Shown here: piece by piece, positions 1-64,000 of the stretch | Numbering within the stretch: position 1 is the stretch's first letter | How the letters are laid out: each line of letters begins with the position of its first letter | Notes under the pieces: generated by a model | The model's database searches: none | What the model was told of the DNA's origin: nothing | What the model saw: the letters and a program-made list of their open reading frames with translations, nothing else | Position numbers and translations under genes: made by a program | From: Candidatus Saccharimonadota bacterium | GTDB taxonomy: Bacteria > Patescibacteriota > Saccharimonadia > Saccharimonadales > Saccharimonadaceae | Direction of reading: 5' to 3' | NCBI GenBank assembly: GCA_017480035.1 | Contig: JAFVBJ010000002.1 | Span: 186,001-250,000 of the forward strand | DNA: 64,000 nt

Positions 1-296
1 CCATCAGGAGTGATAGTGAGTTTCATGATGTCGCCTTCGACTAGCTTTGACTTTGAAGCGTAGTTCGCAGGAACAGGATAGTTCTTTCCTTCTTGGTCGA
101 TCATGATTTGGCCATCAAAGACGCCTTCGATGATTTTTCCTTCAGGACCAGAAATAGTCACGTCGCGTGGAGCGGTGATAGTCTCGCCGTCACCGACCAT
201 GGAAATCAATAACTCTTTAGCCGCAGCTAAATTAGTTTCAGCTTCTTGGATAAGTGAGCGTAACCTCTTTATTTGTTTTTCTGGTAATTCAGACAT
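1..296 (-). CDS. Conserved coiled-coil protein, C-terminus cut by window edge
   Basis: The reading frame starts at ATG 296 (MSELPEKQIK) after a GCGAGGAA ribosome site and runs off the left edge after 98 codons. The first ~35 residues are an amphipathic helix likely to form a coiled coil. The rest (from about residue 40) is a small beta-rich segment with the run EGVFDGQ, YPVPANYASKSKLVEGD and LKLTITPDG-like ending. I believe similar proteins are found in Saccharibacteria but I know no function. A TTGACA / TATAAT-type promoter lies at about 330-364. The helical N-terminus plus small beta domain could suggest a GreA-like factor, but no conserved Gre motif is seen. Unknown function. Confidence 0.7.
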   Translation of the reverse strand, partial: MSELPEKQIKRLRSLIQEAETNLAAAKELLISMVGDGETITAPRDVTISGPEGKIIEGVFDGQIMIDQEGKNYPVPANYASKSKLVEGDIMKLTITPD

Positions 297-461
297 TTCC
301 TCGCATCCTGTCTGTTAAAATATAGTATTAATATTATAATATATGAGGCTAGAAAATTTGTCAATGATTTTTTAGAAAAAAGTTCTCCACAATTCTAACA
401 GATTTATGCGGCACGTTGTTGTAAAAAATACAGAAAACTTAAAATATGATAAAATTGAAGT

Positions 462-893
462 ATGATAAAGATTATTGCCGGCGGAAAGAAAAACTCGGGT
501 TGGGTCGCGGACGCGATTTCTGACTTTGAAGTACGGCTGAAAAAGCCGTTTGATATCAAATGGGAGGTGATGGAGGAAGAAAAACTTATGAAATATCTCT
601 CGGAATGGAAATTTGGGGCGGATGAAGTTGTGATTCTCGCGGATGAACGCGGGAAGAATATCTCCTCGCCGGAACTTTCGGATAAGCTGAATAAAATCTT
701 TAATTCTAGCTCTTCGGCAACGATTATTATTGGCGGCGCGTATGGCGTGTCGGAGGAAGTGCGAAATCGGGCGGATTTTGTGTGGAGTTTTTCTAGATTA
801 GTGTTTCCTCATATGTTAATGCGAGTGATGATGGTGGAGCAGATTTATCGCGCGCAAGAAATTTCGCGTGGAGGCAAATATCACCACGAATAA
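462..893 (+). CDS. rlmH: 23S rRNA pseudouridine-1915 N3-methyltransferase RlmH
   Basis: SPOUT-family methyltransferase of 143 aa that methylates pseudouridine 1915 in helix 69 of 23S rRNA on assembled 70S ribosomes. The C-terminal knot motifs are intact: IIGGAYGVSEEV (SAM-binding glycine loop), then FPHMLMRVMMVEQIYRA and the terminal GGKYHHE, which is diagnostic. Length is slightly below the usual 155-160. It is monocistronic. The -10 box (TGATAAAAT) ends six bases before the ATG and no Shine-Dalgarno site is present, so the transcript is probably leaderless. Confidence 0.95.
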   Translation: MIKIIAGGKKNSGWVADAISDFEVRLKKPFDIKWEVMEEEKLMKYLSEWKFGADEVVILADERGKNISSPELSDKLNKIFNSSSSATIIIGGAYGVSEEVRNRADFVWSFSRLVFPHMLMRVMMVEQIYRAQEISRGGKYHHE

Positions 894-905
894 CCTCTAG
901 CGGCA

Positions 906-1006
906 TTGACTTTTTTGGTAAAATGTGCTATAATGTAAGTATAGCCTCGTATGGGCTAGTTGCACATTCACAAAGTACCTAGAGAATGGGAAAGGGGGCA
1001 TAGTCA
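906..1006 (+). promoter_or_regulatory. Promoter and GCACATT leader of secreted protein
   Basis: TTGACT at 906-911, 17-nt spacer, TATAAT at 929-934 with upstream TG. The leader holds a small hairpin (TAGCC 942-946 with GGGCTA 953-958), then GCACATTCAC at 962-971 and an AAGGGGG ribosome site before ATG 1007. It belongs to the shared leader class described in the findings. Confidence 0.75.
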
Positions 1007-1576
1007 ATGAAGAAGACTATCGCAAAAATTTTATCACTCGTAGTTCTGGCCACCATGGCCATACCTAATATTGCGAAAGCAGCTCCACCGCCGGAGACTT
1101 CGGAGGTTATAATGACCGAAGAAGAGCTGGCTAGTCACAACTTGTCAATCGGTGTGATTTCCTGGAATGACGATATTTATTCTGGAGAAATTACTGTCCA
1201 GCCACTAAGTAACGGAAAATATTCCGTAAAGAAGGAAGAGTTCTATAAACTGAACGACATGGTTGGTGCTTTTGGAAATAATACAAAAGCGAAGAAAGAG
1301 GCTGCGAAGAACGCCGCGAAAAATGATTTTCGGGGAATTCGTTCGTACGCTCAGTCGAAAGGCTGGTGGGACTGTCAGTGGAAGATTAAATCGACCTCAA
1401 AAACCAAAGTGACGGCGACCGCTAAGATCGAGTTTAAGTCTGTAACAATGGACAGAAATTCACAATCTATCACGATCAAACAGACTACGGTCAAGAAAAA
1501 CGGTAAGTGGACAACCACGTATACCGTGAATGGCAAGAAAACGTCAGTGAGTGCTCTGAAGAAACTTTTCGTTTAG
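1007..1576 (+). CDS. Secreted basic orphan protein
   Basis: The 189-aa product starts with a clear Sec signal peptide (MKKTIAKILSLVVLATMA, cleavage likely after AKA near residue 25). The mature part is rich in Lys, Thr and Ser, has a KAKKEAAKNAAKND helix around residue 95, a GWWDCQWKIKS segment and a beta-strand-like, Thr/Lys-rich C-terminal half. I do not recognise a domain. It is a single-gene unit with its own promoter/leader and a strong terminator. Probably exported or cell-surface associated; the high positive charge could favour binding to cell-wall polyanions, which is inference only. Confidence 0.8.
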   Translation: MKKTIAKILSLVVLATMAIPNIAKAAPPPETSEVIMTEEELASHNLSIGVISWNDDIYSGEITVQPLSNGKYSVKKEEFYKLNDMVGAFGNNTKAKKEAAKNAAKNDFRGIRSYAQSKGWWDCQWKIKSTSKTKVTATAKIEFKSVTMDRNSQSITIKQTTVKKNGKWTTTYTVNGKKTSVSALKKLFV

Positions 1577-1591
1577 TTTTGTCTAGGTAAC

Positions 1592-1617
1592 AAAAAGCGG
1601 CCCAAACGGGCCGCTTT
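1592..1617. terminator. Bidirectional terminator between orphan and rplL
   Basis: Stem AAAAGCGGCC / GGCCGCTTTT with a short loop, flanked by A and T runs on both sides. It can end the plus-strand secreted-protein gene and the minus-strand rplJ-rplL transcript. Confidence 0.85.
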
Positions 1618-1650
1618 TCTCATTTTTAATTCACTAGTTTGACTTTTGAA

Positions 1651-2028
1651 TTAAGCGAGTTCGACAGTTGCGCCAGCTTCTTCAAGAGTTTTCTTGAGAG
1701 CTTCAGCTTCGTCTTTAGCAACTTTTTCTTTAACGTTTGCAGGAGCACCGTCAACGATTGCCTTAGCTTCGCCAAGACCGAGGCCGGTAGCTTCTTTAAC
1801 AGCCTTGATGACTGCGATTTTTTGTGCACCAGCGTCTTTGAGGACGACAGTGTATTCTGACTTTTCGTCAGCAGCTGCAGCGCCTTCAGCAGGAGCAGCA
1901 GCGACAGCGACAGCAGCAGCTGCAGCTGGTTCGATGCCATATTCATCTTTAAGGGTGTTCTTGAGGTCATTGACTTCGAGAACGGTGAGGTTTACGAGTT
2001 CCTCAGCGAGTTTTTTGATATCTGCCAT
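1651..2028 (-). CDS. rplL: 50S ribosomal protein bL12 (L7/L12)
   Basis: 125-aa stalk protein. N-terminal dimerisation helix ([21 protein letters not shown]), an Ala-rich hinge from about residue 35 to 55, and the C-terminal domain with the conserved [20 protein letters not shown] factor-binding helix. It recruits translation GTPases. It lies 40 nt downstream of rplJ in the same transcript and is followed by a terminator. rpoB, which follows rplL in many bacteria, is not here. Confidence 0.97.
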
Positions 2029-2068
2029 AATAATTATCCTTTACTATATATTAATTAGATTGCTTGAT

Positions 2069-2590
2069 TTAAGCAGCCTTTGCTTCCAAGCCAGAAACGA
2101 TTTCGGAAACGCCATTTGCGAGTCCAGATACAGAATCGTTGACTGGTGAAAGAAGTTGCGCGACGACCTGGCCGATAAGCTCGTTTTTCGATGGAAGAGC
2201 AGCGAGTGCTTTTACATCGGCATCCGAGAGGCTTGCGCCAGAATCATTGAAGCCACCGGCGATAGCGAGGAGTTCGTGAGTTTTTGCAAATTCAGCGAGC
2301 ACCTTTGCCGGAGCGACTTCGTCGGAATCAGAGATAGCGTAGAGCAACTGACCAGTGAGGTTAGTTGTGTCGGTATCTTTGTAGACTGCGACGGAGTCCA
2401 TCGCAACGCGGACCAAACGGTTTTTGACGACCTTGATTTTTACGCCATTTTCACGAGCGGCTTTACGAAGTTCCTGGAGTTCAGCAACTGTAAGACCTTG
2501 ATATTTTGCATAAACGGTCATCTTGCTATTATTCAAAAGCTCGGTTAAATCAGCAACCAATGTATTCTTTTTATCCTTTGAAATTGCCAT
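2069..2590 (-). CDS. rplJ: 50S ribosomal protein uL10
   Basis: 173-aa stalk-base protein. N-terminal rRNA-binding domain with KYQGLTVAELQELRKAAR and VKNRLVRVAM, then LTGQLLYAISDSD, and a C-terminal helical spine that carries L12 dimers. Cotranscribed with rplL. It is preceded by its own promoter and a recognisable L10 leader, so autoregulation by the L10-L12 complex is likely. Confidence 0.96.
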   Translation of the reverse strand: MAISKDKKNTLVADLTELLNNSKMTVYAKYQGLTVAELQELRKAARENGVKIKVVKNRLVRVAMDSVAVYKDTDTTNLTGQLLYAISDSDEVAPAKVLAEFAKTHELLAIAGGFNDSGASLSDADVKALAALPSKNELIGQVVAQLLSPVNDSVSGLANGVSEIVSGLEAKAA

Positions 2591-2639
2591 TTTTGGCTCC
2601 CATTGGTTAGATTTATATTAAAAACTAGTGAATTGTTAA

Positions 2640-2727
2640 AATTCGTTACTCCCAACAATAATGACAAGAATTTGTCCTCGGTGGCATTATTAAGCGTTAG
2701 CCGCCACTGTCTTCGGTAACTTCATAC
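2640..2727 (-). promoter_or_regulatory. Ribosomal protein L10 leader
   Basis: On the minus strand the leader carries CGAAGACAGTGGCGG, then GCTTAATAATGCCACCG and AGGACAAAT. GTGGC pairs with GCCAC, and the flanking AGACAG / CCGAGG elements match the conserved features of the L10 leader known from Firmicutes and other bacteria, where the L10(L12)4 complex binds and represses rplJL. Recognition is by motif, not by a covariance search. Confidence 0.75.
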
Positions 2728-2756
2728 ATTGTAGCATAAAACTATAAAAAATGCAA
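2728..2756 (-). promoter_or_regulatory. rplJ promoter
   Basis: Minus-strand TTGCAT (2751-2756), 17-nt spacer and TACAAT (2728-2733). It lies right after the large hairpin behind rplA, so rplJL is a separate transcription unit from rplA. Confidence 0.65.
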
Positions 2757-2758
2757 CA

Positions 2759-2878
2759 AAAAGAGTCTAAAACGCTTTTCCTAGTGGACGCGTCCTTCGC
2801 GCCCGTCTTCACGGGGCTCCGCGCTCATCCTCGGTAGCGACCTCCGGAAGCCACTAGAAAAAGGTTTTAGACTCTTTT
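2759..2878 (-). terminator. 120-nt long hairpin after rplA
   Basis: A 15-bp perfect outer stem (2759-2773 with 2864-2878) continues into a second stem (CTAGTGG / CCACTAG) and encloses a GC-rich core with its own CCCGT-GAAG-ACGGG hairpin. On the minus strand the outer stem ends in a T run, so it can terminate rplA. Its length and GC-rich core are far beyond an ordinary terminator. Confidence 0.7.
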
Positions 2879-2883
2879 GCTAA

Positions 2884-3813
2884 TTAGTTGTAGTTGTTTT
2901 CAACCATGATTGAAGGGCCCATAGTTGTGGTGATGTAAACACTTTTAACGAATGAGCCTTTGATTGATGCTGGTTTTTGAGCTTTAAGACTGTCGAAGAA
3001 AACAGTTGCGTTTTCGAGGAGAGCTTTCGCATCAAAGTTGGTCTTGCCGAGGCCGATGTGGACGATGGATTGCTTGTCGACACGGTATTCAACTTTACCA
3101 GCTTTTGCTTCCTTGACGGCTTTTTCGATGTCAGTTGTGACAGTGCCGGCTTTCGGGTTTGGCATGAGGCCTTTTGGACCGAGAACGCGAGCGTATTTAC
3201 CGAGTTTCGGCATGTACTGCGGAGTCGAGATAAGGACGTCGAAATTAATTTCGCCTTTATCGAGACTCTTCAAGAATTCTTCATCTTCAGCGATGTCAGC
3301 ACCAGCAGCTTTAGCTTTCTTCGCTTCATCGAGTGGAGCGAAAACGGCGACCTTGACAGTTTTACCGTTGCCGTTCGGGAGAACGACGGTGGTGCGAATG
3401 TTTTGGTCAGCTTGGCGCGGGTCGACACCGAGACGGACGTGTGCTTCGACGGTCGCGTCGAATTTAGCTGGGTTAGTTTCGACTGCGAGTTTAAGAGCTT
3501 CTTCGAGAGAATAAGCTTTTTTGTGATCGATTTTCTTGTCAGCAGCTTGGTATTTTTTACCACGACGCTCAATCATCGGGCGAACTTTTGGTGCTTCGCC
3601 TTTTGGTTTTTCAGCAGCTTCTTTTTCAGCTTTTTTAGTTTCAGCTTTACGAGCTTGGCGCTCTTCTTCAGCTTTAACTTCTTCGACATGTTTTTTAGAT
3701 TTTTTACCAGCTTTTGCGAATTTTTCTTCTGTTTCAGTAACAGGAGTTTCTTCGACTGGAGTTTCAACTGCTTTTACTTCTTCGGCAGCTTCAAGTTCGG
3801 CTTTTTTAGCCAT
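2884..3813 (-). CDS. rplA: 50S ribosomal protein uL1 with charged N-terminal extension
   Basis: 309 aa against about 230 in most bacteria. Residues 1 to ~80 are a Lys/Glu/Ala-rich, low-complexity extension; the L1 core follows ([13 protein letters not shown] ... [20 protein letters not shown] ... [17 protein letters not shown] ... HIGLGKTNF). L1 forms the stalk at the ribosomal E site and is a translational repressor of its own operon in model bacteria. Here it is monocistronic, with a long hairpin behind it and a perfect GAGGAATTCCTC palindrome (3839-3850) in its leader. Confidence 0.95.
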
Positions 3814-3892
3814 GAAATATCCTTTCTGTGGTAATAACGAGGAATTCCTCTCCCAACAAATTAATTTAATGCCATAATTTTAGCATAAAACT
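3814..3892 (-). promoter_or_regulatory. rplA promoter and leader with palindrome
   Basis: Minus-strand extended -10 (TGCTAAAAT) lies near 3877-3885, followed by a leader with the perfect 12-bp palindrome GAGGAATTCCTC at 3839-3850 and an AGAAAGGA ribosome site. The palindrome could form a hairpin that binds a ribosomal protein; this is inference. Confidence 0.5.
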
Positions 3893-3905
3893 GGTAAAAA
3901 TACAA

Positions 3906-3930
3906 GAAAAAAGGCCGCTTTTGGCGGCCA
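3906..3930 (-). terminator. cdsA terminator
   Basis: GGCCGC / GCGGCC stem with a T run on the minus strand, just after the cdsA stop. Confidence 0.85.
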
Positions 3931-3935
3931 ATTTT

Positions 3936-4667
3936 TTATTGGGGGTTCGCTATGAATTTGAGCCAGAACATCAGACATGCGACCATTGAGATTGAGTCAA
4001 CACGATCGAGATAACCACCATGTCCGGTCATCAATTTTTCGAGCGTTCTAGCAAAAGCTGGGCCACTCGATTCAACGCAGTCGCTGCTATCTTTAATTTT
4101 GAGAAATCTTTTGCAGAAACTAGCGAAAAAATCGCCAAAAATTGAGATGACTGGACAAGTAGCGACAAAAATGATGAGTGGAGCGCTGAGGCTGCCATAC
4201 ATGATTTTTATCGTGATGAGTAATACCATGACACATCCGAGATAGCCACCAATAATTCCCTCCCACGATTTTTTCGGGGAAGTTTTTGGGAACGGTTTGG
4301 TTTTGAAGAAAAGTCCATGGAGAGCGCTGCCGGCAAAATAAGCAAAGATGTCGGTCGAGATTGCTCCGAGTATGACAAGGACGATTTCTTCACGCGTAAG
4401 GTAGAAAAAGATGGAATAGACGGCAATAAAGAGGATAACGTACTCAAAAATTAAAATACGGTCGTCTCGCATCGCGATTCCGCGATAGATTTGTGTGCGG
4501 TGTGCCATGTAGAGTTCGAAACACGCCATGAGTCCGCCGACGAGGAATAAAATGCGAAAAAGCTTTGCGTCAGGTGTCAATATGCCGATGATAACGGCGA
4601 GTGCGAGAATTAGCCCCGTGATTAAACGGGATTTGAAGTTCTCTGTGTGTAAGAATTGTTTACTCAT
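3936..4667 (-). CDS. cdsA: Phosphatidate cytidylyltransferase, CdsA family
   Basis: Multi-pass membrane enzyme (243 aa) that makes CDP-diacylglycerol from phosphatidate and CTP. It has several hydrophobic helices from residue 12 on, then FPKTSPKKSWEGIIGGYLG and the C-terminal family signature. That signature is split: KRFLKIKDSSD is followed by about 14 extra residues (CVESSGPAFARTLEK) before the GHGGYLDRVDS end, which in typical CdsA comes almost at once. All catalytic Asp residues appear kept. It sits alone between rplK and rplA, with its own promoter, GCACATT leader and terminator. Confidence 0.88.
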   Translation of the reverse strand: MSKQFLHTENFKSRLITGLILALAVIIGILTPDAKLFRILFLVGGLMACFELYMAHRTQIYRGIAMRDDRILIFEYVILFIAVYSIFFYLTREEIVLVILGAISTDIFAYFAGSALHGLFFKTKPFPKTSPKKSWEGIIGGYLGCVMVLLITIKIMYGSLSAPLIIFVATCPVISIFGDFFASFCKRFLKIKDSSDCVESSGPAFARTLEKLMTGHGGYLDRVDSISMVACLMFWLKFIANPQ

Positions 4668-4728
4668 AGAACCACCTCCAACAAAAAATAAATGTGCGAA
4701 GCCCTAAGACTATAATAACATAAAATCA
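4668..4728 (-). promoter_or_regulatory. cdsA leader with GCACATT
   Basis: Minus strand: a TTATTATAG-type -10 region near 4708-4716, GCACATTTATT from 4697 downwards and a TTGGAGGTGG ribosome site. The GCACAT-to-ATG distance is 30 nt. The downstream half resembles the degV leader (GCACATTTTATT then TGGAGGTG). Confidence 0.65.
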
Positions 4729-4730
4729 TA

Positions 4731-4764
4731 AAAAAAATCAAGGAGCTGACACTCCTTGATTTTA
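4731..4764 (-). terminator. rplK terminator
   Basis: ATCAAGGAG / CTCCTTGAT stem (4738-4746 with 4752-4760) with a long T run on the minus strand. Confidence 0.9.
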
Positions 4765-4776
4765 CTATCGTTAAGA

Positions 4777-5208
4777 TTAGCCTTCGACTTCGACGCCCAT
4801 TGAGCGTGCGGTACCGGCGACAACTTTAACTGCGCCTTCAAGATCGACAGCGTTCAATTGGTCTTTCTTGATTTCGGCGATTTTCTCGAGCTGTGCGCGG
4901 GTGATTTTGCCGACTTTGTCGGTGTTTGGCTTGCCAGAACCTTTAGCGATTTTGATTTCTTCACGAATCAAATCGTCGACAGGTTGACCGAGACAAACCC
5001 AGTCGAAAGTGCGATCTTCATAGACTTTGATGTGAACAATTACATTTTTGCCCATGTAGTCTTTCGTGCCTTCGTTGAATGGGTTAATGAAATCCATCAT
5101 GTTAAGTCCCCATTGACCGAGGGTCGAACCGACCGGAGGTCCTGCGGTTGCTTTGCCGCCAGGAATACGGAGTTTGAGGTTTCCGATAACCTTTTTAGCT
5201 TCTGCCAT
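4777..5208 (-). CDS. rplK: 50S ribosomal protein uL11
   Basis: 143-aa protein of the GTPase-associated centre. GNLKLRIPGGKATAGPPVGSTLGQWG at the N-terminus is the classic L11 start (proline-rich PPVG loop for thiostrepton/L10 base contact), and the C-terminal rRNA-binding domain ends VAGTARSMGVEVEG. It has its own promoter, a leader with three stem-loops and its own terminator. Confidence 0.97.
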   Translation of the reverse strand: MAEAKKVIGNLKLRIPGGKATAGPPVGSTLGQWGLNMMDFINPFNEGTKDYMGKNVIVHIKVYEDRTFDWVCLGQPVDDLIREEIKIAKGSGKPNTDKVGKITRAQLEKIAEIKKDQLNAVDLEGAVKVVAGTARSMGVEVEG

Positions 5209-5290
5209 AGTACTATTTCCTTTATCGAGAGTTAGAAGCTCTCTCGAAACGATTAATTAATCGTGCGTAACGCACATTATTATATCACAC
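5209..5290 (-). promoter_or_regulatory. rplK promoter and three-stem leader
   Basis: Minus-strand extended -10 TGATATAAT (TATAAT at 5279-5284). Directly downstream come three palindromes: GTGCG-TAA-CGCAC (5263-5275), CGATTAATTAATCG (5250-5263) and CGAGAG...CTCTCG (5226-5246), then AAAGGAAA before ATG. The density of palindromes suggests a regulated mRNA leader. Confidence 0.6.
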
Positions 5291-5299
5291 TTTTTAAGT

Positions 5300-5848
5300 T
5301 TAGTCTATCTTTTTGACTTGGAGTGCATCGAGTTCAACTGGTGTTTCACGACCAAACATCGAAACGAGAACTTTGAGTTTACCTTTGGCGGAGTCGATTT
5401 CAGCAATTGTGCCTTCAAAGCCTTTGAATGGGCCATCAGTGATAGAGACAACTTCGTTGATTTGGTAATTGATAGTATATTTCGGGTCTTCGACGCCCAT
5501 GCGGCGTTTGATTTTTGCGATTTCTTTTTCAGAGACAGGGGTTGGCTGGGTGCCGGTACCGACAAATCCAGTTACGCCAGGAGTGTTTCGGATGATGTAC
5601 CAAGTTTCGTCAGAAAGACACATCTCGACAAGGACATAGCCTTGGAAGATTTTACGGTCGACGACTTTGCGTTTGCCGTTTTTAATTTCGATTTGTTTTT
5701 CTTTTGGTACCATCGCACCAAAGATTTTTCCCTTAAATTCAGGGTTTTTGAGACGTTCGTTGACTGATTCAGCGACTTTGTCTTCATAGCCACTGTAGGT
5801 AGAGATTGTGTACCATGCGCGGCTGCCATCATAACGGTTTACTGCCAT
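5300..5848 (-). CDS. nusG: Transcription termination/antitermination protein NusG
   Basis: 182 aa. NGN domain (AWYTISTYSGYEDKVAESV ... GYVLVEMCLSDETWYIIRNTPGVTGFVG) and a KOW domain (VVSITDGPFKGFEGTIAEID) at the C-terminus. It binds RNA polymerase to raise processivity and couples to Rho or the ribosome. It follows secE by 11 nt, the usual bacterial arrangement. Confidence 0.97.
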   Translation of the reverse strand: MAVNRYDGSRAWYTISTYSGYEDKVAESVNERLKNPEFKGKIFGAMVPKEKQIEIKNGKRKVVDRKIFQGYVLVEMCLSDETWYIIRNTPGVTGFVGTGTQPTPVSEKEIAKIKRRMGVEDPKYTINYQINEVVSITDGPFKGFEGTIAEIDSAKGKLKVLVSMFGRETPVELDALQVKKID

Positions 5849-5859
5849 ATTTTTCCTTT

Positions 5860-6246
5860 CTAACCAATAATTTTACTAAAGATGAAGTTGAATAATGCAT
5901 CTAAAAGCATCACGAGGATGATGAAGAATGCAGAATAGATGAAAATTGCGCCAACGAGCTTCCAAGTTGCTTTCCTATTTGGCCAACGGACTTGGCGAAT
6001 TTCTCTCCATGAGTCGCGGATGTAACGACCGAGCGCAGCGAATGGTTTGAAAATCCATCGAAACGGCGCGGTAATTATACGAAGCGGCATCGGGAGGGGC
6101 TTTTTCTCTTTTTTAATAGTTTTCTTCTCCTCTTTGACGATGTTTTTAGCGATTTTGACCGCTTCTTTTACGTCTTTTGAGGTAGAAGCCTTTTTTGGTT
6201 CGTCTGACTTTTTGTCGCCAGCTTTGATTCTAGTGACATGTGCCAT
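5860..6246 (-). CDS. secE: Preprotein translocase subunit SecE
   Basis: 128 aa from ATG 6246 (MAHVTRIKAG), chosen because GGAAGGAG lies six bases upstream; a TTG 15 nt earlier would put that site inside the gene. The SecE core is at the C-terminus (YIRDSWREIRQVRWPNRKATWK, then one membrane helix). The first ~65 residues are a Lys-rich extension. It is a component of the SecYEG channel and is cotranscribed with nusG. Confidence 0.92.
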   Translation of the reverse strand: MAHVTRIKAGDKKSDEPKKASTSKDVKEAVKIAKNIVKEEKKTIKKEKKPLPMPLRIITAPFRWIFKPFAALGRYIRDSWREIRQVRWPNRKATWKLVGAIFIYSAFFIILVMLLDALFNFIFSKIIG

Positions 6247-6298
6247 AATTACTCCTTCCAATAAAAAATTGTCCCTTAGGACTTGTCAATAGTTTATC

Positions 6299-6724
6299 TC
6301 ATTTTTTGCGGTGTGTCAAGATGTAGATTGTAGCGCCGAAGGTTGCGCCGGCAGTATCAAGCAGGATGTCGGCGATTTCACCGCTACGACCGGGGACGAA
6401 AGTTTGATGATATTCGTCGGTTGCAGCGTAAATTCCGCAGAGTAGAATAGCAAACCACGGGGATTTCTTGCTGAGTTTGAATGCGCGAGCAGTGAAAAAA
6501 CCAAAAATTGCATATTCGAGAAAATGAGCGGATTTTCGGACGATATTGACGAGAAAATCGACATTTTCGAGACTTGGAAAAGCGGTTGTGAGAGCATTGA
6601 CGATTAGCCCGGATTGCTGGTCTGAATCGACGGCGGGAAAGCTACTCATAATAAAAATCAGCACCATCATTAAGATTGATGGATACCAAATTTTGAAGAA
6701 TTTGCCGAGACTCTTTAGTTCCAT
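6299..6724 (-). CDS. VanZ-like membrane protein
   Basis: 141 aa, four hydrophobic helices. The VanZ family motifs are visible: IMSSFPA near residue 25, RKSAHFLEYAIFGF near 65 and YAATDEYHQTFVPGRSGEIADILLDTAGA near 100. VanZ proteins are linked to teicoplanin resistance and sometimes to cell-envelope or lipid roles; the exact function here is unknown. Stop is TGA. Confidence 0.85.
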   Translation of the reverse strand: MELKSLGKFFKIWYPSILMMVLIFIMSSFPAVDSDQQSGLIVNALTTAFPSLENVDFLVNIVRKSAHFLEYAIFGFFTARAFKLSKKSPWFAILLCGIYAATDEYHQTFVPGRSGEIADILLDTAGATFGATIYILTHRKK

Positions 6725-6760
6725 AATGTTATAAAATAAAAATGACCTTTGTCAAGGTCG

Positions 6761-6835
6761 TGGCTGGGGATGAGGGACTCGAACCCCCGAATGGTGGGAC
6801 CAGAACCCACTGCCTTACCACTTGGCGAATCCCCA
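6761..6835 (-). tRNA. tRNA-Gln (CTG)
   Basis: 75-nt cloverleaf with the CCA end encoded. The anticodon loop TTCTGGT between GTGGG and CCCAC gives anticodon CTG. Acceptor stem TGGGGAT / ATCCCCA, T-arm GGTTCGAGTCC. Confidence 0.95.
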
Positions 6836-6931
6836 AAGTATTCGGTACTTAAATATCATACCACGATAGTTTCAAAACGTCAATTAAGGAGCTTATTTTT
6901 ATTATAACGCAGATATAAAAACATAAGTATA

Positions 6932-7059
6932 TTGATTTTTTAGGCTTTTTGTGTTATAATTAAAAGAATAGACTAGCTTTGGTGGAGCTAGAATAAGCAC
7001 ATTTGAGGTTTGTATCTTTTTTTGTAACATTGAGTAATTTTTCGAAGGAGGGGAACTTT
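6932..7059 (+). promoter_or_regulatory. Promoter and GCACATT leader of diguanylate cyclase
   Basis: TTGATT 6932-6937, 17-nt spacer, TATAAT 6955-6960. The leader has a CTAGCT / AGCTAG hairpin (6973-6978, 6986-6991), GCACATT at 6997-7003 and AAGGAGGGG before ATG 7060. The leader is about 95 nt, longest of the class, and holds GTTTGTATCTT at ~7009, complementary to the 3' UTR. Confidence 0.7.
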
Positions 7060-8124
7060 ATGGTTGAAAAATTAAGAAACGGACTTTTATATGCAGGAGT
7101 TGATCGAACGAGTTTTGAGCTCGCAAAACCGAAAATTATTCGGGCAAATCGAGTTATGACGACAGTTCTCTCAGCTTTTGCGACAATCTTAATCTTGATG
7201 ATGACGATTTCGTCTTTTTATTCGGACGGAATTCGTCAAAATCGGTTCGTCTATGAAGCTGGTTTGGTGTTGTCAATTATCGTTTTAATCGCTTCATCAA
7301 CGATTGCGCGGAAATATCCGCAGCTTGTGAAGATTTTAGTCTATCTTTCGTATTCGATTTACTACCTTTACGGAATAATGATTGGTGCTGTGACTGATCC
7401 AACCGGAAAAACTGTAACGTTTATGGTTATGTTGGTCTTTATGCCGACGCTGTTTATTGACCGGCCGATTCATGCAATTCTGACGATTGTGGTTTATGAC
7501 GCGATTTTTATTATACTTTGTTTTATGAATAAAGAAGGGGCTGTATTGTCGGTTGATTGCATGGATGCAGTCGTTTTCGGAATTCTTGGCGCAGCAAGTG
7601 GCGCAGTCATTAATCACATGAAGATTCGAGGCTATGTTTCGGAGCTGAAACTCCAAGAAATTGGCAGGATAGATCAGCTCACACAAATGAATAATCGGAA
7701 TGCCTATGAACTCGATTTATTCTCGGTGACAGAAAAGTGTCGTTTTTCACTAGCTTGTCTCTACGTAGATGCGAATGGCCTACATGAACTCAATAATGAA
7801 AAAGGTCATGAGGCTGGTGATAATATGTTAAAATTTATCGCGGAGCAGGTTTGCGACATCTTTTCTGATGAACTATCATATCGAATTGGCGGTGATGAAT
7901 TTGTGGCATTTGTGCCGGATAGTGATGTTGATAGTATTCAGGTGCTGGTTAGCGAACTGACTGACCGGGTCGAGAAAAACGGTTATCATATTGCTGCTGG
8001 TTATGAAATCATGTCACTGAGACACATTGACATACGAGGGCTAATAAAAGCCGCAGAATCGCGGATGAAATTCAGTAAAGACGAATTTTATCGCAGCATG
8101 AACCGTAAAACACGAAACAACTAA
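7060..8124 (+). CDS. Membrane diguanylate cyclase (GGDEF)
   Basis: 354 aa from ATG 7060; the AAGGAGGGG site just upstream decides this start over one 57 nt earlier. About six membrane helices fill residues 25-180. The GGDEF domain follows: LTQMNNRNAYE, VDANGLHELNNEKGHEAGDNML (metal and GTP binding) and the intact active site RIGGDEF at about 277-281. The RxxD product-inhibition site is absent (FSDE at that place). It should make cyclic di-GMP from two GTP. No EAL or HD-GYP phosphodiesterase is in this window. Single-gene unit ended by a terminator at 8150. Confidence 0.9.
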   Translation: MVEKLRNGLLYAGVDRTSFELAKPKIIRANRVMTTVLSAFATILILMMTISSFYSDGIRQNRFVYEAGLVLSIIVLIASSTIARKYPQLVKILVYLSYSIYYLYGIMIGAVTDPTGKTVTFMVMLVFMPTLFIDRPIHAILTIVVYDAIFIILCFMNKEGAVLSVDCMDAVVFGILGAASGAVINHMKIRGYVSELKLQEIGRIDQLTQMNNRNAYELDLFSVTEKCRFSLACLYVDANGLHELNNEKGHEAGDNMLKFIAEQVCDIFSDELSYRIGGDEFVAFVPDSDVDSIQVLVSELTDRVEKNGYHIAAGYEIMSLRHIDIRGLIKAAESRMKFSKDEFYRSMNRKTRNN

Positions 8125-8149
8125 ATATCGAAGATACAAACTAAGCTTA

Positions 8150-8173
8150 AAGGGTCGCTTTGCGACCCTTTTT
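8150..8173 (+). terminator. Terminator of diguanylate cyclase gene
   Basis: AAAGGGTCGC-TTT-GCGACCCTTTTT, a compact hairpin with a T run. Confidence 0.9.
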
Positions 8174-8222
8174 CATGTTTCGCCTTTCTTTTTCTTCCCT
8201 CTTATGTTAAAATATATCTAAT

Positions 8223-9965
8223 ATGATGGGCAATGTAACTTCTAAAATATTCCACCGCCTTGACAACATCGAAGATGTTGAGGAATTCTATGAGGCAATT
8301 GATCGTAAACATTTATCTAAATCGCTCTCGCCAGAGCGTCCATATACTTATTGGACGATTGAGCTTTATGATAAGGCAAACGGAATTCGCGGTGGTGGAG
8401 GTCTCGGGGTGCTCGCGGCCGACACGCGTCGCGTAGCAGAACGCCAACAAGTGCCGTTTTGTCTGATTACGCCATTCTATCCGTCTGAACCGCACCAAAC
8501 TTATACGAATTTTGAGAATGGCGCTTACCATGAAAACGTATCTTATGTCCAATACGGTTTCAAATTTATTGATACGGTGAACATTCGCGCTTGCGGACAG
8601 ATTTGTACGCTTGATGTAGTCGAAAAACAACTTGGTTCAACTCGTATTCTTTGTATCACGGAGCCAAATTTCGGTGAGCTTTATTCTGGCGAATCGGGCG
8701 GAGATCATCGTCTTTATCAGGAAGTTTCGCTTGGATTTGGCGGCTATCAAGCTTTGAAATTGGTTGGCTTGAAGCCAGCGATTATGCAACTTAACGAAGT
8801 TGCAACGTTCTTTGCAGCGCTTGCACGTCTTGATGAACTTGCGTCGAACGGCATGGATGTTTATGAGGCAATTGTTTATACAAGAAAACACACGCTTTAC
8901 ACGAATCACACGCTCGTTCAGGCAGCAGAAGCGGATTTTTCTTACGAACAGTTTGAACGCTACGTCTTCCCTAACCTTCGCTCGAAAGCAGTTAGGAAAT
9001 GGTTGTCAGATAAATTCGATAATGGTAGAATTCGTCTTTCGACCGTGACAATCGAGATTGCGGAACTTCGTTCTGGCGTCTCGAAACTCCATGCTCGTGT
9101 CGCGAATTATCATGACCTCGCAGGTGAAAAAGTGAAATTTAAGGCCGTGACGAATGGAATCGACATTCCGACTTGGACTTTGCCGGAGATTGTGGAATAT
9201 CTGAAGAAGAAAAATATCCTCGATAAATTTGATTTGCCGAGCGAAAAATATCTTGATGCGGTCGAAAAAATTGAAGCGGCGGATATTCGCGCTTTGAAAG
9301 ACGCTGGCCGAGCGGAACTTAATCGCGTTTTGTCGCACAGAGTTGACCAATATGGAAAACATCCAGTGGTCGAAGGCGATGCGCTAGTATTTGACTTTAA
9401 GCGTCGATTTGTTGATTATAAACGTCCGTGGTTACCAATGACGAATCCAGAAAGGCTTGCGGAGCTACTTGAGAAATATAATATTCATTATTTCCTCGCT
9501 GGACGCGTCCATGAAGGCGATTATACGATGGCAGAAAAGCTGCGCAATTTACTTTCGACGGTTGATAAAAATTCGATTTTACGCGAAAGAGTGCATTATC
9601 TTCCGGATTATGACGAGGAACTTGGCCGGGCACTTTCGGTTGGGGCAAACGTTTCGATTAATACGCCGATTGTCGGACTAGAAGCTTGCGGAACGAGCTG
9701 GATGAAAGACATTATTAATCTCGGAATTCTCGTTTCGACGCATGATGGTGGTGTGGCGGATTGTCCGAGTGATTCTTATCTTTGCGTTTCCGGCCGAAGT
9801 GAAGCAGAAGAAGTTGAGAGTCTTTATCAAAGAATTGAAGAAGCGGCGAAGGCGTGGCAGAACGATTTTGACCTCGAGACGATTATCAAGACAGAGCTTA
9901 AAAACTATGTGCCGGTTATCTCTGGTTCGAGGATGCTTAAAGATTATCTTGAATATCTATTCTAA
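8223..9965 (+). CDS. glgP: Alpha-glucan phosphorylase (GT35, short form)
   Basis: 580-aa GT35-type protein that should release glucose-1-phosphate from alpha-1,4-glucan with PLP. Family motifs in order: GGGGLGVLAADT near residue 58, LNEVATFFAALARLDEL near 190 (the usual HMNEGH block), YTNHTLVQAAE near 225, VTNGID, RRFVDYKRPW near 400, and GLEACGTSWMK near 485-495, whose Lys is the PLP-binding residue. It belongs to the short, archaeal/Thermotoga-like branch. The start has an extended -10 nine bases upstream and no clear ribosome site. Related glucan genes lie at 19927 and 27792-30271. Confidence 0.85.
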   Translation: MMGNVTSKIFHRLDNIEDVEEFYEAIDRKHLSKSLSPERPYTYWTIELYDKANGIRGGGGLGVLAADTRRVAERQQVPFCLITPFYPSEPHQTYTNFENGAYHENVSYVQYGFKFIDTVNIRACGQICTLDVVEKQLGSTRILCITEPNFGELYSGESGGDHRLYQEVSLGFGGYQALKLVGLKPAIMQLNEVATFFAALARLDELASNGMDVYEAIVYTRKHTLYTNHTLVQAAEADFSYEQFERYVFPNLRSKAVRKWLSDKFDNGRIRLSTVTIEIAELRSGVSKLHARVANYHDLAGEKVKFKAVTNGIDIPTWTLPEIVEYLKKKNILDKFDLPSEKYLDAVEKIEAADIRALKDAGRAELNRVLSHRVDQYGKHPVVEGDALVFDFKRRFVDYKRPWLPMTNPERLAELLEKYNIHYFLAGRVHEGDYTMAEKLRNLLSTVDKNSILRERVHYLPDYDEELGRALSVGANVSINTPIVGLEACGTSWMKDIINLGILVSTHDGGVADCPSDSYLCVSGRSEAEEVESLYQRIEEAAKAWQNDFDLETIIKTELKNYVPVISGSRMLKDYLEYLF

Positions 9966-9977
9966 CAGGGGTAGCTA

Positions 9978-10109
9978 TTGACTAAATAACATAAGTGTGA
10001 TATAATACAAGTATAAGCTAAAAATCGCTCATTTGGGCGATTTTATGCTATACTAGATATATTCTGGTGGTGGGAGCAGAAAATCGCACATTATAAAGGA
10101 GGATTGACT
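9978..10109 (+). promoter_or_regulatory. Promoter and GCACATT leader with possible switch
   Basis: TTGACT 9978-9983, 17-nt spacer, TATAAT 10001-10006. AAAATCGC (10021-10028) can pair with GCGATTTT (10037-10044). A second AAAATCGC at 10080-10087 overlaps GCACATT (10086-10092) and lies just upstream of AAAGGAGG, so the middle strand has two possible partners. Confidence 0.65.
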
Positions 10110-10316
10110 TTGGACGAACCGAAATTGCACAAACTCATTGAAACGAAGCGAGACTATGAAGTCGAGCTCGCAGCAACACGTATTGGCATTAAAAAAGCCA
10201 ACAGGCATTTCTTCACGAAACTGTTAATGAGGCATTTGTTAACGAAAGAGAGGGGCTATGAGGAAGCAATCAGTCAAATCAACAAAGAAATCATGTTCGC
10301 AGCAAACGAGCTCTGA
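10110..10316 (+). CDS. Small helical orphan protein (68 aa)
   Basis: The TTG at 10110 (LDEPKLHKL) is favoured because the AAAGGAGG site ends at 10102; the in-frame TTG at 10104 is too close. The product is charged and helical with no membrane segment and no recognised domain. It has a strong dedicated promoter and the GCACATT leader. A second ORF starts inside its 3' end in another frame. Function unknown. Confidence 0.6.
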   Translation: MDEPKLHKLIETKRDYEVELAATRIGIKKANRHFFTKLLMRHLLTKERGYEEAISQINKEIMFAANEL

Positions 10317-10395
10317 AGAAGAGCGACGAATTAAGCGCGAATTAATGAAAGCGCAATTGATTAAGTTCATGCTCCAGAAAAAAGCCCAGGCATAA
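10258..10395 (+). CDS. Overlapping small ORF (45 aa), basic
   Basis: ATG 10258 has a GAGAGGGG ribosome site four bases upstream and opens a 45-codon frame (MRKQSVKSTKK ... MLQKKAQA) that overlaps the preceding small gene by 59 nt in another frame. Its TAA lies in the loop of the terminator hairpin. The product is basic and helical. It could be a real coupled small protein, or the two frames could be halves of one gene split by a frameshift. Confidence 0.4.
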   Translation: MRKQSVKSTKKSCSQQTSSEEERRIKRELMKAQLIKFMLQKKAQA

Positions 10396-10413
10396 GCCTG
10401 GGCACTTTTTTTG
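10381..10413. terminator. Bidirectional terminator
   Basis: GCCCAGG / CCTGGGC stem (10384-10390 with 10397-10403) with T runs on both strands; serves the small ORFs on plus and the surface-protein gene on minus. Confidence 0.9.
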
Positions 10414-10420
10414 TTTCTAA

Positions 10421-10648
10421 TTATTTACGAGTAGATTTTTTGTTGATAATAAGATGCGCTCCGTAAAGGATTGCGACTGCGACAATTATGCTGACGCCGA
10501 GAGAAATATTTTGCGTTGCTTTTCCGGCGGTGTCTTCGGTTGCCGTAGGCGCAGTACCGGTATCGCCAGCTGCTACAGAAGCATCTTCAACTTCTCCGGT
10601 TTCGTTAGCCTTGATTTTAACTATAATAGCCATACCATTAGCACCTGG
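10421..10648 (-). pseudogene. C-terminal membrane anchor cut off by in-frame UGA
   Basis: This stretch continues the frame of the upstream secreted protein without shift after a single TGA (10649-10651). It encodes PGANGMAIIVKIKANETGEV, a Thr/Ala/Glu-rich spacer, a membrane helix (ISLGVSIIVAVAILYGAHLI) and a basic tail NKKSTRK: the layout of a cell-surface anchor. There is an internal ATG at 10633 but no good ribosome site. Best read as the 3' part of one gene interrupted by a nonsense codon, or expressed by UGA read-through. Confidence 0.65.
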
Positions 10649-11308
10649 TCATACTTCTGAATCACTAAGTACGCCACCACCTTTAATTTTGACAGTTGGG
10701 TCGCTGCTGAAGATATAGCCGTCTTTAGCGACTAAATCCATAAAGGCGTAATAGTTAGTGTTGGCTTCGAATGTGCCTTCGAAGAACTCTGCGCCAGTGC
10801 CATCCTTGTCCCAAACTGCCATATCGAGTTCGTAAGTGTCGCCCGAGATTGAGGCTGAAGGTTCTTTGTCTGGCCAATCCCAGCCACCTTGGTCAACGAG
10901 TGTGACAGTTTCGCCGATTTTTGGTGGTTTAACGGTGATTTCGACGGATTTGATAAGTTTTACGGTGTTGATGCAAGCTAAAGCACCGCCGTCGAAATCG
11001 GCTGTACAAACTTTATAAGTTTTTGAGGCGTCAAAGTTGCCAGCTACATTATAAGAAAAACTTGTTGTGGTGCCGCTGACGGTAGTGTTAGCGTTTTCTG
11101 GGCCGGCAACGAGCGTGTCGCCAAGATAAACTTCAATTGAAGCGGCAAGCGTACCAGTGGTCGCTTCGCCTTCGACGTGAATCGAACTTCCGTCAACATA
11201 GGCTACGTGTGGAGTAACGGTTCCACCGGCTGCTATGGCGTTTCCGAGAGGAAGAGCCGTAGAAAGTGCGAGTGTGGCTAATAATGCGATTGATTTAATC
11301 TTATTCAT
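10649..11308 (-). CDS. Secreted surface protein, probably truncated by UGA
   Basis: 219 aa up to the TGA. Signal peptide MNKIKSIALLATLALSTALP (cleavage near AIAA, residue ~27). The mature part looks beta-rich, with Ig-like/fibronectin-like repeats of TVTPHVAYVDGSSIHVEGEA and GDTLVAGPENANTTVSG type. Cys pair around KVCTADFDGGALACIN could form a disulfide. The anchor needed to hold it at the surface is in the same frame beyond the stop. It follows another secreted-protein gene by 14 nt, so they form an operon. Possibly an adhesin; inference. Confidence 0.7.
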   Translation of the reverse strand: MNKIKSIALLATLALSTALPLGNAIAAGGTVTPHVAYVDGSSIHVEGEATTGTLAASIEVYLGDTLVAGPENANTTVSGTTTSFSYNVAGNFDASKTYKVCTADFDGGALACINTVKLIKSVEITVKPPKIGETVTLVDQGGWDWPDKEPSASISGDTYELDMAVWDKDGTGAEFFEGTFEANTNYYAFMDLVAKDGYIFSSDPTVKIKGGGVLSDSEV

Positions 11309-11322
11309 AACTTGCTCCTTCC

Positions 11323-12543
11323 TTAGTTCTTATCCGGGTTAATTTTACGTGAATATTTGCCACTAGTGCTAAGATCGAGGTAAATTCCCTTCTTTGAGCC
11401 ACTCAAGGTTCCGGCGTAGGTTGTTGAGGTTGAGCCGGCTTTCGAGACGGTGAAGTAGATACCGTTAAGGTTCGAGAGGTTTACGTCTGCAGTGTAAGTG
11501 TAGTGGCCTTTTCTAAGCCCTTCACCGCCACTTTCATAACAACTGTTGACGATGATTGATGGATCGAATGGATCTTCAAAGCTAGTTGCCGCACCCATCT
11601 TGATAGTTTTCTGGGTTCCGTTCTTATAGTCGAGCTTTGCGCTGACTTCATAGTCGGCACAGGTTTTGCCTTCATCGAAGTAAACAAGAGCGGTGATAAC
11701 TTTTTGGTTAGTCTCGATTGCTGGGAATGGTTCCTGAACTGCGGTACGGAAAATACGAATATAATAGGTTTTTGTGCCTTTTGTAACTTTGAAAATTACA
11801 CGGTCATAATAAGCTGAATTAAAGGTGATTTTGTGGCCACCGGCAACTGATGTGACGGTAACTGCGCCCGCATTTTCAAGATCTACTGCAGCGACACTGT
11901 CAAATGCGCCAGCTTCGCCTGAAAGGATAATCTCTGTTTGTTGCGGAATGACATACAAAGTTGCTGGATTTGCTTTAGTCGTGCCAGAAACGTCGTGGTA
12001 GAGGACGCTGTTTAAAGCGGCGCCAAAATCTGGTTCGTAGCCATCAGTGGCGTTTTTGATTGAAGCACCAGCATAATCTGCGCTCTTAATCAAAACTTTG
12101 AAGTTCCAATCGCCGAAGTGGGTATAGGCGTTTGCTTCGCGTGGAGCATTCATTGGGTTTAGAGCGAGACGGTTGTGTTCTCCGTCCTCATATTCCATCA
12201 CATCTTGCATAGTGTGGTCTGGATTCGCCGCTTTATAGGTGTCGTAAGCGGTCTTCAAAGCGAAAGTCGTGTTGTCGACGTCGACATTTACGGCGCTGAA
12301 AGTTTTTTCAGCGTGGTTGTCGGCTTCGATGTCGGTATCGCTATAAATCGTGTAAGTATTGTCAGTGTTAATATCTTCAAAGAGGTGATAACATGGAGTT
12401 TCCTCTCCACAATCCCAAATGAGATAGGCTTTGCCGTCAAAACTATCGGCGTGAACCGATGTTAACGGACAAAAAAGTCCCGCAGTCACCGCAAGCGCAG
12501 CTACCGTCGGGGCAACAGTTCTCTTATATGAAAAACGTTTCAT
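11323..12543 (-). CDS. Secreted orphan protein (406 aa)
   Basis: ATG 12543 (MKRFSYKRTVAPTVAALA) is chosen over an in-frame start 87 nt earlier because AAAGGGAGA lies just upstream and the signal peptide then starts correctly; cleavage is likely after VHA near residue 33. The mature part has four Cys (WDCGEETPCYH near residue 45; two more near 315 and 345) and long beta-rich stretches, including TYYIRIFRT. No domain is recognised and there is no C-terminal membrane anchor. It leads a two-gene surface operon with the following protein. Confidence 0.75.
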   Translation of the reverse strand: MKRFSYKRTVAPTVAALAVTAGLFCPLTSVHADSFDGKAYLIWDCGEETPCYHLFEDINTDNTYTIYSDTDIEADNHAEKTFSAVNVDVDNTTFALKTAYDTYKAANPDHTMQDVMEYEDGEHNRLALNPMNAPREANAYTHFGDWNFKVLIKSADYAGASIKNATDGYEPDFGAALNSVLYHDVSGTTKANPATLYVIPQQTEIILSGEAGAFDSVAAVDLENAGAVTVTSVAGGHKITFNSAYYDRVIFKVTKGTKTYYIRIFRTAVQEPFPAIETNQKVITALVYFDEGKTCADYEVSAKLDYKNGTQKTIKMGAATSFEDPFDPSIIVNSCYESGGEGLRKGHYTYTADVNLSNLNGIYFTVSKAGSTSTTYAGTLSGSKKGIYLDLSTSGKYSRKINPDKN

Positions 12544-12593
12544 TTTTCTCCCTTTAATTATATGACCTATAATGCATATATTATACCACAAAA

Positions 12594-12618
12594 AAACCGC
12601 TTTTTGCAAGCGGTTTGT
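12594..12618 (-). terminator. Terminator of membrane-protein gene
   Basis: AACCGCTT / AAGCGGTT stem with a T run on the minus strand. Confidence 0.8.
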
Positions 12619-12622
12619 TTTA

Positions 12623-13261
12623 TTAAGCAATCGACATAATCCAGTGGATGAGCCAGGCGATAGTTGGGGAGAGGGCGATGATGGAGCCGATGATGCCGAC
12701 GAGAGCGTAGCGTCTCAAACTGTTGTTTTGGATTTTGCGAGAGCGGATGCAGTTAAAGAGAATGACGAGAGAAATGACAGTGACAACTGCATAGAGGTAG
12801 TTCAAGAACCAGTGTAATGTGAAAGACGAAGCGACACTGAGCGCAAGAAAGATGACGGCGTAGATGCCATTGATGATACTGAAGATAAAACAAAGAAGGA
12901 GTGTGCGTTTTGAGGCGGGGCGGGTCAAGAAGTTTTCTTTTTTGGCGGTGGCGCCAGTGCTGAAATAGCCAGTGACGTTAGTGTCTGGGCGAATAGTATC
13001 GTCGTCGGAAGCGGGAGATTTGGATGACTCGGAATTTTCATTATCTTCGGCGAGAGTTTTCTTGTCTTCTTCGATTTTGGCGAGCTTTTCTTTCATAAGA
13101 GCGTCTTGCTCGAGCGGGTCAACATAGTAATCTTGTTTTTTTGCTTTTTCTTCTTCGGCGGCTTTTTTAACTTCTTCTTCGGATGCTCTCTGGACGGTAT
13201 TGACGACAACGTCACTACCATCAAGGTTTTTTGGAGCAATTTCCGTCAGTTCTTTATCCAT
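12623..13261 (-). CDS. Membrane protein with charged N-terminal half
   Basis: 212 aa from ATG 13261 ([11 protein letters not shown]); the TATAAT box ends six bases before this ATG, so the mRNA is probably leaderless. Residues 1-115 are acidic and Lys/Glu-rich ([17 protein letters not shown]), likely helical and cytosolic. Three membrane helices follow (about 120-145, 150-170, 185-210). No family recognised. Divergent from the DUF2130 gene. Confidence 0.75.
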
Positions 13262-13329
13262 ATTTTTATTATAACACAAGCAGTATGATTTTGGAAAAAA
13301 TCGGATATAATATAGATAGAAGGAGAGAT

Positions 13330-14496
13330 ATGTCTGAAATAAAATGTCCAAATTGTGGTAAAACTTTTAAGATTGATGAAAACTCGTATGCTGAAATCGT
13401 GAAACAGGTTCGAGATTCGGAGTTTTCGGCTGATATTGAGGCAAAAATTCATGATGCAACGGAGATTTTGCATGCAAAGTCGGAAGCAGAATTTTTGAAA
13501 CTAAAAAATGAAAAGGAAGCGGAAATCGCGAAACTTGAATCGAAAATTTCTGGATTTGAGAATGAGAAGCGTTTAGCTGTTGCTGAGGCAGTTTCGAAAA
13601 TCGAGAAAGAACGTGATGAACTTTCGAAGAACTTGCAGGTCAAAGAGGCAGAAGCAAAATCGAATGAAGTGGCGATTCGTGATAAATATGAATCAACCTT
13701 AAAACTAAAAGACGAACAGATTGAACAATTAAAAGATTTTAAGGCTAAACAGTCAACGAAAATGGTTGGCGAGAGTCTTGAACAATATTGCCACGATGAA
13801 TTTGATAAAATTCGCATGACAGCTTTTCCGAATGCTTATTTCGAGAAAGATAACGAAGTGGTTAATGGCTCGAAGGGAGATTTTATCTTTCGCGACAAGG
13901 ACGAAAACGACGTCGAGATTGTTTCGATTATGTTTGAGATGAAAAATGAGATGGAGACGACCGCGACGAAACATAAAAATGAGGACTTCTTCAAAGAGCT
14001 CGATAAAGACAGGCGTGACAAGAAGTGTGAATATGCAGTGCTGGTTTCGATGCTTGAGGCTGATTCGGACTATTACAATACTGGTATTGTTGACGTGTCG
14101 TATCGCTATCCGAAAATGTATGTGATTCGTCCACAATTTTTCATTCCAATTATCACCTTGCTTCGCAATGCGGCTTTGAAATCGCTTGAAGCAAAGAAAG
14201 AACTTGCTCTTGCGCGCGAGCAAAATATTGATATTGCACATTTTGAGGAGAATATTGAAGCATTTAAGGTTGGATTTGCGCGAAACTATGAGCTTGCGTC
14301 TAAAAAATTCAAAACTGCGATTGATGAGATTGATAAGACAATCGACCATCTTCAGAAAACAAAAGAAGCGTTGCTGCGTTCGGAAGATAATTTGCGATTA
14401 GCGAATGACAAAGCAGATAATCTAACTGTTAAAAGATTGACGCGCGGAAATCCGACGATGCAGAAAAAATTCGAGGAACTCAGCAAAAACCAATAA
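13330..14496 (+). CDS. DUF2130 family protein (zinc ribbon, coiled coil, nuclease-like fold)
   Basis: 388 aa from ATG 13330, with AAGGAGAG upstream. The N-terminus has a CPNCGKTF half zinc ribbon. Residues ~25-150 form a long coiled coil ([22 protein letters not shown]). The DUF2130 core starts around 160: [44 protein letters not shown] and [27 protein letters not shown]. The D...E-x-K pattern (GDFIF ... FEMKNE) is like the PD-(D/E)XK nuclease fold, and a DNA-related role has been proposed for this family. Function is not established. Confidence 0.85.
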
Positions 14497-14524
14497 TCTT
14501 CCCGTAAGAAGTGCGCTCCATAAG

Positions 14525-14562
14525 AAAGTAATTTCTACAATCATTGTAGAAATTACTTTTTT
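14525..14562. terminator. Perfect 17-bp palindromic terminator
   Basis: The arms 14525-14541 and 14543-14559 are perfect complements around a single central base, followed by T6. The flanks allow use by both the plus DUF2130 gene and the minus ppa gene. Confidence 0.8.
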
Positions 14563-14602
14563 ATAGGCCACTAGGTCAAGTCTTACATTATTTATGAGAA
14601 GA

Positions 14603-15133
14603 TTATTGCTTGTTCCAACGTTCGATTGCGTCGGCAATAACTTTCTTAGCTTCGTCGATGCCTTCGAAAGCTTTAACGGTTGTTGTGCCAGGTTTCTTCA
14701 AATCTTTATAGTGATTGAAGTGGAATTCGATTTGTTCGATTAAGCGCTTTGGCAAATCCTCGAGAGTTTTGTACATGTCGCCGTTGTTGCGGTCATCGGC
14801 CGGGACAGCGATAATTTTATCGTCAACTTCGCCGTCATCGACGAATTTCATTACGCCAAGCACGCGAGCGGAAGTGTAAATTCCGGTGGTTAAAGGCTGG
14901 TCGGTAATCATGAGAACGTCGAGTTCGTCGCCGTCTTCATCGAGAGTTTGTGGGATGAAACCGTAGTTGCAAGGTTTTGCGAAAGCGATTGGTTCGATGC
15001 GGTCAAGCATGAAACAAGCATTTTTTCTATCCCATTCGATTTTATGGTTTGAGCCGGTTGGGATTTCGATAACGACGTTGATTTCGCCGTTTTTATAATC
15101 TCCGGCGTCGAGAATTTTATTAAAATCTGCCAT
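14603..15133 (-). CDS. ppa: Inorganic pyrophosphatase (soluble family I)
   Basis: 176 aa from ATG 15133, the start giving the normal family length and preceded by AAAGGAGT. It hydrolyses pyrophosphate to phosphate in the cytosol. The family signature DGDELDVLM is present, with the upstream EWDRKN and NYGFIPQTL blocks and VPADDRNN. All metal-binding Asp positions look conserved. Confidence 0.97.
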   Translation of the reverse strand: MADFNKILDAGDYKNGEINVVIEIPTGSNHKIEWDRKNACFMLDRIEPIAFAKPCNYGFIPQTLDEDGDELDVLMITDQPLTTGIYTSARVLGVMKFVDDGEVDDKIIAVPADDRNNGDMYKTLEDLPKRLIEQIEFHFNHYKDLKKPGTTTVKAFEGIDEAKKVIADAIERWNKQ

Positions 15134-15176
15134 TTTAACTCCTTTTTCTTTTAAAGTTAAGATAATTATAACATAA

Positions 15177-16367
15177 TTAATCAGATTTTTTATAGAACTT
15201 GATATTGCCGAGTTCTTTTGGGAGGTAAGAGACATCGAGATGGAAGCCTGCCTCCCATTTTTGACCTTTGCCAAAACCGAGGTCTTTCATTAATTTTGTT
15301 GGGGCATTTCTGATTTCGATTGGGACCGGGAGATTCATGGAACTATGCGCAGCTTCTTTAGCGCGAAGATAAGCATCGTAGGCACTGCGGTCTTTTTTAG
15401 ACTTTGCGAGAGCGCAAGTGACATGAGCGAGAATGATTTGGGCTTCTGGCATACCGACACGTTCGACTGCTCCAAAAGCGGCCACAGCGAGATTTAATCC
15501 GCCGTTTCCGGCGAGTCCGATGTCTTCGGAGGCGAAAATTACCATACGTCTGGCGATGAATTTCGGGTCTTCGCCAGCTTCGAGCATACGCGCGAGATAG
15601 TAGAGTGCGGCGTCGACGTCGGAGCCACGCATGGATTTGATGAAAGCGGAGATATTATCGTAATGTTTGTCGCCTTGTTTGTCATAGCCGGGGACTTTTT
15701 TGCCGGCAGCTTCTTTGACGACGTTTTCATCGACTTTTTCGGCGAGAGAGAGGGCGAGTTCGAGGTCGCCGAGAGCGCTCCTAGCGTCGCCACCAGATAG
15801 TTCAGCGAGATAGTCAATCGCCTTTTTTGTAACGCGTTTTCCGGCTTTTTCGGCTTTGATGGCACGTTTTATGACTTCGGTGATAGCGGATTTGCTGAGA
15901 TGATTCAGGATAATGACACGAGAACGAGAGAGGAGTGGCGAAATGACCTCGAAACTCGGATTTTCGGTCGTGGCGCCGATTAAGATGATGAGTCCGGATT
16001 CGACGTGTGGAAGAAAAGCATCTTGTTGGGCCTTGTTGAAACGGTGAATTTCGTCGACAAAAAGGACTGTTTTTATCTTCATGTTCCAGTTTTGTTTTGC
16101 ACGCTCAACGACGGCTTCAATGTCTTTTTTCCCGGCTGTGACGGCGGAGAGTTCGACGAAGTCAGCTTCGTATTCTTTGGCGAGAATGCGAGCGAGGGTA
16201 GTTTTCCCGGTTCCCGGCGGACCCCAGAAAATTAAGTTGACCGGCTCGCCTTTTTTGACGATTTCAGTAAGGATTTTACCATCACCAATAATGTCGTCTT
16301 GACCGACAACTTCGGATAAAGTTTGCGGGCGCATGCGCTCGGCAAGTGGTCTTCGATTCCCTTCCAT
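15177..16367 (-). CDS. rarA: Replication-associated recombination protein RarA (MgsA)
   Basis: 396-aa AAA+ ATPase that acts at stalled forks. Start ATG 16367 ([14 protein letters not shown]) is supported by TATAAT ending six bases upstream (leaderless type). Walker [10 protein letters not shown] near residue 50, Walker [17 protein letters not shown] near 105, sensor 1 [11 protein letters not shown], sensor 2 SGGDARSAL, then the C-terminal tetramerisation part with SEDIGLAG and [11 protein letters not shown]. Confidence 0.95.
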
Positions 16368-16418
16368 ATCGTTATTATAGCACAATCTTGATTTTATCTT
16401 AAAATGTTAGCGCTTATG

Positions 16419-16549
16419 TTGACAAATATTATAATCTGTGATATAATGGAAGTATATGGTGTTTTGGGGGGTGTAGGAAACGTAACTACAGGCAAAGCCA
16501 GAGTTTTTTGTTTTCTGGCACCAATTGTACCTTAGGAGGTATTGCAACT
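16419..16549 (+). promoter_or_regulatory. Promoter and structured leader of 200-aa orphan
   Basis: TTGACA 16419-16424, 17-nt spacer, TATAAT 16442-16447 followed by GGAAGTAT as in other members of the class. The leader has a GCCAGA / TCTGGC hairpin and then GCACCAATT, a looser version of GCACATT, before TTAGGAGG and ATG 16550. Confidence 0.6.
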
Positions 16550-17152
16550 ATGAGTGAGTCATTTTTAAGGATGCCGGTAAAGGCATCTGAAGCCCTGAAG
16601 GGCGAAATTGCTAATGAAAACGGACTTAATATGGTCCTCGACGGATTGTATAATCGTTTACATTCTGACGAGGCAGCAGAAATCCATGTTTATCAGGATT
16701 ATATCTTGGTTGGAGTCAGGCAGAAAGGTCACGGTGATGTGTTTATGCACAAATTCACTAACTATGGCTTTTCTCCTAACCGCAGAGACAATAAATCTGA
16801 GACACTGGCATTTTCAATTCGCACGATTGACAACGGCTCTTTGCCACAGTATTGCTACGAAGCTATTAACGGTAATGTTGACGCTTTACGCTTAACAACT
16901 AAGCATCTGATTCGTGCTTATGAAGCTAAGGTTCGTCGCATGACCGAAAAAGGCAAGGATGCAAAACTGATTGAAGAGTATGTGATGAAGGTCGAAGCTG
17001 CAAAACGTCGCTTGACGTTACCGCTTGAAGACTTTTTGACATTGTCAGAGCCTATTATTATTGAAATTCCCAGGAACCCTGAAACCTTTTATGACGAAGA
17101 CGAAGTTGTCGTTTCTGGACACGATGGTATCGACCCTACGGACGAGGCATAA
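16550..17152 (+). CDS. Orphan cytosolic protein (200 aa)
   Basis: ATG 16550 (MSESFLRMPVKAS) is preceded by TTAGGAGGT. The product has no signal peptide or membrane segment. It seems to have an N-terminal alpha/beta part (IHVYQDYILVGVRQKG), a central helical part (KHLIRAYEAKVRRMTEKGKD) and an acidic C-terminal tail (DEDEVVVSGHDG). No family recognised. It is followed 12 nt later by a 22-codon ORF with an excellent ribosome site. Confidence 0.75.
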   Translation: MSESFLRMPVKASEALKGEIANENGLNMVLDGLYNRLHSDEAAEIHVYQDYILVGVRQKGHGDVFMHKFTNYGFSPNRRDNKSETLAFSIRTIDNGSLPQYCYEAINGNVDALRLTTKHLIRAYEAKVRRMTEKGKDAKLIEEYVMKVEAAKRRLTLPLEDFLTLSEPIIIEIPRNPETFYDEDEVVVSGHDGIDPTDEA

Positions 17153-17164
17153 GGAGGAATTTTT

Positions 17165-17233
17165 ATGAAACGGATACGTGGCTGGCCGAAAGGTCCGCCA
17201 GAAAAATGTAATTCACCCAATACCAACACCTAA
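17165..17233 (+). CDS. Candidate 22-aa micropeptide
   Basis: TAAGGAGGAATTTTT precedes ATG 17165, a near-perfect ribosome site at good spacing. The frame encodes MKRIRGWPKGPPEKCNSPNT plus NT and ends just before a terminator. The basic RGWPKGPP run resembles an AT-hook core (RGRP) with one change, and has one Cys. Too short for a homology call; coding status is a proposal from its ribosome site and position. Confidence 0.4.
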   Translation: MKRIRGWPKGPPEKCNSPNTNT

Positions 17234-17234
17234 A

Positions 17235-17266
17235 AAGGCCCCGCAATAACTGATATGCGAGGCCTT
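17235..17266 (+). terminator. Terminator after micropeptide ORF
   Basis: AAGGCC...CGCA pairs with TGCG...GGCCTT around a 10-nt loop, followed by a T-rich run. Confidence 0.8.
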
Positions 17267-17269
17267 ATT

Positions 17270-18283
17270 TTATTCGTAATTATCTTCGGATTTGACGGCA
17301 GTTTCGAGGTTGCGACCGAGCTTGACGAGTTCTTTGTAGTCGGTGTTTTTTGTTAAAGCAATGACGATGTAGTGTCTAGCGAGTTTTTTCTCACCTTCGC
17401 GGTTCGATTCGACTTCTGGGAAGACGACGAATGCGGCGTCGCCGTAATAGAGCCAGTGACCTGCGCCATCTCCGAGCCAGCCGACTTTGTCATATACGAC
17501 AGCAGTGGAGAAGCCAGACGGGAGACCTTGGCGCCAATTGCGAGTGTAGACGTCGGCGGCGTTGCCTGGGGCGGTTTGATTCAGCATAGAATCTTGGATT
17601 TTCTTCCAGGATTCTTCGGATAAATCGGTGTGTTTCCAATATTGTTGATAAAGTTTCATGAGGTCGGACGGAGTCGAAGTGATGTTCGAAATAGAGGTGT
17701 TTTTATAGCCTTTTTCTTCGTAAGCGGCTTGGAGATTGTTTTGACCAATCATGCTCCAGACTTTTTCGGCACAAGAGCTGTAAGAGAAGCGAATCATATG
17801 GTCAAGACAGAGTGAAAGTGTGTATGGTTTGCCGCTAAAATCATTCCAATTTAAGACTTGCTGGTTGCCGTCCCATTGACCGCTATCAATACGGTAGTAG
17901 CCTTCGTAAGCAACGAACATTTTATAGATAGATTCGATGCGGATTTTAGTGTCTTCGTTGTGGCGAGCGACAATTTCGTCGTTGTCGATGTCGTAGATGA
18001 TGATACCGGAATTTCCGGCGGAGCTTTGGGTGTCGACCCATTTGTCGACAGTGTTTTGGAGGCTGATTTTATCTGGGACGGTTGGTTCTGGCTCGGCAGT
18101 AGTAGTCGCGGTTTCGGTCGCGGTCGGTTCGCTTGCTGGTTGATTGATGAAATGGATAGCGGCGACAGTACCGGCTGCAACAGCGACAACTCCGACAACT
18201 CCGCCAATTACGGCGCCGACGATTTTCTTTTTATCGAAAATTTCTTCTTTTTTTGTGGGTTGATTCATTGGTTGGTTCTCCAT
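17270..18283 (-). CDS. Membrane-anchored beta-lactamase-fold serine hydrolase
   Basis: 337 aa. Residues ~21-45 are a membrane helix, followed by a Thr/Pro/Glu-rich linker and an extracellular class A beta-lactamase/transpeptidase-like domain. The SxxK box is RIESIYK (Ser118, Lys121). The second box reads FSYSSC, with Ser in place of the Asp of SDN, and the KTG-like box reads DKVG, so it is probably a peptidoglycan-related or non-hydrolytic relative and not a true beta-lactamase. It starts one base after the capA stop, with AGAAGGA inside capA, so the two are coupled. Confidence 0.75.
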   Translation of the reverse strand: MENQPMNQPTKKEEIFDKKKIVGAVIGGVVGVVAVAAGTVAAIHFINQPASEPTATETATTTAEPEPTVPDKISLQNTVDKWVDTQSSAGNSGIIIYDIDNDEIVARHNEDTKIRIESIYKMFVAYEGYYRIDSGQWDGNQQVLNWNDFSGKPYTLSLCLDHMIRFSYSSCAEKVWSMIGQNNLQAAYEEKGYKNTSISNITSTPSDLMKLYQQYWKHTDLSEESWKKIQDSMLNQTAPGNAADVYTRNWRQGLPSGFSTAVVYDKVGWLGDGAGHWLYYGDAAFVVFPEVESNREGEKKLARHYIVIALTKNTDYKELVKLGRNLETAVKSEDNYE

Positions 18284-18284
18284 G

Positions 18285-19898
18285 TTATTTTCCTTCTGGG
18301 CTAGCTTCCATTAAACGTTTGATGAATTTTTCGGAAGTTGATTCGTCGGTGAGATAGACTTGGTGTTTTTCGTCGTACCAAGTTGGGCTAATACGGGTAT
18401 TTAGGAGTTTATTGTCTCTGAAATAATGCGTTAAGATGTAGCCGCGTTGGGTGCCCGGCCAGTAAGTTTGGTCGAAGAAGAGGTTGCCGAGACCGTAGTA
18501 GATTGGCTTGCCGTTGTAATATTCAAAAGTTTGTGGGTGATGAGCTTGGGTGCCGATGACGACATCTGCGCCCCAGTCAATAAATTGACGGAAGAAAGCT
18601 TGTTGACCGGAAATCGGGTAATCACAGCGTGGGAGTTCAGTGTAGCCGTCTGGATAACTCCAGCATTCAGAGTACTGGATATCAACAATGATAAAATCAC
18701 CACGAGCTCTGGCTTCTTCGATGTCTTTTTTGGCTTTTGCTTCGGTGTAGCCATTGGCACCTGGGTCATTGCCGTCGGCAAGTTCGCCGTTGCCTTTAGT
18801 AGAGGTAGAATGATTATAACCGAGCATGGTGATTTTTTGATTTTTGACGTTTAGCTCGAGCGGTTTAGCGGCTTCTTCTTCGTTTTTGCCGCCACCAAAA
18901 GTTTTTATACCGAGTTCTTCGTATTTTTCGATGGTTTTGATGTTGGCGGAAGTGCCGTAGTTGTTGTTGTGGTTGCCGGTGAGTTCGACGATGTCGGTAC
19001 CGATGGCGGTGATGGTGTCGACGACACGCCAATCTGCACAAAGGCTCATTGTGCCGGTTGAGCCTTTGCAGTTGTCAGCGAAGGAAACTTCATTACTGAT
19101 GTGGGTGAGGTCTTTTGAACTTAAGAAATCTTTGATATTGTCGGCAAAATAGGAACCACGACCACCGGCTTTGCCATTTAAGGTGATAGTCATAGCGCGG
19201 GTGATGGCAGTTACGCCAGTTTGAGCGAGAGAAAGAATTTCACTATTTCCTTCCGGGAAAATTTTATTGTCGGATTTTAATTTTTCTTCGATAAGGGATT
19301 TTGTTTCTGTGATGTCGGAACTTTTGATAGTGAGATAGCGGTATTTTGCGCCTTCATCCATCGTTTCGAGGAAATATTTGTCATCGATTGAGACGAGACG
19401 AGTTTCAGGGGTGAGTTTATTGAATGAAATCCAAGTGATTTTGTCGGTTTCGGCTTCTGCGGAAGTGACGTTTAATTCGCTTGAATAGAAATCGACGGTT
19501 GGGACTTCGAGCTCAAAGAGGATATCGCCGTCAGTTGTTTCTTTACGTTTGGTGGTTGATTCGGCAGAAAAAGTGACATCATGATTCAACATTTTCGGTG
19601 CGTTTTCGCCTTCATAATCTTTGAAGATGCTTGAGAGATAAGTTTTTTCTTCGGCAGTTAAGGATTCGTCATAAGTGATGACGCCCGGGACTTTGAATGG
19701 ATTAGTGTCGAGCCAGAGTTTCACGAGAACTCCGCCGGAAATCAAAATTGCGAGAACTAGAAAGATAATGACGAATTTGATTTTTGATTTTTTCTTTTTT
19801 GCAGCTCTGTGCTTTTCGGCAGCGTAGCTTTTTTGTAAGAGTTCGCGGCGCATTTGTTCGCGAGTTAGCTCACGCTCTCTTTCTGGTTGTTTATACAT
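18285..19898 (-). CDS. CapA-family protein (poly-gamma-glutamate synthesis type)
   Basis: 537 aa with an N-terminal basic stretch, one membrane helix (about 43-65) and a large extracytoplasmic domain. Motifs of the PGA_cap metallophosphatase-like family are present from about residue 275: HISNEVSF, IVELTGNHNNNYG, a long central part, GADVVIGTQAHHPQ and YYGLGNLFFDQ. CapA proteins take part in capsule or polyglutamate attachment/export; the exact substrate is unknown here. About 230 residues between the helix and the family domain are extra. AAAGGAGT precedes the ATG. Confidence 0.85.
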   Translation of the reverse strand: MYKQPERERELTREQMRRELLQKSYAAEKHRAAKKKKSKIKFVIIFLVLAILISGGVLVKLWLDTNPFKVPGVITYDESLTAEEKTYLSSIFKDYEGENAPKMLNHDVTFSAESTTKRKETTDGDILFELEVPTVDFYSSELNVTSAEAETDKITWISFNKLTPETRLVSIDDKYFLETMDEGAKYRYLTIKSSDITETKSLIEEKLKSDNKIFPEGNSEILSLAQTGVTAITRAMTITLNGKAGGRGSYFADNIKDFLSSKDLTHISNEVSFADNCKGSTGTMSLCADWRVVDTITAIGTDIVELTGNHNNNYGTSANIKTIEKYEELGIKTFGGGKNEEEAAKPLELNVKNQKITMLGYNHSTSTKGNGELADGNDPGANGYTEAKAKKDIEEARARGDFIIVDIQYSECWSYPDGYTELPRCDYPISGQQAFFRQFIDWGADVVIGTQAHHPQTFEYYNGKPIYYGLGNLFFDQTYWPGTQRGYILTHYFRDNKLLNTRISPTWYDEKHQVYLTDESTSEKFIKRLMEASPEGK

Positions 19899-19926
19899 TC
19901 CTCACTCCTTTATATAATATATTATA

Positions 19927-21900
19927 CTATGATTTATAAATTCTCACGGCAAAACCGCCGCCTGGCGCCATCCAAATATCGAGATAATCGGTTTTTGAGA
20001 TGCGGCGAGTTTCGATAGTGATGTCGAGCTGGTCGTCGCGATAGTGTGCGCCGTCGCCATCGCGGTAAATTTCGGCAGTATAAACCGAATCGTCGTCAAG
20101 AAAATCGAGATTCAGGCGGACGCGGTGAGCTTCTTCGTTTGTCACGCCGCCGATATACCAATCAGGAGAATTGCGGTCTTGGCGTGCAACGACATAATAT
20201 TCGCCGATTTTGCCGAGCAAAGGAACGGTGCGTTCCCAGTTGACCGGGACATGGCGGATGAATTCATACGCTGCGGGTTGGATTTCTTCATAAAATCTCG
20301 GACGGTCGGCCGCCATCTGCATACCAGAGAAAATTGTGACATAGTAAGCGAGTTGACGAGCGAGCGTGCTGGCGAGACGTTTAGCGACGTTTGTGACGTC
20401 GAAAATTCCGCTAGTGTAGTCCATGCCACCGGCAAGTAAACGGGTGAATGGAATGATGGTGGCGTGAGATGGAGAGAGTGCTCCACCTTCGTATTCTTGG
20501 CCGCGGGCGCCTTCACGAGTCAAAAGGTTCGGCCAAGTGCGTTCGGTGCCGGTACCTTTGATTGGCTCATGCACATCGAGACAAATGTGGTATTTTGCGG
20601 CAAGTTCGACTGCTTTTTGGTAGTGACGAACTCCGGCTTGGGAATGATGAAATTCTTTACGTCCTTGAATAACCATCATGGAGCCAGCATAACCAGGCTT
20701 GATGTAGTTGATACCACGATCAGAATAATATTTATAGGCATCTTCCATTTGATTTTCATAGTTATCGACAAAACCGACAGTTTCGTGGTGGCCGATAATG
20801 TTAATTCCCTGTTCGCGAGCGTAAGCAGAAACTTCATCGAGATTGAGGTCGTCGACTGGTTTTAAGAAATTGGTTGAGGCGCCGTTTTGGAGCCAATCGC
20901 CTTCCCAGCCATTGTTCCAACCTTCCATTAGGACACCGTCGACATTTAGGCGTTTGGCAGCGTCGATATATTCTTTGGCATGTGCGGTGGTGGCGCCATG
21001 GCGTTCGCCTGGAGCCCACGTCCATTCGCCCACAAACATCGCCCACCAAATGCCGATGAATTTTAGAGGTCTAACCCATGAAAAATCTTGTTTTGGTGGG
21101 TCATTGAGATTTAGGACGATGCGGTTAGTAATGAGTTCGATTGGAGAATCGGCAATCATGACTACGCGCCACGGAGTGTTGAATGGGAGGTCAACGTAAG
21201 CGCGCATACCGTCGGAAAGCGGCGTGATGTCGGATTGGAGACGATTTAACGAGTTCAGTCTTAAAGTCATTGAACCGTAGTTATAGAGAGCAGCTTCGTG
21301 GATGGAAATCGTGTGGCCAAGCGGAGTTTCGATGGTGAGCGGCGTGTGGACGGAGCTTGCGAGAGCATAAACTGGGCGTTTTTCGTAGTTGTATTCGTAG
21401 CGGTCAGGTTGGTAAGCTGGGATGCGCCAAGCGTTGGAGTTGGCGTCGACGTTAAATTCGGTCAGCTCGTCGCTAATAATTAAGCGCTGGAAACGCGGTT
21501 GTGGCGGAATTTCGTAGCGGAAAGCGATGCCGTCGTCAAAAACGCGAAAACGAACTGTGAACATGCGGCCATTTTCGGTAGTTTCGGCGAGATAAAAAGT
21601 AGCTTCACTGTAATTGTTTCTGATGATGCGTTGTTCTCCGACGATAGTATTCCAAGTTTCGTCGAGTTTTTTGTTTTGGATGCGGACAATCATAAGGCCT
21701 TGTTTTAGAGGCTGTTCGCCTTGGAGATTAATGCCGAGTCCGGATTCACGCAAGACGATTTTGCCATCTTTTTTGACGGAATAAGTTAACTGCCCGAGCT
21801 TTAGTTTTACAACACAAGAAAGTCTCCCGTTTGGCGAGAGAATTTGTTGTTCGTGGTCGAGTTTGGGTTTTCCGCCGAAAAGATTGCTCCAAAAGCCCAC
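19927..21900 (-). CDS. Glycoside hydrolase family 97 (alpha-glucosidase/galactosidase type)
   Basis: 657 aa, normal GH97 length. N-terminal beta-sandwich (ILSPNGRLSCVVKLKLGQLTYSV-type start), TIM barrel with GVLMEGWNNGWEGDW, and the calcium/catalytic block CLDVHEPIKGTGTERTWPNL...EGARGQEYE. GH97 enzymes such as SusB split alpha-glucosides in the Bacteroidota. Unlike those, this one shows no signal peptide, so it should work in the cytosol. Start codon is GTG 21900 with AAGGAGGT placed inside the end of the sortase gene, a sign of translational coupling. Confidence 0.88.
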   Translation of the reverse strand: MGFWSNLFGGKPKLDHEQQILSPNGRLSCVVKLKLGQLTYSVKKDGKIVLRESGLGINLQGEQPLKQGLMIVRIQNKKLDETWNTIVGEQRIIRNNYSEATFYLAETTENGRMFTVRFRVFDDGIAFRYEIPPQPRFQRLIISDELTEFNVDANSNAWRIPAYQPDRYEYNYEKRPVYALASSVHTPLTIETPLGHTISIHEAALYNYGSMTLRLNSLNRLQSDITPLSDGMRAYVDLPFNTPWRVVMIADSPIELITNRIVLNLNDPPKQDFSWVRPLKFIGIWWAMFVGEWTWAPGERHGATTAHAKEYIDAAKRLNVDGVLMEGWNNGWEGDWLQNGASTNFLKPVDDLNLDEVSAYAREQGINIIGHHETVGFVDNYENQMEDAYKYYSDRGINYIKPGYAGSMMVIQGRKEFHHSQAGVRHYQKAVELAAKYHICLDVHEPIKGTGTERTWPNLLTREGARGQEYEGGALSPSHATIIPFTRLLAGGMDYTSGIFDVTNVAKRLASTLARQLAYYVTIFSGMQMAADRPRFYEEIQPAAYEFIRHVPVNWERTVPLLGKIGEYYVVARQDRNSPDWYIGGVTNEEAHRVRLNLDFLDDDSVYTAEIYRDGDGAHYRDDQLDITIETRRISKTDYLDIWMAPGGGFAVRIYKS

Positions 21901-21903
21901 CGG

Positions 21904-22410
21904 TTATACCTCCTTTGCGGTCAGAACGAGGCGATGTGAATAATCTTGTCCGCCGAGCGGTTCGCCGTAGCAAGTCATGAGGATGAGAGTTGGAGTGTCG
22001 GTCTCGGAAACGATTTGTCCCATGTCGACGGAATTTTTCTCAATAATTTCACGAGAGGTGATTTTGTATGATTTATTGTCGAAAGTGAGAGTGTCGGCGC
22101 TCGAGACGTTTTTTAGGTCTTTGAATACGGTGCTGGAATGGCCGATAATGACGGTTTTGTGGTTTGTTGGTTGGTAAGCGCCAGCGATAGTGTCGGGAGA
22201 GATGAGTTGGTTGCCGGTGCGTTCGATGTCTCTGACACGAGCGATTAAACCGATTGACGGGATATAGAGACGTTCTTCGGAGGATGCATCGGCGGATTTT
22301 GGCATGAAGACGTAGGCCGTGAAGCCAGCAATCATGGCAAAATAGGCAATTCCGAGAAAAATACTCAGCTTAGTACGATGTAAATTAAACTTTTTACCTT
22401 CCCTTTTCAT
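21904..22410 (-). CDS. Sortase family transpeptidase 1
   Basis: 168 aa with an N-terminal membrane helix (about 14-35). The catalytic triad positions are visible: His91 in VIIGHSST, Cys147 in LILMTCYGE and Arg160 in YSHRLVLTA. It should join surface proteins to the wall or to each other. -10 box nine bases before ATG. It sits directly upstream of and probably coupled to the GH97 gene, which is unusual for a sortase. Confidence 0.88.
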   Translation of the reverse strand: MKREGKKFNLHRTKLSIFLGIAYFAMIAGFTAYVFMPKSADASSEERLYIPSIGLIARVRDIERTGNQLISPDTIAGAYQPTNHKTVIIGHSSTVFKDLKNVSSADTLTFDNKSYKITSREIIEKNSVDMGQIVSETDTPTLILMTCYGEPLGGQDYSHRLVLTAKEV

Positions 22411-22487
22411 ATTAAATTTATTGTAGCATAAACGAAATGAAAAAGGTAGTGGTTTTTGGGGTTGATTTTAGGAAAATATATGGGGTG

Positions 22488-23141
22488 CTATTTGACAGAT
22501 TTAACGAATTTTGCGACCGTGCGGTTTGACGCATCGCCATTGCCGTAGCTAGTACCAGAGCAGGTCATGAGGTAGATTGATGGGTAGCTGTTGACATAAG
22601 TGTTCATATTGGAGTTGGCTTGCGCTCGAGTTGGTGTAGTATAGTTACCGGAGAGATTGTAGGTGATACCTTTATAGGTGAAAGATTTGACAGATTTATT
22701 CTTGACGGCGAGAAAAGCACTAGAGGTATTGTGAGCATAGATGAGCGAGCCATATTTAGCAGCGTAGCCAGCACGATCCGGGGTGTCGAGTTGGCCATTG
22801 CTCATTTTGCAGCCTTCGACGACAGTGATATTCTTACCATTAAATGAGATTGTGCCAAGGACTTTGCTATAATCGATACAACGTGAAGTGGAGGAAGTAG
22901 TGGTTTTTTGAGTGGTTTTTGGGGCGGTTTTTTGAGCCGTGCTGGCGGCGGCAGGAATATTGACTGATGCGAGATTTTGTTTAATATTCTCTTTTTTCGT
23001 GACTTCGACACTAGAAAGGGAGAGCGTGGCATCACGCTCGGTGTTGTCGGTAGTCTTGAAAACTAAACCGTTTTTAAGATTAAGAAACGACAAAAAAGTG
23101 ATAAAAAATAAGAGGATAGCGATTTTGACCTTTTCTTTCAT
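22488..23141 (-). CDS. Sortase family transpeptidase 2
   Basis: 217 aa. Membrane helix at residues 7-25, a Thr/Ser/Lys-rich spacer (60-86), then the sortase domain: His137 in SLIYAHNTSS, Cys194 in IYLMTCSGTS and Arg207 in SNRTVAKF. Two additional Cys (88 and 111) may pair. More divergent than sortase 1. It has its own TATAAT promoter near 23177 and a GGGAGTG ribosome site. Confidence 0.8.
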   Translation of the reverse strand: MKEKVKIAILLFFITFLSFLNLKNGLVFKTTDNTERDATLSLSSVEVTKKENIKQNLASVNIPAAASTAQKTAPKTTQKTTTSSTSRCIDYSKVLGTISFNGKNITVVEGCKMSNGQLDTPDRAGYAAKYGSLIYAHNTSSAFLAVKNKSVKSFTYKGITYNLSGNYTTPTRAQANSNMNTYVNSYPSIYLMTCSGTSYGNGDASNRTVAKFVKSVK

Positions 23142-23211
23142 AACACTCCCAAAATTATGCTATATAACTATATTATAGCACATATGCTTATTTTTGTCAA
23201 TGATAATATCA

Positions 23212-23300
23212 TAAAACCCACTAAAATAACTTCTTGTTCTCCGCTCCGGGCCGTTAGGACCGAGTCTTTAGGTTGCAAGAAGTTGTTTCATCGGGTTTTA
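23212..23300 (-). terminator. Second long GC-cored hairpin
   Basis: Outer stem TAAAACCC / GGGTTTTA, inner stem CAAGAAGTT / AACTTCTTG (23228-23236 with 23276-23284), and a GC-rich 39-nt head. The outer stem includes the stop codon of the 153-aa gene. Resembles the hairpin after rplA in design and in its GC-rich head. Confidence 0.6.
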
Positions 23301-23759
23301 GATTTTATCGTACGGTTCGACGACAGGGATGTCGAGCTTTGTGCCGAAGCCGAGGCGTGAGCGGATTTTTGCGCCCATGATGGCGAATTTTTCGCGATCT
23401 TCGAGATTCATGAGAACAGAGGTGTCTTTAATCGTAACGCAATATTCGACCGGGGAGAGGTCGGTGACTTTGTTTTTCTGCGTTGTCATAGTGATGACAA
23501 TATTGCCTTTTTCATTTGACTTGCAGGCGGCGTCGAAGTAAGAACAGAGGATTTTGGCGACGTTGACGTAATTTTCGACTTGGTGATGACGACGAAGAAC
23601 GTCGAGGTCGAGAGTATGACCGGAACGCTCAAGACGAATCGCGTATTCGTGGTAAATCGGATCGATAATATCAGAGAGATACATGAATTTGCGGTCAAAA
23701 ACGCTGTTGTGGACCTTTGATGCGTCGAGTAATTTTAGAAAATCTTTTTCAGTAGTCAT
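23298..23759 (-). CDS. Orphan protein (153 aa)
   Basis: ATG 23759 is preceded by GAGGTAAATT. The product is soluble and mixed alpha/beta, with a helical first half (FLKLLDASKVHNSVFDRKFM) and a strand-rich second half (GNIVITMTTQKNK ... YCVTIKDTSVL). No motif or family recognised. Single-gene unit with its own -10 (TATAAT near 23785) and a long hairpin terminator. Confidence 0.75.
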   Translation of the reverse strand: MTTEKDFLKLLDASKVHNSVFDRKFMYLSDIIDPIYHEYAIRLERSGHTLDLDVLRRHHQVENYVNVAKILCSYFDAACKSNEKGNIVITMTTQKNKVTDLSPVEYCVTIKDTSVLMNLEDREKFAIMGAKIRSRLGFGTKLDIPVVEPYDKI

Positions 23760-23792
23760 AATTTACCTCTATCTTTCCCTTATTATATCATA

Positions 23793-24353
23793 TTAAACGC
23801 CAGGCGAAAACATTTTAAGCTTATTTCGGTGGTATTTGTAGTGCGGGTCATGACTTCCGACTTCTTTCCAAAAATCAGCGGAATGATCCATGTGGTTCAG
23901 GTGGGCGAGTTCATGCAGAATAACGTAGTCACGGAGGATTTCCGGGACGTTCATTAGGCCGATATTGAGCGAAATGGTGGTTGAGCCGGTTTTGCCGTGA
24001 CGTGTACAGGAGCCCCAGCGAGTTGAAGCGTGAGAAACACGAAAATTATCGTATTTATAACCATATAATTTTGCGAAATACTCGAGGCGATATGGAAGCC
24101 ATTCTTTAGCTTTTTTCATCAAAATTTTTTTCTTCATATCGCGAGAGCGTTGGGTTTTCGGGTCTTTTAACTCAAGTTTCGTGCGGATTTGGGCGCGAGA
24201 AGAATTTAAATATTTTTTGACAAGAAAATCAGGAGTGTATTTTGGGACGGACATTTGGAGCCGTCCATTCATCGAAACAGAAAACTTAACGCTAGAAGAC
24301 AGGGCGTTTTTTCGTACGATGACTTCACCGAATTCTTTGTCGTTTAGAATCAT
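23793..24353 (-). CDS. YgjP-like zinc metallopeptidase
   Basis: 186 aa. The zinc motif HELAHLNHMDHSADFW (HExxH with a third ligand region) lies near residues 148-163, and the family block RVSHASTRWGSCTRHGKTGSTTISLNIGLM precedes it; this is the SprT/YgjP (DUF45) type. A cytosolic peptidase of unknown target. It starts next to the stop of the P-loop kinase gene, so the two are cotranscribed. Confidence 0.88.
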   Translation of the reverse strand: MILNDKEFGEVIVRKNALSSSVKFSVSMNGRLQMSVPKYTPDFLVKKYLNSSRAQIRTKLELKDPKTQRSRDMKKKILMKKAKEWLPYRLEYFAKLYGYKYDNFRVSHASTRWGSCTRHGKTGSTTISLNIGLMNVPEILRDYVILHELAHLNHMDHSADFWKEVGSHDPHYKYHRNKLKMFSPGV

Positions 24354-24842
24354 TTATTGCAACTGACCGAGGACGTGGCTGAGTTGCGTCTCGAACGTAT
24401 GTTTACCAGAGAGGATGATTGGTTTTTCAGCTTCTGCTGGAGCTTCCATCAAACGAATCTTTGTGTCATATTCTTCTTTGGCACGAGCAACGGACTTCGT
24501 TTTCATCTTCAAACGAGCTTTGATTGTGTTGATGTCAGTCTGAATCCAGACGAGAGTCGGGTTGTAGCCACAAAGCTTTAAGAGTTTCTTGACACCTTCG
24601 CGTTCTGCTTCAGTGTCGAGACCGCCTTCAATGACAATGTTTTGGCCAGTTTTCGAGATTGCCTCGAGAACGACGTGAATTTGTTTTTCTGTGAAATCTG
24701 CTTCTTCACGCAACTGTTGTAGGTTGTAATATGGAGCTTTGAAACGACGCGAAAACTTCTCACAGAAAGTTGTCTTGCCGCTACAAGGAGCACCGAATAC
24801 CAAAATAGCGCGTGGTTTTGTCTTCTTATTACCTTCCATCAT
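24354..24842 (-). CDS. P-loop kinase-like ATPase (AAA_33 type)
   Basis: 162 aa. Walker A VFGAPCSGKTTF near residues 15-26, a second strand ending IVIEGGLD (Walker B-like), and a Arg/Lys-rich lid (RLKMKTKSVARAKEEYD). This is the fold of small nucleoside, polynucleotide or sugar kinases; the substrate cannot be told. Start is one of two adjacent ATGs; TATAAT ends six bases before the first, so it is probably leaderless. Confidence 0.75.
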   Translation of the reverse strand: MMEGNKKTKPRAILVFGAPCSGKTTFCEKFSRRFKAPYYNLQQLREEADFTEKQIHVVLEAISKTGQNIVIEGGLDTEAEREGVKKLLKLCGYNPTLVWIQTDINTIKARLKMKTKSVARAKEEYDTKIRLMEAPAEAEKPIILSGKHTFETQLSHVLGQLQ

Positions 24843-24861
24843 GGTTCCATTATAACACAGA

Positions 24862-25713
24862 TTATTTGCTTAAAACAACTTTTTTCTTAATTTTTGATGG
24901 TTTTCGGGTAATGAAAGAGGAATTGCTGAGTAAAACTTGGCTTGGATAATAGAAAAACCAAGCAAAAAAGTTGACGTAGCGTGCAACGAAAAGTGGCAGA
25001 ACGCCGGTCACGGAGAGGTATGAAAGTGCGACGTTGACATCACACATTGCAAAAAGAATGAAACCGTAATAGGCGCAAGTGGCAGAAACAATTTCGCGAT
25101 CGGTGTGATCGGCGGGTTTTGTGCGAATTTTCTTCCACCAACGATAAGCGAGGATGACGTTGCAAAAGAGACAAGCACCGTAAATTAGAGCGAGCATATA
25201 CATTTCGGGGACATGGTTAAAATAGCCAAACATAAGAATTAGAATAATGCTTAAGCTGTAGCCGGCGAAAAATTGAGGATTAGTTTTTGTGAAGCGGGCA
25301 ATATGAAAATATTGAGCAAAACAAAATGCGAGAACGCCAAAGACGCTGATGTTGTCGAGCATGAGAATGGTGTCGGCAAGTAGAGTGAAAAGCAGGGCGA
25401 TTTGGAGTAGATAATCGCGAGGAAATTTTTTGCGAGCATAGGCAAGACTTAAGATGATGCCGAGATATTTCAAGACAGTAACGCCAATGAAAGTGCCGTT
25501 GTCGATGACTTTGACCATGGCAGGATGGTCGCCGAGCGAAAATTCCCAAAAAACGTCTCTCTCAGGATATGCAGTCTGGAAAATTGAATCAAGGACAACA
25601 AAACTAACGAAAATTGTGCCCCAAATTACAAGCCAAATCATGTCGATTTTGACCGTGTAGTCGAGGAGTTTTTTAAGCCAAAACTTCTCTTTTTTCATTT
25701 TCCTGTTATGCAT
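24862..25713 (-). CDS. Polytopic membrane protein, YhhN/TMEM86-like
   Basis: 283 aa with about eight membrane helices. The block LLFTLLADTILMLDN...FGVLAFCFAQYFHIARF resembles the YhhN/TMEM86 family (lysoplasmalogenase relatives), which have LGD near a helix end and a conserved H/Y in the next. The match is by eye and partial. -10 box ten bases before the first ATG; a second ATG five codons on is possible. Confidence 0.5.
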   Translation of the reverse strand: MHNRKMKKEKFWLKKLLDYTVKIDMIWLVIWGTIFVSFVVLDSIFQTAYPERDVFWEFSLGDHPAMVKVIDNGTFIGVTVLKYLGIILSLAYARKKFPRDYLLQIALLFTLLADTILMLDNISVFGVLAFCFAQYFHIARFTKTNPQFFAGYSLSIILILMFGYFNHVPEMYMLALIYGACLFCNVILAYRWWKKIRTKPADHTDREIVSATCAYYGFILFAMCDVNVALSYLSVTGVLPLFVARYVNFFAWFFYYPSQVLLSNSSFITRKPSKIKKKVVLSK

Positions 25714-25763
25714 ACTTTTCTTGATTATATCATGACTTTTATAGTTTGTTGTATAATAGATTT

Positions 25764-26264
25764 ATGTTGAAAAAGATTTGGAAATTGTATGAAAAATACC
25801 GCGAAGTGATTAATTATTTGATTACGGGCGGGATTGGGACGGTAGTTTCGATTGGCTCGTTTGCGGTACTTTTGAATTTTATGGATACGGTTGTCGCGAA
25901 TGTAGTTTCGTGGATTATTGTAGTGATTTTGATGTATGTTCTCAATCGTTATTTTGTGTTTTTGGAGCATGCGAAAGGATTTTCGGCGATTTTGCGTGAA
26001 ATGCTTTCTTTTTTCTCGGCGCGAGTTGCGACGTTGATATTAGAAACGGTTGTAGTTTGGCTTGGGATTGACGTGATGAAGATGAATGCGATTTTCATCA
26101 AAACTTTTGCACAGATTCTAGTGATTGTGCTTAACTACTTTTTTTCGAAGTTTTTTATCTTTAAGAATTCCGGTGATGCTGGCAAAGATTTGGATAAAGT
26201 CGGTGATGGTCGCGGGGATGGAATAGCTGATACTGTCGTAAAAAAGCCAAGGAAGTGTCGTTAG
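25764..26264 (+). CDS. GtrA-like flippase-type membrane protein with acidic tail
   Basis: 166 aa from ATG 25764 (MLKKIWKLYEKYREV), with TATAAT ending six bases upstream (leaderless type). Four helices of the GtrA family (YLITGGIGTVVSIGSFAVL ... YVLNRYFVF ... FFSKFFIFKN). GtrA proteins are thought to help move undecaprenyl-linked sugars. The family core ends at about residue 135; the remaining Asp/Gly/Lys-rich tail (DKVGDGRGDGIADTV) is encoded inside the convergent gene. Confidence 0.85.
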   Translation: MLKKIWKLYEKYREVINYLITGGIGTVVSIGSFAVLLNFMDTVVANVVSWIIVVILMYVLNRYFVFLEHAKGFSAILREMLSFFSARVATLILETVVVWLGIDVMKMNAIFIKTFAQILVIVLNYFFSKFFIFKNSGDAGKDLDKVGDGRGDGIADTVVKKPRKCR

Positions 26265-26690
26265 GCCGCCGGCGAATTTTGTGGTGGTTTTGTTGGTTGT
26301 GAACCATTCGAAAAAGAGGTAGATGAAGCCAGCGGCGAGCGGGAGGATGTTGAGTGGGGTATTGAGATTTATAATGATGAGTGCGATATAGACGGCAGAA
26401 AAAAGGACAAAAATAAACCAGTTGTTGTAGAAGAAACGGTGGCGGTGTTTTTTGTGGTGTTTTTCGCGAAGATAGATGTAATAATCACGGAAAATGGCGA
26501 TAACGAGCGTGTATGACCCGGCAAAAGCGCCGATTAAAATATAGTGGACGATATAACAAGCGTAGGCGACAAGCGAAAGTTTCATAATATCAGATTTTTT
26601 CTTTTTGAAATAACGATAGCAAGTAAAAATTAGCGCGAGGACGCCGAAGATTTGCCCGAAAATGTTGACTAGATTGATATTTTCCATCAT
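26118..26690 (-). CDS. YgjV-like inner membrane protein
   Basis: 190 aa, about six helices. The start IFGQIFGVLALIFTCYRYFKKKKSDIM...VAYACYIVHYILIGAFAGS matches the YgjV family layout (PQ-loop-like repeat). Function unknown. ATG overlaps the stop of the upstream gene by four bases (ATGA), and its last 49 codons overlap the convergent GtrA-like gene. Confidence 0.75.
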   Translation of the reverse strand: MMENINLVNIFGQIFGVLALIFTCYRYFKKKKSDIMKLSLVAYACYIVHYILIGAFAGSYTLVIAIFRDYYIYLREKHHKKHRHRFFYNNWFIFVLFSAVYIALIIINLNTPLNILPLAAGFIYLFFEWFTTNKTTTKFAGGLTTLPWLFYDSISYSIPATITDFIQIFASITGILKDKKLRKKVVKHNH

Positions 26691-27616
26691 TTCACTAATT
26701 TTATTTCGTCGATGATGTTCGTGATGACTTTTATGTCGTTCATGACTTTGTTGAATTCATGTTTCTCGTCGATTGGTTTTTTGTAAGAGGCAGGTTCGAA
26801 AGAATCAGTGTTGTTGTTGATAGCGATATGAATTTGGTTGTTTAGGAAACAAACCATAACGCGGCCGTTATGGAGGTCATCGAGCTTCATGATACGCTCC
26901 ATTACTGCTGGATCGAGCAAATAGTAAGCTTCGAAACCGTCTTGAGCGTAAACATAGAAGTTTTTATTAAATTCGTTAGACTCGAGTTGGATTTTTTTGA
27001 AAGTTTTGTCGATTTTTGAGTTGTCAAAATTTTTGCCGACGACGAGGAGTTTCTTATCGAATTTTTTATTGTAGTCGAAAATAACGTAGCGGCCACGGAA
27101 AATGGTGTGGTAAGTGGTGTTGCCGTCTGAATCGGTGGATTCGTTTTGGAGATGGACGTCGGCTTGTTTAAATGGGATGCCTTTGTATTTTGCGACAGTG
27201 TAATCGTTTGAACTATAAAGATCGCCCATATTCATCATGCCGGTACCTGAAACATATTCTTTTGGCATGGCGCTAGTGTGTGAGTATGAGAGGTTAGTAA
27301 AAATTTTGTTAAAGGTGGCAGTGATGAAATAAGATTTATAGGCGTCTCGGTAAGCGGCAGTTTCAGCGGAAGTTGCGAAGAGCCTGACGATGAGATATGG
27401 AATGATCAGGAAAAAGACGAACGGGAAGAGCATGGCAAATGTGCTGAAGCCAAAAGTAAAGATTGAAGTTTCTGTGCCGGCACTGAAAGAAGTGATGGCG
27501 CTGACGATGAGGATGACGGCGATAAAACCGAAGAAAATCGTCAAGAAAATGTCGTTGATTTTTTTCTCTTTGTTTTGGATAGCAAGGCGGGCTTGCTCGA
27601 GCTGCTCATAATTCAT
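26687..27616 (-). CDS. DUF3137 family membrane protein
   Basis: 309 aa. Two membrane helices (about 22-42 and 52-80), then a soluble domain with the family pattern FRGRYVIFDYNKKFDKKLLVVGK and FYVYAQDGFEAYYLLDPAVMERIMKL. The role of DUF3137 proteins is unknown. TATAAT ends six bases before ATG 27616, so probably leaderless. First gene of a pair with the YgjV-like gene. Confidence 0.8.
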   Translation of the reverse strand: MNYEQLEQARLAIQNKEKKINDIFLTIFFGFIAVILIVSAITSFSAGTETSIFTFGFSTFAMLFPFVFFLIIPYLIVRLFATSAETAAYRDAYKSYFITATFNKIFTNLSYSHTSAMPKEYVSGTGMMNMGDLYSSNDYTVAKYKGIPFKQADVHLQNESTDSDGNTTYHTIFRGRYVIFDYNKKFDKKLLVVGKNFDNSKIDKTFKKIQLESNEFNKNFYVYAQDGFEAYYLLDPAVMERIMKLDDLHNGRVMVCFLNNQIHIAINNNTDSFEPASYKKPIDEKHEFNKVMNDIKVITNIIDEIKLVK

Positions 27617-27638
27617 ATGCTTATTATAGCATAAAAAA

Positions 27639-27714
27639 TGGCAGGGGCGGCAAGACTTGAACTCGCGACACCTGGTTTTGGAGACCAGTGCTCTACCAAC
27701 TGAGCTACACCCCT
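27639..27714 (-). tRNA. tRNA-Trp (CCA)
   Basis: 76-nt cloverleaf with encoded CCA end. Anticodon loop CTCCAAA between CTGGT and ACCAG gives CCA. Acceptor AGGGGTG / CGCCCCT. Confidence 0.95.
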
Positions 27715-27791
27715 ACTAAAATTAATTATATCATAAAAAATACGAAATTTCTATACTTGAAAAAGTTAGCATGAGCGTGATAAAATAGTAG

Positions 27792-29024
27792 ATGATGAAA
27801 ATATTAATGTTGGGTTGGGAGCTACCCCCTCACAATAGTGGTGGTCTTGGTGTAGCTTGCTTAAATCTTTCGCGAGCACTGGCGAACGAGGGTGCCGACA
27901 TTGATTTTGTTGTTCCTTACACTGCAGATCATTCCGACATTAATTTTATGAAGGTCGTTTCAGCTTTGAAGCTTGACCCGCTTTTCCGCTATGGGATTGG
28001 TGCTTATGATTCAAACAAAATTGAAGAAGTGATTTTCCCAGACACGAGCGAAGAAAAATTGATTTCGATTCGTGATGTACAACATAGATATTGTGAATTT
28101 ATTGAAAAATATTTGATGGAATTTAAGCCGGATGTGGTGCATGCGCACGATTGGCTGACTTTTGAGGCTGGTGTTCTCGCGAAGAAAAACTATGGTTTGC
28201 CGCTTGTCGCGCATGTTCACGCGACAGAATTTGACCGCTCAGGAATGAATGGCGGAAATCCGGTGGTTCATGCAGTGGAATATGAAGGCTTAATGATGGC
28301 AGATAAAATTATCGCTGTTTCGAAAGCGACGAAGAAAATCATCCATGATAAATACGGGATCCCTTGGGATAAAATCGACGTAGCTTACAACTCGCTTGAT
28401 GAAGGTTTTGTGACGAGTGATTATTCATTCAAAGCAGACCATTATAAATATATCGAAGCGATGAAGGAGCAAGGATACAAGATTGTCTCGACAGTTGGGC
28501 GCTTCACGATTCAGAAAGGGCTTTCGCACATGATGCATGCGGCGGCGCGCGCAATCTCAAAAGAGCCGAAGCTTTTGTTTGTATTTGCTGGAGATGGTGA
28601 AGAGCGCGAAGAATTGATGAAGCTTGCGGCAGATTTACATATCACTAACAACGTGATTTTCACTGGATTCGTGCGTGGACAAAGATTACGTGATATTTAT
28701 GAGATTTCGGATGTATTTGTAATGAGCTCAGTGTCGGAGCCATTCGGTTTGACGGCACTTGAAGCGGCACATCACGGAAACGTTCTCATTTTGACGAAAC
28801 AATCCGGTGTCGCGGAAGTTCTTCGTTCAGTGATGGAATATGATTTCTGGGATGAAGAAAAGCTTGCGGACGAGATTGTCGCAGTGGCGAAATCTGGCGC
28901 GTTGATGAATGCGTTGCAATCGGGAATTTCGCGCGAATATCTTCGAATTTCGTGGGATGATATTGCGAAAAAATGCCTCAGCGTTTATAATGAAGTGAGA
29001 AAACATAAGAGGAATAATTTCTAA
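27792..29024 (+). CDS. GT4 glycosyltransferase, glycogen synthase-like
   Basis: 410 aa GT-B enzyme. N-terminal MLGWELPPHNSGGLGVACLNLSRAL resembles the donor loop of glycogen/starch synthases and archaeal GT4/GT5 relatives; VVHAHDWLTFEAGVL, then VSTVGRFTIQKGL and the EX7E motif SEPFGLTALEA near residue 320. It overlaps the GH57 gene by one base (TAATG). The pairing with GH57 suggests alpha-glucan synthesis. Extended -10 TGATAAAAT lies five bases upstream of the first ATG. Confidence 0.85.
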   Translation: MMKILMLGWELPPHNSGGLGVACLNLSRALANEGADIDFVVPYTADHSDINFMKVVSALKLDPLFRYGIGAYDSNKIEEVIFPDTSEEKLISIRDVQHRYCEFIEKYLMEFKPDVVHAHDWLTFEAGVLAKKNYGLPLVAHVHATEFDRSGMNGGNPVVHAVEYEGLMMADKIIAVSKATKKIIHDKYGIPWDKIDVAYNSLDEGFVTSDYSFKADHYKYIEAMKEQGYKIVSTVGRFTIQKGLSHMMHAAARAISKEPKLLFVFAGDGEEREELMKLAADLHITNNVIFTGFVRGQRLRDIYEISDVFVMSSVSEPFGLTALEAAHHGNVLILTKQSGVAEVLRSVMEYDFWDEEKLADEIVAVAKSGALMNALQSGISREYLRISWDDIAKKCLSVYNEVRKHKRNNF

Positions 29025-30271
29025 TGCGCGCAATTTGTCTATATCTTCATGTGCACCAGCCGTATCGTGTCCGCGCGTATTCGATTTTTAATGTGGCGCG
29101 CGACCATAATTATTGGAATTCGGATTTTTATTCAAAGCAGAGTAATGAGCGCATTTTTAAGAAAGTTGCCGAAAAATCTTATCATCCGATGTTTGATTTG
29201 ATTGAAGGCAATATTAATCGCTTTAAAGATTTTAAAGTTTCAATGTCGATTACGGGGACTTGGCTTGAACAAGCAGAAGAATGGGACCCGAGCTTGATTG
29301 AACAAGTTAGAAGGATGGTGAAAACTGGACAAGTTGAGATTGTTGCAGAGACGTACTATCATTCCCTGGCATTTTTCCATAATCGTGAAGAATTTGAGTC
29401 GCAAGTTGAGCGTCATCAGATTAGAATTCAACAGCTTTTCGGATTTAAGACGAAGATTTTCCGTGATACTGAATTTGCGTATAATGACGAACTTGGGAAT
29501 TGGATTGATACGGTTGGATTTGAACGCTTTGGGTTTAAAGGTTGTCTCGCGGAAGGTTGGGATAAAGTGCTCGGTTGGCGCAGCCCAAATCATGTTTATA
29601 AAGCTCCAGGAGCAAAAAATACGCGTTTGCTCCTCAAAAATTATCGACTTTCGGACGATATTGCATTTAGATTTTCCGATAGACAATGGAAAGAGTGGCC
29701 GCTCACAGTCGAGAAATATCAAAATTGGCTTGATATGGACTGTTTACGCGGAAATCTTGTCAATCTCTTTATGGATTTTGAGACTTTTGGTGAAAACCAA
29801 TGGGCTGACACCGGAATTTTTGAATTCATGAATCATTTGATCGAAAAATGGTTGTCGGTTTATGAAAATAAATTTGTGACAGTTTCGGAAGCCGCAGAGC
29901 TTGAAGAACCGGCAGATGAAGTTTCGATGCCACAGACTGTGACTTGGGCAGATACAGAGCGTGACCTTTCGGCTTGGGCTGGAAACTCGATGCAAGATGA
30001 AGCGGAAGATATTCTTTATGGCATGCGTGAAGAAATTTTGCAGACTGGGGACCAGAGGTTGATTGAAGATTGGCGTCGCTTAACAACTTCTGACCATCCG
30101 TATTATATGTGTACGAAGTATTGGAATGATGGCGATGTACATGCATATTTCTCGCCATACGATTCGCCATACGATGCATTTATGTATTTTATGAATGCCG
30201 TGCGAGATTTACAATATCGACTTTTGAACGACAAGAAACGCCGCGAAAATTCGGGTATTGAAAACGCTTAA
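29024..30271 (+). CDS. Glycoside hydrolase family 57 (alpha-amylase type)
   Basis: 415 aa. GH57 regions are all present: region 1 HVHQPYR (His11-Pro13), region 2 GQVEIVAETYYHSL (105-115), region 3 IFRDTEFAYND with the nucleophile candidate Glu150, and region 4 FMDFETFGENQW with the acid/base candidate Asp251. Members are alpha-amylases, 4-alpha-glucanotransferases or branching enzymes; the short length fits the archaeal alpha-amylase subgroup. No signal peptide, so cytosolic. Coupled to the GT4 gene. Confidence 0.9.
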   Translation: MRAICLYLHVHQPYRVRAYSIFNVARDHNYWNSDFYSKQSNERIFKKVAEKSYHPMFDLIEGNINRFKDFKVSMSITGTWLEQAEEWDPSLIEQVRRMVKTGQVEIVAETYYHSLAFFHNREEFESQVERHQIRIQQLFGFKTKIFRDTEFAYNDELGNWIDTVGFERFGFKGCLAEGWDKVLGWRSPNHVYKAPGAKNTRLLLKNYRLSDDIAFRFSDRQWKEWPLTVEKYQNWLDMDCLRGNLVNLFMDFETFGENQWADTGIFEFMNHLIEKWLSVYENKFVTVSEAAELEEPADEVSMPQTVTWADTERDLSAWAGNSMQDEAEDILYGMREEILQTGDQRLIEDWRRLTTSDHPYYMCTKYWNDGDVHAYFSPYDSPYDAFMYFMNAVRDLQYRLLNDKKRRENSGIENA

Positions 30272-30273
30272 GA

Positions 30274-30308
30274 AAAACCTCCGGTAGTTAAAAACGGAGG
30301 CTTTTTGT
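30274..30308 (+). terminator. Terminator of GT4-GH57 operon
   Basis: CCTCCG / CGGAGG stem with a CTTTTT tail. Confidence 0.85.
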
Positions 30309-30328
30309 GGTATAATTAAAGATAGTTT

Positions 30329-31768
30329 ATGGCAAAATCAATTAAGAAAAATTATATCTATAATCTCTGTTTTCAAGTTCTGTCGATTATTTTGCCGATT
30401 ATTACAGCGCCGTATCTTGCGCGCGTATTGGGTGTCGAAGGAGTAGGAACCGCAAGCTTTACGCTTTCGATTGTGGCATACTTTATTTTGTTCGCGAACC
30501 TTGGAATTGCATCGTTTGGGCAGCGCGAAATCGCGATGCATCAGGACGACAAGAAGAAATATTCGAAGATTTTTTGGGATTTGTCAGCATATAGATTGGT
30601 TGTCGGGGCTTTGACGACGTTCGCATATCTGTTTTTGATTCTTTTTGCGGATAAATATCAGATTATTTATGGAATTATGATAGTGAATTTGCTTGGAAAT
30701 GTGTTTGATATTACATGGTTTTTCCAGGGACTTGAGGAATATAAATTCATTTCGATGCGAAATATTGCCGTGAAACTGTTGTTTGCGGTTTCGATTTTTA
30801 TTTTCGTAAGAAATCCAGAAGATTTAAACCTTTATATCCTATTAAACGGACTTTCGATTTTGATTTCTTCATTGGCGCTTTGGACAAGATTGCCGAAGTT
30901 GGTTGAAAAACCGGTGATTAAAGCGATTCGACCATTTCGCTACATCAAAGATACGTTTATCTATTTCTTGCCACAGATTGCAACGACGATTTATACAGTG
31001 TTAGATAAAACAGTGCTGGGGCTTTACGACCCGAGCCAAACCGAAAACGGCTATTATGAACAAGCATATAAAATCATCCAGATTGCAACAACAGTTGTGA
31101 CGTCGATTAGCGTTGTGATGGCGCCGAGATTTGCGTTTTTATACAAGAAAAATAATATTGTCGAGCTGAAAGAGCGCCTCAGAAAATCGATGAAATTTAT
31201 TTTCATGACGGCGGTTCCCTTTGCGTTCGGAATTTCGGCAATTGCGAGTTTGTTTGTGCCATGGTTTTTTGGTGAAGAATATTTACAAGTAATTGATATT
31301 ATGCAAGTTTTTGCGCCGGTAATTTTGATTATTGCGCTTTCTAGTGCGATTGGCGGTCAATGTTTAACGCCATGCGGAATGCGTTTTCAGAGTGCGCTAG
31401 TTTTGATGCTTGGCGCGGCAGTAAATTTCGGTGCGAATATGATTTTGATTCCAAAGTTTTGGAGTTTTGGGGCGGTAGCTGGGACGTTACTCGCAGAGGT
31501 AGTTGTGACAGCAGGATATTTTATTTTGGCGAGAAAATATATGGGGACAGTGCAGACTTTTAAAGATGCGACGAAATATTTTGTCGCAGGGATATTGATG
31601 TATATAGTAGTTATGTTAGTCAAACCATATTTTGCGCCAACAATTGTTTCGACGATAATCGTGACAGCAATCGGTGCTGCGGTTTATGGGGTTTCTCTAA
31701 TTGTTATGCGGGACGAGCTTTTGTTTGAATATATGAGACTATTTTGGAGAAAAATGACGAAAAAATAA
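30329..31768 (+). CDS. Polysaccharide flippase (Wzx-like, MOP superfamily)
   Basis: 479 aa with 12-14 membrane helices. The N-terminus NYIYNLCFQVLSIILPIITAPYLARVLGVEGVG is typical of Wzx O-unit flippases, followed by FGQREIAMHQDD and YFLPQIATTIYTVLDKTVLG. It should move undecaprenyl-linked repeat units across the membrane. First gene of the capsule locus; followed 18 nt later by the GNAT gene. Confidence 0.92.
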   Translation: MAKSIKKNYIYNLCFQVLSIILPIITAPYLARVLGVEGVGTASFTLSIVAYFILFANLGIASFGQREIAMHQDDKKKYSKIFWDLSAYRLVVGALTTFAYLFLILFADKYQIIYGIMIVNLLGNVFDITWFFQGLEEYKFISMRNIAVKLLFAVSIFIFVRNPEDLNLYILLNGLSILISSLALWTRLPKLVEKPVIKAIRPFRYIKDTFIYFLPQIATTIYTVLDKTVLGLYDPSQTENGYYEQAYKIIQIATTVVTSISVVMAPRFAFLYKKNNIVELKERLRKSMKFIFMTAVPFAFGISAIASLFVPWFFGEEYLQVIDIMQVFAPVILIIALSSAIGGQCLTPCGMRFQSALVLMLGAAVNFGANMILIPKFWSFGAVAGTLLAEVVVTAGYFILARKYMGTVQTFKDATKYFVAGILMYIVVMLVKPYFAPTIVSTIIVTAIGAAVYGVSLIVMRDELLFEYMRLFWRKMTKK

Positions 31769-31786
31769 TCTAAAAAGGAGGTGAAG

Positions 31787-32818
31787 ATGGCGAAATATCA
31801 GGTGCGAAAATTTCCGAGCGTCAGAGCGGCAAAAAAGTTATTCGACGAGGCAAAAGATTGGCCGAAAAAGGGACCACAGGAATATCCAGTCTTAAAGGGA
31901 TGTGATATTCTTTTTCGATATTTGCGTCTAAAGAAAAGAGTAACGGTTTTTGGAGTTTATGAAGAAGATAAATTAGTTGCGATCATGCCGATTCGATTTA
32001 TGACGGACGGTTCAGCACAAATTGCCGGATCTTTTGAGCGGCTCGATTTTGTGGATTTTATTTATAACCCAGAGCTAAAAAATCGCGCAATTTCAGTTGC
32101 GAGATTTTTTGTGAATTATTTGAAAAATGAATATAAAATCAATAAATTTACAACGCGTTTTATTGACGTAAAAAGTCCGACGTATAAAGCATTGAAGAAA
32201 TTTGAGAAGTTCAATGTAGATAAAGTTTGGGAAAATGTGATTATTAATTTTCCGAGCAAATCGTATGATGAATATTTCTCGAAATTAACAAAACATGGAA
32301 AGCAGAATATTAGAACAGCATATAATCGTGCCGAGAAGAAGGATATTGAGATTTCTCTGACGGTCTATAGCAACGTTTTAGGTGCTGGGGGGCCGGCAGA
32401 AAAAGTGGATAAGAAAAATTGTTTGGAGCTTTATATTAAAAGGCAATTAAAAACTTATGTGACAGAGCGTGCATCAACTTATGCTTTTCGGACGAAACAT
32501 TTTCAATATCTTTCGGTTAGCTCGAGGATAAACCCGAATGCGTTTTTCGCGGTTTTAAAGATGAACGGTGAGATTGCGGCGTTTATGGAGGGATTTTACA
32601 ATCCGTTTGATAAATCGATTGAGATTCCGAGGTTAGCAATGAATGATAAAATGCGCTTTTATAGTCCGGGGATGATTCTAGTGAATGAAGTAATCAAAAA
32701 ATATATTAAAGACAAGAAAGTTTTAAGTTTGAATCTTTTGCGCGGAAATGAACCGTATAAATTTGCGATGGGAGGAAAATCTTATCGCACAGACGAAGTG
32801 ACAGTAAAATTAGCGTGA
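31787..32818 (+). CDS. GNAT acyltransferase, CelD/BioF2 (FemAB-like) type
   Basis: 343 aa from ATG 31787, placed five bases after AAAGGAGG; a GTG six bases earlier would overlap that site. The C-terminal half has the Acetyltransf_6 pattern: YFSKLTKHGKQNIRTAYNRAEKK, AFFAVLKMNGEIAAFMEGF and the end LNLLRGNEPYKFAMGG. Such proteins acylate sugars or cell-wall precursors in polysaccharide loci. Its last nine bases overlap the convergent polymerase gene. Stop is TGA. Confidence 0.8.
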   Translation: MAKYQVRKFPSVRAAKKLFDEAKDWPKKGPQEYPVLKGCDILFRYLRLKKRVTVFGVYEEDKLVAIMPIRFMTDGSAQIAGSFERLDFVDFIYNPELKNRAISVARFFVNYLKNEYKINKFTTRFIDVKSPTYKALKKFEKFNVDKVWENVIINFPSKSYDEYFSKLTKHGKQNIRTAYNRAEKKDIEISLTVYSNVLGAGGPAEKVDKKNCLELYIKRQLKTYVTERASTYAFRTKHFQYLSVSSRINPNAFFAVLKMNGEIAAFMEGFYNPFDKSIEIPRLAMNDKMRFYSPGMILVNEVIKKYIKDKKVLSLNLLRGNEPYKFAMGGKSYRTDEVTVKLA

Positions 32819-34132
32819 TTTTCTTCGAAAAATATTGTCAGAAATACGGTTTTTCAAGATTTTTTCGGTCATTTCGGATTTTTTAGTGAAGAGCATGGTG
32901 ACGATGAAGAACCAGATGGCGTAGAAGCCAAGTGATTCGAATTGGACGTAAATATACATAATAATAATGAAATAAAGCCAGCGTTGTGGGAGGACGCTTT
33001 CTTTGGTGATTTTTACGAGATAAATGATGGCGATAATTGACATGATAAGACCAAATTCGGAGATGAAACGGATGTAGAGGCTGTAGGCGACAGAATCGTC
33101 GTGGAAAGTGGTGCTGCGCTTGTCGAGGTCGTCGACTTCACGTTTGAAAGTACTTTCGTATTTTTCGTAAGCTTCGTCATAGCCGAGATGAATCGGAATG
33201 ATTGAGTTGCCAAGACCGTAGCCAACTAGAGCTTGGCCTGGGGTTTTTGAATAGCCAATGATGCTGGACTGAACACGGAAATAGCGGCTGGCGAGCGAAC
33301 CGTCGGCGTAGATGCCGGAATTGACGATTTTTTGGATACGTTGGTTGTTGTTATAGACATATGAAAAACCGAGAGCGAGAACGAGTGCGATGAGTGGGAT
33401 ATAGAGGGCTTTTTTATGTTTGATGAGGATATATCCGAAGTAGATTAAAGCGACAACGGCAATATCGACGATAACACGGACGCCGGAATTGAAAGCGATA
33501 GCGCTGAGTGCGAGCAAAATGATGATGAAAAGGAGATCTTTGCGACGCGAAAGCCAATAAAGCGGCAAGAGAATGCCAAAAAGATGCATACCGATAAAGC
33601 TTGGCTCGGTGAAGAAGTATTGGACGCGGCTATTAGTAGTGAGATAATCGCGCTTAAAGAAGTTAGAAAGCCAGTTTGCGAAAGAACTGTTATCAAATTC
33701 TAGAGCGAGATATTCGAAAAGACCGATGACGAGACAGATAGCGTATGAAATTACGACGAGATTGACGACAGTGCTTAAATCTTGCTTCTTTTGGTAGAAA
33801 ATATAGAACGAAAAGAGTGAAACTGCGCCGAGTGCGAGCGGAACGAAGGAATTTAGATAATCAGTAACGTTGACGTTATTTAGAAATGCGGTCATAGAAC
33901 CGAGGATAATAGCGGCAATAAAAAAGGCGATGATGGATTTTAACTTCAAAATCGCTTTAAAAACGTGTTTTAGATTTAATATAATATATAGTGCGAGAAT
34001 GACGGGGGTGATAGCGGCCCAACCGGCGCTCGGCGCAAAGAAAAAGTTTTCAAACGGGAGAAAGAAAATTGCGAGATAAAAAATCAACTCAGAATTTAGC
34101 CACTTCTTTTTCCATAAGTTAGTCAATGCCAT
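32810..34132 (-). CDS. O-antigen polymerase/ligase-like membrane protein (Wzy)
   Basis: 440 aa, 11-12 membrane helices with one larger loop (about 270-345) that holds SRYFRVQSSIIGYSKTPGQALVGYGLGNS, the arrangement of Wzy/WaaL proteins. It likely polymerises the exported repeat unit. The -10 (TGATAAAAT) ends six bases before ATG, so leaderless. Convergent with the GNAT gene by a nine-base overlap. Confidence 0.8.
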   Translation of the reverse strand: MALTNLWKKKWLNSELIFYLAIFFLPFENFFFAPSAGWAAITPVILALYIILNLKHVFKAILKLKSIIAFFIAAIILGSMTAFLNNVNVTDYLNSFVPLALGAVSLFSFYIFYQKKQDLSTVVNLVVISYAICLVIGLFEYLALEFDNSSFANWLSNFFKRDYLTTNSRVQYFFTEPSFIGMHLFGILLPLYWLSRRKDLLFIIILLALSAIAFNSGVRVIVDIAVVALIYFGYILIKHKKALYIPLIALVLALGFSYVYNNNQRIQKIVNSGIYADGSLASRYFRVQSSIIGYSKTPGQALVGYGLGNSIIPIHLGYDEAYEKYESTFKREVDDLDKRSTTFHDDSVAYSLYIRFISEFGLIMSIIAIIYLVKITKESVLPQRWLYFIIIMYIYVQFESLGFYAIWFFIVTMLFTKKSEMTEKILKNRISDNIFRRKSR

Positions 34133-34161
34133 GTATCTATTTTATCATAAAAGCGAAGCTT

Positions 34162-35148
34162 TTAGGTTAGAAGATGGCGGAATTTTTCATAGAGGCCAAG
34201 CGTAAAACGGAAGAAATGATAGCCAAGACGCGTAGAATTGAGTGCGCTGCGATCGCGGTCTGGGATGTTAGTGTTTCTTAAGACTTCGGCACGGTGAGTT
34301 TTGATGTAATGCCAAACGATTGGCAAGCATTCGACTGAATCTGGCGTGACTGGAGAAAGTGCGATTTGGCGTAAAGTTGAAAGATGTGCGTACATCAAAC
34401 GACGCTCGGCGCCGAGCTTCATTTTTGGGTATTTCTCAACAACGTAATCGTACATCTCTTTTGTTGCGGTAATTAAATCCATTTTCGTTTTGTCGAACGG
34501 CTTTTGGGAAATCGACATGCGACGGATATAATAATTATATTTTGCGACGGAATTTAGGCCGATATATTTAACAGAATCGAAGTAGAGATAAGTTGTGGCG
34601 GCGTCTTCGAAATTTCTTCCTTCAGGAAAAGGATGCTTTAGGAGGACGTCTTTTGTGAACATCTTAGCCCATGAGGACGTGTCGATGCCGTCGGCGTAAA
34701 GTAGGCGCTGGATGACAGTTTTACTGTCGATTTTGCCGGATTCGCCAGTGCTCATATCGACAGCGGTTTTGTGTCCGGCATAAAAGACGCGGTGTGAGCA
34801 AATTGCGAGCTTGACTTTATATTTTACGATAATGTCGTGCAAAGTTTCGACATAATCTTCATCGACGGTATCGTCCGAGTCGACGAAACAGATATAATCG
34901 CCGTTAGCAGCACGAACGCCATAATTTCGGGCGCTTGAAAGCCCACCGTTTTGTTTATGAAAGACAACGATGCGTTTGTCGGTATGAAAAAGTTCGTCGC
35001 AGAGTTCGGCTGAACCGTCGGTTGAGCCATCGTCGACTAAAATAACCTCGAGATTTTTGTATGTTTGGGCTAAGACCCCTTTGACGCAACGGCGAAGATA
35101 TTTCTTCACGTTGTATACAGGAATGACGACGGATATTAAATCGTCCAT
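34162..35148 (-). CDS. GT2 glycosyltransferase
   Basis: 328 aa. GT-A fold with ISVVIPVYNVKKYLRRCVKGVLAQTYKNLE, the VDDGSTDGS donor site, KQNGGLSSARNYG and the metal-binding FVDSDD near residue 95. Adds a sugar to the lipid-linked repeat unit; donor and acceptor unknown. AAAGGAGG precedes the ATG and the gap to the upstream GT2 is 13 nt. Confidence 0.9.
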   Translation of the reverse strand: MDDLISVVIPVYNVKKYLRRCVKGVLAQTYKNLEVILVDDGSTDGSAELCDELFHTDKRIVVFHKQNGGLSSARNYGVRAANGDYICFVDSDDTVDEDYVETLHDIIVKYKVKLAICSHRVFYAGHKTAVDMSTGESGKIDSKTVIQRLLYADGIDTSSWAKMFTKDVLLKHPFPEGRNFEDAATTYLYFDSVKYIGLNSVAKYNYYIRRMSISQKPFDKTKMDLITATKEMYDYVVEKYPKMKLGAERRLMYAHLSTLRQIALSPVTPDSVECLPIVWHYIKTHRAEVLRNTNIPDRDRSALNSTRLGYHFFRFTLGLYEKFRHLLT

Positions 35149-35161
35149 TTTTCCTCCTTTC

Positions 35162-36190
35162 TTAGTAAAACTTCTTCTCGATTGCGCGTTCCAAAAATGG
35201 AACGGCTTTATAATTTGTTAGTTTAAGCATGCGCGCTTTGCGGCCCCGAAGGAAACTCTTATAAATGTCTTTACCACCATAGGATTCGACCCAGTTGAAG
35301 AACTCTCTGATGTGTTGCTGTTTTTCCTCCTTTCCCACATCTTCGAGTAGTTCGACGCGGAGCTCAGTGTTAGCCATACGTCCAATTGCGTTAATTAAAT
35401 ATTTCTTCGTTTCGTCGTTTAGGCTGTCTTTAACGTTCCAATATTCATCGATGAGACGTTTCAAAACTAAGAGATGTTGGGCAGCATTTTTTCGCATTGA
35501 GGCTTTGCTCATGCTTTGACCGGCGCGAGCGATGCGGTAAACATAGAGTGGAGCGCTGAAATAGGCGATGGTCTTTATGTACGGGAGTGGTAAGAGGACA
35601 TATTCGATGTCAGTGTAAAAGCCATTGTCGAGTTTGATGCCGTTTTGCTTCAGAATTTCAGTTTTATACATTGTGTTATGCATTTGGATGTCGATAGAAT
35701 TGCAAACGTCAGTAAAATGCAAATCTTGGTCGGACTTAATGTCGTAGCCAGAACGGTCAGTGATGCGTTTTTCGGCCTCATTGTAAGTTAACATGTCGGT
35801 TAAAACGATGTCAGCGTCAGTTTTTTCGAGATTTTCGACTATTTTTTCGAGATTTTCGGTTTCTATCCAATCGTCGCCGTCAATCATTTTGAAATATTTG
35901 CCGGTGGCGTGTTTTATACCAGAGTTTACTGTGCTGCCAGCGCCTTGATTTTTTTGGTTGATGAGACGAACGGAATTCGGGTATTTTTTCTCATATTCTT
36001 TGATGATTTTTTCGGTGTCGTCAGTCGAACCGTCGTTTGTGACGAGAATTTCGATCTTATCAAGAACGTTCTTCGGAGCTTTAACGAAACTATCGAGATT
36101 ATCACGAATCATATCGCCGAGATTGTATGCTGCGACTGAAATTGATAAGATTTTTTCAGATTTTTTCGTAGGTTTAGAAACTTTTTTCAT
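35162..36190 (-). CDS. GT2 glycosyltransferase
   Basis: 342 aa. ILSISVAAYNLGDMIRDNLDSF, LVTNDGSTDDTEKI, NQKNQGAGSTVNSGIKHATGKYFKMIDGDDW: a GT-A GT2 enzyme with the DxD as DGDD. Last of three coupled sugar-transfer genes; its start lies within the upstream DUF4422 gene (17-base overlap). Confidence 0.9.
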   Translation of the reverse strand: MKKVSKPTKKSEKILSISVAAYNLGDMIRDNLDSFVKAPKNVLDKIEILVTNDGSTDDTEKIIKEYEKKYPNSVRLINQKNQGAGSTVNSGIKHATGKYFKMIDGDDWIETENLEKIVENLEKTDADIVLTDMLTYNEAEKRITDRSGYDIKSDQDLHFTDVCNSIDIQMHNTMYKTEILKQNGIKLDNGFYTDIEYVLLPLPYIKTIAYFSAPLYVYRIARAGQSMSKASMRKNAAQHLLVLKRLIDEYWNVKDSLNDETKKYLINAIGRMANTELRVELLEDVGKEEKQQHIREFFNWVESYGGKDIYKSFLRGRKARMLKLTNYKAVPFLERAIEKKFY

Positions 36191-37013
36191 ATTTTCTCCC
36201 TGTAAATTTTGCTAGTAAGAAACTTCCACCCTTTTTTAGCCAATTAACGCCTTCGATGTCGATAACTCTGAGTTCTTTTATCTTAATTTCGTCATCGACT
36301 GAGTCGGAAGTTTTTAGTCCTGGATATTTAGTATAGAGCCAGACGTCGAGTAAAAGCTCAGAGATGCGACCGTAAAATCTGGCGTGGAAAGTGCTGTAAT
36401 CTGCGACAAATTCCGGGTCATTTTTCATTTCTCGTTCGAGTTTCATGAGAATTTTAAAGAGCCAGTCGCAGTATTCGTCGAAAATAGATTTTTTCGCAAG
36501 CATCATGTTAAACATGTGAGCGGATTTTCGAGTTTTTAAGCGATCGAACTCCGCGAGATATTCTGGGAAATCGGCTTTGATGATTTCGCGAGTTTTCTCA
36601 AGCGGACCGATGTGGAGCGTGTGTTCGTAATGTTTCCAAAGATTTTCGATGTAGTAGTTGCGCTTTTTCGGGAGAATAAGATCATAGTTTTTGATTAGTT
36701 CCTCAATTTCTTGGTCGGAAAGGACGGAAGATAGACGGTTTTCTTTTTTGATTTTGCCGCGCGCGGTTGTGAAATAGCGGCGATAATGAACGAGGCCCTT
36801 ATAGTCGGCTTTGGAATTTTTGTAGAGCCAATAAAGCCCAGTCAATTCGCAAAAATAGGGATTTTTTTCAGAAATATTATCGCCCGTGTCATCTCGAGCG
36901 ATTCGTAAGTCTTTTTTAGCGATTTTTGCGCCAACTTGGAGTGGTATGTATGCATCTCCTTTTGGAAAATCATACTCTTTATGAGCTGCGATTACTATTT
37001 CCACACTTTTCAT
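36174..37013 (-). CDS. DUF4422 family glycosyltransferase
   Basis: 279 aa. The start VEIVIAAHKEYDFPKGDAYIPLQVGA, then NPYFCELTGLYWLYKNSKADYKGLVHYRRYF is the DUF4422 pattern, a family found in capsule loci and regarded as galactosyltransferase-like. TATAAT ends seven bases before ATG. First gene of the DUF4422-GT2-GT2 operon. Confidence 0.88.
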   Translation of the reverse strand: MKSVEIVIAAHKEYDFPKGDAYIPLQVGAKIAKKDLRIARDDTGDNISEKNPYFCELTGLYWLYKNSKADYKGLVHYRRYFTTARGKIKKENRLSSVLSDQEIEELIKNYDLILPKKRNYYIENLWKHYEHTLHIGPLEKTREIIKADFPEYLAEFDRLKTRKSAHMFNMMLAKKSIFDEYCDWLFKILMKLEREMKNDPEFVADYSTFHARFYGRISELLLDVWLYTKYPGLKTSDSVDDEIKIKELRVIDIEGVNWLKKGGSFLLAKFTGRKYEKSF

Positions 37014-37054
37014 TTATCTTATTATAACACTCCTTAACGCGTTTTAGGTAAAAA

Positions 37055-37080
37055 ATAACCCCAGATTTCTGGGGTTATCT
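37055..37080 (-). terminator. rpmG terminator
   Basis: AACCCCAGA / TCTGGGGTT stem with a T run on the minus strand. Confidence 0.9.
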
Positions 37081-37290
37081 TTAACGTTTCTTTTCTTTAA
37101 CTTCGTTGCGGCCGAGATTTTTCTTTGTTTCGGTGAATTTGACGTGCTTGCGAAGGACTGGGTCATACTTCTTCAAAGTCAACTTATCAGGAGTATTCAT
37201 CGTGTTTTTCTTCGTGTAATAGCAACGAACACCAGATTCCTCGGAAACGAGGCCGACGAGTTTGCGCTTAGTATTATTCTTCTTTGCCAT
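37081..37290 (-). CDS. rpmG: 50S ribosomal protein bL33, zinc-free form
   Basis: 69 aa. L33 core [37 protein letters not shown]. The four zinc Cys of the C+ form are gone (only one Cys remains, and YDPVLRKH replaces YCPxCxxH), so this is the zinc-independent type. The C-terminus has ~12 extra basic residues. Stand-alone gene with -10 TAAAAT near 37310 and its own terminator. Confidence 0.93.
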
Positions 37291-37383
37291 AATTACCCTT
37301 TATTTTAGCATATTTTCTGATTTTTAACAAGGGTAAAAATAAACTTAGTCTATGATATAATAATAAGGATAGGTTTTAAGGAA

Positions 37384-38307
37384 ATGAAGAAGCTCAATTT
37401 GAAGACAGAGACGATTGATGGATATGAAGTTTCATCAGCGATGAAAAAAGTTTGGAAGGTCGAACATGATATTCTTGCGGAGTTTGAACGAATCTGTAAG
37501 AAACATAATCTGAAATATATTATGTTCGACGGGAGTTTACTTGGGTTAATTCGACATCATGGCGGGTTTATCCCTTGGGATGATGATATTGATGTTGCGA
37601 TGACACGCGAAGAATTTGAGAAATTCCGAAAAATCGCGCAAAAAGAGCTGAAAAAGCCGTATTTTTTCCAGACAACGCTGAATGACAAAGTTTTTCGCTC
37701 GATTGGGCAGATTCGAAATAGCGAAACGACTGCGATTATGTATAAAGAGTTTCTAAAAGAAGCGAATCAAGGGATTTTTATTGATATTTTCATTATTGAT
37801 AAACTGCCGAAGAATAAGTTGAAGCGATTAGTCCAGAAACGTCGTTGTCGTATGATGAAAAGCCTACTAAGATTTTATCGGGTTTATGAGTGTAAAGAGA
37901 AGCACGGCGTAAAATCGAAAATAATTAAATTTTTGCTCGATATTTTTTATCGTGTTGTTGGATATGAGAATTTCTTCAAACATTATGAAAAAGTTTGTGC
38001 GAAATATAATAAGACCGATTCGACGGAATGTAATATTATTGAATATGGTTATGACGATAGGATAATTCGTTTAGAGCATCTTAAAAAGACAAAATTATGT
38101 GATTTTTATGATTTGAAGGTGCCGGTGCCAGAGAAAGCGGAAGAATTTTTGACGGATTATTTCGGCGACTGGAAAACGCCGGTGATTGGAAAAGATGACC
38201 ACGGAAATATGTTTTTTGATACGGAAAAATCGTACAGAGAATATCTCGGATGCTCGATGGATGAATTAATGAAAATCGGAGAAAAGAAATGGCTAAAAAA
38301 GAATTAA
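37384..38307 (+). CDS. LicD-family phosphotransferase 1
   Basis: 307 aa. The LicD nucleotidyltransferase-fold core is complete: YIMFDGSLLGLIRHHGGFIPWDDDIDVAMTREEFEKF, then FIDIFIIDKLP, and the C-terminal block EKAEEFLTDYFGDWKTP. LicD proteins move phosphocholine or phosphoribitol-type groups from CDP donors to glycans. Overlaps the next licD by 19 bases. TATAAT near 37352. Confidence 0.92.
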   Translation: MKKLNLKTETIDGYEVSSAMKKVWKVEHDILAEFERICKKHNLKYIMFDGSLLGLIRHHGGFIPWDDDIDVAMTREEFEKFRKIAQKELKKPYFFQTTLNDKVFRSIGQIRNSETTAIMYKEFLKEANQGIFIDIFIIDKLPKNKLKRLVQKRRCRMMKSLLRFYRVYECKEKHGVKSKIIKFLLDIFYRVVGYENFFKHYEKVCAKYNKTDSTECNIIEYGYDDRIIRLEHLKKTKLCDFYDLKVPVPEKAEEFLTDYFGDWKTPVIGKDDHGNMFFDTEKSYREYLGCSMDELMKIGEKKWLKKN

Positions 38308-39110
38308 AACCGATTCAAAAGGAGCTTTTAAGGCTTTTTAAGGAAGTTGTACCGCTTTTTGAGAAAAATGGGATTGAATATTTTGCTTGTGGCGGGACGA
38401 TGATTGGTGCGGTGCGCGAAAAAGGTTTTATTCCTTGGGATGATGATATCGACCTTTTTATGACGCGCCCAAATTACGATAAATTGATGGATATTGCGCG
38501 AAAAAATAATGGAAAAATCGGTGAATTTGACGTAGCTTGTGGTGAAATTAATAATTCCCTACTGCCGTTTTGTAAGATTTTCGATAAACGTTATAAGTTG
38601 AATGCTAAAGGTGTTGAAGGTGATGAAGATTATCTCTTTCTCGATATTTTTCCGCTTGATGCCGTGCCGGATGATGAAAATGAGCGAAAAGAATTCTTTG
38701 ATGAGATTGAGAAAAAGCGAAAAATTGTGGCGATTTCGAGATTAACTTATAAAGGTTTGTTTGATGTGACGAAAAATAAAATCATTTTTCCAGTAAAAGC
38801 AATAATCAAATTCAAAAATCAGTTGCTCGGGAAAGACAAAAAACTCTTGGAAGAATATCTTGAATTTTGTAAAAAATATCCGTTTGAATCTGGAAAATGC
38901 TACTGGGGCAATACATGGGGAAAGATTTTTGACGTGGACGTCACGAAAGATGATGTTAAGACGCTTAAAAAGCCTTTCGAGGATACAAAAATTAATGTGA
39001 TGAAAGGCTATGATAAGTACCTGACAGCAGTTTTTGGCGATTATATGAAAAGACCAGAAGAAAGCGAGCAAGACGCGCACGAAATCAAGATTATAAAGGA
39101 GGAAAAATGA
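38289..39110 (+). CDS. LicD-family phosphotransferase 2
   Basis: 273 aa. YFACGGTMIGAVREKGFIPWDDDIDLFMTRPNYDKL, LFLDIFPLDAVPDD and YLTAVFGDYMKRP: intact LicD core. Together with the first copy and the CDP-sugar-type cytidylyltransferase downstream it suggests addition of a phospho-alditol or phosphocholine group. Translation is coupled on both sides (overlap of 19 bases before, 4 after). Confidence 0.92.
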   Translation: MAKKELKPIQKELLRLFKEVVPLFEKNGIEYFACGGTMIGAVREKGFIPWDDDIDLFMTRPNYDKLMDIARKNNGKIGEFDVACGEINNSLLPFCKIFDKRYKLNAKGVEGDEDYLFLDIFPLDAVPDDENERKEFFDEIEKKRKIVAISRLTYKGLFDVTKNKIIFPVKAIIKFKNQLLGKDKKLLEEYLEFCKKYPFESGKCYWGNTWGKIFDVDVTKDDVKTLKKPFEDTKINVMKGYDKYLTAVFGDYMKRPEESEQDAHEIKIIKEEK

Positions 39111-39871
39111 AAAATATAGCTATGATTTTTGCCGGCGGAGTTGGTAGTAGGATGCATAGTGACATTCCAAAGCAATTTCTCGAGGTTGGTGGCAAGCCAA
39201 TTATTATTCAAACACTGGAACTTTTTGAGCTAAATGAAAATGTCGACGCGATTTATGTGGCATGCGTCAAAGAATATATCGCGACATTAGAGGAGATGAT
39301 TAGAAAATTCAATGTACAAAAAGTTGTGCGAGTTTTTCCCGGCGGAGAAACCGGGCAAGATTCGATTTATATCGGACTATCTGAGATTAAGAAAGACTAT
39401 GATGACGCGTTAGTTTTGATTCATGACGGAGTTAGGCCGCTAGTCGAGCAAAAAACGATTGATAGATGTGTCGAAGATGCGTTGAAATACGGCAGTGCAG
39501 TGACATCTACGCCGGCTTTTGAGACTCCGATTCTAACGGAAGACGGAGAATATGTTGCGGCGATGCCGGAAAGACAAAAAGTCTACACAGCGCAAGCGCC
39601 ACAATGTTTCAAGCTATCTGATATTTTAAAATGGCATGAAGCTGAACGAATGAACGAAAATCCATATAGTGGAATTGTTGATTCGTGTGGGTTGGCATTT
39701 AAATATGGCGGAAATCCACATCTTACGATTGGAAATCGCGGTAATATCAAAGTGACAACACTAGAAGACTATTTGGTTTTAGTCTCAAATTCAGCGGCAC
39801 AAAATTATGAACAATTGTTTAAGCTTTCGGAAAATCGAAAGGTGCACGAGGGAGAAAATGAAAAAAACTAG
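39107..39871 (+). CDS. IspD/TarI-family cytidylyltransferase
   Basis: 254 aa. AMIFAGGVGSRMHSDIPKQFLEVGGKPIIIQTLELF (CTP site), LIHDGVRPLVEQ, TPAFETPI, YTAQAPQCFKLSDIL and NIKVTTLEDYLV. The family includes MEP cytidylyltransferase (IspD) and ribitol-5-phosphate cytidylyltransferase (TarI/Bcs1). Its place between licD genes and an SDR favours a TarI-like role making a CDP-alditol donor, but IspD activity cannot be excluded. ATG overlaps the licD stop (ATGA). Confidence 0.85.
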   Translation: MKNIAMIFAGGVGSRMHSDIPKQFLEVGGKPIIIQTLELFELNENVDAIYVACVKEYIATLEEMIRKFNVQKVVRVFPGGETGQDSIYIGLSEIKKDYDDALVLIHDGVRPLVEQKTIDRCVEDALKYGSAVTSTPAFETPILTEDGEYVAAMPERQKVYTAQAPQCFKLSDILKWHEAERMNENPYSGIVDSCGLAFKYGGNPHLTIGNRGNIKVTTLEDYLVLVSNSAAQNYEQLFKLSENRKVHEGENEKN

Positions 39872-40919
39872 GATTGTTGCCGAAGATGTCGAGAATATTA
39901 TCGGCTCAATTGGTGCGGATAAACTGATCGAAAGGTTTTCTAATAAAAGATTTTTGGTTGCGGGTGCAACGGGAATGGTCGGTTCATATTTTATTTATGT
40001 GCTTGATAAATTAAATGAAGAATATGATGCGAAGATAAAAATCGTGGCATGTCTTCGAAATAAAACTAAACTGGACGAAACTCTCCTTGATAGAGTTGAA
40101 ATATTAGAGCATGATGTGGCGGAAGAATTTGAAGGTGAGTCGGTAGATTTTATTGTGCATGCAGCATCGCCAGCATCTCCTCTTATTATGCGAGAAAAGC
40201 CGCTCGAAACAAACTTTGCGAACACGCTCGGAACGGCAAATTTGATAAAATTAGCACTGAAAAACAAGGATTTTGGGGGAATATTGTTTGTTTCTTCCAG
40301 AGAAATTTATGGTGAGCCAGAGAGGGGTCAAGAATTTTTCTATGAAGACGGAAAATTAGGCCAAGTTAACTCGTTGGTGCCGCGAAATGGTTATGCTGAA
40401 GGCAAAAAAGCGGCCGAAAACATGTTAATTTCGGCAAAAGACGAGTATGGATTAAATGTAAAGATTGCGCGTCTTGCACATACCTATGGGCCTGGCATGT
40501 CGATTCATGACGGACGAGTGCAAGCGGATTTTCTGAAAAATGTGGTTTCTGGAGAAGATATCGTACTTAAATCTGACGGTTCTTCGGTTCGGACGTATAC
40601 GTATATTTCGGATGCCGTGGAAGCAATGCTGAGGGTTTTGATTGATAGTTCATCGGAAGTTTATAATATTGCCGATGAAAAATCAAAAGTTTCAATTAAG
40701 GAACTTGCTGAAACGATAGTTGAGCTTCCGATTGCAAAAGAGAAAAATCTCAAGATAGTTTTTGATATTGATGAGGAGTCGAAAAAAGGAGCCGCATCAT
40801 TTACTGGCGGCATCCTTTCGACTGATAAAATTCGTTCAGAGTTAAACTGGGAGCCGAAATATTCAATTTCGGAAGGGTTCGCTAGAACGATCGAGCATCT
40901 TATTTTAGAATCTCAGTAA
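39858..40919 (+). CDS. NAD-dependent epimerase/dehydratase (extended SDR)
   Basis: 353 aa from ATG 39858 (GAGGGAG site upstream), overlapping the cytidylyltransferase by 14 bases. Nucleotide site FLVAGATGMVGSYF near residue 30, then HAASPASP, FVSSREIYGEP and the catalytic pair GYAEGKK (YxxxK), RLAHTYGPGM, and VRTYTYISDAVEAML. It resembles UDP-glucuronate decarboxylase and related sugar epimerases. Probably supplies the nucleotide-activated group used with LicD. The end overlaps the convergent LCP gene by 20 bases. Confidence 0.88.
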   Translation: MKKTRIVAEDVENIIGSIGADKLIERFSNKRFLVAGATGMVGSYFIYVLDKLNEEYDAKIKIVACLRNKTKLDETLLDRVEILEHDVAEEFEGESVDFIVHAASPASPLIMREKPLETNFANTLGTANLIKLALKNKDFGGILFVSSREIYGEPERGQEFFYEDGKLGQVNSLVPRNGYAEGKKAAENMLISAKDEYGLNVKIARLAHTYGPGMSIHDGRVQADFLKNVVSGEDIVLKSDGSSVRTYTYISDAVEAMLRVLIDSSSEVYNIADEKSKVSIKELAETIVELPIAKEKNLKIVFDIDEESKKGAASFTGGILSTDKIRSELNWEPKYSISEGFARTIEHLILESQ

Positions 40920-42378
40920 TCTTGCTTTTAGCAGTGTTTATCGTGTCGAGATTTGGCATCATGACATAGAGATTCTGATTTGGATAAGAGTAAGTTTTTG
41001 TCATCTTGCCGGTTCCGTTAATATTATAACTTTCGATACTCCAGCTTTTCATGTCATCAAGTTGCATGCGAACGAGTGCGGTAATATCGTCGGATGTAAA
41101 GTTGGTGTCGAAACTGCCATTTAGGGCATTGAGGATTTTGCCATAATCTGTGAGTAAGTTTTTGTCATTTTGGATTTTTTCGACGATGCGAGAAATAACT
41201 TGCTCTTGGTTTTCGCCACGATGACGGTCGCCGGTGGAGTATGATTTACGTTCACGAGCGAAACGGAGCGCGCATTTTCCGTCAACGGCGTTGTCTCCTG
41301 GTTTATAGACGCAGCCGTCGAGTGTGAGCGCATGGTCTAAATCATTCGTGACGGTAATTCCGCCGATATTATCGACGAGGTCGGTAACGAAGTTGAAATT
41401 AACGCGGATATAGCGGTCAATTTCAAGATCAAACAAATCTTCGACGGTCGAGACGGTTAAATCGATGCCACCACGAGAACCAGAGTGGGTGAGTTTATCC
41501 ATCAGACCGGTTGTACCGTGAAGTTGAACGTAGGTGTCGCGCGGGATAGCGACAAGGAGGTTTTTCTTTGTTTCTGGGTTAACTGCGGCGAGAATGTTGA
41601 CATCGGAAAGGCTGCGAGACGGCATTGTACCGGTGCGAGTATCTATACCATTGATGAAGAGAAGGAATGGTTTACTTGCAATAGTTTCTTTTTTGGCGTC
41701 GGTCTGGTCATTGTCGACTTTTCCGGTAATCTCGATTTTGATTTCGCCGATGATTTTGATTTTTTGCTCATAATCTTCATTGACAGAGAGGTAAGATTCG
41801 TAAGTACCATTATTAACGACAGATGGAGTTTCGAGCATTTTGAGTGGGCGCTCCATCACAGTCTCTAGGTCTTCTTTAAAAACGAGTGTGCTGTCCGAAA
41901 TGACGTTTGAGACTTTTTGTTTTAGAGCATCGTTGCTGATTTCTTTGACGGGTTCTTCATAAGTAAAAAGCTCGGCACCTTTGATGTCGGATAAGCTGTT
42001 TGCTTTAGAATCTTTGTTGACGATGACGTTATAGACGGAATAGGATTTTTTCTCGTCGAAATTTTCTTTGATGAAATTTGAGACTTCAGAGAGTTTTGCG
42101 TTAGCGAAGATGAGACCGAGCGAGAGGATAAGGTAAAAGATGATGATGAAGAGTTGTGCTAGCTTACTAGTGCGACGTTTGAAAGCAATGTGGAGAAAAA
42201 TGAAGTTGAAGACGATGATTGCAGCTAGGACGAGATAGAAAAATTTAGCTGGGAGCATGCTTGAAGTCGAAACGCGGAACATGAAAAAGACCGAGATAAA
42301 AAGAAAAATGACGCTAAAAATGCGAGTTATAAGATTGAATTTTTCAGAATTACCATTTTCGAATTGATCGCGAACCAT
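40900..42378 (-). CDS. LytR-CpsA-Psr (LCP) family protein
   Basis: 492 aa. Three or four membrane helices in the first ~115 residues, an accessory domain, then the LCP catalytic domain from about residue 240: FLLFINGIDTR, SLSDVNILAAVNPETKKNLLVAIPRDTYV, and CALRFARERKSYSTGDRHRGENQEQVI with the Arg residues that bind the pyrophosphate. LCP enzymes attach undecaprenyl-linked glycans to the wall. Last gene of a CpsC-CpsD-CpsB-LCP operon, 2 nt after cpsB. Confidence 0.93.
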   Translation of the reverse strand: MVRDQFENGNSEKFNLITRIFSVIFLFISVFFMFRVSTSSMLPAKFFYLVLAAIIVFNFIFLHIAFKRRTSKLAQLFIIIFYLILSLGLIFANAKLSEVSNFIKENFDEKKSYSVYNVIVNKDSKANSLSDIKGAELFTYEEPVKEISNDALKQKVSNVISDSTLVFKEDLETVMERPLKMLETPSVVNNGTYESYLSVNEDYEQKIKIIGEIKIEITGKVDNDQTDAKKETIASKPFLLFINGIDTRTGTMPSRSLSDVNILAAVNPETKKNLLVAIPRDTYVQLHGTTGLMDKLTHSGSRGGIDLTVSTVEDLFDLEIDRYIRVNFNFVTDLVDNIGGITVTNDLDHALTLDGCVYKPGDNAVDGKCALRFARERKSYSTGDRHRGENQEQVISRIVEKIQNDKNLLTDYGKILNALNGSFDTNFTSDDITALVRMQLDDMKSWSIESYNINGTGKMTKTYSYPNQNLYVMMPNLDTINTAKSKITEILK

Positions 42379-42380
42379 TT

Positions 42381-43109
42381 TTACTCCTTTTCTATCTCTT
42401 CATCGTTTAATATTTTTTCAGCGTTTTTCTCAAACAAAGCTTCGAGCTTTTCTTCCGAACGAACGATTTTTAGAACTCTTTTTTCGGCTTCAGGAAGGTG
42501 ATATTCGTTGCTCTCATGATGCACATCGGAGCCGAGAAAAGTGATAACGTCGTTTTTCAAGAGAATTTTTAGGGTTTTTTCGGCTTTTTTGCCATATTTT
42601 CCGAGCAAACTCATATAGTTTCCCTGCAAGAGACAGCCGAGTTTGGTGTATTCGAGGACTTTGGCAGGATTTTTCTGGATATAGTTATAGCGTTCCGGAT
42701 GAGCGATAACTGGGACGATACCTTGAGACTTGAGGCGGAAAAAGATATTACCAGCGTTTTTATCCTCACTTGCAACCGGAAGCTCGACTAATAAATATCT
42801 TGAACCAGCGAGAGTTGATACTTCCCCGCTCTCGATTAGTTCTGGGAGTTTATCGTCGATATAGGCTTCGTTGCCGTAGTGAATATTAATGTCAATGTCG
42901 GAACGGCGTAAAGCTTCACGGAGAATCTCGGTGATTTGACCCTTCGCGGAGTTTTTTAGATTGTATTTTGTGCCTTTAATATAATGCGGCGTCAAAATCA
43001 TGTCCGTCACACCAGAGGTGACAGCGTTCTCAAACATAGCAAGAGTTTCATTCAAATCCTTGCTTCCGTCATCTACCCCCGGCATTAAGTGACAATGGAC
43101 ATCAATCAT
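42381..43109 (-). CDS. CpsB-type tyrosine-protein phosphatase (PHP fold)
   Basis: 242 aa. The PHP metal motif MIDVHCHLMPGVDDGSKD is at the N-terminus, followed by ILTPHY, GNEAYID, PVIAHPERY and FLGSDVHHES. In Gram-positive capsule systems CpsB (Wzh) dephosphorylates the tyrosine tail of CpsD. Two bases separate it from cpsD. Confidence 0.93.
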   Translation of the reverse strand: MIDVHCHLMPGVDDGSKDLNETLAMFENAVTSGVTDMILTPHYIKGTKYNLKNSAKGQITEILREALRRSDIDINIHYGNEAYIDDKLPELIESGEVSTLAGSRYLLVELPVASEDKNAGNIFFRLKSQGIVPVIAHPERYNYIQKNPAKVLEYTKLGCLLQGNYMSLLGKYGKKAEKTLKILLKNDVITFLGSDVHHESNEYHLPEAEKRVLKIVRSEEKLEALFEKNAEKILNDEEIEKE

Positions 43110-43111
43110 TT

Positions 43112-43852
43112 TTACCTCGCGAGGTTGAGATTATTGTCAGTGTAATATTTGTCGTTAGTATAGTAGCTTGAATATGAGCTAGCTTTAACTTTGGCTTTGT
43201 TAATGACAACGCCAGAGATTTTTGAGTTGACACGTTCGAAGTTCTTTTTAACATCTTCAAGTTGGTCGATGCGAGTTTTAGCATTCGAGATAGTGACGAT
43301 GTTGACGTCAGAATATTTGCTCATAACAAGCGCATCGGAAAGGCCGAGAGCCGGAGGACAGTCGATAAAGATAACGTCGAAATACTTTTTTAAGTAGTCA
43401 ATCACCAAACGGTTTGTGACTGAAGAAAGTAATTCAAGCGGATTTGGTGGAGTTGGGCCAGCCGGAAGGAGCGAAACGCCTTTGACTGGAGTTTCTTTGA
43501 CGTAGCTAAAGACGTTGCGATCAAGTCCAGTATAAGCGACATTCTGCTTTTGAGCGGTGGAGAGAATGAGGTTTGAATAGCCAAAAGCATTCTCTTTTTC
43601 GAGACCGAAAATTTTATGTTGACGACCTTTTCTGAGGTCGGCGTCGATAATAAGAACGCGTTTTCCCTCTTGCGCGAAAGCAGAAGCGAGGTTTGCGATT
43701 AAGAATGACTTGCCATCACCGGATTCAGGGGATGTCATGAGGACGACTTTGAATTGAGTACCGATAGATGAGAATGTGATATTCGTTTTGATAAGCTTGA
43801 TAGCTTCAGCGAATGATGATTTTGGATTAGTTGCAACAATAAGATCTTGCAT
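43112..43852 (-). CDS. CpsD-type tyrosine autokinase
   Basis: 246 aa from ATG 43852; GGAGGG in the end of cpsC is the ribosome site. BY-kinase: Walker A MTSPESGDGKSFLIANLASAFA, Walker A' VLIIDADLRKGRQH, Walker B VIFIDCPPALG. The C-terminus carries a Tyr cluster (SSYSSYYTNDKYYTD), the autophosphorylation tail. With CpsC it forms a split kinase that controls chain length and export. Confidence 0.95.
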   Translation of the reverse strand: MQDLIVATNPKSSFAEAIKLIKTNITFSSIGTQFKVVLMTSPESGDGKSFLIANLASAFAQEGKRVLIIDADLRKGRQHKIFGLEKENAFGYSNLILSTAQKQNVAYTGLDRNVFSYVKETPVKGVSLLPAGPTPPNPLELLSSVTNRLVIDYLKKYFDVIFIDCPPALGLSDALVMSKYSDVNIVTISNAKTRIDQLEDVKKNFERVNSKISGVVINKAKVKASSYSSYYTNDKYYTDNNLNLAR

Positions 43853-43853
43853 A

Positions 43854-44525
43854 TTATTTGCCCTCCACTTCTGGAACAACACCGATGACGGTGAGGCCGA
43901 GTTTGTTTTCAACAGTTTCAGTGTCTTTGACGGTTTTATCGAGGATATACATTAGATAAGCGGCGCCGACACCGAGAATAAGACCAAGAATGAGGTAGAT
44001 GATGGATTCTTTAAGGAGATTAATGTTGTATGCACGGTTAGCTTCGACGGCTTGGTCGACGATTTGGACGTTGTCGATGCCATAGATTGATTTGATTTCA
44101 GACTTAAAGACGGTTCCGATTTCGTTAGCAATCTTTTGCGCTTGCTTCGAATCTTTGTCCGAAACTTTGATAGTGATGAGCTGAGTCGAAGTGACCGAGC
44201 TGACGGTAACTTGACTCTGGAGTTTCTCATAAGAAATGTCGAGGTTGAGTTTGTTGATGACTTGGTTTAAGACGTTGCGAGATTTTACGATCTCAGAATA
44301 CGTTTTAACAAGGTTATTAGAAAGAGTAACGTCATTGTTTGTGATTTCCGATTTAGTTGATGTATCAGAGATAAGAACGACGTTGGTGCTTGATTCATAG
44401 AGCGGAGTCTTTATTAACGCAGTATAAAATTCGCCACCAGCGAAGACAACCAGAAGAATAATGACAATAAGCCAAATCTTCTGTGATAGATACGAAATTA
44501 TCTCTCTTAAATTAATATTTTCCAT
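43854..44525 (-). CDS. CpsC-type chain-length regulator (Wzz/BY-kinase activator)
   Basis: 223 aa from ATG 44525 (MENINLREIISYLSQK), with AAGGTGGGAG upstream. Two membrane helices (about 17-37 and 170-192) flank an extracellular domain (LYESSTNVVLIS ... VTSTQLITIKVSDKDS), the layout of the Wzz family. It activates CpsD. First gene of the regulatory operon. Confidence 0.92.
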   Translation of the reverse strand: MENINLREIISYLSQKIWLIVIILLVVFAGGEFYTALIKTPLYESSTNVVLISDTSTKSEITNNDVTLSNNLVKTYSEIVKSRNVLNQVINKLNLDISYEKLQSQVTVSSVTSTQLITIKVSDKDSKQAQKIANEIGTVFKSEIKSIYGIDNVQIVDQAVEANRAYNINLLKESIIYLILGLILGVGAAYLMYILDKTVKDTETVENKLGLTVIGVVPEVEGK

Positions 44526-44592
44526 TATTTCTCCCACCTTTAATTAGGTATATGATTACATTATAGCATAAACTTAATAAAAAGTCAATAAG
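44526..44592 (-). promoter_or_regulatory. cps regulatory operon promoter
   Basis: Minus strand TTGACT, then an extended -10 TGCTATAAT with 17-nt type spacing, and a 35-40-nt leader ending in AAGGTGGGAG. Divergent to the tRNA-Tyr promoter. Confidence 0.7.
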
Positions 44593-44697
44593 CACAACAT
44601 AAAATCTCGTGATTTTTTCAAGGGTTGAAAAAATATGGTAAGTTTGGTATAATTTTGAGGTCAGAGTGTGGTCGGCGCGAGTCGAATACTCTGATAT

Positions 44698-44782
44698 GCT
44701 GGAATCGTCTAGTGGCAATGACAAGAGACTGTAAATCTCTCGGCTTCGGCCTTCGTAGGTTCGAGTCCTACTTCCAGCACCA
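44698..44782 (+). tRNA. tRNA-Tyr (GTA)
   Basis: 85-nt class II cloverleaf with a long variable arm (CGGCTTCGGCCTTCG) and encoded CCA. Anticodon loop CTGTAAA between AGAGA and TCTCT gives GTA. TTGAAA-17-TATAAT lies just upstream (TATAAT near 44648). A GUN anticodon, so a substrate for queuosine made by tgt and queA in this window. Confidence 0.95.
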
Positions 44783-44783
44783 C

Positions 44784-44859
44784 GCCGTGATAGCTCAGCT
44801 GGTAGAGCAGCCGCCTTGTAAGCGGCAGGTCGTCGGTTCAAGTCCGACTCGCGGCTCCA
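44784..44859 (+). tRNA. tRNA-Thr (TGT)
   Basis: 76-nt cloverleaf one base after tRNA-Tyr. Anticodon loop CTTGTAA between GCCGC and GCGGC gives TGT. Acceptor GCCGTGA / TCGCGGC; CCA encoded. Confidence 0.95.
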
Positions 44860-44912
44860 CAACGGATTGCAAGCAAAGAGCTTGCTTTTTTGATTCCATG
44901 ACGGACGCTACA

Positions 44913-45006
44913 TTGACTTTTTTGCCATTTTGTGATATAATAGAAGTATTGTAGTATAGCCTATACGGCGCAAACAAAGCACATTTTATTTCTGGAGGTG
45001 TTTCAA
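44913..45006 (+). promoter_or_regulatory. degV promoter and GCACATT leader
   Basis: TTGACT 44913-44918, 17-nt spacer, TATAAT 44936-44941 followed by AGAAGTAT. The leader has a GTATAG-C-CTATAC palindrome, GCACATT at 44979-44985 and TGGAGGTG before ATG 45007. A model member of the leader class. Confidence 0.75.
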
Positions 45007-45987
45007 ATGGAAAAAAAGTATGTTGTTATCGTTGATTCGATGGCGGATTTTGAGATTGGTTTTTCCGATCCAAATCTCGTTATCGTCAACACACCAGTAA
45101 CTATTGGTGGGGATGACTACACAGACGCGACTCCTGACGAGTTTTACAAAAGGCAGAAAGAAGTTTTCCAGCTGAATAATCAACTGCGGAGAAGTGGCAA
45201 GTGCCCGATTCCGATCAAGACATCAACTCCGAGTCCGATGCGACTTTATGAGGAGATGAAGAAGATTTTGGAAACTGGACGCGATGCAATCTATGTTGCG
45301 ACAGCCTCAACTCTTACTTCGGCCTATCAAAGTGGCAGAATTGCAGTTGATATGATTGAAGATGACGACGAGAAATATGATGGTCGTGCAATCGCAATTG
45401 ATGGACTCTCGATGAGCGCATTAACTGCGGTGATGGTTCGCATAGCGCTTCGCGATTGCGATACGACAGACGACTTTATTCGTTTTATCTTTGATCGGCG
45501 CAACGACACAGAACATTTCTTCCTGGTTACAGAATGGGATGCATTTCGTGATTCCGGACGGATTCCGCCTGGTACTCTCGCAATAGCGACCCTGGCTGGA
45601 TTCAAGCCTTTGATGCGTTTCGACTTCAATGACGAAGGAACGCGGAAAGCTTTTGCCGAGAAGAAGCATCGCAATCTTCGTAAACTTTGCCAGTCGGCTA
45701 TCTCGACATTGGCGGAGACAATCGAAGAAAAATTCTGCATGATTATCCACGCTAACAACCCCGACGGGGCAAGTTTGATGCATGAACTTCTAATAAACCA
45801 GCTTCCCGGCATAGTTCCGATATACAATTTGGAACGGTGCCGGATGGGGCCGGCAACAGGCGTTCATCTCGGACACTCGGCGATTGGCCTGGCATTCATG
45901 CGGAAAAAAGGCGTCTATGAAAACGCCGAATTGCATCGTAAGACGCAACTGCCTGAAGAAGCAATCTACGGATATAGCTTCGGATAA
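45007..45987 (+). CDS. DegV family fatty-acid-binding protein
   Basis: 326 aa from ATG 45007. Start VVIVDSMADF matches the DegV ATDST-type N-terminus. KTSTPSPMRLYEEM, ATASTLTSAYQSGRIAVD, DAFRDSGRIPPGTLAIATLAGFKPLM and the C-terminal GPATGVHLGHSAIGLAFM are DegV/FakB landmarks. FakB proteins hold a fatty acid for the FakA kinase, feeding exogenous fatty acids into phospholipid. FakA is not in this window. Single-gene unit with terminator. Confidence 0.88.
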   Translation: MEKKYVVIVDSMADFEIGFSDPNLVIVNTPVTIGGDDYTDATPDEFYKRQKEVFQLNNQLRRSGKCPIPIKTSTPSPMRLYEEMKKILETGRDAIYVATASTLTSAYQSGRIAVDMIEDDDEKYDGRAIAIDGLSMSALTAVMVRIALRDCDTTDDFIRFIFDRRNDTEHFFLVTEWDAFRDSGRIPPGTLAIATLAGFKPLMRFDFNDEGTRKAFAEKKHRNLRKLCQSAISTLAETIEEKFCMIIHANNPDGASLMHELLINQLPGIVPIYNLERCRMGPATGVHLGHSAIGLAFMRKKGVYENAELHRKTQLPEEAIYGYSFG

Positions 45988-46005
45988 GGCCTACCAGAAC
46001 AGAAC

Positions 46006-46036
46006 AAAAGCCGCGAACTAGTTAGGCGGCTTTTTT
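46006..46036. terminator. degV terminator
   Basis: AAAGCCGC / GCGGCTTTTTT stem with an 11-nt loop. Confidence 0.85.
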
Positions 46037-46589
46037 ATTTTCTTAAGATTTTTACTACTCCGTTCTCGATTTTGACGATTTTACTAGGTGTTTTTAGTTT
46101 ACATTCGCCACCATCAAGAATAAAATCAACAGAATCAAGAATTTTTTCATCAATATCTTCGACTTTTACCGCTGGCTCTTTTCCGGCGAGGTTAACAGAG
46201 GTGGTAGCGATCGGAAAACCGACTTCGCGAATCAAGTTTCGTGCGATTTCAGAATCTGGTATGCGTACGCCGATTGTTCCGCCATTCGCGGCGGCGACGT
46301 TTGCGACGTTTTGCTTTCTTTTTAAGATAATCGTTAAGGGCCCGGGCCAGTATTTTTCCATTAGTTTTCCCTCCTCACGGCTAGGGATTTCGGCGATTTT
46401 TAAGAGGTCTTCGTAGTCGGCAATCAAGAGATTAATAGGCTTTTTTATGTCACGACCTTTTATTTCAAAAAGTTTTTCGACTGCTGCGTCATTATTCGCG
46501 ACTGCGCCGAGGCCATAAACTGTGTCGGTCGGAAAAATGACCGTCCCACCGCTTAAGAGAATATCTGCTGCGCGCTCAAAATCTTCCAT
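46035..46589 (-). CDS. Threonylcarbamoyl-AMP synthase (YrdC/Sua5 domain)
   Basis: 184 aa. GGTVIFPTDTVYGLGAVANN, KGRDIKKPINLLI (KxR...P motif), YWPGPLTIIL, GTIGVRIPD and ATTSVNLAGKEP: complete YrdC core. It makes the TC-AMP used for t6A37 in ANN-decoding tRNAs. ATG is adjacent to the tgt stop, so it is the last gene of a tRNA-modification operon queA-tgt-tsaC. It has no Sua5 C-terminal domain, so it is the TsaC type. Confidence 0.9.
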   Translation of the reverse strand: MEDFERAADILLSGGTVIFPTDTVYGLGAVANNDAAVEKLFEIKGRDIKKPINLLIADYEDLLKIAEIPSREEGKLMEKYWPGPLTIILKRKQNVANVAAANGGTIGVRIPDSEIARNLIREVGFPIATTSVNLAGKEPAVKVEDIDEKILDSVDFILDGGECKLKTPSKIVKIENGVVKILRK

Positions 46590-47756
<1,167 letters not shown>

Positions 47757-48863
47757 TTAAATTATCAACATAGCGTCACCAAAGCTAAAGAAACGGAACT
47801 TATTGTCGATAGCGTAGTCATAGGCTCTCAGGATTAAATCGCGCCCAGAGAGGCTCCTAGAGGCTCCTACGGGGCTTTTTTCGGCAGTTTTTTGTTCGCA
47901 AAAGGCGGAAACGAGCATTAAGAGAGTCGATTTTGGGAGATGAAAATTCGTGATAAGTGCGTCTACGACTTTGAATTTGAAGCCAGGATAAATGAAAATT
48001 GAGGTTTCGCCTTTTTCGGCGACAATTTTGCCGTCATGGCGTTCGGCGACGGTTTCAAGAGTGCGAACAGTGGTTGTGCCGACGGCGATAATTCTGCCGC
48101 CAGATTTTCGAACTTCTTCGATTCGTTTCGCAGCGTCTTCGGTGATTTCGTACGATTCAGTGTGCATTTTATGCTTCGTCACATCTTCGACATTGACCGG
48201 GCGGAAAGTGCCGAGACCAACATGGAGAGTGATTTTGATGATTTTTATACCTAAACTCTCGGCTTTTTTTAGGAGTTCAGGGGTAAAATGAAGACCGGCG
48301 GTCGGAGCGGCAGCGCTACCGAGATTTTTGGCGTAGACAGTTTGGTAGCGATCCTTATCTTCGAGTTTTTCATGAATGTATGGCGGGAGTGGCATGCGGC
48401 CGAGGCGATCGAGGATTTCGAGGAATTTCGGGCCAGTTTCGGTGAATTTTAAGACAGTAATTCCCTCTTCCTTTAGTTCTTCAACGTGGGCGCCCATGAG
48501 CGGCGTGTTTGGGTCATTTTCGTCGTCAAAAAAGTAGAGACTTTTGCTGTTTTTAAGGCGTTTTTGAGGGCGAGTGAGACATTCCCAAGTGCCATTTCCG
48601 AGATCTTTTAAGAGTAAAACTTCGATCCTACTGCCAGTGTCGGCACGATGCCCGAAAATGCGGGCTGGAAGGACTTTTGTTTCATTCAAAACAAGCGCGT
48701 CGCCAGGATTAAGATAATCAAGGATAGAATCAAATTTCGTCTCCTCGAGCGCGAGCGGGTCAGAGCGATCTAGAACGAGCAGACGAGAGCTGGCGCGATC
48801 TTCGAGCGGCGTTTGAGCAATTAGTTCTTCTGGGAGAACATAATCAAAATCATCAGTTTTCAT
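47757..48863 (-). CDS. queA: tRNA epoxyqueuosine precursor synthase QueA, with C-terminal insertion
   Basis: 368 aa. Transfers the ribosyl part of SAM to preQ1 in tRNA. DYVLPEELIAQTPLEDRASSRLLVLDR, AAPTAGLHFTPELL, ITLHVGLGTFRPV and FRFFSFGDAMLI are all family marks. Near residue 325 the usual SAF(A)GR joint is split by about 18 extra residues (CEQKTAEKSPVGASRSLS) before GRDLILRAYDYAI. The DNA there has two tandem copies of AGAGGCTCCT. TATAAT ends seven bases before ATG (leaderless type). Confidence 0.95.
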   Translation of the reverse strand: MKTDDFDYVLPEELIAQTPLEDRASSRLLVLDRSDPLALEETKFDSILDYLNPGDALVLNETKVLPARIFGHRADTGSRIEVLLLKDLGNGTWECLTRPQKRLKNSKSLYFFDDENDPNTPLMGAHVEELKEEGITVLKFTETGPKFLEILDRLGRMPLPPYIHEKLEDKDRYQTVYAKNLGSAAAPTAGLHFTPELLKKAESLGIKIIKITLHVGLGTFRPVNVEDVTKHKMHTESYEITEDAAKRIEEVRKSGGRIIAVGTTTVRTLETVAERHDGKIVAEKGETSIFIYPGFKFKVVDALITNFHLPKSTLLMLVSAFCEQKTAEKSPVGASRSLSGRDLILRAYDYAIDNKFRFFSFGDAMLII

Positions 48864-48896
48864 TCTTAAAATTATAACATAATTCCGGTGAGTTTT

Positions 48897-49607
48897 CTAG
48901 TACTCATCTTTTTCGATGATTCCGTCGCCGTCTTCGTCGTTTGGTTTGTCTTTGAATGCGTTAATCATGTTTTTGCCGTCTTTGACAACGTCTTCGAGGT
49001 TTTTGCGAGTGATGGCATGAAAGACTTCGATAGTGCCAGCGACAGTGGTGATAGAGCCGAGAATCATATAGCTTCCGACCTCGATTGAATCAGAGGCGGC
49101 AACGAAGAAAATTCCCATGCCAAATTCGAGTAAAGTGAGGAAAATGCGGAATTTCCAGCCAAAAGTGCGGTTTTCACGGTGTTTATAGATGTAGATTACC
49201 CCGAAAATGCCGTTTAAGATGGTAAAACCGCCGGCCATGAGATTCAGGACTTTATCAGTGAAAGCTTCATCCATAAGAAGAAAGACGCCAAGAATGGCAA
49301 CAACAAAATAAATCGCAGTTTCGAGATATTGTAAGATGAGAGTACGGCGTTCAGCTTGTTTTTCGGCGCGATTTTTCATCTTGTCGTAGTTCGATTTAAT
49401 ATAGCCGGCTTTATAAAAGCCCCAAAAAGTGAAGACGGCACCCGCAAGCAGAATGAGAAGCGGGAGGGTTTTTGTGTCATTGCCTTTGCCGTTTATGGCA
49501 GCGATAAACATCATCACGCCAGAAACGAGCATCATCACTGCACCAGCGACTTTGTTTTTGATAAAGATGAGCCAGGCATTACCTGCACGCCGTAACAACT
49601 TATTCAT
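48897..49607 (-). CDS. DUF308/HdeD-like membrane protein with EF-hand-like tail
   Basis: 236 aa from ATG 49607 (MNKLLRRAGNAW), TATAAT ending six bases upstream. Six membrane helices in HdeD-like paired arrangement. The last 14 residues read NDEDGDGIIEKDEY, a canonical 12-residue EF-hand/dockerin calcium loop (D-x-D-G-D-G-x-x-x-x-x-E). Function unknown. Confidence 0.75.
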   Translation of the reverse strand: MNKLLRRAGNAWLIFIKNKVAGAVMMLVSGVMMFIAAINGKGNDTKTLPLLILLAGAVFTFWGFYKAGYIKSNYDKMKNRAEKQAERRTLILQYLETAIYFVVAILGVFLLMDEAFTDKVLNLMAGGFTILNGIFGVIYIYKHRENRTFGWKFRIFLTLLEFGMGIFFVAASDSIEVGSYMILGSITTVAGTIEVFHAITRKNLEDVVKDGKNMINAFKDKPNDEDGDGIIEKDEY

Positions 49608-49672
49608 ATTTTGATTATAACACAACTAGATTAGTTGATAATATATGGTTTTTATGTTAGAATGGTTTTAAT

Positions 49673-49748
49673 GCCGCGATAGCTCAGTTGGTAGAGCGCA
49701 TCCATGGTAAGGATGAGGTCACGAGTTCAAATCTCGTTCGCGGCTCCA
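49673..49748 (+). tRNA. tRNA-Thr (GGT)
   Basis: 76-nt cloverleaf with encoded CCA. Anticodon loop ATGGTAA between CATCC and GGATG gives GGT. Acceptor GCCGCGA / TCGCGGC. Confidence 0.95.
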
Positions 49749-49793
49749 TTTTTTTATTTATGTCCTCAATATCTTTATTATATCACATTTTGG

Positions 49794-49881
49794 TTGATTT
49801 TTCAAGAGGGTTATGGTATAATAGTCTTATCGAAGAAGTCAAAAACTTTTGAGTGTACTTTTGAAAAAGGAGGGGTACTTT
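49794..49881 (+). promoter_or_regulatory. Promoter of acyltransferase-like gene
   Basis: TTGATT 49794-49799, 17-nt spacer, TATAAT 49817-49822 and AAAAGGAGGGG before ATG 49882. Same promoter class, but the GCACATT motif is absent (the leader has AGTGTACTT instead). Confidence 0.65.
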
Positions 49882-50922
49882 ATGAAAAAAGTACAAGTTG
49901 AAACTATCCAAGAAAAGACTGCTGCGGATTTGATTGATGACTTGAATCATTGTCGCTACTCTATTCTCGATTCGATCGGATGCAGGAAACTGCGGCTTGA
50001 GATGTTTCTGCCGGGACTTGTTTCGGCAATCATCGTGCGTTATCTGGTCTGGAAAGCGAAGCGAAAAAGTGGTAACAACTGGACGGCGACTGTGCGTGGG
50101 TACTTAATTAAGTTATTCAAACGTGGCGCGCCGTACAGGGTCGAACCTAACGACAAGGTTCCGATTAATACCGGAGGAATTGTTATCGGGTTCAATCATC
50201 CGTCGCTCGGAGAGATTTTGCGGTTGATTGCGTTAGTGTCGAAACACTATCCGTATAACAGCTATCTCTTTCCGGTAAATTTGCCGTGGTATGAAGCGCT
50301 TTGCCCGGTTGTTGACAAGATGGAAGAAGCTGGTTTTAAGCTGACGCCGATTGTCACCCCGTCGACAAGAAAGAAAATCTTGAAGGTCGCAGGCACTGAG
50401 ATGGCGAAAATTGCCGACGACATCAATGTCGGATTTAATCACGCTTATCTCGGATTAGCAAAAGAGTTCATCAATAATGGCGACATCGTAATTGTCGCGC
50501 CGTCGGCGACAAGACAAGAAAAGGTCTTTAGGACTGACGCAGAGCTCGCGAAGAAAGAAAAAATCGAACCCGGCACAATGTCACTGCTCGCAACAAATCT
50601 GTCGCGTGGCGTAGACAAAGAAGGAGTGAGAATCATTCCAATCGCTGTAAATCCGCCGGCTGGCGCTGGCAGAGGTCTGAATCTGAGGTCGTTTTATCGC
50701 TTTGGTATCGCAGAACCGTTCACACTCGGTGAAGCGGTGGAGTTGACGAAAGAGCGCTATGGTGATTTTAGAGGAAGATTATTCGACTACGAATTCCTGG
50801 CGCGCATCGCTGTAAAGCTGTTTACGATGCATTGTCACGGCATTATCGCACCGTTTAAAGAAGATTATTCGATGAACGGATTGGCAGAAATCTTGGAAGA
50901 ATCAAAAAAGGTCGTCTACTAA
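49882..50922 (+). CDS. PlsC-like acyltransferase domain protein
   Basis: 346 aa from ATG 49882. GGIVIGFNHPSLGEILRLIAL (residues ~93-112) has the HX4E form of the HX4D acyltransferase active site, and DIVIVAPSATRQEK stands where PlsC enzymes have FPEGTRS; GVRIIPIAVNPP follows as the VxPVxI block. A hydrophobic segment (45-60) may touch the membrane. Suggests a divergent lysophospholipid/glycerol-phosphate acyltransferase; not certain. Ends in a terminator that overlaps the stop. Confidence 0.6.
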   Translation: MKKVQVETIQEKTAADLIDDLNHCRYSILDSIGCRKLRLEMFLPGLVSAIIVRYLVWKAKRKSGNNWTATVRGYLIKLFKRGAPYRVEPNDKVPINTGGIVIGFNHPSLGEILRLIALVSKHYPYNSYLFPVNLPWYEALCPVVDKMEEAGFKLTPIVTPSTRKKILKVAGTEMAKIADDINVGFNHAYLGLAKEFINNGDIVIVAPSATRQEKVFRTDAELAKKEKIEPGTMSLLATNLSRGVDKEGVRIIPIAVNPPAGAGRGLNLRSFYRFGIAEPFTLGEAVELTKERYGDFRGRLFDYEFLARIAVKLFTMHCHGIIAPFKEDYSMNGLAEILEESKKVVY

Positions 50923-50938
50923 AGACGGCCTTTTTCTT
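50906..50938 (+). terminator. Terminator of acyltransferase-like gene
   Basis: AAAAAGGTCGTCT / AGACGGCCTTTTT stem; the stop codon lies in the loop. Also T-rich on the minus strand for the DUF5684 gene. Confidence 0.85.
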
Positions 50939-50942
50939 TTAA

Positions 50943-51452
50943 TTAGTTGTTAAATTCAACACCAAGTTCTTTTGCAACTTTTTTGTCGTATTTAGCAGAG
51001 CCAAAGCCGAGGATAATTTGGCCGAGGTCTCTAAACACGAACAAGACAATAAGCATGCCAGTCGATTTTTTGAAGACTTTCGACATGTTGCTGGCAAGGC
51101 GGAAGTTGACGTAAATATTGATAACTAGAGAAATTAGCATTGCGATGATGACAGCTGGGTGGCCAGCGTAATCGTAGTTGTTGAGGGTCTCTTGTTTTGC
51201 ATAAACATCAAGACCATTCATGCTACAAACCAGTTGAAGTGCAACTGATGTGAGAATCTGAAGCCAAAAGAGGTCGGAGATACCAACGATTTTGAAAGCG
51301 AGAAACTCGTTGTAGACTGGGATAAGAGCTTTCCAGCCTGCGACACCAGCTTTGTTGAAGATTTTCCAACAAGCAGCAACGCTGATGATGTAAAAGATTA
51401 TTGCTGAGCCTGCGATACCTCCGGCTCCGAGGTCAGTCATGCTAATATGCAT
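50943..51452 (-). CDS. DUF5684 family membrane protein
   Basis: 169 aa, four membrane helices. IISVAACWKIFNKAGVAGWKALIPVYNEFLAFKIVG, then FRLASNMSKVFKKSTGMLIVLF and ILGFGSAKYDKK match the DUF5684 pattern, seen near signal peptidases and other envelope genes. Function unknown. AAAGGAGT precedes the ATG. Confidence 0.8.
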   Translation of the reverse strand: MHISMTDLGAGGIAGSAIIFYIISVAACWKIFNKAGVAGWKALIPVYNEFLAFKIVGISDLFWLQILTSVALQLVCSMNGLDVYAKQETLNNYDYAGHPAVIIAMLISLVINIYVNFRLASNMSKVFKKSTGMLIVLFVFRDLGQIILGFGSAKYDKKVAKELGVEFNN

Positions 51453-51518
51453 TTCTACTCCTTTTTTAATATCTACCTTAAAAATAACACTTTTTTAATA
51501 AAATATCAAGGATAAACG

Positions 51519-52277
51519 TTATACGACTTTGCGAGGTTTGGTGTTTTTAACGGTCTTTTTCGGATAGAGGATACGAGCGGATTTTTTTGTGATGACGCGA
51601 CGAGCGTTACGGCGCTTCAAAGCGGCTTCGGCCTCGCGGCGAGCATTATCGTCGGCAATTTTCTTCTCGATGCGTGCGGTAGTTTCTTCGATTTTTTCGA
51701 CGTCTTCGGCGTCTTCGTAAATCGCGAGAATGAGACGCAACGTGGCGGTCGAATGGTCGAGATTAAAAGCGTTTTCGAGCGATTCGATAGCTTTCTTTCT
51801 TTGCCCCATTTTTTCGTAGGCTTTACTGAGAGCAATATGGCGAGCCGGAACTTCTTCTTCGAGTTCAATCGCTTGCTCGAAAGCCATCGCGGCTTTTTCA
51901 TAAGCGCCAGTTTCGAGATAAATCAAACCGACGTTGTGGAGCGACGAGGCATTATTGTCGAGTGATTGAGCGATTTCAAAACATTCGATAGCTTCGTCGT
52001 AATTTTGCTCTTTTGCGTATAAAATACCGAGACGGTTATACGCGGCAGCGTTCTTTTCATCAAATTTCAAGATAGTCAGCAAAGCTTTTTCGGCGCGAAG
52101 TGGCTTTCGCTCCTTCATCGAACTCTGTGCGACATCCCAAAGTTTTTTCATCTGATTGTTGTATTTATCGCTTTTTTCGGCTTTTTCTTCGGCTTCGCGG
52201 ACTTCGATTGGCTTTCTGATTGGATACAAAAAGATAAGATAAAGACACAAAACGATTATCAGCGTAATGCCAAGCAT
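51519..52277 (-). CDS. Membrane-anchored TPR protein
   Basis: 252 aa. One N-terminal membrane helix (3-20), then four or five tetratricopeptide repeats (residues ~65-200; AAAYNRLGILYAKEQNYDEAIECFEIAQ is a clear unit) and a basic C-terminal tail (KRRNARRVITKKSARILYPKK). A scaffold for protein contacts; partner unknown. TAAAAT ends six bases before ATG (leaderless type). Confidence 0.85.
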   Translation of the reverse strand: MLGITLIIVLCLYLIFLYPIRKPIEVREAEEKAEKSDKYNNQMKKLWDVAQSSMKERKPLRAEKALLTILKFDEKNAAAYNRLGILYAKEQNYDEAIECFEIAQSLDNNASSLHNVGLIYLETGAYEKAAMAFEQAIELEEEVPARHIALSKAYEKMGQRKKAIESLENAFNLDHSTATLRLILAIYEDAEDVEKIEETTARIEKKIADDNARREAEAALKRRNARRVITKKSARILYPKKTVKNTKPRKVV

Positions 52278-52305
52278 GGATTTATTTTACCATAAAAGCG
52301 ATATT

Positions 52306-53010
52306 TTAGACAAGATTGGCGACGATTTGAAGACGAATGATGCCATTTCCTTTAATGTTTTGGTGAGCGACAATCAAGCCGTTGATTTTGCGGGTAAAGG
52401 CTTCATTTTTTGTCTTAAAATAGGATTTTTCGGCTAATTCGATGGTCGTTTCGAGAACTTTCAGAGCGAAATCGCGACGCGGGGATTTTTCGGTATCTTT
52501 TCTCTTTTGTAGTTCTTCAGAAATATCAATAATTCCCTTCGTATCGGCAACAAGCAAGCGTTTTGCGGTGTCAAAAACGTCTTTTTCAGCCTCTGGGGGC
52601 GTTTCCAAGCGGTTTTTACTCTTTCTGGCATAAATATAAGCTCTGGAGCGAATCGTAGGTAAGAGGGCCTCTGGTTGCGTCGTTTGGAGGATATAATGAT
52701 AATTTTCTTTAGGCTCCTCAAACAGTTTCAGGGCGGCATTTTGGGCGTTTTGATTCATAGTTTCAGCTTGCTCAAAAATATAATATCTAGGGGCGGTTGA
52801 ACGGGATTTCGAGAGTTCGATAACCTCTTTAATTTGGCCGATAGCAATACCGTGGACGGGTTTTCCGCCAGTGGCTTTGAAGGTATTTGGACGAATAACG
52901 ATAGCGTTTAAAAAGAGTTTTTCAAGATTTTCGGTGTTTTTCTCGAGAATAATTGCGGTGCCGCTGTTTTTGATGATATTTAAGAGTTCGGCATCGGAAT
53001 CATAAAACAT
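52306..53010 (-). CDS. DNA polymerase III delta-prime-like clamp-loader subunit
   Basis: 234 aa from ATG 53010 (MFYDSDAELLN), overlapping the end of the RluA-type gene by 11 bases. The first ~55 residues replace the usual Walker A region, which is degenerate. IGQIKEVIELSKSRSTAPRYYIFEQAETMNQNAQNAALKLFEEPKENYHYILQT and PTIRSRAYIY are the delta-prime (HolB) marks. Shorter than E. coli HolB; the collar domain is reduced. Start judged by overlap and family length. Confidence 0.82.
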   Translation of the reverse strand: MFYDSDAELLNIIKNSGTAIILEKNTENLEKLFLNAIVIRPNTFKATGGKPVHGIAIGQIKEVIELSKSRSTAPRYYIFEQAETMNQNAQNAALKLFEEPKENYHYILQTTQPEALLPTIRSRAYIYARKSKNRLETPPEAEKDVFDTAKRLLVADTKGIIDISEELQKRKDTEKSPRRDFALKVLETTIELAEKSYFKTKNEAFTRKINGLIVAHQNIKGNGIIRLQIVANLV

Positions 53011-53947
53011 CGTTAAATTCCTCTGGGAGCGGAGCCTCGAAAGTTTTGCGAAGATTCTCTGGGGAGCCAGGGATGGTGATTTCAAGAGTTTTAGCATGGA
53101 GATAGAGGCGGAGGTCGGTGTCGCTTTTCGCGGAACCATAAACGCGGTCGCCGAGAATCGGGGTCCCGAGATATTTTAGGTGGACGCGAAGTTGATGTGT
53201 GCGACCAGTGGTCGGGCGAAGTTCGAGAAGGCTGACAGTTTCGATTTTGCCGGTTTCCGGGTTCTCATATTCACCAGATTTTAAAACTTTGTAGTAGGTT
53301 TGAGCTGGTTTGCCGTTTGCATCGACGATGAAAGTGGTCGGATGTTTTATATTGCGACTCATCGGGAGGTCAATCATCGCAGTTTCAAGCTTTGGACGGC
53401 CCTCGACAATAGCGTAGTATGTTTTATGAGCTTTTCTATCTTGGAACTGTTTGCGAAGCATTTTTTGAGTTTTTTCGTTTTTGCCGAGAATGACGACGCC
53501 GGAAGTGTCGCGGTCGAGACGATGAACTAAAAGACCGTAATCTTCGAGGGTAGGCTCGGCTGTGTATTCGCCTTTAGCCATACTGAGAAGTCCAGACGGT
53601 TTGTCGAGCACAAGGACATTTTTATCTTCAAAAATGGTTTTTGGGCGCATTTTTTCGATAGCAGCGCTTTTAACGCTATCGTTCGTCAGTTCATCAGGGA
53701 GGTTCAGAGTGATTTCTGCGGTTTTTTCAATCAAAGTGTTTGGTTTTTTAGCAACTTTACCATCAACGAAAACATAGCCGGATTTGATGAAAGTTTGGAG
53801 TGTGCTACGGTTAAATTCAGGATGTTTTTCGACTAATTCTTTATCGAGGCGGAATTTTTCGACTTTTTCAGGCATGGAAAGCTCGACGTCGCCATTGATG
53901 ACGCGCGAAAGAGAGGGTTTACTGAATTTTTTCCCGGTGATAATCAT
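53000..53947 (-). CDS. RluA-family rRNA/tRNA pseudouridine synthase
   Basis: 315 aa from ATG 53947, with TATAAT ending six bases upstream. An S4 RNA-binding domain (RSTLQTFIKSGYVFVDGKVAKKP, residues 47-70) precedes the synthase: DKPSGLLSM, the catalytic block LLVHRLDRDTSGVVILGKN (Asp in HRLDRDT) and ELRPTTGRTHQLRVHL. RluD/RluA/RluC targets cannot be told apart here. A ~45-residue N-terminal part is extra. Confidence 0.93.
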   Translation of the reverse strand: MIITGKKFSKPSLSRVINGDVELSMPEKVEKFRLDKELVEKHPEFNRSTLQTFIKSGYVFVDGKVAKKPNTLIEKTAEITLNLPDELTNDSVKSAAIEKMRPKTIFEDKNVLVLDKPSGLLSMAKGEYTAEPTLEDYGLLVHRLDRDTSGVVILGKNEKTQKMLRKQFQDRKAHKTYYAIVEGRPKLETAMIDLPMSRNIKHPTTFIVDANGKPAQTYYKVLKSGEYENPETGKIETVSLLELRPTTGRTHQLRVHLKYLGTPILGDRVYGSAKSDTDLRLYLHAKTLEITIPGSPENLRKTFEAPLPEEFNDVL

Positions 53948-53999
53948 AAAAATATTATACCATGAAAAAAGGCCGCACTCAAGCGACCATTTTTCGAGG

Positions 54000-54773
54000 T
54001 TAGTTTTCATAGGGACTTGGTAAATCCAAAACGTAAATTGCGCCGTTTTGGGTTTTTCTGAAATAGTTGTGGACTCCATCTCCGGTGAAAAATAGGTAAT
54101 CAGCCGGAAGAGTTCTGCCGACGTTTGTTTCGCCGTGTTTTTCCCGATACCAACGCTCGAATACGTCGACTGCTAAATCATAGTCGGCTTTGGTATATTC
54201 GCCGTTAGGGGTGTAGCCGTCGAATTGCCATGCTTGTTCGATGACAGATTCGAGGTCATCAGGATAAAACGGGTCGTCGGAATCGACGCGATTGCAAGCT
54301 GTCCAGAGAGGCTGAGAACGTTCGGTCATGCTGGGAATTCCACCAGCTTCGCCGTGTTCCATGATAGCGCCTTTGATGTAGGTTGACTCTGGAAAATGCT
54401 TAATAATTGCAGTAGAGACTTGTTCCCTAGTGGCAACGACAGCTCTTTCGGCTGTTTTGACCTCAAGGGTGGTAGTGGTTGGATTACTGAGTGCAGTTCT
54501 GACTATTTTTCGGATTTCAAGTGAAGCGCCACTATACAATCCGTCAAGTTCTTCTTTGGTGAGTGGGCGTGTTATCTCTTTTTTGTATTCCTGTTCGATG
54601 ACTCTGCCATCTCTGATTTGAAGACTCCGTTCGGTGTAGGTTTCGTGAACTTTTCCGATTTTCGCTAAAGCGATGCAAAGGAAAATCGAAAAGATTGCCA
54701 TGATAAGCGCAATCTTTGGTAGATGTGACGTGTAGCCACTTTTCCGGAAGCCTACGGTTCTCTGTTTTCTCAT
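54000..54773 (-). CDS. Membrane-anchored, possible SleB-type cell-wall hydrolase
   Basis: 257 aa. One membrane helix at about residues 19-40. The C-terminal half has EHGEAGGIPSMTERSQPLWTACNRVD...PDDLESVIEQAWQFDGYTPNG, which resembles the cell wall hydrolase SleB pattern (EARGE...aaVvlNRV...p..i..Vi.q..qF). The catalytic Glu would be in HGEAGG. The match is by eye. Strong promoter (TTGACA 54859-54864, TATAAT 54836-54841, minus strand) and GAGAGGAG ribosome site. Confidence 0.5.
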   Translation of the reverse strand: MRKQRTVGFRKSGYTSHLPKIALIMAIFSIFLCIALAKIGKVHETYTERSLQIRDGRVIEQEYKKEITRPLTKEELDGLYSGASLEIRKIVRTALSNPTTTTLEVKTAERAVVATREQVSTAIIKHFPESTYIKGAIMEHGEAGGIPSMTERSQPLWTACNRVDSDDPFYPDDLESVIEQAWQFDGYTPNGEYTKADYDLAVDVFERWYREKHGETNVGRTLPADYLFFTGDGVHNYFRKTQNGAIYVLDLPSPYEN

Positions 54774-54864
54774 AAAAACTCTCCTCTCATAAAGTACGAT
54801 TTGGTGGGCGGTGTACGCCCTGCAACATCCTTTCTATTATAGCACAAAAATGTGTTTTTGTCAA
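54774..54864 (-). promoter_or_regulatory. Promoter of SleB-like gene
   Basis: Minus-strand TTGACA (54859-54864), 17-nt spacer, TATAAT (54836-54841), then AGAAAGGATG; same promoter design as the GCACATT group but without that motif. GGGCG / CGCCC hairpin in the leader. Confidence 0.6.
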
Positions 54865-54895
54865 TTAGCATAAGTTGTATGATATAATGAAAGTA

Positions 54896-55831
54896 ATGAT
54901 TCGGATTTATAAAACTAACAACGACAAGCTTGAGCAAATCAACGAAATTACATCAAATTCTTGGATTGATATGGTGTCGCCGACGACCGAGGAGATTAAT
55001 CTTGTAGTCGAAAAGACACAAATTGACCGAGATTTGATTACGAAAATGCTTGATGAGAACGAGTTGCCGCGCATCGAAAATTCGGGAGATGCAACATTAG
55101 TGGTGATTGATGCGCCGGTCGTGACCGAAGATGACGAAGACGAATACCAGACATATCCGCTCGGTGTGATTATGAGCGAGAGGAATTTTGTTGTAACAGT
55201 TTCGACACGCAAAGTGACAGTTTTGCACGATTTTCGCCATAACCACGTGAAGAATTTCCATACAGCGAAAAAATCGCGCTTTTTGATTCAGATTCTCGGG
55301 AAAACTTCGGCGGAATATTTGAAGATTTTGAACAATGTCTATAAAGAAATCGAATCGAAAGAAGATAAACTCGAAAAATCGACTTCAAATGAAGATTTGA
55401 TTGATTTGCTCGGGACAGAAAAGACGTTGGTTTATTTCACGACCTCACTTAAAGAGAATGATTTGGTTTTAGAGCGACTGACGACCGGCTCGACAGTGCG
55501 ACTTTATGAAGGCGACGCAGATTTGCTCGAAGATGCGCTAATTGAGAACCGTCAGGCGATTGATATGGCGAACATCTATCGAGATATTTTGTCGTCGATT
55601 ACAGGGACTTATGCAACTGTCGTGTCGAATAATTTGAATGACGTGATGAAATTTCTTGCTGGAATTACGGTTGTTTTGTCGGTACCGACGATTGTTTCAA
55701 GTTTTATGGGGATGAACGTGCCGTTTGGGGCGTTTGGGGATAATCCGGCAGCGTGGATAGTATTGCTTATTGCTTCAGTTCTGGCTTCGGCAGTAGTGTT
55801 CCTCTGGATGAAGAGAAAAGGTCTACTTTAA
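54896..55831 (+). CDS. CorA-family magnesium transporter
   Basis: 311 aa from ATG 54896 (MIRIYKTNNDK), TATAAT ending seven bases upstream. Large cytosolic N-terminal domain (IDMVSPTTEEINLV, LGVIMSERNFVVTVS), long helix, and two C-terminal membrane helices separated by the GMNVPFG loop, the CorA signature. Ends in basic KRKGLL. Imports Mg2+ as a pentamer. Confidence 0.93.
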   Translation: MIRIYKTNNDKLEQINEITSNSWIDMVSPTTEEINLVVEKTQIDRDLITKMLDENELPRIENSGDATLVVIDAPVVTEDDEDEYQTYPLGVIMSERNFVVTVSTRKVTVLHDFRHNHVKNFHTAKKSRFLIQILGKTSAEYLKILNNVYKEIESKEDKLEKSTSNEDLIDLLGTEKTLVYFTTSLKENDLVLERLTTGSTVRLYEGDADLLEDALIENRQAIDMANIYRDILSSITGTYATVVSNNLNDVMKFLAGITVVLSVPTIVSSFMGMNVPFGAFGDNPAAWIVLLIASVLASAVVFLWMKRKGLL

Positions 55832-55839
55832 GCATTAGC

Positions 55840-55962
55840 TTGATTTTTTAGGGATTTTGTGATATAATAAAAGGAGTTGTTGTACTTTATTATTTTTTGG
55901 TGGTGAAAGTTGCACACGTGCTACACGCGCAATTGATTTCTTTTAAAGGAGGGACATGAAAA
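55840..55962 (+). promoter_or_regulatory. Promoter and leader of HD-like protein
   Basis: TTGATT 55840-55845, 17-nt spacer, TATAAT 55863-55868. The ~95-nt leader holds GCACACGTGC (a palindromic variant of the GCACATT motif, near 55914) and AAAGGAGGG before ATG 55963. Confidence 0.6.
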
Positions 55963-56865
55963 ATGTTAAAAGGAACTAGTGTTTTAACTAACAGTGGTAT
56001 TGTCAGCGTACAAGTGCAATCCGACGGTTTTATCGCGGTAAGTGGCCTATGTCCATTCATTGATACTGGACTTCCGGCACCGCTAGCGATTTGGAAAACC
56101 TATGCAAATTATCGCGAAGGAGATAAAGTTGTGCGTTCGGGACATGGACTCTGTGGAGTTTATGATTTTAGCTATGAAACGGCTATCGACCCGAATTATA
56201 CTGAGAATGACACAATGCATTCTTCAACGGCCGAGGAAATTGCGAATAATATTTTTCGCTTTTTTCCGTCAATTTTCTCTATTCGTGAACAGAAACGCAT
56301 TACGGATTTCTTGAGGTATCACGACCTTGGCGAGTCGAAATACGGTGACAAGCCGGACGACGGCTCAGTATCGAAAGACGAAAAAGTCGAAGCTGAACTT
56401 GGAGAGTTTATTTTGAAGATTCAGCACCTACCGTCTTATATCCAGGAACAGTTGATTCGCGATTTTGTTGTATTTGAGAATGCGAATTATATCTGTTGGG
56501 AGGAGGAAAGTAAGCGTGCGATGCAGTTTGCGAAACTCTGTGATAAGACGGATGCACCGCTTGCGGCGCTTTTGTTTGAAAAACAAGGGCGAAAAGGAGA
56601 CCTGAAATATAAGTTAGAAAATTTCGGCTCAATTACGGAACAGGATCAGCACTACATTGACCAAATGTGCGAAAGCTCGCAGGCAGCGGTTTGGACTGCT
56701 CACATGCTTGATAAATTCCGTGATTATGAAAATCTCGATTTGTTTGCAGAAATTGTCGTTGCGGCATGCAGGGACGTGCGTGGATTTGTTTTTCCTGGAC
56801 TCTATGAGTTTTTGAAGAAAAATGATATTTTCTCGGAAGAATTCAGATACAAACTCACAAAATAA
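55963..56865 (+). CDS. HD-domain-like protein
   Basis: 300 aa. ATG 55963 has AAAGGAGGG upstream. The order MHSSTAEEIANNIF (first His), FLRYHDLGESKYGDKP (HD pair) and later KLCDKTDAPLAALLFEKQG (Asp) fits the HD phosphohydrolase pattern (YfbR/HD_3-like), but spacing is unusual. The first ~75 residues are a separate beta-rich part, perhaps with a VSGLCPFIDTG strand turn. If active it would split phosphoester bonds of nucleotides; not certain. Confidence 0.5.
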   Translation: MLKGTSVLTNSGIVSVQVQSDGFIAVSGLCPFIDTGLPAPLAIWKTYANYREGDKVVRSGHGLCGVYDFSYETAIDPNYTENDTMHSSTAEEIANNIFRFFPSIFSIREQKRITDFLRYHDLGESKYGDKPDDGSVSKDEKVEAELGEFILKIQHLPSYIQEQLIRDFVVFENANYICWEEESKRAMQFAKLCDKTDAPLAALLFEKQGRKGDLKYKLENFGSITEQDQHYIDQMCESSQAAVWTAHMLDKFRDYENLDLFAEIVVAACRDVRGFVFPGLYEFLKKNDIFSEEFRYKLTK

Positions 56866-56874
56866 CCACCAGAA

Positions 56875-56904
56875 CCCCCGAAACTCGTTTTCGGGGGCTT
56901 TTTT
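56875..56904 (+). terminator. Terminator of HD-like gene
   Basis: CCCCCGAAA / TTTCGGGGG stem with a CTTTTTT tail. Confidence 0.9.
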
Positions 56905-56947
56905 ATGCATTTTTCATGGTATAATGGTTATACAAATTGGAGGTTAT

Positions 56948-57904
56948 ATGAGCAAGTTTGATGATCAGTATATTAGTCTTTGTCGGAGAATCCTTGAAAA
57001 TGGTGAAAAAGTTTTGAATTATAAAAAGATGGATAGTCGTTCGGCGGCGGTTGCGACGGCGATTCCGGATCATGCGGCGCAAGGCTCTCAAGAAACCAAG
57101 ACGATTCGCTTGCCACATCAAGTTTTGCAATTTGACCTCGCGGAAGAATTTCCGATTTTAACTTCGAAAAAAGTGGCGTTTAAGTCCGCTATCATCGAGA
57201 TTCTTTGGATTTACCAAGCACAGAGTAATGATGTTTCGTGGCTGCACGATAGAAAAGTGCATATCTGGGATGAATGGGAGATTCCAGAAAACGGAATTTA
57301 TATGGGTCGCGACTTTAAGAAGCTATATAAAGAACAGGGTCTAGATGAGGACCCGGTCGGGACGATTGGAACAGCGTATGGCTGGATTGTGAACAAATAT
57401 CAGCTAGTACAGAATCTGATTGAAACCTTGAAAGAAAATCCGGGAAACAGACGGATGATTATGTCGCTTTGGCAGAATGAATGGCTAAAAACGGCGGCGC
57501 TGCCGAGTTGCGTCTGGAATAGTCAGTGGAATTTGATTGACGGGAAGTTGAACTTGCTCGTAGCATCGCGAAGCTCGGATGTGCCTTTAGGGCTTCCGTT
57601 TAATATTGTGCAATATGCGACACTTTGTTATCTGATTGCGCACTGCATCGGGGCGAAACCAGGACAATTTACGTTTATCACGAACGACGCACATATCTAC
57701 GAAAATCAGGTCGACGGGATTAAAGAACAGATTAAACGCTATGAAGATGCGAATGAAGGCAAAGATTTGCCAAAAGCACCGAAACTTTGGATTAATCCGG
57801 AAGTAACAGATTTCTTTAAGTTTGATAATTCTAGGGCTCTGAATGATATAAAACTCGAGGGATACGAGAATCTCGGCACAATAAAAATGCCAATTACGGA
57901 GTAA
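56948..57904 (+). CDS. thyA: Thymidylate synthase
   Basis: 318 aa from ATG 56948 (TTGGAGGT upstream, TATAAT near 56919). Makes dTMP from dUMP with methylene-THF. EFPILTSKKVAFKSAIIEILWIYQ, the catalytic LPSCVWNSQW (Cys), RSSDVPLGLPFNIVQYA and the C-terminal dUMP/folate residues. The residue after the catalytic Cys region differs from the usual PPCH (Val in place of His), as in some bacterial subfamilies. First gene of thyA-folA-glyA. Confidence 0.95.
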   Translation: MSKFDDQYISLCRRILENGEKVLNYKKMDSRSAAVATAIPDHAAQGSQETKTIRLPHQVLQFDLAEEFPILTSKKVAFKSAIIEILWIYQAQSNDVSWLHDRKVHIWDEWEIPENGIYMGRDFKKLYKEQGLDEDPVGTIGTAYGWIVNKYQLVQNLIETLKENPGNRRMIMSLWQNEWLKTAALPSCVWNSQWNLIDGKLNLLVASRSSDVPLGLPFNIVQYATLCYLIAHCIGAKPGQFTFITNDAHIYENQVDGIKEQIKRYEDANEGKDLPKAPKLWINPEVTDFFKFDNSRALNDIKLEGYENLGTIKMPITE

Positions 57905-57906
57905 AA

Positions 57907-58434
57907 ATGTTTAGTATTATTGCGTGCGTTGGAAAAAATCTGGAACTCGGCAAGAATGGCGACCTCTGCTTTCATATTCCGGAAGATTTGAAGTATTTTA
58001 AGAAAGTGACCGAAGGCCATCCGGTGATTATGGGGTCGAGCACATATAAATCTCTCCCGAAAGCGCCGCTGCCAAAGCGCAAGAATATTGTTTTAACGCG
58101 TTCAGAGGGCACCAGAGACTATCCTGAAGAAGTAGTAGTCTTGCACTCGATTGAGGAAGTTTTGGGGCTCGTGGGGGCTCCAGAGGGCTTAGACGGGGAT
58201 TCTAACGGGAAGAAAGACGAAATTTTCGTGATTGGGGGCGGCTCGGTATATCGACAGTTCTTGCCACTTGCTTCGAAGTTATATCTGACAGAGGTAAAAC
58301 AGGGGTGTGATGGTGCGGATACATTTTTCGAAGAATTTGATAAGTCGAAATTCGATAGAGAGGTAGTTTCGAGCGGAAAAACTGGTGAAATTGAGTACGA
58401 TTTTGTCGTTTATACTAGGAAGGAGGAGCTATGA
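57907..58434 (+). CDS. folA: Dihydrofolate reductase with small insertion
   Basis: 175 aa, two bases after thyA. IIACVGKNLELGKNGDL, HIPEDLKYFKKVT (catalytic acid Glu), VIMGSSTYKSLP, and FVIGGGSVYRQFLP (NADPH site). Between EEVLGL and DEIFVIGG there are about 12 extra Gly/Asp-rich residues (VGAPEGLDGDSNGKK) encoded by an unusually GC-rich stretch. It regenerates THF after ThyA. Stop is TGA. Confidence 0.94.
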   Translation: MFSIIACVGKNLELGKNGDLCFHIPEDLKYFKKVTEGHPVIMGSSTYKSLPKAPLPKRKNIVLTRSEGTRDYPEEVVVLHSIEEVLGLVGAPEGLDGDSNGKKDEIFVIGGGSVYRQFLPLASKLYLTEVKQGCDGADTFFEEFDKSKFDREVVSSGKTGEIEYDFVVYTRKEEL

Positions 58435-58485
58435 TCTAGTTTTTCACATTTTTGGGTGGAAATTAGGTTATAGAAAGGATTTTTT

Positions 58486-59877
58486 ATGAAAGATATTGTA
58501 TTTAGTTTAATTAACGCTGAAAAAAAGAGGCAAAAAGAAGGGCTCGAGCTGATTCCGAGCGAAAACTATGTTTCGAAAGATGTGCTTTCGGCGATGGGTT
58601 CAGTCCTCACAAATAAATACTCTGAAGGCTATCCGAATTTCGTCGATACGGGATATGTTAAGGGAGATTACGCCGAAAAAGAAGCGAAAATCGCGAAAGA
58701 AATTCATAAAAACTATCGCTATTACGGCGGGCAAGTTAATGTGGATAGGATTGAGAGATTAGCGATTACACGAGCTTGTGAACTTTATCACGCTGACCAC
58801 GCAAACGTCCAACCACATTCCGGTGCGAATGCTAACGAAGCAGTTTACTATGCTTGGTGCGAACCGGGCGACAAGATTCTCGCGATGAATCTTGGACACG
58901 GCGGACACCTTACTCACGGTTCACCAGTGACGCGTTCGGCGCACATTTGGAACTTTATTGCTTACGGTACGACCCCTGATGGTGACCTTGATTATGACGA
59001 GATGGAGAGGCTCGCACTCGCAGAAGGACCGAAAATCATTCTCGTTGGCTTCTCGGCGTTTATGAAAATCCCAGATTTCAAGCGCGTCGCAGAGATTCGC
59101 GATGAAGCTGAGAAGAAATGGGGATTTGAGATTATGTTGATGGCCGATATGGCGCACGTGGCTGGTCTGATTGCTGGCGGTGTGCATCCAAATCCACTAG
59201 ATTTCGGATTTAACGTCATGACGACCACGACACATAAGACTTTGCGTGGACCGCGCGGTGGACTTATTATGTCGATGGGAAATGTCGCTTCTCCACTAAA
59301 AAAGCCAGAGAAAAAACTCGAAAATATTCCAATTTTGATTGACCGCTCGGTCTTCCCTGGTACGCAAGGCGGGCCGCTCGAACATGTGATTGCAGCAAAA
59401 GCTGTGGCGTTCGGCGAAGCTTTAAAGCCTGAATTTAAGAAATATGCGGCAAAAATCGTCGAAAATGCGAAATGTCTCGGTGAAGAATTGAAGAAATACG
59501 GATTTATTCTTCAAGGCAACGGCACTGAAAACCATCTTCTCCTCGTTAAAGTTGACGAAAGTTTCGGCGTGAATGGTAAATTTTACGAAAAAGCGCTCGA
59601 TCTTGTCGGATTAACTCTTAACGCGAACGCTCTTCCGGGCGATAAAGGCGGTGCATTTAAGCCTGGTGGTGTACGTCTCGGGACACCAGCGATTACGACT
59701 CGAGGAATGGGCAAAACTGAGATGAAGAAAATTGGTAAATGGATGAAAGAGGTAGTTGACCTCTGTGCTGAGGCAGGTGATTTTGAAACGCTCGAGAAGA
59801 GATATAAGAAGGAGCTAAAGGAAATCCACGGCCAAGTGATTGAAATGGCGAAAGATTTCCCTGTTCCGTCGATTTAG
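58486..59877 (+). CDS. glyA: Serine hydroxymethyltransferase
   Basis: 463 aa. Converts Ser + THF to Gly + methylene-THF with PLP. LELIPSENYVSKDVLSAMGS, the YYGGQVNVDRIE block, HSGANANEAVYYA, ADMAHVAGLIAGG, the PLP lysine in TTTTHKTLRGPRGG and the C-terminal KPGGVRLGTPAITTRG. Third gene of the thymidylate cycle operon, 51 nt after folA with an AGAAAGGA site. About 40 residues longer than E. coli GlyA. Confidence 0.97.
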   Translation: MKDIVFSLINAEKKRQKEGLELIPSENYVSKDVLSAMGSVLTNKYSEGYPNFVDTGYVKGDYAEKEAKIAKEIHKNYRYYGGQVNVDRIERLAITRACELYHADHANVQPHSGANANEAVYYAWCEPGDKILAMNLGHGGHLTHGSPVTRSAHIWNFIAYGTTPDGDLDYDEMERLALAEGPKIILVGFSAFMKIPDFKRVAEIRDEAEKKWGFEIMLMADMAHVAGLIAGGVHPNPLDFGFNVMTTTTHKTLRGPRGGLIMSMGNVASPLKKPEKKLENIPILIDRSVFPGTQGGPLEHVIAAKAVAFGEALKPEFKKYAAKIVENAKCLGEELKKYGFILQGNGTENHLLLVKVDESFGVNGKFYEKALDLVGLTLNANALPGDKGGAFKPGGVRLGTPAITTRGMGKTEMKKIGKWMKEVVDLCAEAGDFETLEKRYKKELKEIHGQVIEMAKDFPVPSI

Positions 59878-59881
59878 CATA

Positions 59882-59904
59882 AAAAAGCCCGGCGATGCCG
59901 GGCG
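59882..59904 (-). terminator. Terminator, GCCCGGC stem
   Basis: GCCCGGC-GAT-GCCGGGC (59887-59903) with a T6 run on the minus strand; it ends the 95-aa gene, and may also help end glyA. Nearly the same stem recurs at 60335. Confidence 0.85.
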
Positions 59905-59940
59905 TTGTGTCAGGTTGATTAGTTTAAGGTCGGGTTTTAT

Positions 59941-60228
59941 TTAGCAGTCAGTACCGTTTTTGTCGATAATTCTTTCGATTCCATTAAATAGTAAGAAGAA
60001 AATTCCGGCGAATGCCGCAAAATCGACTACGACGTCTGCGATCACTGCGAGCTTCGGTGCAATCACCAAACTGAAAAATTCAGCGAAATCACCTTCTTCT
60101 CCGTGTTCATTTTTACCGTGTTCGTCTCCTTCGAAGAAATCGTTGGGGAGAACTTTTGCATCGCTTCTGACGCGATGTTCTTGACCATCTTCGCCAATAC
60201 GGTAATAAATTTTCGACCTTTTAAACAT
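59941..60228 (-). CDS. Small single-helix membrane protein A (95 aa)
   Basis: N-terminal half soluble and charged (SKIYYRIGEDGQEHRV, then LPNDFFEGDEHGKNEHGEEGD), then a long hydrophobic stretch (FSLVIAPKLAVIADVVVDFAAFAGIFFLLF) that may make one or two helices. It shares the pattern IYxxxGxxG...L...FFExDE with the neighbour at 60369, so they look paralogous. Promoter TTGACT-17-TATAAT (60312-60317, 60289-60294), AAGGAGG site. Function unknown. Confidence 0.65.
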   Translation of the reverse strand: MFKRSKIYYRIGEDGQEHRVRSDAKVLPNDFFEGDEHGKNEHGEEGDFAEFFSLVIAPKLAVIADVVVDFAAFAGIFFLLFNGIERIIDKNGTDC

Positions 60229-60317
60229 AATTCGACCTCCTTAAGGTGCTAACAATAAGTGCAATGAAATTAGCATCATTGTACTTACATTATACCATAA
60301 ATAGCTTAAAAAGTCAA
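60229..60317 (-). promoter_or_regulatory. Promoter and leader of small protein A
   Basis: TTGACT, 17-nt spacer, TATAAT then GTAAGTAC on the minus strand. A CAATGA / TCATTG hairpin follows, then GCACTTATTG (a variant of GCACATT) and TTAAGGAGG. Confidence 0.6.
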
Positions 60318-60330
60318 CCATAAGCAATGG

Positions 60331-60353
60331 AAAAGCCCGGCAGAGTGCCGGGC
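60331..60353 (-). terminator. Terminator of small protein B gene
   Basis: GCCCGGC / GCCGGGC stem with T run on the minus strand. Confidence 0.85.
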
Positions 60354-60368
60354 ACAAGATTGAAGGGA

Positions 60369-60671
60369 TTACTCCGATAAGAACCATTTGATGGCTTTGA
60401 AAAACAAGAGAAAGAATCCGGCGACGACAGCGATAATGGCGGTTAATCCGCCGAAGATGATAAGATTTGCGGTAAATTTATCGAGGAAACTTTCCCCTTC
60501 GGGCTGACTGCCTTCTTCCGCTACATCTTCATCGTCTTCGTCGAAGTAATAATCTTCGTCTTCTTCGAAGAATTCCTCCGCCAGATGCTTCGGTTCGCCA
60601 TTCTTTCCGAAGTGGCCGAGCGTGATATATATCCGCTCCTTAACGGTTGGTTTTTCATTGGGATTTTTCAT
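60369..60671 (-). CDS. Small single-helix membrane protein B (100 aa)
   Basis: N-terminal IYITLGHFGKNGEPKHL, a very acidic run (EEFFEEDEDYYFDEDDEDVAEE) around residues 33-54, then a hydrophobic C-terminal segment (LIIFGGLTAIIAVVAGFFLLFF) with a short tail. Likely a tail-anchored protein with a negatively charged soluble part. Relative of protein A. AAGGAGGG ribosome site. Function unknown. Confidence 0.65.
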   Translation of the reverse strand: MKNPNEKPTVKERIYITLGHFGKNGEPKHLAEEFFEEDEDYYFDEDDEDVAEEGSQPEGESFLDKFTANLIIFGGLTAIIAVVAGFFLLFFKAIKWFLSE

Positions 60672-60747
60672 ATCTCATTCCCTCCTTGTAATGTGCTGTA
60701 AACAGTTACGATGCCTTTATTTTATCATATTTAGGCGTTTTTGTCAA
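60672..60747 (-). promoter_or_regulatory. Promoter and GCACATT leader of small protein B
   Basis: Minus strand TTGACA (60742-60747), 17-nt spacer, TAAAAT with upstream TG (60719-60724), CTGTTTACAG mini-hairpin, GCACATTAC from 60696 and AAGGAGGG. Exact member of the leader class; GCACAT-to-ATG distance 25 nt. Confidence 0.7.
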
Positions 60748-60773
60748 TGCTTATGGCTTTTGAGCTGAGCATG

Positions 60774-60800
60774 AAAAAGGGCTCGAACCAGACGAGCCTA
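60774..60800 (-). terminator. Terminator of small protein C gene
   Basis: GGCTCG / CGAGCC stem with a T5 run on the minus strand. Confidence 0.85.
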
Positions 60801-60805
60801 GAGGT

Positions 60806-60997
60806 TTAGCTCATAAAATCTTCTTTGATAAGTTTCTTGATGATTGGAATTTTGACTAAGTTGCTGAGTGTGTAGAAGAATTCCAAAATAGCCGAGATGA
60901 ATGCAAAAATGCCGAGTAGGATATGGAATCCCGGTACCCTCTCTTTTTCAGAAGATTTTTTGAGTCCGTTAAAGTGCTTGCTCGCATGTTCTTTCAT
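60806..60997 (-). CDS. Small membrane protein C (63 aa)
   Basis: Basic N-terminus (MKEHASKHFNGLKKSSEKER), one hydrophobic helix with a break (FHILLGIFAFISAILEFFYTLSNLV) and a Lys-rich end. Own promoter (minus: TAGACA 61065-61070, TATAAT 61042-61047), GCCACATTTT in the leader and a TAGGAGG site. Third of a row of single-gene small membrane protein units. Function unknown. Confidence 0.6.
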   Translation of the reverse strand: MKEHASKHFNGLKKSSEKERVPGFHILLGIFAFISAILEFFYTLSNLVKIPIIKKLIKEDFMS

Positions 60998-61095
60998 TTT
61001 TTACCTCCTATGAAATGCGGAAAATGTGGCAACGTATCTATATTATACCATTTTTTGCCGTTTTTGTCTATCGGTGGTATAATTTGATTAGGTTT

Positions 61096-61171
61096 GGGGC
61101 GTTAGCTCAGCTGATAGAGCGCGGCATTCGCATTGCCGAGGTCACGAGTTTGATTCTCGTACGCTCCACCA
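61096..61171 (+). tRNA. tRNA-Ala (CGC)
   Basis: 76-nt cloverleaf with encoded CCA. Anticodon loop TTCGCAT between CGGCA and TGCCG gives CGC. The acceptor GGGGCGT / ACGCTCC has the G3-U70 pair that marks alanine tRNAs. Confidence 0.95.
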
Positions 61172-61186
61172 AAAATTTCTGGACCT

Positions 61187-61212
61187 GAAATCTCTCCGGA
61201 GGTTTCTTTTTA
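61187..61212 (+). terminator. tRNA-Ala terminator, GAAA(T/C)CTC type
   Basis: GAAATCTC-TCCG-GAGGTTTC followed by T5. Nearly identical, in inverted orientation, to the hairpin at 62114-62133. Confidence 0.8.
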
Positions 61213-61302
61213 TTGCCATGTTTATATAAATATGGTATAATATGTTTTGAAACCTCTATTTAGAGGTTTTTGCACATTCACAGTTTAGAAGGAGGAGTAA
61301 AA
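61213..61302 (+). promoter_or_regulatory. Promoter and GCACATT leader with attenuator-like hairpin
   Basis: TTGCCA 61213-61218, 17-nt spacer, TATAAT 61236-61241. GAAACCTC-TATTTA-GAGGTTTTT (61249-61271) forms a terminator-like hairpin right after the start site, joined directly to GCACATTCAC (61272-61281) and AAGGAGGAG before ATG 61303. Confidence 0.7.
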
Positions 61303-62061
61303 ATGAAGGTTTTTACGCTGGTTTTTCTATTGAATCTGATAACTTGTTTTATCGCAAGGCTGCTGCATGGTGGGCGACTCATTGTCGACGACGACAAAGG
61401 CTCGTGGTTTAATACTAAGATTTATTTCATTGCCGGCATTTTAAACCAACCTATTCGAGCTTTCCACTATTTTTCGTATCGTGGCTTCTGTCGTGTTTAT
61501 CTGAATTATTCAGTTTTCGGTTTTAACCCGAAGCGTGCCGGAAAACAGCTCGATAAACTGATGAAAGACGGAGATGTCGTCTGTGGCGTCTCGATTGGTG
61601 CAAAACCAATCGCTTATTCAACCACAAATGGCTTCAAACGGGTACTCATCAACCCTTGCACTCATCCAGAGATACTTCAACCAAAATATTTCTGGCTGAT
61701 TCGCATTTTTGCACCACTATTTAAACTTTTGACTTTTTTGCTCGGTTGGATTTCTATCCTACCGCTTATCTCTGCCGAAGGTGGTCGTTATAGTCTTGCG
61801 CTACTCGCCGACCAACTGTTTTGGATTGGCTATGGCTATCCTGGCGACACAAACGACGATAACAATACACCAGACCTTGGAGATTTATCGAAAACTGGAA
61901 TAGTCATGAGTACATACGATGAATTTCTTGATAATTTAGCTATTTCCGGCATCTATCATGAAGCTGACTGGGTCGAAATCGAGACTTATCACGCTCGTAT
62001 CGGCGACCAAGCTGTCGCGAATGTTTATCAAGACGCAATTGACTTTCTCCTCTTACTCTAA
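61303..62061 (+). CDS. Putative alpha/beta-hydrolase (lipase-like) with N-terminal helix
   Basis: 252 aa from ATG 61303, decided by AAGGAGGAG upstream. N-terminal hydrophobic helix (residues 3-22). DGDVVCGVSIGAKPIAYST holds a GxSxG nucleophile elbow (GVSIG), followed by VLINPCTHPEILQP; later MSTYDEFLDN and TYHARIGDQ could give the Asp and His of a triad. A hydrophobic stretch (LIRIFAPLFKLLTFLLGWISILPLI) inserted in the middle could be a lid or a membrane contact. Single-gene unit. Function inferred from the elbow motif only. Confidence 0.5.
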   Translation: MKVFTLVFLLNLITCFIARLLHGGRLIVDDDKGSWFNTKIYFIAGILNQPIRAFHYFSYRGFCRVYLNYSVFGFNPKRAGKQLDKLMKDGDVVCGVSIGAKPIAYSTTNGFKRVLINPCTHPEILQPKYFWLIRIFAPLFKLLTFLLGWISILPLISAEGGRYSLALLADQLFWIGYGYPGDTNDDNNTPDLGDLSKTGIVMSTYDEFLDNLAISGIYHEADWVEIETYHARIGDQAVANVYQDAIDFLLLL

Positions 62062-62065
62062 AAAT

Positions 62066-62094
62066 TATCCCCGCCTTTCTCGCGGGGATTTTTC
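62066..62094 (+). terminator. Terminator of hydrolase-like gene
   Basis: ATCCCCGC / GCGGGGAT stem followed by a T-rich run. Confidence 0.9.
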
Positions 62095-62107
62095 TGGCCT
62101 TGTACCA

Positions 62108-62138
62108 TAAAAAGAAACCTCCGGAGAGGTTTCTTTTT
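62108..62138 (-). terminator. Terminator of rpoA-rplQ-rplM-rpsI operon
   Basis: GAAACCTC-CGGA-GAGGTTTC (62114-62133) with T runs on both strands; placed just after the rpsI stop. Confidence 0.9.
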
Positions 62139-62147
62139 TGAAACGAA

Positions 62148-62543
62148 TTAACGTTTGCTGAACTGCTCTTTCTTGCGAGCGGAGCGAAGACCGTATTTCT
62201 TGCGCTCTTTTTCGCGTGGATCGCGCTTGACGAAGCCAGCTTTCTTCAAAATTGGGCGAAGATCTGGGAATTCGGTTTGAAGCGCTTTTGAAATAGCGAG
62301 CTTAATTGCGTCAACTTGGCCAGCAAGTCCACCACCAGAAACACGAATTGTGATGTCGTATTCCTTTTGCTTCTGAGTTAAAGCGAGCGGATCGGTAATC
62401 TCTGCAAGGTAGGTTTTATTTCCTGAGAGATAATCGAGGGCTGGTTTGTCGTTGATGGTGATGTTTCCTTTGCCTTTATAGAGACGTGCGCGAGCTGTAG
62501 CAGCTTTGCGGCGTCCGAGACCATAAGTATATTTCTCTGCCAT
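62148..62543 (-). CDS. rpsI: 30S ribosomal protein uS9
   Basis: 131 aa. YTYGLGRRKAATARARLYKGKGNITIN at the start and the basic tail KKYGLRSARKKEQFSKR that reaches the P site. TAATG overlap with rplM; last gene of the operon. Confidence 0.97.
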   Translation of the reverse strand: MAEKYTYGLGRRKAATARARLYKGKGNITINDKPALDYLSGNKTYLAEITDPLALTQKQKEYDITIRVSGGGLAGQVDAIKLAISKALQTEFPDLRPILKKAGFVKRDPREKERKKYGLRSARKKEQFSKR

Positions 62544-62968
62544 TATTTAATCTCCTTTGGATTTTGGGCTGCGTGGGTGTGTTCAGCACCATCGAAAACA
62601 CGAAGGCGAGCCAAACGGTCTGCAGCGAGCTTGTTCTTTGGGAGCATACCCTTGACAGCTTCTTTAATAGCAACAGAAGGATCCTTCTCGACGACTTCTT
62701 CGAGCTTCAAAGAAGTAAGGCCTCCAGGGAAACCACTATGACGGTGGTACATTTTATCGGTCATTTTGTTGCCAGTAACTTTGAGTTCTTTGGCGTTGAT
62801 GACGACAACATAGTCACCATTGTCGATATGTGGGGTGTAGGTAACTTTCGATTTACCCATGAGCTTATCTGCGATAACTACAGCGAGTTTACCGAGAGGA
62901 AGGCTCTTGGCGTCGATAAGATACCATTCACGCTTGATTTCTGATGATTTTTGAGAATAAGTCTTCAT
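62543..62968 (-). CDS. rplM: 50S ribosomal protein uL13
   Basis: 141 aa. REWYLIDAKSLPLGKLAVVIADKLMGKSKVTYTPHIDNGDYVVVINA, KMYHRHSGFPGGL and AVKGMLPKNKL. Standard length. One-base TAATG overlaps with both neighbours. Confidence 0.97.
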   Translation of the reverse strand: MKTYSQKSSEIKREWYLIDAKSLPLGKLAVVIADKLMGKSKVTYTPHIDNGDYVVVINAKELKVTGNKMTDKMYHRHSGFPGGLTSLKLEEVVEKDPSVAIKEAVKGMLPKNKLAADRLARLRVFDGAEHTHAAQNPKEIK

Positions 62969-63351
62969 TATTTATTCTCCTTCTTTGCGGTATCAATGTC
63001 ATCGACAAAGCTGATGGTTGCCATTTCGGAGTTGTCTCCGGTTCTGAAACCAGCTTTTTCGATACGAAGATATCCAGAGTTACGCTTAATCTGCGGAGCG
63101 ATAACGTCCATGAGTAAATCTGCAACTTCGATATCATCAAGGCGAGAGATGAGGAGTCGACGATTAGCGAGGCCACCTTTCTTTGCGATGGTGATAAGTT
63201 TTTCAGTTTCACGGCGCATTTCTTTTGCACGAGCAAGCGTAACGGTAATTGATTGATATTTGATCAAAGAGCACTCGAGCCCACGAAGGAGAGCGCGTCT
63301 CTGGTCGGTTTCACGGCCGAACTTGCGGCCTTTATATCCGTGGCGGTGCAT
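62968..63351 (-). CDS. rplQ: 50S ribosomal protein bL17
   Basis: 127 aa. MHRHGYKGRKFGRETDQRRALLRGLECSLI, the L17 start, and GYLRIEKAGFRTGDNSEMATISFVD. Directly follows rpoA (stop and ATG adjacent). Confidence 0.97.
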   Translation of the reverse strand: MHRHGYKGRKFGRETDQRRALLRGLECSLIKYQSITVTLARAKEMRRETEKLITIAKKGGLANRRLLISRLDDIEVADLLMDVIAPQIKRNSGYLRIEKAGFRTGDNSEMATISFVDDIDTAKKENK

Positions 63352-64000
63352 TTAAACATTTAACTCCGTTAACTTTTCTTTAACTTCGTCAAGCGCTTTT
63401 TGTCCGAAACCTTTAAGTTCTTTGAGGTCGGAGTCGCTTAAGACTACGAGATCGCGGATAGTTTTGATTTCGTTGTTGACAAGAGCGTTGGCAGTACGAG
63501 CAGAAAGGCCGAGCTCTTCGATTGGAAGAGTGAGACCGGTATCTTCTTGCTCGTCATTGGTGCCTGGAGCTGGAGCAGATTCGACCTTGGTTGATCCAGC
63601 AAGGGCGCTATATTGGTTGACTAAGATAGCTGCAGCTTCCTCAAACGCTTCACGAGGGGTGATAGTGCCATCAGTATCAATAGTGATGGTGAGTTGTTGC
63701 AAGTTAGTATCTTGACCAACACGAGTGTTCTCAACTTTGTAGCGAACACGAAGAACTGGGGTAAAGACAGCATCGAGAGCAATCATGTCGCTGTGAATGC
63801 GATCTTCGCCAGATTTTTCAATTGTGAGGTAACCACGACCAGCTTCGACGACAAAATGCATCTTTAAGGTGTAGTTTGGATCGTCGATATGACAAATGGT
63901 CTGGTTTGGGTTAGCGATTTCAACTTCAGCAGGAAGTTTGATGTCGCCAGCGACGACACGAGGATCGCCGTCTTTGGTGCTTTGGTCTTTACCTTTAATT
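63352..64000 (-). CDS. rpoA: RNA polymerase alpha subunit, N-terminus beyond window
   Basis: The frame is open to the right edge (IKGKDQSTKDGDPRVVAGDIKLPAEVEI...), so an internal ATG at 63861 is not the start. Visible are the end of the alpha NTD (GRGYLTIEK ... DAVFTPVLRVRYKVENTRVGQDTNLQQLTITIDTDGTITP) and the alpha CTD (LGLSARTANALVNNEIKTIRDLVVLSDSDLKELKGFGQKALDEVKEKL). Heads the usual rpoA-rplQ-rplM-rpsI order. Confidence 0.95.
   Translation of the reverse strand, partial: IKGKDQSTKDGDPRVVAGDIKLPAEVEIANPNQTICHIDDPNYTLKMHFVVEAGRGYLTIEKSGEDRIHSDMIALDAVFTPVLRVRYKVENTRVGQDTNLQQLTITIDTDGTITPREAFEEAAAILVNQYSALAGSTKVESAPAPGTNDEQEDTGLTLPIEELGLSARTANALVNNEIKTIRDLVVLSDSDLKELKGFGQKALDEVKEKLTELNV

What the first reader, a model, noticed from the sequence alone, without database searches (positions are those of the whole stretch)
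10421..11308. In-frame UGA separates a secreted protein from its membrane anchor
The frame is continuous from signal peptide to a C-terminal helix and basic tail except for one TGA at 10649-10651, followed by C (TGAC, a weak stop context). Other genes in the window end in TGA, so the code is not changed. Options: recent nonsense mutation, read-through giving free and anchored forms, or a sequence error. A regulated read-through of a surface protein would be new here.
Basis: partly seen in the sequence, partly recalled or inferred. Interest (0 to 1): 0.55.

Follow-up and report, generated by a model that had tools for sequence, protein, structure and literature searches.

The report
Nonsense codon in a surface protein
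A gut bacterium's surface-protein gene carries one stop codon where its intact relative has an amino acid, so this copy most likely makes a shortened, unanchored protein; it looks like an ordinary mutation (or sequence error), not a new way of reading genes.

Summary
ATG 11308 runs to TGA 10651-10649 (219 aa), and the same frame stays open for 75 more codons to a TAA at 10421. The tail is homologous coding sequence: a congeneric Saccharibacteria genome (G087) has an intact orthologue matching residues 6-295, with Trp at the aligned site. Distant domain homologues vary there.

The code is normal. RF2 is present, no UCA anticodon was found among 46 tRNA hits, and tRNA-Trp is ordinary. In 142 alignments from a 284-kb sample of this genome, this is the only stop inside a gene body.

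The stop falls in the last hairpin of a beta domain (modest confidence), has no downstream hairpin, and is absent from 14 of 14 congeneric B genes beside gene A. Best reading: a lineage-specific nonsense allele of an LPXTG-like surface protein, giving a truncated, unanchored product, perhaps with slight basal read-through. An assembly or strain artefact is not excluded. Regulated read-through has no support. The two-gene unit recurs in the genus, and 4 of 14 relatives lack the anchor outright.

The parts
10649..11308 (-). Gene B up to its in-frame stop: 219 aa, signal-peptide-like N-terminus, domain 1, most of domain 2; SD-like AAGGAAGGAG before ATG
10649..10651 (-). The in-frame TGA (followed by C); aligned with Trp in the intact orthologue of G087
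10421..10648 (-). In-frame continuation, 75 codons and TAA: last strand of domain 2, linker, LPXTG-like motif, hydrophobic helix, basic tail
10961..11218 (-). Domain 1 (residues 31-116), Ig/FN3-like beta sandwich in the model
   Evidence: FN5-FN6 of NEO1, 4bqb: Z 8.4, rmsd 2.3, 80 aligned, model 27-117; many ties; shared fold only
10610..10960 (-). Domain 2 (residues about 117-233), cut by the TGA at residue 220
10547..10564 (-). DTGTAP, LPXTG-like sorting motif (residues 249-254)
   Evidence: GTAP invariant in 4 of 4 rows
10424..10510 (-). Hydrophobic segment and basic tail (residues 267-295)
11323..12543 (-). Gene A, secreted-type protein without anchor, immediately upstream; partner of gene B in the genus
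21904..22410 (-). One of three sortase genes of this genome (C2:207907-208269)
27639..27714 (-). tRNA-Trp (CCA), 5-bp anticodon stem, G24 unchanged (numbered by hand): no sign of a UGA suppressor
57907..58434 (+). Dihydrofolate reductase ending in TGA at its expected C-terminus: control that UGA stops here

Best explanation
A lineage- or strain-specific nonsense allele. In an ancestor the gene encoded a secreted, LPXTG-like surface protein (signal peptide, Ig/FN3-like domain, second beta domain, DTGTAP motif, hydrophobic helix, basic tail), the second gene of a two-gene unit that recurs in the genus. A sense codon in the last hairpin of domain 2 (Trp in the one orthologue) became TGA. RF2 ends translation there, so the main product is a 219-aa exported chain lacking the last beta strand and the whole anchor; it is probably shed or degraded. 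A small unregulated amount of full-length protein may arise because tRNA-Trp misreads UGA. Shown: the reading frame, homology of the tail, the sense codon in the orthologue, the normal code, the uniqueness of the stop in what was sampled. Inferred: direction and recency of the change, fate of the product, the basal leak.
For: Intact orthologue in G087, 289-aa frame with no stop, 49% identity, Trp at the aligned site. Identity to it is similar before and after the stop: 102 of 212 and 30 of 70 aligned residues. RF2 over the curated cut-off. 45 of 46 tRNA hits named by ARAGORN, none with anticodon UCA; the 46th is an altered copy of tRNA-Asp. Canonical tRNA-Trp. In 142 non-overlapping alignments (41,747 residues) this is the only in-frame stop in the body of a gene; 338 query Trp columns are Trp in this genome. 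No stop between domain and anchor in 14 of 14 congeneric B genes beside gene A. No hairpin downstream. E. coli mass spectrometry finds mostly Trp at read-through TGA (PMC11126739, passages).
Against: The tail carries no second lesion. But a simulation kept it open in 2090 of 3000 runs even at 0.09 substitutions per site, so this only weakly limits the age. No reads or sister strains could be examined, so a sequence error or a minority allele in the assembly cannot be separated from a real mutation. Only one orthologue spans the site. More distant domain-2 homologues vary there: Trp in two G108 proteins aligned through G087 by tblastn (phmmer did not extend to it), but Ala in G166 and Gln in G119 by weak alignments. 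So the ancestral residue is not certain.
Confidence: 0.7

Rival explanations
1. The TGA is not in the organism: a base-calling or assembly error, or a minority strain allele caught in a metagenome consensus. The true gene is intact and ordinary.
For: A single substitution would suffice; only one such lesion in 142 gene alignments; three relatives come from metagenome assemblies of ruminant gut, and the own genome (772,806 bases, 3 contigs) may have the same kind of origin (inferred).
Against: The genome looks clean: 97.52% complete, 0.09% contamination, and no other broken gene body in the sample. No read data here.
Confidence: 0.18
2. Functional read-through: UGA is decoded as Trp by tRNA-Trp at a useful rate, giving free and anchored forms of one surface protein.
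For: Tail intact and homologous; the orthologue has Trp, the residue usually inserted at UGA; UGA followed by C, reported as raising read-through in yeast (PMC5289835, passages).
Against: Stop found in no relative seen; it truncates domain 2; no downstream hairpin (z 0.44, 0.63); tRNA-Trp without G24A change or 4-bp stem; another own gene also ends in TGAC at its homologous C-terminus (L069 17685-18848); for E. coli the passage seen names +4 A, not C, for tRNA-Trp misreading.
Confidence: 0.07
3. UGA is reassigned or becoming ambiguous (Trp) in this lineage, as reported for another Patescibacteriota family (JAKLIH01).
For: TGA stands where the one orthologue has Trp; UGA-to-Trp and UGA-to-Gly codes occur elsewhere in the phylum (PMC13092985, abstract and passages).
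Against: RF2 present; no UCA tRNA among 46 hits; 1 TGA against 338 Trp-Trp columns; 18 other homologous ORFs end at TGA, one of them a probable shadow ORF.
Confidence: 0.01
4. Two genes: translation restarts at the in-frame ATG 5 codons after the TGA and makes a 70-aa tail-anchored peptide.
For: ORF 10421-10633 starts with ATG shortly after the stop.
Against: That Met is not conserved (Leu in G087); the peptide would lack a signal peptide and begin at the last strand of a beta hairpin.
Confidence: 0.02

Closest known systems
Premature stop codons in LPXTG surface-protein genes (e.g. internalin A alleles of Listeria; PMC5131979, passages seen)
   Same: A nonsense codon removes the C-terminal sorting region, predicting a truncated, unanchored protein; intact alleles exist in relatives
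   Different: Different protein family, motif DTGTAP rather than LPXTG; no strain survey here; stop lies within a domain; organism is a gut Saccharibacteria, not a pathogen
UGA read-through by near-cognate tRNA-Trp (E. coli reporters, PMC11126739, passages seen)
   Same: UGA, with Trp as the expected residue
   Different: No measured read-through, no conserved stop, no stimulatory structure
UGA-to-Trp reassignment in Patescibacteriota family JAKLIH01 (PMC13092985, abstract and passages)
   Same: Same phylum, TGA where an orthologue has Trp
   Different: One codon only in the sample; RF2 kept; ordinary tRNA-Trp; TGA used as stop in other genes

Membership tests
LPXTG-type sortase-anchored surface proteins | N-terminal signal peptide | tested here: inconclusive
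   Lys near the start, hydrophobic core and A-x-A (V-x-A in one) seen by eye in 4 of 4 aligned homologues; no signal-peptide predictor was run
LPXTG-type sortase-anchored surface proteins | C-terminal motif, hydrophobic helix, basic tail | tested here: inconclusive
   Hydropathy scan finds helix plus basic tail preceded by [DN][TS]G in the in-frame tail and the model has a helix there (pLDDT under 50). The motif is divergent (GDTGTAP), lies after the stop, and no anchor family of Pfam or NCBIfam matched
LPXTG-type sortase-anchored surface proteins | Sortase encoded in the genome | tested here: met
   3 matches to PF04203 over the cut-off
LPXTG-type sortase-anchored surface proteins | Cleavage and wall attachment by sortase | not testable with these tools
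   needs biochemistry
Nonsense-truncated allele | Intact homologue with a sense codon at the site | tested here: met
   one orthologue, G087; distant homologues also have sense codons
Nonsense-truncated allele | Stop is not shared by relatives | tested here: met
   0 of 14 congeneric B genes beside gene A
Nonsense-truncated allele | Present in the cells, not only in the assembly | not testable with these tools
   no reads or sister strains
Programmed stop-codon read-through | Stop codon conserved together with the extension | tested here: not met
Programmed stop-codon read-through | Stimulatory RNA structure downstream | tested here: not met
   z 0.44 and 0.63
Programmed stop-codon read-through | Leaky tetranucleotide | tested here: inconclusive
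   TGAC here, but another own gene ends in TGAC too; literature passages differ by organism
UGA-to-Trp genetic code | RF2 lost or changed | tested here: not met
   prfB 439.8 bits, cut-off 370, no stops
UGA-to-Trp genetic code | tRNA reading UGA (UCA anticodon, G24A or 4-bp stem tRNA-Trp) | tested here: not met
UGA-to-Trp genetic code | Many in-frame UGAs at conserved Trp | tested here: not met
   1 site in 142 alignments from 284 kb of 773 kb

The most novel reading that the evidence does not exclude
The UGA is kept because its basal misreading as Trp sets a low ratio of anchored to shed surface protein: a switch from anchored to mostly free in one lineage of a genus whose relatives already differ in whether gene B has an anchor at all (4 of 14 do not).
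Probability: 0.06. Interest if true: 0.5.

Novelty: new member of a known kind. Interest (0 to 1): 0.14.

Why it matters
As it stands it is one more truncated surface-protein allele, of use mainly as a warning that a lone in-frame UGA with an intact tail need not mean recoding. The by-product is of more use: a recurring pair of a secreted protein and a small, usually anchored protein in gut Saccharibacteria, whose anchor is absent in several lineages, suggesting that display versus release of this protein is evolutionarily labile.

Tried and rejected
Genome-wide recoding: rejected. Suppressor tRNA: one odd tRNA-like gene (C2:256740-256814) was checked because ARAGORN did not name it; it is an 88% copy of the own tRNA-Asp with an 8-nt anticodon loop, so nothing suggests a UGA suppressor. 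Read-through hairpin: none. Restart of translation at the nearby ATG: Met not conserved. Age of the lesion from the intact tail: the simulation showed the tail is too short to tell. Conserved Trp at the site: I first read 3 of 3 from the tblastn alignments; one search showed that two further distant homologues spanning the site (G166, G119) have Ala and Gln there, so it is 3 of 5 and strict conservation is rejected. Family models: no Pfam or NCBIfam family for genes A or B at useful scores. Fold search of the read-through model tested mainly domain 1; domain 2 was barely covered, which shows nothing about its fold. First scan of genome contigs with the 219-aa part found no relative; the second, with an alignment, found 3. 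Exact search for sister sequences in viral contigs: none. First-pass stop scan was flooded by shadow ORFs and was replaced by the filtered. In one search, G087-to-own direction, 5 stops were listed; I dropped the 4 others (alignment positions 10 and 38 of 315, 479 of 484, 7 of 301) as lying at ends or before the start codon. The own-to-G087 direction listed 21 stops in G087 DNA, many at ends or in short shadow ORFs; these were not studied one by one. No paper in the library holds both 'Saccharibacteria' and 'stop codon readthrough'.

Full report
What is there. The feature lies on the minus strand. From ATG 11308 the frame reads 219 residues to TGA at 10651-10649, followed by C, then 75 more codons to TAA at 10423-10421. 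An SD-like AAGGAAGGAG precedes the ATG. An open stretch alone is weak evidence: 10 of 70 window ORFs, this one included, have at least 75 open codons after their stop.

The tail is coding sequence by descent. In the search of 174 congeneric genomes, 10 had a match, the own genome included; six of these are weaker matches to parts of the protein. G087 has an intact 289-aa frame aligned over residues 6-295 with 49% identity and no stop. G027 and G101 have shorter homologues (domain 1 plus the anchor), also without a stop. Named copies of these three loci are Candidatus Saccharibacteria from goat and roe deer gut. Identity to G087 is 102 of 212 aligned residues before the stop and 30 of 70 after it; to G027 and G101 it is 28 of 53 after it.

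The residue. The TGA aligns with Trp of G087, the only orthologue that spans it. Two secreted G108 proteins with domain 2, an NPKTG motif and a C-terminal helix also show Trp at that column when aligned through G087 by tblastn, though phmmer does not extend so far. Two more distant homologues do not: G166 has Ala and G119 has Gln in weak alignments. G172 and G085 stop short of the site. So the site holds a sense codon in all five seen, Trp in three; the ancestral residue is probably, not certainly, Trp.

The stop is inside a domain. In an AlphaFold model of the read-through protein (295 aa, mean pLDDT 65.1), strands 213-221 and 225-233 form the last hairpin of domain 2 and the TGA is residue 220. 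The model of the G087 orthologue (mean 58.3) shows the same pair, 207-214 and 220-228. Confidence there is about 58-66, so this is suggestive. Domain 1 resembles Ig/FN3-like sandwiches (for example 4bqb, Z 8.4, rmsd 2.3, 80 aligned), which may be only a common arrangement.

The code is standard. prfB scores 439.8 bits against a cut-off of 370. All 46 Rfam tRNA hits were examined: ARAGORN named 45 and none has a UCA anticodon. tRNA-Trp has anticodon CCA, an intact 5-bp anticodon stem and G24 (numbering by hand), so it lacks the Hirsh G24A change and the 4-bp stem described in PMC13092985 (abstract and passages). I compared 400 kb of G087 with 284 kb of this genome (the window plus 11 stretches of 20 kb, out of 772,806 bases). 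In 142 non-overlapping alignments with 41,747 residues, 5 stops were listed; 4 lie at alignment ends or before start codons and the fifth is this TGA. Elsewhere 338 Trp of G087 align with Trp. Of 136 own ORFs with homology, 19 end in TGA near the end of homology, this gene included and one probable shadow ORF among them; one other ends in TGAC.

No sign of programming. Two folds downstream of the stop give z 0.44 and 0.63. Searching with the upstream gene A as an alignment found it in 15 of 174 genomes, the own one included. In all 14 others a small B gene follows; for the distant ones I judged homology by eye from a shared A-D-Y-D-G-G-like stretch. Ten of the 14 end in a [P/A]-x-[TS]-G motif, a hydrophobic helix and basic residues. 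Four (G104, G096, G153, G095) end 2-3 residues after APNSG with no helix in frame. None has a stop between domain and anchor. In G082 gene B lies in the frame of gene A after A's TAA, but with an SD-like GGAGG and its own ATG between, so it reads as a separate gene.

Mechanism. Most likely one base change created a nonsense allele: RF2 ends translation, and the exported 219-aa chain lacks its last strand and anchor. Some full-length protein may leak through, because UGA in E. coli is misread mainly as Trp (PMC11126739, passages); this step is inferred. The closest parallel is premature stops in internalin A of Listeria (PMC5131979, passages). That anchorless B genes exist in the genus suggests that the loss is tolerable.

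Limits. There are no reads and no sister strains; the collection holds one genome per species. An assembly or strain artefact keeps a probability near 0.18. The intact tail says little about age: in simulation it stayed open in 2090 of 3000 runs at 0.09 substitutions per site. The stop comparison samples about 37% of the genome. No signal-peptide predictor was run, and no anchor family model matched the tail.

Verdict. The recurring A-B unit with variable anchoring is the more useful by-product.

Noticed in passing
window 10421-12543 and L104-L114: A two-gene unit (secreted protein A plus small protein B) is present in 15 of 174 congeneric genomes; 10 of 14 other B proteins have an LPXTG-like anchor and 4 of 14 end 2-3 residues after APNSG with no hydrophobic helix, an odd form of sorting motif.
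   Followed up: partly
L109, L110, L112, L114 (B genes of G082, G069, G129, G093): These B genes carry a C-terminal anchor but begin without an obvious signal peptide, close after A's stop; an SD-like GGAGG lies between in three of them, and in G082 B is in A's frame after a TAA. How they would be exported is unclear.
   Followed up: partly
G000:C2:256740-256814 (-), 6.7 kb beyond the window: A divergent second copy (88%) of tRNA-Asp with an 8-nt anticodon loop, beside a second tRNA-Pro(CGG), mirroring the Pro/Asp pair at C3:94429-94664; possibly a pseudo-tRNA or a frameshift-type tRNA.
   Followed up: partly
L129:8348-11651 (-), G000:C2 about 258.3-261.7 kb: Subtilase and AAA ATPase pair matching the IetS and IetA defence models of PADLOC (E 6.9e-65 and 3.3e-37), near the tRNA copies and what look by eye like ribosomal protein genes: a likely defence island.
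   Followed up: partly
L011, L014 (G108): Two related secreted-type proteins that carry domain 2 and an NPKTG-type anchor in a different arrangement.
   Followed up: no
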